DNA from: a virus
DNA length: 21,573 bases
Strand: one strand, 5' to 3'
IMG/VR virus record: IMGVR_UViG_3300034112_001434
Location: 1 to 21,573 of that record
The number at the start of each line of letters is the position of its first letter. Position 1 is the stretch's first letter. This document shows, in pieces, positions 1 through 21,573 of this stretch. The notes beneath the pieces are model-generated. The model saw nothing but the letters and a program-made list of their open reading frames with translations. It was not told the origin of the DNA and did not search any database. The position numbers and the translations under genes were made by a program.

Positions 1-920
1 CTTGCCATAGCTGCTGCGAAACCGTCCAGCACAATGAAGCTGCAGCGACGGTGCTTGAGAACACGAGCGACCTGGCCACGAACCTTGCTGTCAATTCCGT
101 TCGAGACGGTCTTGTAGTAAAAGAGTCGCTTGTTGCGATCTCTTGTCCCCGCCTCTGTGAGCGGACCCTCAATCCAGTCACGAAGTTGATCCTTGTCTAT
201 CTCCATGCCACCGGCAATCGAGACGACTCGCTCGCTGCACGTGATACCGTCAGTCTCTTCGGCATCAAGATAAATAACAGCATTACCCTTCACCATCTCC
301 TGCACGCATGTGAGCTTTGCAATCCAGCTCTTCATCGACTCCGGCGGTGCCGCGATGAAGTTCAGTCGCCCATCTCCGTAGATAATCGACTCACCGTCAT
401 TCCTGCGCAGCATGGTTGGTTCGAGCCTCCTATGTGTGCCGGTGAAGATGCTCTCAATTACTGGCCCAAGATCGACGAAACCGTCGTCATTGCTGCTTGC
501 ATTGGAAAGCTCGGACAGAGCTGCAATTTCAGCCAGCGGGTCTTCACCAGATTCAATCACCTGAGCAGCCTTACGTGCCGCAGCAGCCTGATCCCTCTTT
601 GTGGCCAGCTCTCGAAGGGTTGTGGCGCATTCTTTAGCTTCTTCGATGTCAGCGCAGGCATGCTGCATTAGCCATGAGATTGCTTTGTCACCGCCGATCT
701 CCTCCAAAACACCGCCCTGGCGAAGTTCCTCGACGACGGCAGATGGAGTCACCTGTCCCTTTAGAGCTACTCGCGCTACGGTTGAGTAGATTGACCCCAT
801 ACGCGAATCACTAAAATCACCCGGACCCAGCCGGTCGATCACAGCTTCAATCACGTCACTATCGGTCAAGCACGACCCTATCAGCCGGTGTTCAGCTGGT
901 GCATTTGTCAGCTTACTCAT
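1..920 (-). CDS. DnaB-like replicative helicase, N-terminal part, runs off left edge
   Basis: This frame is open from ATG at 920 to the window edge, giving 306 codons without a stop, so the gene is truncated by the window. Residues 8 to about 110 look like the all-helical DnaB N-terminal domain (AEHRLIGSCL near the start, then a GGVLEEIGG segment). A RecA-like ATPase core follows: a P-loop-like APPESMKS, a YLDAEETDG strand about 25 residues later, and FIVLDG as the probable Walker B near the edge. The P-loop departs from GxxxxGKS, as in some RepA/AAA_25-type phage ATPases. The start has a GGAGAGG ribosome site and shares ATGA with the RusA-like gene before it. The likely role is unwinding the phage replication fork. 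Assignment to a DnaB/RepA-type helicase is firm; the exact subfamily is not, because the C-terminus is missing. Confidence 0.9.
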   Translation of the reverse strand, partial: MSKLTNAPAEHRLIGSCLTDSDVIEAVIDRLGPGDFSDSRMGSIYSTVARVALKGQVTPSAVVEELRQGGVLEEIGGDKAISWLMQHACADIEEAKECATTLRELATKRDQAAAARKAAQVIESGEDPLAEIAALSELSNASSNDDGFVDLGPVIESIFTGTHRRLEPTMLRRNDGESIIYGDGRLNFIAAPPESMKSWIAKLTCVQEMVKGNAVIYLDAEETDGITCSERVVSIAGGMEIDKDQLRDWIEGPLTEAGTRDRNKRLFYYKTVSNGIDSKVRGQVARVLKHRRCSFIVLDGFAAAMA

Positions 921-1303
921 TTCTTCCTCTCCTCAAGAGGCTCCAAGTAGATGACGACCTCTTCGGTCTTATCTACCTTGAGCTTCGGTTCTCTTACCTC
1001 AATGAATTCATCGGTATCGTCTTCAGTCATACCGGCTCTGACGAGGGCATCGACCACCGTCTTGGCAACAGTGCCCACGTAGTTGTGTGCATCTCTCCGA
1101 CCAGCTCTCGGAAAGCTGATGGAAATGTGCACAGCAATTCTCCTACCCAATAATGTGTCTCGGTCCGACTGGTCGGATACTCGCCATGCAGCAGTAGTAG
1201 CCCATGCCCACGGATCGAGTCGTCTCTTTCGAGATGCCCAGTGCAGCCGGCGACTCTCGTTCTCGCTGAGGGGTCTTGTTGGTGCCGTGAAGGTCAGTAT
1301 CAT
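917..1303 (-). CDS. RusA-like Holliday junction resolvase
   Basis: A 128-residue product from ATG at 1303. This start is preferred over an ATG 39 bases upstream because it has a GGAGG ribosome site four bases away and shares ATGA with the preceding gene. The middle contains RRDAHNYVGTVAKTVVDALV followed by AGMTEDD, which matches the RusA pattern of a D-x-D/H-N motif, a helix and a second acidic patch that bind catalytic metal. Length fits the usual 110 to 140 residues. RusA-family enzymes resolve four-way junctions, and phages use them during recombination-dependent replication or to clear branches before packaging. Neighbours are a DnaB-like helicase and, two genes upstream, a probable annealing protein, so it belongs to a replication and recombination module. 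Confidence 0.82.
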   Translation of the reverse strand: MILTFTAPTRPLSENESRRLHWASRKRRLDPWAWATTAAWRVSDQSDRDTLLGRRIAVHISISFPRAGRRDAHNYVGTVAKTVVDALVRAGMTEDDTDEFIEVREPKLKVDKTEEVVIYLEPLEERKK

Positions 1304-1521
1304 TTTGCCTCCAACGCCGTAAGCCAGGTTTCCATACCCCATACCTCTACTGGATGCAGATTACAGCGCACAGCATAGCGGTCAGCCACCTCAACGGAGA
1401 GACCTTCCAGCTTGGCACGATTGAGCACCGAGCTCGATGCCTTGACTGCAGATCGAAAATCCCTGTAGGAACGTCCGTATGATGCAATCAAGGGTTCGAT
1501 AGGCAGCCTCACTGTTCCCAT
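1300..1521 (-). CDS. Small helix-turn-helix-like DNA-binding protein
   Basis: A 73-residue product. The segment RAKLEGLSVEVADRYAVRCN followed by LHPVEVWG resembles the C-terminal half of short phage and actinobacterial helix-turn-helix proteins, in which a 'GLSVxxADRxAVxxGLHPxEVWG' pattern is common. A DNA-binding role, either regulating the early genes or assisting replication, is inferred from that pattern alone. No strong ribosome site precedes ATG 1521, and the start lies 13 bases inside the upstream gene, so translational coupling is likely. The gene shares ATGA with the downstream RusA-like gene. It could instead be an excisionase-like accessory protein; no integrase is present in the window to support that. 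Confidence 0.72.
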   Translation of the reverse strand: MGTVRLPIEPLIASYGRSYRDFRSAVKASSSVLNRAKLEGLSVEVADRYAVRCNLHPVEVWGMETWLTALEAK

Positions 1522-1724
1522 AGCGCAGTCTTTATTCGTTGCAGCTGTAGCTGCGCATCATCACGTTCAGCAATGATACGTTCACGGTCAGAGATGAGCC
1601 ACTCGAATAGGTTTGACTCTTCGTCATCATCAAATGCTCCGTTATCGGTTCGCCAGCTGATGAGAGTTCTAATGCGGCTGATTTTGACCTCAGCGATCTG
1701 CTCAAGAGATAGACCCTCTGTCAT
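1509..1724 (-). CDS. Hypothetical protein, 71 residues, acidic and helical
   Basis: I do not recognise this family. The 71-residue product is rich in Glu, Asp and Arg and looks wholly helical. An N-terminal SLEQIAEVKISRIRTLISWR segment is followed by an acidic turn (DDDEES) and a C-terminal coiled-coil-like stretch (RERIIAERDDAQLQLQRIKT). It shares ATGA with the upstream annealing-protein gene and overlaps the next gene by 13 bases. That placement makes it a real member of the early operon rather than a chance frame. The context suggests a small accessory factor in recombination or regulation, but nothing in the sequence fixes a function. Confidence 0.7.
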   Translation of the reverse strand: MTEGLSLEQIAEVKISRIRTLISWRTDNGAFDDDEESNLFEWLISDRERIIAERDDAQLQLQRIKTALWEQ

Positions 1725-2377
1725 CGCTTCACCGCCTTCTCAAGCTTGCTGATAAGGTCCGATGCTTGTGCCTTCGTCAAGTCTTTTGTAGAGACGACTC
1801 CGTATGCTTTCAAGAGTCTTTCGTGGTATTCACCGTCGTCTTCGAGAGAAGGAATGTCGCGACGTAGAATTTGGATACGCTGCACCTGCTTGGCATCAGC
1901 GCGAACCGGCTGCTCCTCGTCAGAGCTCTGCCAGCCATTATCGATCTCAGGCTCAGGTGCTTTTACCGGAGCCGGTGCCGGTGCTGGAGCTGCTTGGCGA
2001 GCTTTAGCGGCCTTGACCTCATCTGCCGAGGCAATTCCCTTTTTGGTGTCGGCTGCGAGCACGGCAACGATTGCTCTACCCCATGCTGATGTCTCACAGA
2101 CCATAGCTTCAGAGTCACGAGTAAAGGGTGTCCGTCCAGGAAAAGGTTCCCACGCGATCCCAATACCCGGACGTTGATCATCCGGGGTTCGATAGGCTGC
2201 GGCGACGTATTGCAGGTATGTCTTGTCGCCTAATGTGATTATCTTTACCGGCTCAAAGCTGTCCACCGGCTGGAGTGACCCGTTAGGGTATTTTGCGCGG
2301 AATTCCGCGATACGAGTGGCGACATCGATGTAGTCTTTACCCCAGTCGCCTGTGTTGGGGCGTGTGTGTGTAGTCAC
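1721..2377 (-). CDS. Probable single-strand DNA annealing (recombination) protein
   Basis: A 218-residue product from a GTG start at 2377; the ribosome site is weak. Residues 12 to 120 form the conserved part: DVATRIAEFRAKYPNGSL, a beta-rich middle, an AWEPFPGRTPFTRDSEAMV segment and the ETSAWGRAIVAV motif. The last resembles the ETSAxGRAL signature seen in several Rad52/Sak/Erf-like annealing proteins of phages. A Pro-Ala linker (about residues 130 to 143) leads to a C-terminal helical domain, RADAKQVQRIQILRR to LTKAQASDLISKLE, of the type found at the ends of such recombinases. The expected role is annealing complementary single strands during replication and repair. The module includes a RusA-like resolvase and a helicase. 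The function is inferred from motifs; a related single-strand-binding role is possible. Confidence 0.7.
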   Translation of the reverse strand: MTTHTRPNTGDWGKDYIDVATRIAEFRAKYPNGSLQPVDSFEPVKIITLGDKTYLQYVAAAYRTPDDQRPGIGIAWEPFPGRTPFTRDSEAMVCETSAWGRAIVAVLAADTKKGIASADEVKAAKARQAAPAPAPAPVKAPEPEIDNGWQSSDEEQPVRADAKQVQRIQILRRDIPSLEDDGEYHERLLKAYGVVSTKDLTKAQASDLISKLEKAVKR

Positions 2378-2395
2378 CTGCTGAAGTGTGCCAGG

Positions 2396-2995
2396 TCAGT
2401 CGGGTTGCGCACGCGCAGAGCGCAAGTCCTTTACCACAGCACGAGCTGACCGCATCCAAGAGAGCAGGATGTCGGGTCGAAACGTGCGTAATTCGCGGCT
2501 TAGAGCGACCCAGCGGCCCAGCCCCCGGTAGTTCTCATAAGCGAAGATAGCGCGATCCATAATGCCATCATGCCAGCCCTGCTCCAAGTGAAGGAGACCC
2601 TCAAGGAAGGTAAGCTCATCTTGATGAAGCCCGTAGTCTTCGGCTGCATCTTCGGGGTGGCGGCCTACTGCAATGTCCATTATGAATCGACGAATGGTCT
2701 GAGGACTGCTTTCATGATCCCACTCCCCGTATGCTCGAAAAACCGAGTCTATCCTCGGATCGAACATTATGTGGTGCTGACCGCAGAGCATTGCTACCGT
2801 CATTGCCGGTATGCTATCTGTATCAGGAAGCAAAGCCCCGACGACCCGCATTGGGAAACGAGCTGCATTGATAGCGATAGGAGCAGGGTAGTTCTGAGTC
2901 TCTTCGAGCATTTCGATGGTGTTGAAGAGACCATCGTCGGTTATTGGGAAGCTCCCCGCAAACCTGAGAAGCATGTCACGGACTGGTATCGTCAT
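2396..2995 (-). CDS. Hypothetical protein, 199 residues, overlaps WhiB gene
   Basis: I do not recognise this family. ATG 2995 has a strong GGAGG ribosome site seven bases upstream and lies 20 bases inside the end of the WhiB gene, which supports a real, coupled gene. The protein is mostly helical and has no membrane segment or signal peptide. A stretch near residues 105 to 135 (DIAVGRHPEDAAEDYGLHQD and on) has the spacing of a weak helix-turn-helix. A His-rich CGQHHIMFD motif sits near residue 71. The C-terminus is basic and amphipathic. Its position between a WhiB-type regulator and the recombination genes suggests an early or regulatory role, but this is inference from location only. Confidence 0.72.
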   Translation of the reverse strand: MTIPVRDMLLRFAGSFPITDDGLFNTIEMLEETQNYPAPIAINAARFPMRVVGALLPDTDSIPAMTVAMLCGQHHIMFDPRIDSVFRAYGEWDHESSPQTIRRFIMDIAVGRHPEDAAEDYGLHQDELTFLEGLLHLEQGWHDGIMDRAIFAYENYRGLGRWVALSRELRTFRPDILLSWMRSARAVVKDLRSARAQPD

Positions 2996-3221
2996 TACGT
3001 GCCTCCGACTCGTATGCTCTTTCGATGGCAGTCAGACCTCCCCATACCCCCGCTCTAAAAACAGCCTGACCTTCAAGATCGAGAGCGTATTCCAAACACT
3101 CGGCCTTGACTGGACAGCTGAAGCAAATAGCTTTTGCCTGCTCCCGCTCATCGGGAGTCCGCCGGTTGTAGAACAGACGCGTCCCAAGCCCCCGGCAAGC
3201 TGCCTTATGTCTCCAAGTCAC
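2976..3221 (-). CDS. whiB: WhiB-family iron-sulfur transcriptional regulator
   Basis: An 81-residue product from GTG 3221. Four cysteines at residues 9, 33, 36 and 42 have the WhiB spacing C-x23-C-x2-C-x5-C that binds a 4Fe-4S cluster, and GVWGG at residues 58 to 62 is the family's turn motif. A short basic C-terminus follows (TAIERAYESEAR). WhiB proteins occur almost only in Actinobacteria and their phages. They bind the principal sigma factor and alter promoter choice, and phage copies can act against host WhiB proteins. The ribosome site is poor. The gene sits 32 bases after the endolysin and overlaps the unknown gene that follows. Family assignment is secure; the target promoters are unknown. 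Confidence 0.95.
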   Translation of the reverse strand: MTWRHKAACRGLGTRLFYNRRTPDEREQAKAICFSCPVKAECLEYALDLEGQAVFRAGVWGGLTAIERAYESEARNDDTSP

Positions 3222-3253
3222 GTCAGGAAGGGTGCGCCTGCCTGTGGAATGGC

Positions 3254-3817
3254 CTATTCGAGCCCGTAGCGAGCCTTTAGAGCCCTTATCTCGGCATCAA
3301 TGACCTTACGCTCGGCCCTTAGCTCGTCGAGCTCGCGTTGAGCGTTTTTCCGGACCCCAGGTGGCATCTTGCGTGCTGGTGGTGTGGTCTTTGGTTTGGC
3401 TACCGGCGCGACCGGGACTGGCCACTCGATCTCGAATTTGGTCTTGTCCGTGTCGCCTGCGGGTGCGAAACTTACATGTATGTGCGAGATGTGCGGGTTC
3501 GATCCGCTGTATGGCCTCCACGCCCATCCGAGCTTACGAGAGGCAATTTTCTTGCGGTGGATGATGTATGAGATTCGCTTATCCTTTTTTGCCGCCGCAC
3601 GTAGAGCGTTGGCCACGTCCCAGCTGTCAGCCCCGAGGTCTGAGTCGATGTCAAGAGCTCTCACGAATCCTGTCTTATGATCGGGGTTGTGGTCGCTCTT
3701 GGTCGTTCTATGCCTCGCGTCGCCAATCCACCCATCGCTATCTTTCTTGCGGTTTGGGTATTTACGGTTTACCTGGTCGCGAAGTTTACCGGCTGCTGCG
3801 CTGATCTTGTAGCTCAT
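3254..3817 (-). CDS. Endolysin, M15-like peptidoglycan peptidase
   Basis: The product is 187 residues from ATG 3817, chosen over an upstream ATG at 3877 because AGGAGG lies seven bases before it. The N-terminal domain carries SDHNPDHKTG and RALDID (residues 41 to 58), then WAWRPYSGSNPHISHIHVSF. These are zinc-ligand-like His/Asp motifs and a terminal H-x-H (112, 114) of the peptidase M15-like family, which cuts stem peptides in cell-wall peptidoglycan. A Pro-rich linker (VPVAPVAKPKTTPPARK) leads to a C-terminal coiled coil (about residues 155 to 187) that may bind the wall or dimerise. There is no signal peptide, so a holin or other export route is needed; a membrane protein gene lies just upstream. 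A structural wall-degrading role on the virion is less likely but possible. Confidence 0.85.
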   Translation of the reverse strand: MSYKISAAAGKLRDQVNRKYPNRKKDSDGWIGDARHRTTKSDHNPDHKTGFVRALDIDSDLGADSWDVANALRAAAKKDKRISYIIHRKKIASRKLGWAWRPYSGSNPHISHIHVSFAPAGDTDKTKFEIEWPVPVAPVAKPKTTPPARKMPPGVRKNAQRELDELRAERKVIDAEIRALKARYGLE

Positions 3818-3947
3818 CTTCGACCCTCCTGAGTCGTTTCTGTTTTGCTCGTGAGTAGTGCTTACCGCTGGGGACACTGCCTGCAGCGTTCGATCTGCGG
3901 AGCTCCTGTATCCGACGCAGCTCCTCAGCTGTCTTGGCTTGTCTCAT
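3786..3947 (-). CDS. Small basic ORF, 53 residues, between holin candidate and endolysin
   Basis: ATG 3947 to TAA 3786 encodes 53 residues: MRQAKTAEELRRIQELRRSN, a short Gly/Ser/Pro turn, then a second basic helix (YSRAKQKRLRRVEDELQDQR). An AGGA ribosome site lies about seven bases before the ATG. The frame overlaps the end of the upstream membrane protein gene by 23 bases and the start of the endolysin gene by 32 bases. It therefore fills what would otherwise be a 107-base gap in an unusually tight gene array. The protein is highly charged and helical with no membrane segment. I do not recognise it. It may be a small lysis accessory protein or only a leader that couples endolysin translation. 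Confidence 0.5.
   Translation of the reverse strand: MRQAKTAEELRRIQELRRSNAAGSVPSGKHYSRAKQKRLRRVEDELQDQRSSR
3825..3830 (-). promoter_or_regulatory. Ribosome binding site deciding the endolysin start
   Basis: On the minus strand AGGAGG ends seven bases before ATG 3817. It is one of the best Shine-Dalgarno matches in the window and lies inside the coding sequence of the 53-residue ORF. It makes the 60-base N-terminal extension from ATG 3877 unlikely to be the main form. Confidence 0.75.
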
Positions 3948-4218
3948 CTTCGTCCTGCTTTTGATGCCATGCTCGATGATTCTGCAGGTCTTCCTCGACC
4001 CTCCCGACCGAATCAGAGAGATAACGTAGGCTTTCGGCTACCTCATCGACGAGCTCGACGAGACGCTTCTGACCACCCTGCCGGTGATTGACCGCATTGT
4101 TCACCTGCTCGATCGGCAGCTCCAGCCTTTTGGCTCGCAACCATGCAGCAGCAGCCATAAGTGTAGGGGGGACCGCACCAATGAGCGCAATCAGTATCTG
4201 TGTTAGGTATTCACTCAT
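3925..4218 (-). CDS. Small membrane protein with coiled coil, DUF2746-like, holin candidate
   Basis: A 97-residue product with one clear N-terminal membrane helix (about residues 6 to 27, ILIALIGAVPPTLMAAAAWL), then a basic stop-transfer RAKR. A helical coiled-coil region follows (RLVELVDEVAESLRYLSDSV) and a charged tail. The layout and the VNNAVNHRQ segment resemble DUF2746 proteins encoded near lysis genes of mycobacteriophages. The gene shares ATGA with the tail hub gene and lies upstream of the endolysin, which fits a holin or holin partner that lets the signal-less endolysin reach the wall. A single membrane segment is unusual for classical class I or II holins, so the holin role is inference. 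Confidence 0.75.
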   Translation of the reverse strand: MSEYLTQILIALIGAVPPTLMAAAAWLRAKRLELPIEQVNNAVNHRQGGQKRLVELVDEVAESLRYLSDSVGRVEEDLQNHRAWHQKQDEDETSQDS

Positions 4219-6737
4219 GTTAGCGTCACTCCAAAAACGTAGCTGTCGCCGGTAGCTAAACCAATGCTCGAAATTCCGCCGTATGTAAAATAGAGGACAT
4301 TTGATGCAACCTCTACGGGGTGTCCGGGTGAGGTATCGTAGATGTTGATGCTGTCATCCAAATAGTCATAGACATACTGCGTTGTGACGAGGTTATTCGT
4401 TGCCAAAGATACTCGATTGGTTCCCGAGATTGGTCTTACGCAAGAGATCGCATGTATGCCGCTCGACGTGACAGTGTATCCCCACGGTCGGACCAAGTCA
4501 GTGCTCGACCACTCCACACCAGTCAGATAGCTTGTGGTGACTCCAGTAGTGTAGTCAAAGAAGTTGATTGCCGCCTCATCGGGTGTCGATGTCGTGAATC
4601 GTGTAAGGTAGTAGAAACCATTGGCTGTTGGGACACCGAGACCGCGAGTGTTGTCTGTTGCTGAGGGAGGGGTTGGGACGATGTAGTCACCAGTGATGTG
4701 GTCCCAGTCGAAGTTGTTTGTATCGTTGCTGTTCTTGACGTGGAATCGGAAGCCTGTAGTTTCTGCATCATTATGCTGCATGACCAGCTTACCGGCATGA
4801 GCTATCATTCTTAGGTTGGTGTCTACTGTGGCAACAGTGAGCCCGGTGCCAAGAGTGCCTCTTGCGACTGGTGCTGCGTCGTTTGCTGTGAAGCTCCAAA
4901 ACGGACCGCCTGCTGGAGCTGTTGCTCCTGCGGTGTAAATCCACACCCATCCATTTGTGTAGTCAGTTGTGACCTTATCGATACCAGCACCCGAAAAGTC
5001 ATGTGTAGTCCAAGCACCCGTGCCGGGGTCTCTTGCATAGATCGCGGTGGAGGTAAATGTGAGTAGCCTTCCATCGGAAAAAACAAAATAGTCCGAGTTG
5101 GCCCCACCAGGTGGCACCGAAATAGCAGAGCTTGTTAGAGTGTTCCTGCTGTAAGCACGGATTTCATTTCCGTAGCTTCCACCACCTACAACGACCGGAC
5201 CAGCTCCAAGAATCAAATCCGCGCCGAGCCCCATGTAGTTGTTGTAGTCTGTCGATAGCCTGCCTGTTTCTCGGAAAGTGTTCATCGAGTTTGGCAAATC
5301 GGCAGTGTTGAGTGGAAAAGCAGGATTGAGGCTGCCTACCGGCTGCTGCACCGGCGTGACAGCCCCAGCTCGCTGCGTGATGCCAATTGCTGCGTAAACG
5401 TCCGGAGTCGCTGGATCATTGTCGGTCAGGGTTATCAGAACAATCTCGTCGCCAATGGCAAGATACCCTCCCGTGCCATTGATGAAGCTGATAGGGTCGT
5501 CGTCAATAGTCGGTGCGTCAGCTGTGCCCTCGCCGGTCGCGGGATCGTAGGTCAGCACCTCAGCTCCGTATGTTAGTGCCCCTTCCTCCGCACCTACTGC
5601 CGCATAGTCTGAAGCTGAAGCTGCGCTGCTGGCCTCGCCACCGGCTGTCTTGGCTTCCTGACGCTGGATTAGCCTGCGAAGCCTCTCCTCAAGTTGAGCC
5701 CTGACTGTTCCGAGCTCAGGAACGACTCGAATGTTCTCGCCCTGGACTGAGATGGTCAATGCCCTGACCCGGTATGTGTAGCGATCCCCAAATCGATCAG
5801 TGACGTAGACGTAGTCACCGACATTGTAGTGCAGGTATGGCTCGTAGCCCTCAGGCAGAACCTCTGCAGTCATGGAATCAGCCGGTGTCTCAAGAGTAGG
5901 CATCGTGCGATCTGTAATGTTCTGAGCTGTGACCTGAGAATCGACATTGTTGAGGCTGAGAAAGGTTTCGCGCCGTCCGTATGTGCCAGTAGTCGTGCCC
6001 ACCGTTTCAACGAATTGACCATTGCCGTATTCAGTGTAAATGACGTTCCGCACCGGCCCATTGACCTCGCGAGTCACATTGACTGCATTTTGAGCTATTC
6101 GGAGAACCACCGGATTGGTTTGTGTTGTGGTGTCCACACCTCGTTCGACTGCATACTGGAGCACCAGGTCAGCGTCTACCCACACATCGACAGCTGCATC
6201 CGCGTGACGTGATGCGACCTCGGCAAGGGTGGCCCCAACACGCTCCTCAATTGTGATCTCCTGATCGGGCCCCCATGCGACGCTGTTGCTGTCCGTGGTA
6301 TCGTCAAAGCCCAAGCTCATTTCTATCAGAGCACCTCTTGCCTGAGCCTCGTCAAAAAGCTCTTCCATAATCGCGCCGACGTATTGGTCGGTGTAGAGTC
6401 GGCTGGTTCCAGCTCCACTCTTGTAGATTAGCGCATTCTCAAGTAGGCTGCGAGCACCACGCCCGCTTACCTGCAGCACTATGCGTTCGTCGGTCTGCAC
6501 CCTGACGATTTTCTCAATGACCCCAGTCCACACATAATCGTCAGCCCGATCTCCATAAGAGAATTTGACCAGCTTACCGATGTCGCCTTCGCTTATCGCG
6601 TTGAGATCGACAAATTCAAATGTAAAGCTGCCTTCACCTTTGAGCTCGTCGGTCCATGTAATGTTCACTGCGTTGCTCAGTGGATAATTGCGGGTGCCGT
6701 TGCGGTTGTAGAGTGTTGCGCTGACGAAGCTGGTCAT
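4215..6737 (-). CDS. Tail hub / minor tail protein with C-terminal beta-propeller-like region
   Basis: The product is 840 residues from ATG 6737, which shares ATGA with the distal tail gene. An earlier ATG at 6833 would overlap that gene by 100 bases and adds a low-quality N-terminus. Residues 1 to about 370 resemble the siphovirus ReqiPepy6 Gp37-like tail hub: beta-rich with VWTGVIEKIVRVQTDERIVL and a GRGARSLLENA motif. An Ala/Glu-rich linker with a short helix (ERLRRLIQRQEAKTAGG) leads to a small beta domain. About 330 C-terminal residues then form repeated beta strands (FVFSDGRLLTFTSTAIYARD, WVWIYTAGA, GFYYLTRFT, GIHAISCV), like propeller blades. The N-terminal part should build the tail tip under the distal tail ring. 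The C-terminal part is a candidate receptor-binding domain. Fold assignment is by pattern, not search. Confidence 0.85.
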   Translation of the reverse strand: MTSFVSATLYNRNGTRNYPLSNAVNITWTDELKGEGSFTFEFVDLNAISEGDIGKLVKFSYGDRADDYVWTGVIEKIVRVQTDERIVLQVSGRGARSLLENALIYKSGAGTSRLYTDQYVGAIMEELFDEAQARGALIEMSLGFDDTTDSNSVAWGPDQEITIEERVGATLAEVASRHADAAVDVWVDADLVLQYAVERGVDTTTQTNPVVLRIAQNAVNVTREVNGPVRNVIYTEYGNGQFVETVGTTTGTYGRRETFLSLNNVDSQVTAQNITDRTMPTLETPADSMTAEVLPEGYEPYLHYNVGDYVYVTDRFGDRYTYRVRALTISVQGENIRVVPELGTVRAQLEERLRRLIQRQEAKTAGGEASSAASASDYAAVGAEEGALTYGAEVLTYDPATGEGTADAPTIDDDPISFINGTGGYLAIGDEIVLITLTDNDPATPDVYAAIGITQRAGAVTPVQQPVGSLNPAFPLNTADLPNSMNTFRETGRLSTDYNNYMGLGADLILGAGPVVVGGGSYGNEIRAYSRNTLTSSAISVPPGGANSDYFVFSDGRLLTFTSTAIYARDPGTGAWTTHDFSGAGIDKVTTDYTNGWVWIYTAGATAPAGGPFWSFTANDAAPVARGTLGTGLTVATVDTNLRMIAHAGKLVMQHNDAETTGFRFHVKNSNDTNNFDWDHITGDYIVPTPPSATDNTRGLGVPTANGFYYLTRFTTSTPDEAAINFFDYTTGVTTSYLTGVEWSSTDLVRPWGYTVTSSGIHAISCVRPISGTNRVSLATNNLVTTQYVYDYLDDSINIYDTSPGHPVEVASNVLYFTYGGISSIGLATGDSYVFGVTLT

Positions 6738-7567
6738 AGGAAGATCGCCCTGTATTGGATTGTCATGAGCTGCGTCGCGGCCCCGTCTCGCGTCACCGTC
6801 CAAGTGTTGGTGCCCGGCATCAACGGCATCCATAGGTTCGTGCCGGTCGTGACTACATTGCCACTGACATTGGTAGCCCCATCAAGAGCTGTGAATCCGC
6901 CGGTGAAAATTTGCAAGCCGGTTGTGACGGGTAAGTCATACTCCAAACCGAATCCTGTGGTGGCCGAGTAGATGCTGATGCTGTTAGCTGCTCCGGGAAT
7001 GTTGATTGTAGAATTGACCACCTCAGCACTGCCGAGAACATTGAAGCTGAAGGTTTCGCTGTTGTCCACGTATTGGTTGATGGTGGTATTGGTGCTTGAG
7101 ATCAGAATACCGGATGGGATTGTGATAGTCAGCACGGCTCTTGCTGTGGTCGGGTTGATGTAGTCGAGGCTTAGCTCAGGTGAGATGTGCACCTGGGTGA
7201 AAACATTGCCGCCCGGTCGATACCACGTCAGCGTTCTCGTAGGTGTGCCGATTTGAATAGTGCGTCGATGTGGCCTGATGGCTGTCTTTAGCTCATTGAT
7301 GTTTGTCAGCAGACCTTCTCTTGGGTTCGCATGGACTGCTCCGGTGCTGCTCTTGTCACCGAAAATGACGATAGGTATGTTTACGGTGCGTGAGTCTGTG
7401 GTCCGTTGCCGAGGCAGAGCACCGCGCAGTTGTGGGACGACGTAGTCCTCGCCACGGACTCCGGGCCCATCGTTGAGCTCCGAGAGATCGAGAGTCTCCC
7501 ATGCCGGTGTGCTGAGAGGAAGGCTATCAATTGTCAGATACTCTGACCTTGTGACTATGTAGCTCAT
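6734..7567 (-). CDS. Distal tail (Dit-like) protein
   Basis: A 277-residue beta-rich product sharing four bases with the tape measure gene before it and ATGA with the hub gene after it, the usual tape measure / Dit / hub order. The N-terminal 140 residues fit the belt domain of siphovirus distal tail proteins (an early ETLDLSELNDGPGVRGEDYV, then RTVNIPIVIFGD, then a LTWYRPGG turn). The C-terminal part is a Thr/Asn-rich beta domain (TFSFNVLGSAEVVNSTINIP), probably a galectin-like or carbohydrate-binding module. It should form the ring joining the tail tube to the tip. The assignment rests on gene order plus fold pattern. Confidence 0.82.
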   Translation of the reverse strand: MSYIVTRSEYLTIDSLPLSTPAWETLDLSELNDGPGVRGEDYVVPQLRGALPRQRTTDSRTVNIPIVIFGDKSSTGAVHANPREGLLTNINELKTAIRPHRRTIQIGTPTRTLTWYRPGGNVFTQVHISPELSLDYINPTTARAVLTITIPSGILISSTNTTINQYVDNSETFSFNVLGSAEVVNSTINIPGAANSISIYSATTGFGLEYDLPVTTGLQIFTGGFTALDGATNVSGNVVTTGTNLWMPLMPGTNTWTVTRDGAATQLMTIQYRAIFL

Positions 7568-9816
7568 ACATTCCCCCTGAGTAGGTTGGCTCTACGCAGA
7601 GCTGCTGGTATCGAGGTTGCTGCAGGTTCTGATACCGGGTTGTTGATGACGACATTGTAAGTTGCCCCTGCGCCGCCGAGCATGCCGGTGAGAACATTGT
7701 TAGGTAGAACGTATCCACCAGTCTTAGGGACCATGAGCTCAGGCCCGCGTTCGCCGACGATCATTGGCTTGCCACCGGCGAAAGCACCGCCATCAGCAAA
7801 TCCCGGTATCTTCCCTACCAGACCACCGACTCCCTTGAAGATGTTCGCGATAACATTCAGACCGGGAAGCTTCAAGATCGCGGCGAACACATTTCGAATA
7901 ATCGTTGGTAGGTTCTGAAACAGACGTGAGACGAATTGAATAGCTATCTGTGCACCATTTTTTAGATTGGTGAATACCCTTGCGATAGTGTCGCCAACGC
8001 CCTGGAATGGAGCTGCGATTGCCTTACCGAGTCCGCTTGCGAGATTCTTGATACCAGTGACAGCATTACTGAAGCCTTGCTTGATGCGATCCCAGTTTTT
8101 GACTATCAGAGCTACTACCGGAGCCAGCGGTCCAGTTAGAATGATAGCTATGTTCTGCCAGTTGGCCTTGATGAAATCAAATGCCGAGCTGAAGATGCCC
8201 TTGATGTCGTTGAAGAGCTCTACGAAGAATGCACTGATGCTATCCCAGTTCTTCACAATGAGAATGATGGCTGCAATGGCTGCCGCAGCTGCGAGAGCCC
8301 ACGGGTTGAGGAGCAGAGAAAGGTTTAGAGCCTTCACGACAGTTATGATGCCTTGCACACCCGTGACGACCTTCCCGAATACAATCAGCACTGGACCAAG
8401 AGCTGCAGCGAGACCGGCTGAGATAACAATCAGCCGAGCAGTCTCAGGTGAAAGGCTTTTGAAGGCATCAGCAGCAGCTTGGATAAATGGCTTTGCAGCT
8501 TCGAGTGCTCTACCAATCTCAGGAATGATTACGTTGGCAAGGGGCTCGAGAGCAATCTTGCCTTCATTCTTCAAAAGCTTGAGCTGCTCCGGCCAGTCTC
8601 GTGTGCTATCGACCGCATTCTGCACAGCACCGTCAGCACCCTCAAGGGAGGCTGTCAGTGCTTGCACGTCGAGATTACCCTGCTTGATCTGCTGAATAAT
8701 GACACCGAAGTTTCTTGGACCGAATACCTCTTTTGCCAGAGTGGTTGCCGCAGCCTCGTCACCGGCAGCAAGCAGGTCTTGTATTGATTTGAATGTGTCT
8801 TGGATGAATTTGCCGGTATCGAGCACAGCTGCGCTATTGCTCTGCGCTAACACAGCGTTAGCGTTGCTTATGTCTGATGTGGCTTCTGTGATTGTGGATT
8901 TGAGCTTTGTGACGTTATTCTGTGCAAGAATCAGAGCGGATTTAGCAGCCTTAGGGTTCGCCTGCACCTCGGCAAGTTTCTGCTCAGCAACAATCAAATC
9001 AAGCTGTGCGTTTTCGAGTGTGCTGGTTGCGTTGGCCCGATCTTTGAGTGCTTGCTCAGCACCCTTATCACCTTTGAGAGAATTGACTACTGCTTTCTGA
9101 ATACCAGCCAGGACCGCGCCTGAGTTCGCTCCAGCCTTCTCAAGCTGACCAAGCAATGATGTTGCTTCGTCCGCGCTCAAGCCAAGAAGATCGAAAGTAG
9201 CAGCTCCGTCTGTTGCGCTCCTTGCGAGCTCATTGACACCAATACCAGTTTGCTGCGAGATTACGAGCAGCTTATCGAGTGCAAGTTCCTGCTCATCGGC
9301 CCCGATCCCATAAGCATTGAAGAAACGGGTGATACCCTCAGTATCGACTGGTGCGCCGGTGATTTCTTGCAGATCGAGCACCTGCTTGGCAACGGCCTGC
9401 AATTCGGTGCCAGTAAGACCGAGACGAGTATTTAGTGTTCCAATGACATTGCCGGTCTCCTCAAATGAGGCTGTCACTGATGAAGCTACTGATCGGAAAT
9501 CGTTCTGTAGCCCTTCGAGCTCTTTGCCGGTAGCACCAGTCTGGACCGCAATGTTATCGAATGCCCCGTCGATCTCCATGCCCACGGCAATGATTGCAGC
9601 TCCAGCTGCTGCAATAGGGGCCGTGATGCCTGCGGTCAGACCCTTACCGACCTTGTTTAGACCGCCCGACAGACGATCACTGAAGCTCTTGCCGCTTTTT
9701 TCTGCTACTGGCCCAAGAGTCTTGTCCAAATCATTTCCAAGAGAGGATGCAAAGTTATCCACCAGCTTGGGGCCGATGAGCACGTTGATGATACCGGCTT
9801 CAATTCCGCCTGCCAT
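7564..9816 (-). CDS. Tape measure protein
   Basis: A 750-residue product, the largest helical protein in the tail module. Its start overlaps the frameshifted chaperone stop (TAATG). The N-terminal region (about 60 to 250) is the conserved tape measure core with LTAGITAPIAAAGAAIIAVG and later GVNELARSATDGAATFDLLG. A long coiled coil lies at about 255 to 330 (LENAQLDLIVAEQKLAEVQA). A hydrophobic stretch with probable membrane helices follows (about 465 to 530, including NPWALAAAAAIAAIILIVKN), then a Gly-rich C-terminus with GERGPELMVPKTGGYV. It sets tail length during assembly and travels with DNA into the host envelope. At about 1.5 angstroms per residue, a tail near 110 nm is expected. Confidence 0.97.
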   Translation of the reverse strand: MAGGIEAGIINVLIGPKLVDNFASSLGNDLDKTLGPVAEKSGKSFSDRLSGGLNKVGKGLTAGITAPIAAAGAAIIAVGMEIDGAFDNIAVQTGATGKELEGLQNDFRSVASSVTASFEETGNVIGTLNTRLGLTGTELQAVAKQVLDLQEITGAPVDTEGITRFFNAYGIGADEQELALDKLLVISQQTGIGVNELARSATDGAATFDLLGLSADEATSLLGQLEKAGANSGAVLAGIQKAVVNSLKGDKGAEQALKDRANATSTLENAQLDLIVAEQKLAEVQANPKAAKSALILAQNNVTKLKSTITEATSDISNANAVLAQSNSAAVLDTGKFIQDTFKSIQDLLAAGDEAAATTLAKEVFGPRNFGVIIQQIKQGNLDVQALTASLEGADGAVQNAVDSTRDWPEQLKLLKNEGKIALEPLANVIIPEIGRALEAAKPFIQAAADAFKSLSPETARLIVISAGLAAALGPVLIVFGKVVTGVQGIITVVKALNLSLLLNPWALAAAAAIAAIILIVKNWDSISAFFVELFNDIKGIFSSAFDFIKANWQNIAIILTGPLAPVVALIVKNWDRIKQGFSNAVTGIKNLASGLGKAIAAPFQGVGDTIARVFTNLKNGAQIAIQFVSRLFQNLPTIIRNVFAAILKLPGLNVIANIFKGVGGLVGKIPGFADGGAFAGGKPMIVGERGPELMVPKTGGYVLPNNVLTGMLGGAGATYNVVINNPVSEPAATSIPAALRRANLLRGNV

Positions 9817-10208
9817 TACTGCTCACCACCCTTCGAGACGCGTTTTACACTGAGACCCTGACCGAGCAAGTCTCCAAGAGTAGTGCGCCGCTTGCCTGTG
9901 TTTTCAGCGTTGTCCCACGGTCTCGGTATCTTGACTGGATTGGGTTTGCGTGCTGTTGGCTTGCTGTGTGACTGCACGTAGGCACGAAGTAGCGCATCGA
10001 GCATTTCGATGGTGGCAGCTTGTAGCTCATTGTCGATAGTCCAAGAGGTCTTGTTTGACCGCCACAGAGCAGCTTCAGGAGGTAGCCAGCGAATGAGACC
10101 CGCGATCCTTCGAACACCGATACCTGGCTGACCCCATAGGTCATCGGCCAAGTTTCGATTGTAGTATCTCACCCAGTCCGCCTCGATCGCCTCGTAGTTC
10201 TCCCTCAC
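9816..10208 (-). CDS. Tail assembly chaperone, T-frame part made by -1 frameshift
   Basis: This frame encodes 130 residues when read from GTG 10208, but it is open back to 10229, directly after the slippery heptamer of the upstream chaperone gene. After a -1 slip the ribosome would read LTDLERLV and then RENYEAIEADWVRYYNRNLA, giving a G-T fusion of about 232 residues. GTG 10208 has no usable ribosome site, so independent initiation is unlikely. The region contains the RYYNRNLADDLW and LIRWLPPEAALWR patterns of actinophage tail chaperones and ends in a basic tail. The fusion recruits the tube protein to the tape measure during tail assembly and is absent from the virion. The stop overlaps the tape measure start. 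Confidence 0.9.
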   Translation of the reverse strand: MRENYEAIEADWVRYYNRNLADDLWGQPGIGVRRIAGLIRWLPPEAALWRSNKTSWTIDNELQAATIEMLDALLRAYVQSHSKPTARKPNPVKIPRPWDNAENTGKRRTTLGDLLGQGLSVKRVSKGGEQ

Positions 10209-10221
10209 GAGACGTTCGAGG
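10190..10221 (-). other. Possible stem-loop stimulating the frameshift
   Basis: Seven bases after the slippery heptamer, minus-strand CCTCG (10221 to 10217) can pair with CGAGG (10194 to 10190) across 22 bases. A smaller TCTC/GAGA helix is possible inside that loop. Spacing of five to nine bases is typical for stimulators of -1 frameshifting. The stem is short, and a second CGAGG slightly further downstream offers an alternative pairing, so this is suggestive only. Confidence 0.4.
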
Positions 10222-10225
10222 TCAG

Positions 10226-10513
10226 TTAGTTTCCCGGTTCGACCGCGTAAAGCTGGCTGATGCTCTCAATCAGGACAGTCATGTCAGATACAGAAACATT
10301 ACCGGCTTGGAAGTCTGACCACTGCTCACCCAGCAGAGTCTTGACGGCAGTAATGATCTGCACGCTGTCTTGAGAGGTTGCGGCTTCGACGATACTCCAC
10401 GGCAGCTCCACCGGAAGGGTGTAGTCTTTGCCGTTGAATCGGACGATAGGTGCATCGAGCTTAGCTTCAGCTCTTGCGGCCCTTGCCGCATCGAGGTCTA
10501 TGATGCGGCTCAT
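10226..10513 (-). CDS. Tail assembly chaperone (G-like)
   Basis: A 95-residue product with an AGGAG ribosome site eight bases before ATG 10513, three bases after the major tail gene. The N-terminus is an Ala/Arg-rich helix (DLDAARAARAEAK). A beta segment with FNGKDYTLPVELPWSIVEAA follows, and then a helical part (QIITAVKTLLGEQWSDFQAG), the normal pattern of actinophage G-type chaperones. Its last codons are the slippery GGA AAC before TAA, so a minority of ribosomes should continue into the T frame. It coats the tape measure and helps polymerise the tube around it. Size and position between major tail and tape measure genes make the assignment strong. Confidence 0.92.
   Translation of the reverse strand: MSRIIDLDAARAARAEAKLDAPIVRFNGKDYTLPVELPWSIVEAATSQDSVQIITAVKTLLGEQWSDFQAGNVSVSDMTVLIESISQLYAVEPGN
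10229..10235 (-). promoter_or_regulatory. Programmed -1 ribosomal frameshift slippery site GGGAAAC
   Basis: The minus strand reads CCG GGA AAC TAA at the end of the first chaperone gene, so the X_XXY_YYZ heptamer G GGA AAC sits immediately before the stop. Slipping back one base puts the ribosome in the frame that stays open through the downstream T frame. The phage lambda G-T site is GGGAAAG, one base different. Frame arithmetic from 10229 to GTG 10208 is an exact multiple of three. Confidence 0.93.
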
Positions 10514-10516
10514 CGA

Positions 10517-11080
10517 TTACGCTCCTGTATCGAAGCTGTCGTCGTCGGTGATTAGATACCACGCGTCAGTGGAATCAGAACCGAGGACCGACAGGGTGAT
10601 CGGCAGGTCAGCAGCTGCGTTGCGAACGATTGTAGTCTCTACGTTCTCGACCACTACGGCACGACGGATGACCAAACGATAGTTTTTTGTGCCATCGTTC
10701 CACTGGATTACTACTGCGTTCTCTGCGAGCGCATCGTCGTTCTCCGGCGGGAAGAAAAGATAATTTCCGCCTGACTCTTCAAAGCTTCCCCCACCCAGCG
10801 CAAGGCTGAAGGTGTCTGCGTTCCATTGACGGCAGGTAAAGCTCATGTCAGCTGAGCGGCCGGTGACCACTCGACGGATTGGAAGTAGTGACTGAAAGGC
10901 ATTGACATCTTCCACGGTCACTCCGAACGAGGCTGAGATGCCGTCCTCCGAGATGTAGCCCAGGTCTTTGTATGCCGCGTTGAGTGCGTCTGTGGGTCCG
11001 TTTGGTTCTGCTGTTCCGACGGGTGCGATGTAGACCTTGCCGCCGGAGGCTACCACGACCTCTGATGCGTTGTTTGCCAT
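10517..11080 (-). CDS. Major tail tube protein
   Basis: A 187-residue product with a strong AGGAG ribosome site before ATG 11080, which fits a highly expressed structural gene. The protein is beta-rich. The N-terminus (SGGKVYIAPVGT, then KDLGYISEDGISASFGVTVE and VNAFQS) is the typical opening of actinophage tail tube subunits: a gly-tyr 'YISEDG' strand, then a comparison with the expected reference level. The middle has FTCRQWNADTFSLALGGGSF and the end has a RLVIRRAVVVENVET strand pair. It should polymerise into hexameric rings along the tape measure. It lies between the tail terminator and the chaperones, as expected. No extra C-terminal Ig-like domain is present. Confidence 0.93.
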   Translation of the reverse strand: MANNASEVVVASGGKVYIAPVGTAEPNGPTDALNAAYKDLGYISEDGISASFGVTVEDVNAFQSLLPIRRVVTGRSADMSFTCRQWNADTFSLALGGGSFEESGGNYLFFPPENDDALAENAVVIQWNDGTKNYRLVIRRAVVVENVETTIVRNAAADLPITLSVLGSDSTDAWYLITDDDSFDTGA

Positions 11081-11087
11081 GATTCTC

Positions 11088-11498
11088 CTATGGGTTTGGG
11101 TGAGTGTAGGCTACGAATCCTGCGAGGTATCTCGGTGTCTTCGTAGTCGGGTCCGGCGACCAAGATACACCAGTCTCCTGCGTGAATCCAGTCACCACAC
11201 CCTGTGTTAGTAGTGCTCCGTCGAGCTCGGCCAGCAACACTGCTGAGGCTGTGCTGAGCAGATCGAAGGCTGTCTCCTTGTCGTCAGCCCATGCCTCGAT
11301 GTTGATACGTGGTGCATAGAGCCAGCCTGACATTACAGCTGTGCCCCCGGAAAGGCTGACCCTGATCCTGGGCAACGTCGCTTCAGGTGGAAGCTCTGTA
11401 GAGGCACAATCAGCACCGGCAATAGTCTCAATCGCAGAGGAGGCATTGAGAGTGTCCACTACAGCCGATTCGATGTCAGGGTAGGTTCCGTAGCTCAT
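11088..11498 (-). CDS. Tail terminator / tail completion protein
   Basis: A 136-residue product with a GGAGG ribosome site before ATG 11498 and an ATGA overlap with the gp10-like gene. It has an alpha/beta pattern: an N-terminal helix (IESAVVDTLNASSAIETIAG), a strand with LPRIRVSLSGG, RINIEAWADDKETAFDLLST as strand plus helix, and a closing strand pair (TPRYLAGFVAYTHPNP). This fits the lambda gpU / SPP1 gp17-like tail terminator family, which caps the finished tube and joins it to the head. Its position directly before the major tail gene supports this. The family diverges widely, so the assignment depends partly on gene order. Confidence 0.8.
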   Translation of the reverse strand: MSYGTYPDIESAVVDTLNASSAIETIAGADCASTELPPEATLPRIRVSLSGGTAVMSGWLYAPRINIEAWADDKETAFDLLSTASAVLLAELDGALLTQGVVTGFTQETGVSWSPDPTTKTPRYLAGFVAYTHPNP

Positions 11499-12157
11499 TT
11501 TGAATTCCTCCGGATCGCGTAAATTTTCTTGAGCCCCTCGCTGACTACCTGGCGATGCTTCTCAAGGTCTGGCTGGTGCTCTTTTGCATAGAGTCGATCA
11601 TAGGTGTTGCCGGTAGCCTTCGCGACCTTCTCCGCAGCACGGTTCAAGATAAAACGCGGTCCCTTCGACAGCGATCCATACTCGACGAAATGCGCTTTGT
11701 AATCTGTATTGACCACCACGCCAAGAGTGCCGTCATACTCACTGCCATCGATGTCTCCCTTGACCTCATTTCGAGTCGTCTTACCGTTCCAAAAAGAGTA
11801 GCTACCGGGCCGGTCGATTAGCCTGTTGGTTCCTTCTTGTCCGCGACGGCGACGGTTTCTACGTGAGCTCGCTTCTTTGAATACCCTGCGAACGGCAGAT
11901 GCTGGTGTGGCAAAACCTTCGAATGATTTGGAGTAGTAGCCTTCGTCATTTGCTTCTGTTGCAGCCATCCCAGCTGCTTCCCTCGCGACCTGGGTTGCGA
12001 GATCATCCATGTATGCTCTGAGCTTCGTGCTGCGGCTCAAAGCTGCCCATACAGCATCAAAGTCAAATTGCACGGTCTCGAAAACCATTGGTTTGCCTGA
12101 TGCAGATGAGATGTTTCCTACAGCGTCCGGAATTGCCTTTGCTCTTTGACGCTTCAT
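11495..12157 (-). CDS. HK97 gp10-like head-tail neck protein
   Basis: A 220-residue product sharing ATGA with the head closure gene. The N-terminal 23 residues are poorly conserved in character, and a second ATG at 12088 could be used, but ATG 12157 has the AAGGTG ribosome site and the overlap. Core features are a helix with AALSRSTKLRAYMDDLATQV, a very basic RRNRRRRGQ segment, LGVVVNTDYKAHFVEYGSLS and then RFILNRAAEKVAKATG. The 'YAxxVEYGT...GPxFMxxA' pattern is the signature of HK97 gp10-family proteins of the neck and tail connection. The gene lies between head closure and tail terminator, as usual. Confidence 0.85.
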   Translation of the reverse strand: MKRQRAKAIPDAVGNISSASGKPMVFETVQFDFDAVWAALSRSTKLRAYMDDLATQVAREAAGMAATEANDEGYYSKSFEGFATPASAVRRVFKEASSRRNRRRRGQEGTNRLIDRPGSYSFWNGKTTRNEVKGDIDGSEYDGTLGVVVNTDYKAHFVEYGSLSKGPRFILNRAAEKVAKATGNTYDRLYAKEHQPDLEKHRQVVSEGLKKIYAIRRNSK

Positions 12158-12483
12158 ACAGTCACCTTCTTAGCTTCAATTTCGTAATGATGGCTCAGTG
12201 CTGCCGTTTGACGTTCGACCGGCGGACCGACTACCTCCCATGTATCGCCACCTACTGAGATGCGATCTGTATGCTTGATGTCATAGTAGCGTGTGTAGAT
12301 ACGAGCTCTAAGCTGTGCAGAATTGGTGTCTTGGTCCAGCTCGGAGGGGCTGGATTCATCTACCCTTACTCGGACGTTGCTGGCATGGGTTTCGTAAGTC
12401 TTAGTGATGTTGCCGTAGCGATCCTTTGCGTCGTCGAGTCGCTGGATGGTAGCTGTTTCGTTGAGTAGAGAATCAAAGCTCAT
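12154..12483 (-). CDS. Head closure (head-tail joining) protein
   Basis: A 109-residue beta-rich product sharing ATGA with both neighbours. The order of elements fits the SPP1 gp16-like / head-tail joining family: an N-terminal ATIQRLDDAKDRYGNITKTY, then VRVRVDESSPSELDQD, RARIYTRYYDIKHTDRISVG and DTWEVVGPPVE. In that family the 'RxxxxxDxxGNxxxxW' start and the 'GxxWxVxGxP' end are common. The protein should form the stopper ring under the adaptor, holding packaged DNA until the tail attaches. Length matches the family. Confidence 0.87.
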   Translation of the reverse strand: MSFDSLLNETATIQRLDDAKDRYGNITKTYETHASNVRVRVDESSPSELDQDTNSAQLRARIYTRYYDIKHTDRISVGGDTWEVVGPPVERQTAALSHHYEIEAKKVTV

Positions 12484-13013
12484 ACTGTCACCCGGAAAGA
12501 ATCGAGACCGGCCTGCTCATTGGCCCGAAGCACCGGGGACGGGTCGGCATAAGTCACTGAGTAGCTGCCGATGGTCTCTTGCTTGATACCGGACGATCCA
12601 TCTGTGATTCGGCCAGCAAGAGCCAGCACCACACCAAGAACAGCATCCGGGACTGTGTCATACCCATGATTGTAGATAACCTCAATCGAGCCGGGTGTGC
12701 TCGGCCAAGTTGTGCCGTCAGTGCGCAAGATGTAGCCCTTCTTGCTCCACCTGTATTTTGTAGTCTCAAGCAGATCGCCGTCAATCTCCACCAAGTCTAT
12801 CCCATTGACCGGAGCTGCCGGTAGCAACAGAATAGATGTGCCTGTGCCGTCGAGAATGACGGTGTCGTTCAGGATTTTGGTGATTGAATGACCGACGTAG
12901 CTCCGAACGATGTCCGAAGCTATGTCGATTGCCAGCTCTGCCGACGTTGGGTCGTCAAATTCACGACCCAGGTAGGCTTCAAGATCGGCGACGGTTGCGA
13001 GAGGATTACTCAC
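12480..13013 (-). CDS. Head-tail adaptor (HK97 gp6-like connector)
   Basis: The product has 177 residues from GTG 13013, or 183 from ATG 13031. GTG is preferred because a GGGGA-type ribosome site precedes it and the N-terminus SNPLATVADLEAYLGREFDD then matches the usual start of the family. The helical N-terminus contains AELAIDIASDIVRSYVGHSI. A beta stretch follows (VILDGTGTSILLLPAAPVNG, GSIEVIYNHGYDTVPDAVLG), then a closing IGSYSVTYADP motif. 'YxxGYxxxPxxxxxxxL' with 'GSYSVTY' is typical of adaptors that bind the portal ring. It overlaps the preceding small gene by eight bases and the head closure gene by four. Confidence 0.87.
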   Translation of the reverse strand: MSNPLATVADLEAYLGREFDDPTSAELAIDIASDIVRSYVGHSITKILNDTVILDGTGTSILLLPAAPVNGIDLVEIDGDLLETTKYRWSKKGYILRTDGTTWPSTPGSIEVIYNHGYDTVPDAVLGVVLALAGRITDGSSGIKQETIGSYSVTYADPSPVLRANEQAGLDSFRVTV

Positions 13014-13215
13014 TGACCTCGTCCCCTGCATCTTCGGCTACTGGCACTACCGGCTCAGCCTTTACGGTCTTCTTTGATTCCGGCTTGACGGCCTTGTTCT
13101 TTGGTTCTGCAGCTGCAGCGGTCTTGACTACTGCGGTTTTTCCGAGACGAGCTGCCTCTTCCTCAGATACGCGGACGAATACTCCGGTTTCCATTTCGAC
13201 TACAATCATTGCCAT
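13006..13215 (-). CDS. Small Ala/Lys/Glu-rich protein downstream of capsid
   Basis: A 69-residue product with a GGAG ribosome site before ATG 13215. The first 25 residues look folded (MAMIVVEMETGVFVRVSEEE then ARLG). The rest is low-complexity Ala, Lys, Pro and Glu (KTVKAEPVVPVAEDAGDE) and probably disordered. Small genes of this kind often follow the capsid gene in actinophages. Their function is not established; a head-associated or regulatory role is possible. It lies after the post-capsid hairpin and before the adaptor, so it is the first gene whose expression the hairpin could reduce. Confidence 0.72.
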   Translation of the reverse strand: MAMIVVEMETGVFVRVSEEEAARLGKTAVVKTAAAAEPKNKAVKPESKKTVKAEPVVPVAEDAGDEVSE

Positions 13216-13246
13216 GTGCTTCTCCTCTGTTTCGTCTCTTATGAGA

Positions 13247-13288
13247 ACGGCCCGTCAGTGACAGCGAGTGCTGCCGCTGACGGGCCGT
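13247..13288 (-). terminator. Hairpin after major capsid gene, terminator or RNA-stabilising element
   Basis: ACGGCCCGTCAG (13247 to 13258) and CTGACGGGCCGT (13277 to 13288) are perfect 12-base inverted repeats. After one mismatch the stem continues for six more pairs, including one G-U in the minus-strand RNA, to a four-base loop. The element starts 17 bases after the capsid stop. The 3' side lacks a T-run on the minus strand, so it is not a classic intrinsic terminator. It may act as a partial terminator or as a block to 3' exonuclease decay. Either would keep capsid message above that of the genes downstream. Confidence 0.75.
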
Positions 13289-13304
13289 CCCTACGTCCGC
13301 TCTA

Positions 13305-14498
13305 CTACGCTGTCAGATCGACTGTGCAGAAGGCTTCAGGGTGTAGCACGCCCATTGCTGCGCGTGCGTTCGCGACGAGAGCCACGAGACCCTTGATCGC
13401 GTAGTCGCTGTGCTGTGGATACATTGAGATTGTCAGCGGTGACCGTTCCCAAATTACTGTCTTACGGAAGTCACCAACGATGGCGTTTCCGACTGGAACA
13501 GCTTGTGATACCACGCGTGGCAGACCCCAAATGGTAGGTGTTGAGGCTGTTGCCGGTCCACCGAACAGATAGGTATCGTTGCCATCGAGCAGCAGGTCAA
13601 TCTTCTCGTTATCTTCAGGGTGCACCAGCACTGCAGATGCGCGGCTGTTGCCGACTGTCTGCACCTTGCGGATTGCCTTGCGGATCGAGGTGACAATGTC
13701 TGTATCGAAGGCTTGTGCTTGCACGTAGCCTGTGTTGAAGATACCGGTCCAGTTTTCGCCAAGACCGTTTCCGTTGATCAGCTGGTCCTCAATCTCTTCC
13801 TGAATGCCGTAGCTTAGGAAGTTGTTTGCGAGGGTTTCAAGCTGAGCAGCGTCTGCGAGTGCGCGGACTGAAGCTGGAATGAAGTGACGGATGTCGCGGA
13901 CTGCTGCGGTATCCTTCACGAAGGTGATTGTTGATTCAGCAGCAGGATCGCCTTCAGCGGTTGGGGCAGCTGAGTTTACAGACTGTCCGCCGGTGATGCG
14001 TTGTGCACGTGCGAATTCGACCAAGTCAGATGTGGTTGAGCCAAGTGTGACGAGGTTGATTGCTGTGATGTCGCGACCAAATGCCTGTGCGACCGGGCGA
14101 TACATGTCATTCTGCACCATTGCGCCAGCTGAGGTATCTGAGCCACCAAGAAGAGTAGCCTTGAGACCACCAACAGCGACTGTTGGGGAATTAGATAGGC
14201 TCTTTACATCAGGTGTTCCGTTGCGGTTGGCTGCGTCGAGCCATCCCTTGAATGCTGCGTCGCCAAGAAGCTTTGCACCAGGTGTGCGAGCTGTGGTTGT
14301 TGCAGTGGTTTCAGGCTTTACATCAGCAAGCTCTGCGCCGAGCGCATCTACTGCCTTGCGAAGCTCTGAGTCGGCCTTTACTGCCTTTGCACCGGCGATT
14401 GCGGACTCTACTGTCTCGCGCTCTTCAGTGGTCAGGGAGCGGCCTTCAGCAGCGGCGGCTTCAGCAGCGGCCTTTGCTTGAGCGATCAAGTCTTTCAT
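13305..14498 (-). CDS. Major capsid protein, HK97 fold
   Basis: A 397-residue product with AAGGAG six bases before ATG 14498; this site overlaps the end of the protease gene. The first 60 or so residues are a helical, charged delta-domain-like scaffold (MKDLIAQAKAAAEAAAAEGR, SELRKAVDALGAEL). A Thr-rich linker (ETTATTTARTPG) follows, where prohead protease cleavage would be expected. The mature part begins near LLGDAAFKGWLDAANRNG and shows the HK97-fold order: an N-arm, GTLGSTTSDL-type E-loop strands, a spine helix (RKAIRKVQTVGNSRASAVLV), GLPRVVSQAVP and a C-terminal strand set ending LHPEAFCTVDLTA. It forms the icosahedral shell. It lies directly after the protease gene, as in HK97. Confidence 0.96.
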   Translation of the reverse strand: MKDLIAQAKAAAEAAAAEGRSLTTEERETVESAIAGAKAVKADSELRKAVDALGAELADVKPETTATTTARTPGAKLLGDAAFKGWLDAANRNGTPDVKSLSNSPTVAVGGLKATLLGGSDTSAGAMVQNDMYRPVAQAFGRDITAINLVTLGSTTSDLVEFARAQRITGGQSVNSAAPTAEGDPAAESTITFVKDTAAVRDIRHFIPASVRALADAAQLETLANNFLSYGIQEEIEDQLINGNGLGENWTGIFNTGYVQAQAFDTDIVTSIRKAIRKVQTVGNSRASAVLVHPEDNEKIDLLLDGNDTYLFGGPATASTPTIWGLPRVVSQAVPVGNAIVGDFRKTVIWERSPLTISMYPQHSDYAIKGLVALVANARAAMGVLHPEAFCTVDLTA

Positions 14499-14501
14499 GT
14501 T

Positions 14502-16049
14502 CTACTCCTTGTTGGATTGGGTTGGGTTGAGGTCTGTCAGTGCATCAAGCTCATAGAGCTCAATCAGTGACGCTGCGACTCCCGGCTCCATCCCCAGTTC
14601 CTCGGCCTTGACCTGCGATGCAGGTTCCTCGGCCTTGACCGGCTCGGTCGGTGATTCGAGAGAACCGAGAACATTGTCCAAGAGTGCTTTCGCCTCACGG
14701 AGAGAGTTCTCGTTCTTCGCAGATAGGGTGCGGCCAGCCTTACGGTTGGCAACAGTGGCACGGCCACTCTTGGCTTTCTCCTCACTCGCTACGAGCTCGG
14801 AGAATCTGAAACCGACGAATAGTTGGGTTGCCGAATAGACATCCGCTTCCTGTTCGTAGATACGGACGAGAGCGAGGGGATCATCTTCGCTTGCTTCGAG
14901 GCTTAGAGGATCGCCATCGACACCGAAGAAGCCTTCGGTCATGATGTATTCGACTCGGCCATAACCGTCTTGGCCCCACATAACGTAGGAGCCTTCAGAC
15001 AGTTCGCCAGGTTCGGCTTTGCGGCTTACCTGAGCTGCTTTTGCTGCAATGAGCTGGGTAGCTGGATTGGCACCCTTGAGGGTGACTGAGGCTTCCAAGA
15101 TGTGAAGTTCACGAAGCTCATTGACTCCGTCGTCGCCCTTTGCCTCGTCGATCACGTCATAGGCAAATGAGAATTCAGTGACTACTCGTTCGTTCAGAAG
15201 CGTGCGAACCATCTGTGCTCGCGGCGTGTCGAAGAATGCTGCCTTGATTAGCAGGCCGTCATCGGTCTCTTCAGCTTCGAGTGTTTTTCCGATAAATGAT
15301 TCAGCTGTAGAAAAATCGTGGTTCCACACCACCGGCAGTGTCTTACCGGCAGCAGCATAACCTTGTAGGGATTTAGCGAATGCGCCAGGCATGACTCTAT
15401 CGCCGACGAGATCGGTGTTTCCGAATACAGATACGAGAGCAGTGAATGACCCATGAGGTGCCTCAGAGTCTGATACTGCCTTTACCTCGATCTCAGCTGG
15501 AAAGCTTTTGATGTTCATGCTATGGGACTCCTTTCCCGTTGTTGATTGAGTGCGTGCGGATTCCTCATCGGCAAGTTCCGAGAGAATGCGTTCTGCCCAA
15601 GCACGTCCGGGGTCTCCTCCCCATAGTGCCCAAGCTATTCGACCGGCAGATGGATAGCCTTCCTCGTCCGGTGACCATCCTTGACCTTGCTTATCTACCT
15701 CGTGTCGAGCGAAGTAGCTTACCATGCGACCGATTGTTTCTTCGGAGAGGTTTCGACCGTTGGCAATGTCTCGTGCGCGAGCTACCCCTACCTCGGTCCC
15801 GCCACGTCCGTATTCCTGTCTCCAGCGCAGCCCTCGCTCAGCTTCCTCACGAGCTCCTTGCGGGGGTGAGTATTGCTTGCGACCGGCACTACGTTCCCCA
15901 CCTACCGGAATGTCCTCGGCCAATGAGATTGCTACCATCTGATCTACAGCTTCCTGTCTCGTGCGATGACAGCCGACTACCTCGCCATCCTCTTTCTCAA
16001 CGGCCCAGCCTGAGCAGTCAGGGTTTTCGTTTGTCACGAAGTATGGCAT
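14502..16049 (-). CDS. Prohead protease with extra N- and C-terminal domains (S78 family)
   Basis: The full frame is 515 residues. The N-terminal 170 residues hold a Cys/Trp-rich opening (NPDCSGWAVEKEDGEVVGCH) and a helical domain containing RARDIANGRNLSEETIGRMV and GRIAWALWGGDPGRAW, often found attached to phage head-maturation proteins. From about residue 180 comes a serine protease of the HK97 family, with candidate catalytic His244 (VVWNHD), Ser294 (TEFSFAYDV) and Glu319 (HILEASV). Residues about 350 to 425 form a small beta domain (YVMWGQDGYGRVEYI, then DDPLALVRIYEQ and FVGFRFSEL). It cleaves scaffold and capsid N-termini. ATG 15518, with its own strong ribosome site, could produce a 338-residue protease alone. 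Its stop lies three bases before the capsid start. Confidence 0.92.
   Translation of the reverse strand: MPYFVTNENPDCSGWAVEKEDGEVVGCHRTRQEAVDQMVAISLAEDIPVGGERSAGRKQYSPPQGAREEAERGLRWRQEYGRGGTEVGVARARDIANGRNLSEETIGRMVSYFARHEVDKQGQGWSPDEEGYPSAGRIAWALWGGDPGRAWAERILSELADEESARTQSTTGKESHSMNIKSFPAEIEVKAVSDSEAPHGSFTALVSVFGNTDLVGDRVMPGAFAKSLQGYAAAGKTLPVVWNHDFSTAESFIGKTLEAEETDDGLLIKAAFFDTPRAQMVRTLLNERVVTEFSFAYDVIDEAKGDDGVNELRELHILEASVTLKGANPATQLIAAKAAQVSRKAEPGELSEGSYVMWGQDGYGRVEYIMTEGFFGVDGDPLSLEASEDDPLALVRIYEQEADVYSATQLFVGFRFSELVASEEKAKSGRATVANRKAGRTLSAKNENSLREAKALLDNVLGSLESPTEPVKAEEPASQVKAEELGMEPGVAASLIELYELDALTDLNPTQSNKE
15528..15534 (-). promoter_or_regulatory. Internal ribosome binding site for a shorter prohead protease
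   Basis: AAAGGAG on the minus strand ends nine bases before an in-frame ATG at 15518, which begins MNIKSFPAEIEVKAV exactly at the protease domain. It is a better match than the AGGA preceding the long-form start at 16049. This suggests that two products, or only the short one, may be made. Confidence 0.65.
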
Positions 16050-16052
16050 GGG

Positions 16053-18020
16053 TTATCCTACGAAGTCTACCATGCATTGGCAGTTAGCTCGCTCGTCGTC
16101 ATCCAGGTCAGGATCGCCCGGCCAACGAGCTCCATTGCTGAAGGTGTCGCTGATTGCGACTGTCTCGCCATTCAGAGCTGCGTGCGACCCGCGAGGGTTG
16201 CCGCTGGTCACAATCCATGTCTTAGTTCCACGGTTGTTGGCTTGTGCTGACTCGATTCGTCCAAAGTTCGCCATCGCAGTGGCCAGTGTAAATGAAGAGC
16301 CGACCGTGTCAGCGTCTCCCATCTCTTCAAACATCTCACGAGCTATGTCTACCGGCGAATCCTCGTCTCCAAGATCGGCGAACCGACGAGACAGCCGGTC
16401 TTGAGTGGCCTTGTTGATACGCTTTGCCGCGCCATCAGCTACAGCTGCGAGATAGTTTCGAGCATTATCTACATCCCACTCACCTACTATTTTTGCTGAG
16501 CGACTGGTGACTCTTGTTAGCGCAGGTAGAAGGTCAGCAGCCAGCTCCTTATCGAACCTGGCGCGGTCGTAAACGCGACGTGCGTCAGCTTTGACCTCTG
16601 CGGATTTGGCAGCTCCAAGTCTTGAAGCAACAGATCGACTCTGCCTCTCGAGATTGTCCTTGAGCACCTGAGCAATTGAGTCCGCTCCCGATTGACGAAT
16701 CTCCAAGAAAGTCTGTCTGCTGATTGCTTGCTTCTCGCCATCAGGTAGTGATGCTGCTTTAGCCTCTACGTTATCAGCAGAAAGTGTTCCGAGGGTTCGC
16801 TCATCGCTTACGGTATCTTGTGGTGATGCGAGACCGCCTACGAGCACATTGAGCGGAGTCACGAGATCGTCTCCGCCGTCGATTGCCGGTAGGTTGAGAC
16901 GAGCACGTGCCTCATTCCTTGTGAGGTAAGGTGCTCCTACGGAAGCTTGCAGAACACCGGCTTGCTCCTCGAATGACCCGCGCAGCTTTTCTTGCAGCTG
17001 GAATTCGAGATAGGCATTTGGCTCGTTGAATTCGGGTAGAAGCTGAGCTTCAAGTTCCTCGCTTATGATTGTTAGCCAGGGAGCTAAGCAGTCAGTGTAG
17101 AGCTGGCGATGTTGTTCAGTCAGGCTTGAGTAGTTCGCATTTCCGAGACCCAGCAGACCGGCAGGCACTCCGTAGGCAGCAGCAACGATTTCCCGAGCAA
17201 GTTGATTACTCTCAAGATACTGCGCGTCTCTCGGTGAGAATGTCTGTAGTGGCTTGGCAATCATGCCCTCTTCGAGGACTGCAGTCTTACCTGAATTCTT
17301 TGCGCCGGTAAAGCTGGCATCCCAGTCCGCACGGAATCTCGCACGAGCTGTGTCACTCCATTGAGGGGCACCGATCGGACGTTCAATGACCAGTGAAGCT
17401 CTCGCACCCTGTCTCCACAGACCTTCACGATGTTCGGCAGCAGCTTGCTGCTCAGCAAGTAGCTGACGTAAAGTTTCAAGCGGCGACAGACCCTTTCGCA
17501 GGTCTTTTGGATTGTAGCCATGAATGTGAATAACCTGATCCCGAGTGTAGTCGATTGTCCCGTTGGTTCCCTTGATGCGGTATCCTTCCGGACGTAGCCA
17601 ATTGTCTCCAAGAGCTTGCACCATGTTTGGTGGCACTCTGACGAGAGCAATGCGATCTCCGCTCCGAACCTTGACTCGGATAGCTTCGTCATAGATGCAG
17701 AGGTCTTTTACGAGACCTTCCATCCAGCGCGAACGAGTAGTGTAGATGTCGGGTTGTTCAAGAGTTTGTGTCAGCGATGTGCCGGTAATGCGCGAACGGC
17801 TATTGTCGCCATCTCGTCGATAGGCATGCAGAGGAATCTGCGAAATGTTCCGTGCCAAGAAATCGACCACAGAGCGGACCTCGTGCTGCGCCTTGTAGAG
17901 GTCAGCGTAGTCAATACCACGACCATCGAAAAGACTAATCTGCCCGCTGAGATCGGGTCGGTTCAGGAGATTGTTCGCCTGGACACTGACGAGACCGTCT
18001 GCGTTCTCGACGATTGCCAT
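16053..18020 (-). CDS. Portal protein fused to C-terminal MuF-like domain
   Basis: A 655-residue product with AGGAG seven bases before ATG 18020. Residues 1 to about 400 are an HK97-type portal: EVRSVVDFLARNISQIPLHA, VIHIHGYNPKDLRKGLSPLE, the QAAAEHREGLWRQGARASLV helix, and LAREIVAAAYGVPAGLLGLG followed by YTDCLAPWLTIISEELEAQL. HK97-type portals are commonly about 400 residues, so the remaining 250 are additional. After a helical connector, the last 60 residues carry TSGNPRGSHAALNGETV, DTFSNG, WPGDPDL and a NCQC pair (Cys648, Cys650), the pattern of Mu gpF-like minor head proteins. The portal forms the DNA entry ring; MuF proteins are internal head components. In many phages these are separate genes. 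Neighbours are LSm-like and protease genes. Confidence 0.94.
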   Translation of the reverse strand: MAIVENADGLVSVQANNLLNRPDLSGQISLFDGRGIDYADLYKAQHEVRSVVDFLARNISQIPLHAYRRDGDNSRSRITGTSLTQTLEQPDIYTTRSRWMEGLVKDLCIYDEAIRVKVRSGDRIALVRVPPNMVQALGDNWLRPEGYRIKGTNGTIDYTRDQVIHIHGYNPKDLRKGLSPLETLRQLLAEQQAAAEHREGLWRQGARASLVIERPIGAPQWSDTARARFRADWDASFTGAKNSGKTAVLEEGMIAKPLQTFSPRDAQYLESNQLAREIVAAAYGVPAGLLGLGNANYSSLTEQHRQLYTDCLAPWLTIISEELEAQLLPEFNEPNAYLEFQLQEKLRGSFEEQAGVLQASVGAPYLTRNEARARLNLPAIDGGDDLVTPLNVLVGGLASPQDTVSDERTLGTLSADNVEAKAASLPDGEKQAISRQTFLEIRQSGADSIAQVLKDNLERQSRSVASRLGAAKSAEVKADARRVYDRARFDKELAADLLPALTRVTSRSAKIVGEWDVDNARNYLAAVADGAAKRINKATQDRLSRRFADLGDEDSPVDIAREMFEEMGDADTVGSSFTLATAMANFGRIESAQANNRGTKTWIVTSGNPRGSHAALNGETVAISDTFSNGARWPGDPDLDDDERANCQCMVDFVG

Positions 18021-18029
18021 GTCTTACTC

Positions 18030-18245
18030 CTATTCCGTGACCTGAATAAAGTCTATGTTCTCTCGCTCGATGAGCACCTCGCCAGCTACGTCCACCGGCT
18101 CAGAGCCCGGCTCAAGCAGCGAAGCACCCTTGAGAAGCACTATGCTTCCCGATACCTCTATGAGATACCCACGGAAAGCTCTGCCAGTCTTTAGATTGAC
18201 GAGAACCTTCCGTGAGTATGCGAGCCTCTTGTATGGATTAGGCAC
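18030..18245 (-). CDS. Small LSm-like protein
   Basis: A 71-residue product from GTG 18245, with AAGGA six bases upstream. The sequence VLVNLKTGRAFRGYLIEVSG, followed by IVLLKGASLL and then GEVLIERENIDFIQV, matches the two-part Sm motif. Sm1 is a V-x-L-K-x-G-R strand set ending in a hydrophobic LLxxA strand, and Sm2 is G-x-V-L-I-x-x-x-x-I. Hfq and archaeal Sm proteins use this fold to form rings that bind RNA. Comparable small genes stand beside the portal in many actinophages, but I know of no defined role. RNA binding and ring formation are inference from the fold pattern. A structural head role is equally possible given the neighbours. Confidence 0.8.
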   Translation of the reverse strand: MPNPYKRLAYSRKVLVNLKTGRAFRGYLIEVSGSIVLLKGASLLEPGSEPVDVAGEVLIERENIDFIQVTE

Positions 18246-18254
18246 TGTCGTTCC

Positions 18255-19163
18255 TTAGCTTATCGCGCTGACGTGTAGTCCGATCCGATACGCAGCGGGA
18301 ACCGAGCCGATTTGGTTTTGGATGTTGTTCGGCAGTGTGTCCGTTTCGTAGTTGAAAGTTGCTGGATTGATGCTGCCATTGTAGTAGCCACCAGCCCAAA
18401 AACCATACGGCCCACTGGAGAAGTTTGCCGGGTTGATTCCGTTATTCCAAAACGGGTTGTGCTGCGTCTGCGCCAGCGTCAGGAATTGCGGTCCGTCTGC
18501 ATTGTCGTGTGTGCCGGTGTTTACCGGATTGACTGCCATACCTACGAAGTAGACTGTTCCAGCTGTTAGATTCACTGTCGATCCGAGAGTAATCTCCCGC
18601 ACCTCGCTGGAGAAACCACCCACGTCATCACTCGATTTGACCAGGGTGTAGCCCAAGTCTTTCACGAGTCCGTGCGGACGACCGGTGTTTCCTTGATCAT
18701 AGATGAAACCACGAACATGCATACCTGTATTGCCAGCGGCTGTCGTTCCGTTGCCGTTGTATGCGAATGCCCATTTGGAGATGGTCACATTGGTGTTGAA
18801 ACGGATAGCTGCGAGCATAGCTTGCGGGAATGCGTTCGTTGTATTCTGCGTTCCGTCGCCGATTGGGAAGTAGTAGCGGCTGGTCCCGATTGGTGCGATT
18901 GCTGGCCATGCTGTTCGAGGATCGCCGTCTTCCCAGCTCGTCCCGTTGAAGATTAGTGCGCTGTCGCGTATTGCCCCAGCCGTTGCTACATCTTCGAGGT
19001 CATTGAGGTCGATGTGGCCAGCGGGTGCTGGTCCGTTCACCCATTCGGTGCCGTCGTATTGCAGAACGTCATCGGTTGATGCGTCTGTGATGTTTACATC
19101 GGTCAGACCGTCAAGGTCACCGGCACCGGCTCCACCGGGTGCATAGAAGCTGCTATCAGGCAT
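18255..19163 (-). CDS. Fibre-like structural protein, possible head fibre or decoration
   Basis: A 302-residue product between terminase and portal. Two repeats near the N-terminus have the pattern L-x-D/G-L-x-D-V-x(8-9)-D-x-L-x-x-x-G-T-x-W-x-x-G: LDGLTDVNITDASTDDVLQY then DGTEWVNG, and LNDLEDVATAGAIRDSALIF then NGTSWEDG. Such repeats occur in phage tail and head fibres. The following 200 residues are beta-rich and full of Gly, Asn and Thr (STVNLTAGTVYFVGMAVNPV, PYGFWAGGYYNGSINP), consistent with a jelly-roll or adhesin-like tip. The position in the packaging module, rather than among the tail genes, favours a capsid-attached fibre, but this is inference. It could also be a tail fibre encoded out of place. 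Confidence 0.75.
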   Translation of the reverse strand: MPDSSFYAPGGAGAGDLDGLTDVNITDASTDDVLQYDGTEWVNGPAPAGHIDLNDLEDVATAGAIRDSALIFNGTSWEDGDPRTAWPAIAPIGTSRYYFPIGDGTQNTTNAFPQAMLAAIRFNTNVTISKWAFAYNGNGTTAAGNTGMHVRGFIYDQGNTGRPHGLVKDLGYTLVKSSDDVGGFSSEVREITLGSTVNLTAGTVYFVGMAVNPVNTGTHDNADGPQFLTLAQTQHNPFWNNGINPANFSSGPYGFWAGGYYNGSINPATFNYETDTLPNNIQNQIGSVPAAYRIGLHVSAIS

Positions 19164-19165
19164 GA

Positions 19166-19447
19166 TTACCCCACCTTCAGGATTCGAACGTCTTGGCCGG
19201 CAGAGCTTGCGATTGCGTAAACGACTGACCCGAGCCGGAGATCGAGTGTTCGTGCCCCACCCGCAGGGATGGGAGAGCCATTTGAGGTTGTGACGGAGCT
19301 ATTTCCGCCGATGTAGATCGTCACCGATCCGTTGTTCAAAATTTCGTATGTGACGCGACCGTCTTTATTGCCAGCTGCATAGTCATCGCCGGTGATGATT
19401 GCTGTGGCTGCGGTTCCTACAGTCACTGCTGATGCTGTGATACTCAC
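19166..19447 (-). CDS. Small beta-rich protein, possible capsid decoration partner
   Basis: A 93-residue product from a GTG start sharing GTGA with the terminase stop. It looks like one beta-sandwich domain: ITASAVTVGTAATAIITGDD, RVTYEILNNGSVTIYIGG, SSVTTSNGSPIPAGGARTLD and VVYAIASSAGQDVRILKVG. The pattern 'NxGSxxxYxGG ... VTTxxGxPxxAG' recurs in small structural proteins of many phages and may bind the head or a fibre. It is two bases upstream of the fibre-like gene, so the two proteins probably act together. The function is not established. Confidence 0.68.
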   Translation of the reverse strand: MSITASAVTVGTAATAIITGDDYAAGNKDGRVTYEILNNGSVTIYIGGNSSVTTSNGSPIPAGGARTLDLRLGSVVYAIASSAGQDVRILKVG

Positions 19448-21057
19448 AGTAGCTCGACCCCCCGATCCTCGTAGACGCTCTTGCCGGTAAACGCTGAGCC
19501 CGTGAGCATGGCCGAATTCAGCGACATGGCCAGCGCGACGATTCCGTCGATACGAGCCACAGACCGAGCCTTGTCCACCTTGATGTTTCCAGCCGGGTCC
19601 ATGTTTACGAGTGCGCTGTCGGCGTGCGCTCGCAACACCGGGTGTGCTCCGTGCCTTAGCGTCTTGGAGAGGATGAGTGCCTCAAGCCTTTTGGTCGGAG
19701 CTGACATGGTTGCAAATCCCTGCCGTGTTGGAGCGACTCGCATTCCAAGCTCCTGGAGATCGGTTATCAGAGACGTAGCGTTCCACGGGTCATAGGCAAG
19801 CTCTAAAATCGGGTGCTTGTCAGCGATGTCAATGATAGCTTGCTTGATCCATTTGTAGTCCACGACGTTGCCCGGAGTCAGGGTGATGTGACCTTGATCG
19901 GCCCATGTTCCGTATGGCAGCCGGTCTCTTTTCTCACGCTCTCGAAGGTCAGCCCCTGGTATCCAAAAATGCGGTATCGCGGTGTATCCGCCATCTTCTT
20001 CAGGGAAGAGCTGCACGAGAGCACTGATGTCTGTGGTGCTCGAAAGATCGAGCCCGATGTAGCAAGGTCTTCCCTCATACTCCTTCTTGTCGATAGGTGT
20101 CTCGCCGCACGCATCCCAAGCTCGCATGTCAATCCAACGACTGACCTCCCTGGTCCAACGATTGAGATACAGCTGAGCAAAGGTAGTCTGACGAGCTGGC
20201 GATACTTTAGCCTTCTGCACTTCGCTCTCAAGGAAGTCCGGCATTACAGTAATTCCAAGAGACGGATTCGCCTTTGCCCATGTTTTAGGATTGTCCCAGT
20301 CGTCAGCGTCCTCAGCTGCGTAGATGACAGTGAGGAAGCTGTCGTCGCGGTGTGTTCCGTTTGCTACGTTCACAGCATACTCGTGCTGCTCCCATGCGAT
20401 GTGGTTCGGATCGTAGACACCGGCGGTAGTAATTCCAATAACGATTGGCTGGCGACGTGCTCCTACCGAGGAGCTGAGAACATCCCACAGCTCGCGACTC
20501 TTATGTGCGTGCACCTCATCGAGAACACAGAGGCTTGCCCCGAGCCCGTGTTGCCCCAGCGCGTCACCTGAGATTGTGCGGAGAACAGAGCCAGTCTTAG
20601 GCACCTCAATGTATGATCTAACAGCACGACACCGGCCACGTAGCTTTGGAGATGCCTGCACCATCTTTCGCGCCAGCTCGAAACATAGTCTTGCCTGAGC
20701 TCGATCACGAGCACCCATGTAAACCTGAGCTCCGGGTTCATTGTCGGCCAACAGACCATAGAGAGCGAGACCGGCGCACATGGTAGTCTTAGCTGCCTTG
20801 CGGGGAACCTCCACCCACACAGTGCGATACAGTCGAGTGCCGTCAGCTCGCTTGTATCCGAACAGCGGTCTAATGACCTCGTATTCCATCCACGGCATCA
20901 ACGGCCACGGTTCACCGGCACCTTTACCTTCCACCAGGTGTAGCAGCTCGAAGAAACGCACAGCTCGATCTGCCGCCTGCTCGTCGTAGTAGGCTCCATC
21001 GGGAAGGTATTTGCCAGCCGACGTATGGAGAGGCTTAGTCCAAGAGATCGCTGTCAT
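19444..21057 (-). CDS. terL: Terminase large subunit
   Basis: The product has 537 residues from ATG 21057, which has GGAG nine bases upstream. ATG 21072, five codons earlier, lacks a ribosome site but cannot be excluded. The ATPase half has a Walker A-like VPRKAAKTT (about residue 85) and Walker B LCVLDEVHAH (about 156 to 165), with a GITTAG coupling motif after it. The C-terminal nuclease half shows IGLDLSSTTDISALV, LELAYDPWNATSLI and RIDGIVALAMSLNSA, supplying the acidic metal ligands. It cuts concatemeric DNA and drives it into the prohead through the portal. The family is Terminase_1. It overlaps the small-subunit gene by 23 bases, and its own stop overlaps the next gene's start. Confidence 0.97.
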   Translation of the reverse strand: MTAISWTKPLHTSAGKYLPDGAYYDEQAADRAVRFFELLHLVEGKGAGEPWPLMPWMEYEVIRPLFGYKRADGTRLYRTVWVEVPRKAAKTTMCAGLALYGLLADNEPGAQVYMGARDRAQARLCFELARKMVQASPKLRGRCRAVRSYIEVPKTGSVLRTISGDALGQHGLGASLCVLDEVHAHKSRELWDVLSSSVGARRQPIVIGITTAGVYDPNHIAWEQHEYAVNVANGTHRDDSFLTVIYAAEDADDWDNPKTWAKANPSLGITVMPDFLESEVQKAKVSPARQTTFAQLYLNRWTREVSRWIDMRAWDACGETPIDKKEYEGRPCYIGLDLSSTTDISALVQLFPEEDGGYTAIPHFWIPGADLREREKRDRLPYGTWADQGHITLTPGNVVDYKWIKQAIIDIADKHPILELAYDPWNATSLITDLQELGMRVAPTRQGFATMSAPTKRLEALILSKTLRHGAHPVLRAHADSALVNMDPAGNIKVDKARSVARIDGIVALAMSLNSAMLTGSAFTGKSVYEDRGVELL

Positions 21058-21484
21058 CAGACGATTCTCCATCCGCTTTCAATCGCGTGCGTGCCGACGG
21101 GGTCAAGCCCAATTCGCCGGCGAGCTGGCGAATCAGCATCGCGGAGTCACGCTGCACTCTTACAGCTGGATTGCTTACCATGCCGTCACGCCGGCCTTCG
21201 ACCAGCACGCCTTCTCGATCCACAATCTCGGTCGAGCGTTGGTAGTTCACGACTGCGTTAGCATAAGCAGCCAAGATGTCTTGGTCGGCTTCGAAGAGTA
21301 GTCCCATCAGCTTCAGTTGCTTGGCGGTGCGTCGCCACACAGCCTTTGCATCTTTGCTGAGCCACGTCGGACAGCGCGGCTCGCTCTTGGCTGGCTTCGG
21401 TTCCTTTTGATTGATACGGTCAGCACGCACTCCGCGAACGACGCGCAGGTGCGTTGGTGTTGGTGCCGGTCCCGGTCTTGCCAT
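21035..21484 (-). CDS. terS: Terminase small subunit, P27 family
   Basis: A 149-residue product with a strong TAGGAGGAG ribosome site before ATG 21484. The N-terminus MARPGPAPTPTHLRVVRGVR followed by EPKPAKSEPRCPTWLSKDAK matches the P27 family opening (GRPPxPTxLxxLxG ... EPxP ... PxWLxxxAxxxWxR). It continues with LKLMGLLFEADQDILAAYAN and a C-terminal helix (SAMLIRQLAGELGLTPSART) before an acidic tail. It recognises the phage packaging site and delivers it to the large subunit, whose gene overlaps its 3' end. Length is normal for the family. Confidence 0.94.
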   Translation of the reverse strand: MARPGPAPTPTHLRVVRGVRADRINQKEPKPAKSEPRCPTWLSKDAKAVWRRTAKQLKLMGLLFEADQDILAAYANAVVNYQRSTEIVDREGVLVEGRRDGMVSNPAVRVQRDSAMLIRQLAGELGLTPSARTRLKADGESSDDSDLLD

Positions 21485-21573
21485 TACGAGCTCCTCCTAT
21501 GGGGTGCTTTTATCAGTGCGCCGATTCCGTTCGGTGACATAGTTGGCCTAACCTGTCCTTTTGCGGGCGAAGC
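21484..21573 (-). CDS. Possible 3' end of an upstream gene
   Basis: One minus-strand frame is open from the right edge for 29 codons and ends in TAA that overlaps the small-terminase ATG by one base. It reads ASPAKGQVRPTMSPNGIGAL then IKAPHRRSS. Another frame stops with TGA 20 to 30 bases before the terminase start and is also possible. An HNH endonuclease gene often stands here in related phages, but nothing visible identifies one. Confidence 0.25.
   Translation of the reverse strand, partial: ASPAKGQVRPTMSPNGIGALIKAPHRRSS

Follow-up and report, generated by a model that had tools for sequence, protein, structure and literature searches.

In RcGTA, a jelly-roll base pentamer (Rcc01079) is described as holding a 325-amino-acid (aa) fibre (Rcc01080) through fibre residues 2-10, and the fibres attach the particles to capsule (PMC7296036). 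In HFTV1, a base hexamer (TBP, gp30) is reported to carry a trimeric head (THP, gp31) with a galactose-binding-like domain, for which a reversible hold on host glycans has been proposed (PMC12494034, PMC9973310). Other capsid-borne fibres include gp8.5 of phi29, thought to aid adsorption (PMC9863714, PMC7602432), and the vertex fibres of phage 7-7-1, described as touching flagella (PMC12796354). Decoration proteins of actinophage capsids are known as well (PMC7150772), so that the wording of our preliminary description, which called head fibres "poorly described" in actinophages, is fair, whereas "undescribed" would not be.

We analyse here a virus record of 21,573 bases (IMGVR_UViG_3300034112_001434), hereafter the window. 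In it two open reading frames (ORFs), for proteins of 93 and 302 aa, lie on the minus strand between the genes for the large terminase subunit (TerL) and the portal. The preliminary description had placed both ORFs correctly (19166..19447 and 18255..19163, respectively), but it missed a 71-aa Sm/LSM-like gene (18030..18245, minus strand; phrog_6750, 1.2e-18) between the 302-aa gene and the portal gene. Read along the minus strand, the order is the small terminase subunit (21484-21035), TerL as the upstream flank of the pair (19444..21072; PF20441, 1.2e-44), the 93-aa and 302-aa genes, the Sm-like gene, a portal with a MuF-like end as the downstream flank (16053..18020; PF04860, 1.4e-77), the protease (16049-14502) and the capsid gene (14498-13305), with connector genes, recognised by phrog connector matches, downstream of the capsid gene. 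The GTG start of the 93-aa gene lies within a 4-nt overlap with the TerL stop, and the 302-aa gene begins 2 nt past the 93-aa stop with an ATG preceded by a purine-rich ribosome site. The overlap and the 2-nt gap together indicate that the pair belongs to the packaging operon. As had been claimed, the pair is distant from the tail genes, which follow the tape measure gene (9816-7564, minus strand) and include an 872-aa presumed tail-tip protein (4215-6833) that gave no Pfam match at E 1 and no PDB sequence match at E 0.1.

The same site can be compared across annotated cultured actinophages. In 10/10 of those inspected (Lton, Maja and phiT45-1 from the capsid search; Aoka, LittleTokyo, Reyja, Galaxy, Raymond7, OneDirection and Cupello out of the 136 records matched by Sm), a single small gene and nothing else lies between terminase and portal; in nine of them this gene is Sm-like, either as annotated or through a match, and in phiT45-1 it is hypothetical. 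Many of the cultured-phage records that match the window's Sm-like gene annotate it as an RNA binding protein. At the Sm-like "RNA binding protein" site of Lton, Maja and others the order is TerL-small gene-portal-protease-capsid, as in the window but without the two extra genes. Among the phages compared, the pair is therefore an addition specific to this lineage, bounded on one side by the usual actinophage occupant of the site.

The term actinophage, used in the preliminary description, stands in part. All 136 phage records matching the Sm-like protein (136/136) are phages of Mycobacterium, Arthrobacter, Gordonia or Nocardia, and the best 20 of 970 capsid matches are phages of Arthrobacter, Mycobacterium and Gordonia, the 970 including other hosts. 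The best TerL matches among those listed (41-43%), however, are phages of Firmicutes-type hosts, and scans of genome contigs for prophage relatives with portal and TerL alignments gave 61 and 73 pattern matches, none of them confirmed, the short patterns being ones that could miss distant prophages. The host of the window phage is probably an actinobacterium.

When compared by tblastn with 50,697 phage records, the 302-aa and 93-aa proteins had no match at E 0.01, and the 93-aa protein had none even at E 10; among the papers listed by the literature searches, none described a base-fibre pair located between terminase and portal. The pair recurs in IMG/VR contigs, where the order TerL-base-fibre-Sm holds in 13/13 distinct readable intervals (the window, L006, L007, L008, L026, L027, L028, L029, L031, L033, L034, L046 and L054). 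Portal comes next after Sm in the 12 intervals that reach so far, L008 ending before a readable portal ORF, and the 4-nt overlap of the base gene with the TerL stop is present in all 13. Identity to the window's copy is 46-75% for the 93-aa protein (12 relatives) and 23-51% for the 302-aa protein (13 relatives). These counts leave out near-identical copies, duplicate contigs and end-cut fragments (L002-L005, L009, L014-L016, L024, L025, L030, L032, L035-L040, L042-L045, L047-L052 and L055). One contig, L053, is cut before the 93-aa gene and was counted for the fibre only, and L010, L017-L023 and L041 are unrelated phages in which the common feature is only a repeat or a distant base. Judged by sequence, the 93-aa and 302-aa ORFs are real genes, kept as a coupled pair in other contigs.

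We propose that the pair forms a two-part spike, most likely on a siphovirus head, with a conserved base and an exchangeable adhesin, and we put the probability of this reading at about 60%. Like the RcGTA head spike, the locus encodes two proteins, a jelly-roll base (predicted here) and a fibre of about 300 aa (302 here, 325 in RcGTA). In the window lineage the base and fibre genes are adjacent and the fibre has a conserved N-terminal peptide, which may serve as an anchor to the base. The anchor peptides differ in sequence, however, and the pentamer and the capsule binding are features of RcGTA, whereas here the comparison is of genes and predicted folds. The HFTV1 turret is likewise built of a base and a head protein, and the model of the 93-aa protein matches a turret chain; the turret differs in that its head protein adds a deacetylase-like domain and in its archaeal host.

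The 93-residue beta domain announced in the preliminary description is well supported by prediction, since the AF2 model is an all-beta jelly roll of 8 strands with a mean pLDDT of 89.2. The model is confident, and its fold occurs in capsid spikes as well as in many proteins unrelated to them. For example, the spike P1 of PM2 matches at Z 9.5 (rmsd 2.2, 82 aligned), and Foldseek matches include a PR772 chain and the HFTV1 turret chain 8qpg_TD (E 0.024). The endospore appendage Ena, however, matches at Z 9.0 and is followed by many cupins at Z of about 7-8, and such similar scores weigh against taking the jelly roll as a mark of a head spike. In BFVD, 97 matches were found at E <= 0.001, and among the 50 listed most are small uncharacterised phage proteins. 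By sequence, phrog_30212, annotated as of unknown function, was matched by 12/12 members of alignment A10 (best E 9.3e-11). The best PDB sequence match of the 93-aa profile (12 members) is 9t9r_A, "Penton base (GP14)", at a marginal E of 0.033 (domain E 0.17), which is suggestive but short of proof.

Several individual proteins were compared with the base. Kinship with tectivirus-type penton bases was probed through WheeHeim, since a 198-aa protein of this phage is a structural match in BFVD; gp33, equated with that match by length alone, gave an hhalign E of 0.0034 at a low probability of 9.5 against the 93-aa profile, compared with 0.58 for a control protein that WheeHeim also encodes. In this tail-less Streptomyces phage (L059, 14574-16760), the gene for the 198-aa protein, which may be structurally matched to the base, lies one gene ahead of that for a 416-aa protein with a C-terminal match to the tail-protein family phrog_38009 (4.8e-14). 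An Ig-like decoration identity was rejected for the 93-aa protein, Big_2 scoring 0.038, below its cut-off. Two proteins of Pseudomonas phage tf were also set aside as relatives of the base, namely the 87-aa "head fiber protein" tf_50, which does not match the base profile and instead matches phrog_6994, and tf_61, which has no sequence match to the base profile and is encoded near the tail spike. The latter was taken, by length and the look of its sequence, to be perhaps the structural match I2FLT0, and if it has the same fold its location counts against a fixed head role for that fold.

The 302-aa protein would comprise an anchor peptide, two repeats and a C-terminal beta-sandwich. The putative anchor, MPDSSFYAPGGAGA, spans residues 1-14 (19122..19163, minus strand), and across 14 fibre alleles D3 and S4 are invariant (14/14) and S5, F6, P9 and G10 reach at least 90%. 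The two fibre-type repeats of the preliminary description are well founded, as residues 16-44 (19032..19118, minus strand) and 52-80 (18924..19010, minus strand) align as two copies with a local score of 58, which 0/2000 shuffles reach (best shuffle 48). With the patterns used for the anchor and the repeats, all six reading frames of the window gave matches in the 302-aa gene only. By eye on the alignment, two repeats are present in the window and L006-L008, one in L026-L029, L031, L033, L046 and L054, and none recognisable in L034 and L053, whose fibres retain the DSS start but hardly anything more of the N-terminal region. The Gly/Asn-rich C-terminus also bore scrutiny, since G+N make up 25.5% of residues 201-302, compared with 9.6% of TerL, 12.1% of the portal and 12.7% of the Sm-like protein.

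The repeat is a general fibre motif and does not discriminate between head and tail. The family phrog_9729, labelled tail fibre, matches it weakly (3e-05) and was found in 5/14 fibre members, and the same repeat type occurs in a tail-collar-like protein of L017. No Pfam identity, including the head-fibre domain, was obtained for the fibre among its 14 members. The gp8.5 family of phi29 presumably has such a Pfam head-fibre domain. The phi29 head fibre is a helical coiled coil, whereas the 302-aa protein is predicted to be beta and has no head-fibre Pfam match.

The model of the 302-aa protein is less certain than that of the base. Its mean pLDDT is 65.6, with residues 1-20 and 48-70 under 50; the N-terminal third is poor and the C-terminal domain fair and beta-rich. 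The best solved match of this variable C-domain (about residues 90-302; 18258..18896, minus strand) is 9jwb_Z, from the capsid asymmetric unit of cyanophage A4 (Z 13.1, rmsd 3.2, 158 aligned), which corresponds to ORF25 of Anabaena phage A-4L (E 5.5e-133). The next solved matches are mycobacteriophage proteins, the Bxb1 tail tip at Z 10.2 and the Douge central fibre at Z 10.1. ORF25 resembles the fibre C-domain in its beta-sandwich but differs in being a 202-aa protein encoded beside tail-fibre genes, between a tail-fibre gene and a tail gene, and sequence profiles gave no link between it and the fibre (E 0.22). The short ORFs between terminase and portal of A-4L are, by eye, unlike the 93-aa protein and were rejected as counterparts of the base.

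These matches bear on whether the 302-aa protein might instead be a baseplate receptor-binding protein encoded out of place, with the 93-aa protein as its adaptor or chaperone. The likeness of the sandwich to the Bxb1 and Douge tail-tip proteins, the tail-fibre label of phrog_9729 together with the repeat in the L017 protein, and the position of ORF25 beside a tail fibre all speak for such a tail-tip adhesin. The window nevertheless carries tail genes of its own past the tape measure, the 872-aa protein among them; the pair stays in the packaging operon, between TerL and the Sm-like gene, in 13/13 intervals; and the best structural match is a capsid chain. We consider a tail-tip role unlikely. 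That same capsid chain, and the placement of the connector genes downstream of the capsid gene and not beside the pair, likewise argue against a neck or collar fibre, in which the pair would form whiskers at the head-tail joint. Such whiskers would suit flexible repeats with a distal sandwich, and the pair does lie near the portal gene in an operon that holds head and neck genes together, yet we regard this arrangement as quite improbable. The capsid-bound fibre of the preliminary description keeps part of its case, namely its constant place in the head and packaging operon (13/13), the closeness of the C-domain to a capsid chain and the base-plus-fibre plan of known spikes. The argument from location carries little weight by itself, since the sandwich is found on heads and in tail tips, the repeat in tail fibres and ORF25 beside a tail fibre, so that gene position is no proof of where the protein sits in the virion.

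The preliminary description had pointed to the C-terminus of the fibre as a place where rapid divergence should be sought, and such divergence was found. Median pairwise identity is 79.3 for TerL, 69.5 for the portal, 60.9 for the base, 50.7 for Sm and 40.6 for the fibre, the lowest of the genes compared, and the C-domains are 27-55% identical to that of the window. When the four genes TerL, base, fibre and Sm are compared pair by pair, conservation is lowest in the fibre in 47/78 pairs; in the other 31, therefore, another gene varies equally or more. A shell decoration or cement protein, stabilising the capsid and without an adhesive role, would not be expected to have so variable a C-domain, nor a shaft of zero to two repeats. 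Although ORF25 of A-4L was deposited within a capsid asymmetric unit and decoration proteins are described as often stabilising shells (PMC7602432), we hold a purely stabilising role to be very unlikely.

The siblings L028 and L029 illustrate how this divergence may arise. Their nucleotide identity is 97.6% upstream, 95.7 in TerL, 97.5 in the base, about 99.5 in Sm, 93.3 in the portal and 97.0% downstream, whereas the fibre gene falls to 74.0%, with 100% over its first 30 nt and 72.9% over nearly all the remainder. Synonymous divergence (dS) is 0.99 in the fibre as compared to 0.20 in TerL, 0.10 in the base, 0 in Sm and 0.31 in the portal, indicating that an older allele was imported and that amino-acid selection alone does not account for the difference. 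The C-domain of the L029 fibre is 82% identical to that of L033 and 75% to that of L028, while its TerL, base and Sm are nearest L028. Similarly, the window's C-domain is nearest L046 (55%), and its TerL, base and Sm are nearest L007, L026 and L033. On this comparative evidence, the C-terminal part of the fibre is modular and mosaic, and the drop in the L028/L029 fibre amid conserved neighbours marks allele exchange. The other non-identical near pair, L006 and L007, has diverged evenly (TerL 88%, fibre 89%), so that one clear exchange, that of L028/L029, is documented.

For the head spike that we favour, we infer that both proteins are present in the virion and located on the head, that base and fibre bind one another in some defined oligomeric state and stoichiometry, and that the target is a glycan. 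The working plan would be that of the RcGTA head spikes or HFTV1 turrets, with a base, an anchor peptide, a short shaft and an exchangeable sandwich. The conserved 93-aa jelly roll would bind the shell, where it would probably form a ring at the vertices or in the middle of capsomers, and the conserved N-terminal peptide of the 302-aa protein would plug into this ring. The protein would then project through its short repeats and end in the beta-sandwich, which may contact surface glycans reversibly, ahead of tail engagement. Recombination in the conserved flanks would swap the adhesin among related phages and so retune first contact while leaving the tail untouched, and, with the start of the fibre gene and its neighbours conserved, each incoming allele would still fit the base. 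Should the pair sit on the head, these phages would carry two separately evolving attachment devices, the head one being an allele-swapping cassette bounded by conserved genes, and the locus would offer a handle on a seldom testable question, namely whether head fibres set host choice or just improve encounter. In a more far-reaching version, which we advance tentatively and consider doubtful as a whole, an uncultured actinophage lineage would have a host-range determinant on the head too. A jelly-roll base at the capsid vertices, with a fold akin to that of spike and penton proteins from viruses lacking tails, would there display an exchangeable fibre that binds glycans; this fibre would be encoded as a recombination cassette within the packaging operon, so that first contact evolves apart from the tail tip. 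Base and fibre, two protein families without annotation, are also named by this analysis and can be searched for in soil and freshwater phage genomes.

A few further observations concern neighbouring genes and unrelated phages. The unrelated phage contig L041 (667-2175) encodes a 153-aa protein distantly related to the 93-aa protein (37% over the C-terminal part of the former), a 65-aa ORF and then a 286-aa protein whose fibre-like repeat is of a different kind, and may be a case of base and fibre travelling together elsewhere; the 153-aa relative had no tblastn match at 0.01 in cultured phage records. In L010 (4458-5706), a contig that looks podovirus-like by eye, a 165-aa protein with two fibre repeats of the same type lies two genes from an all-beta-looking 114-aa protein. 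Just ahead of the packaging operon, L006 (34-2215), L007 (34-2209) and L008 (71-2115) each have a ParB/DNA-methyltransferase-like gene, named by eye from the translation, which is followed by a PAPS-reductase-like gene (also by eye) in L006 and L007 and by another gene in L008.
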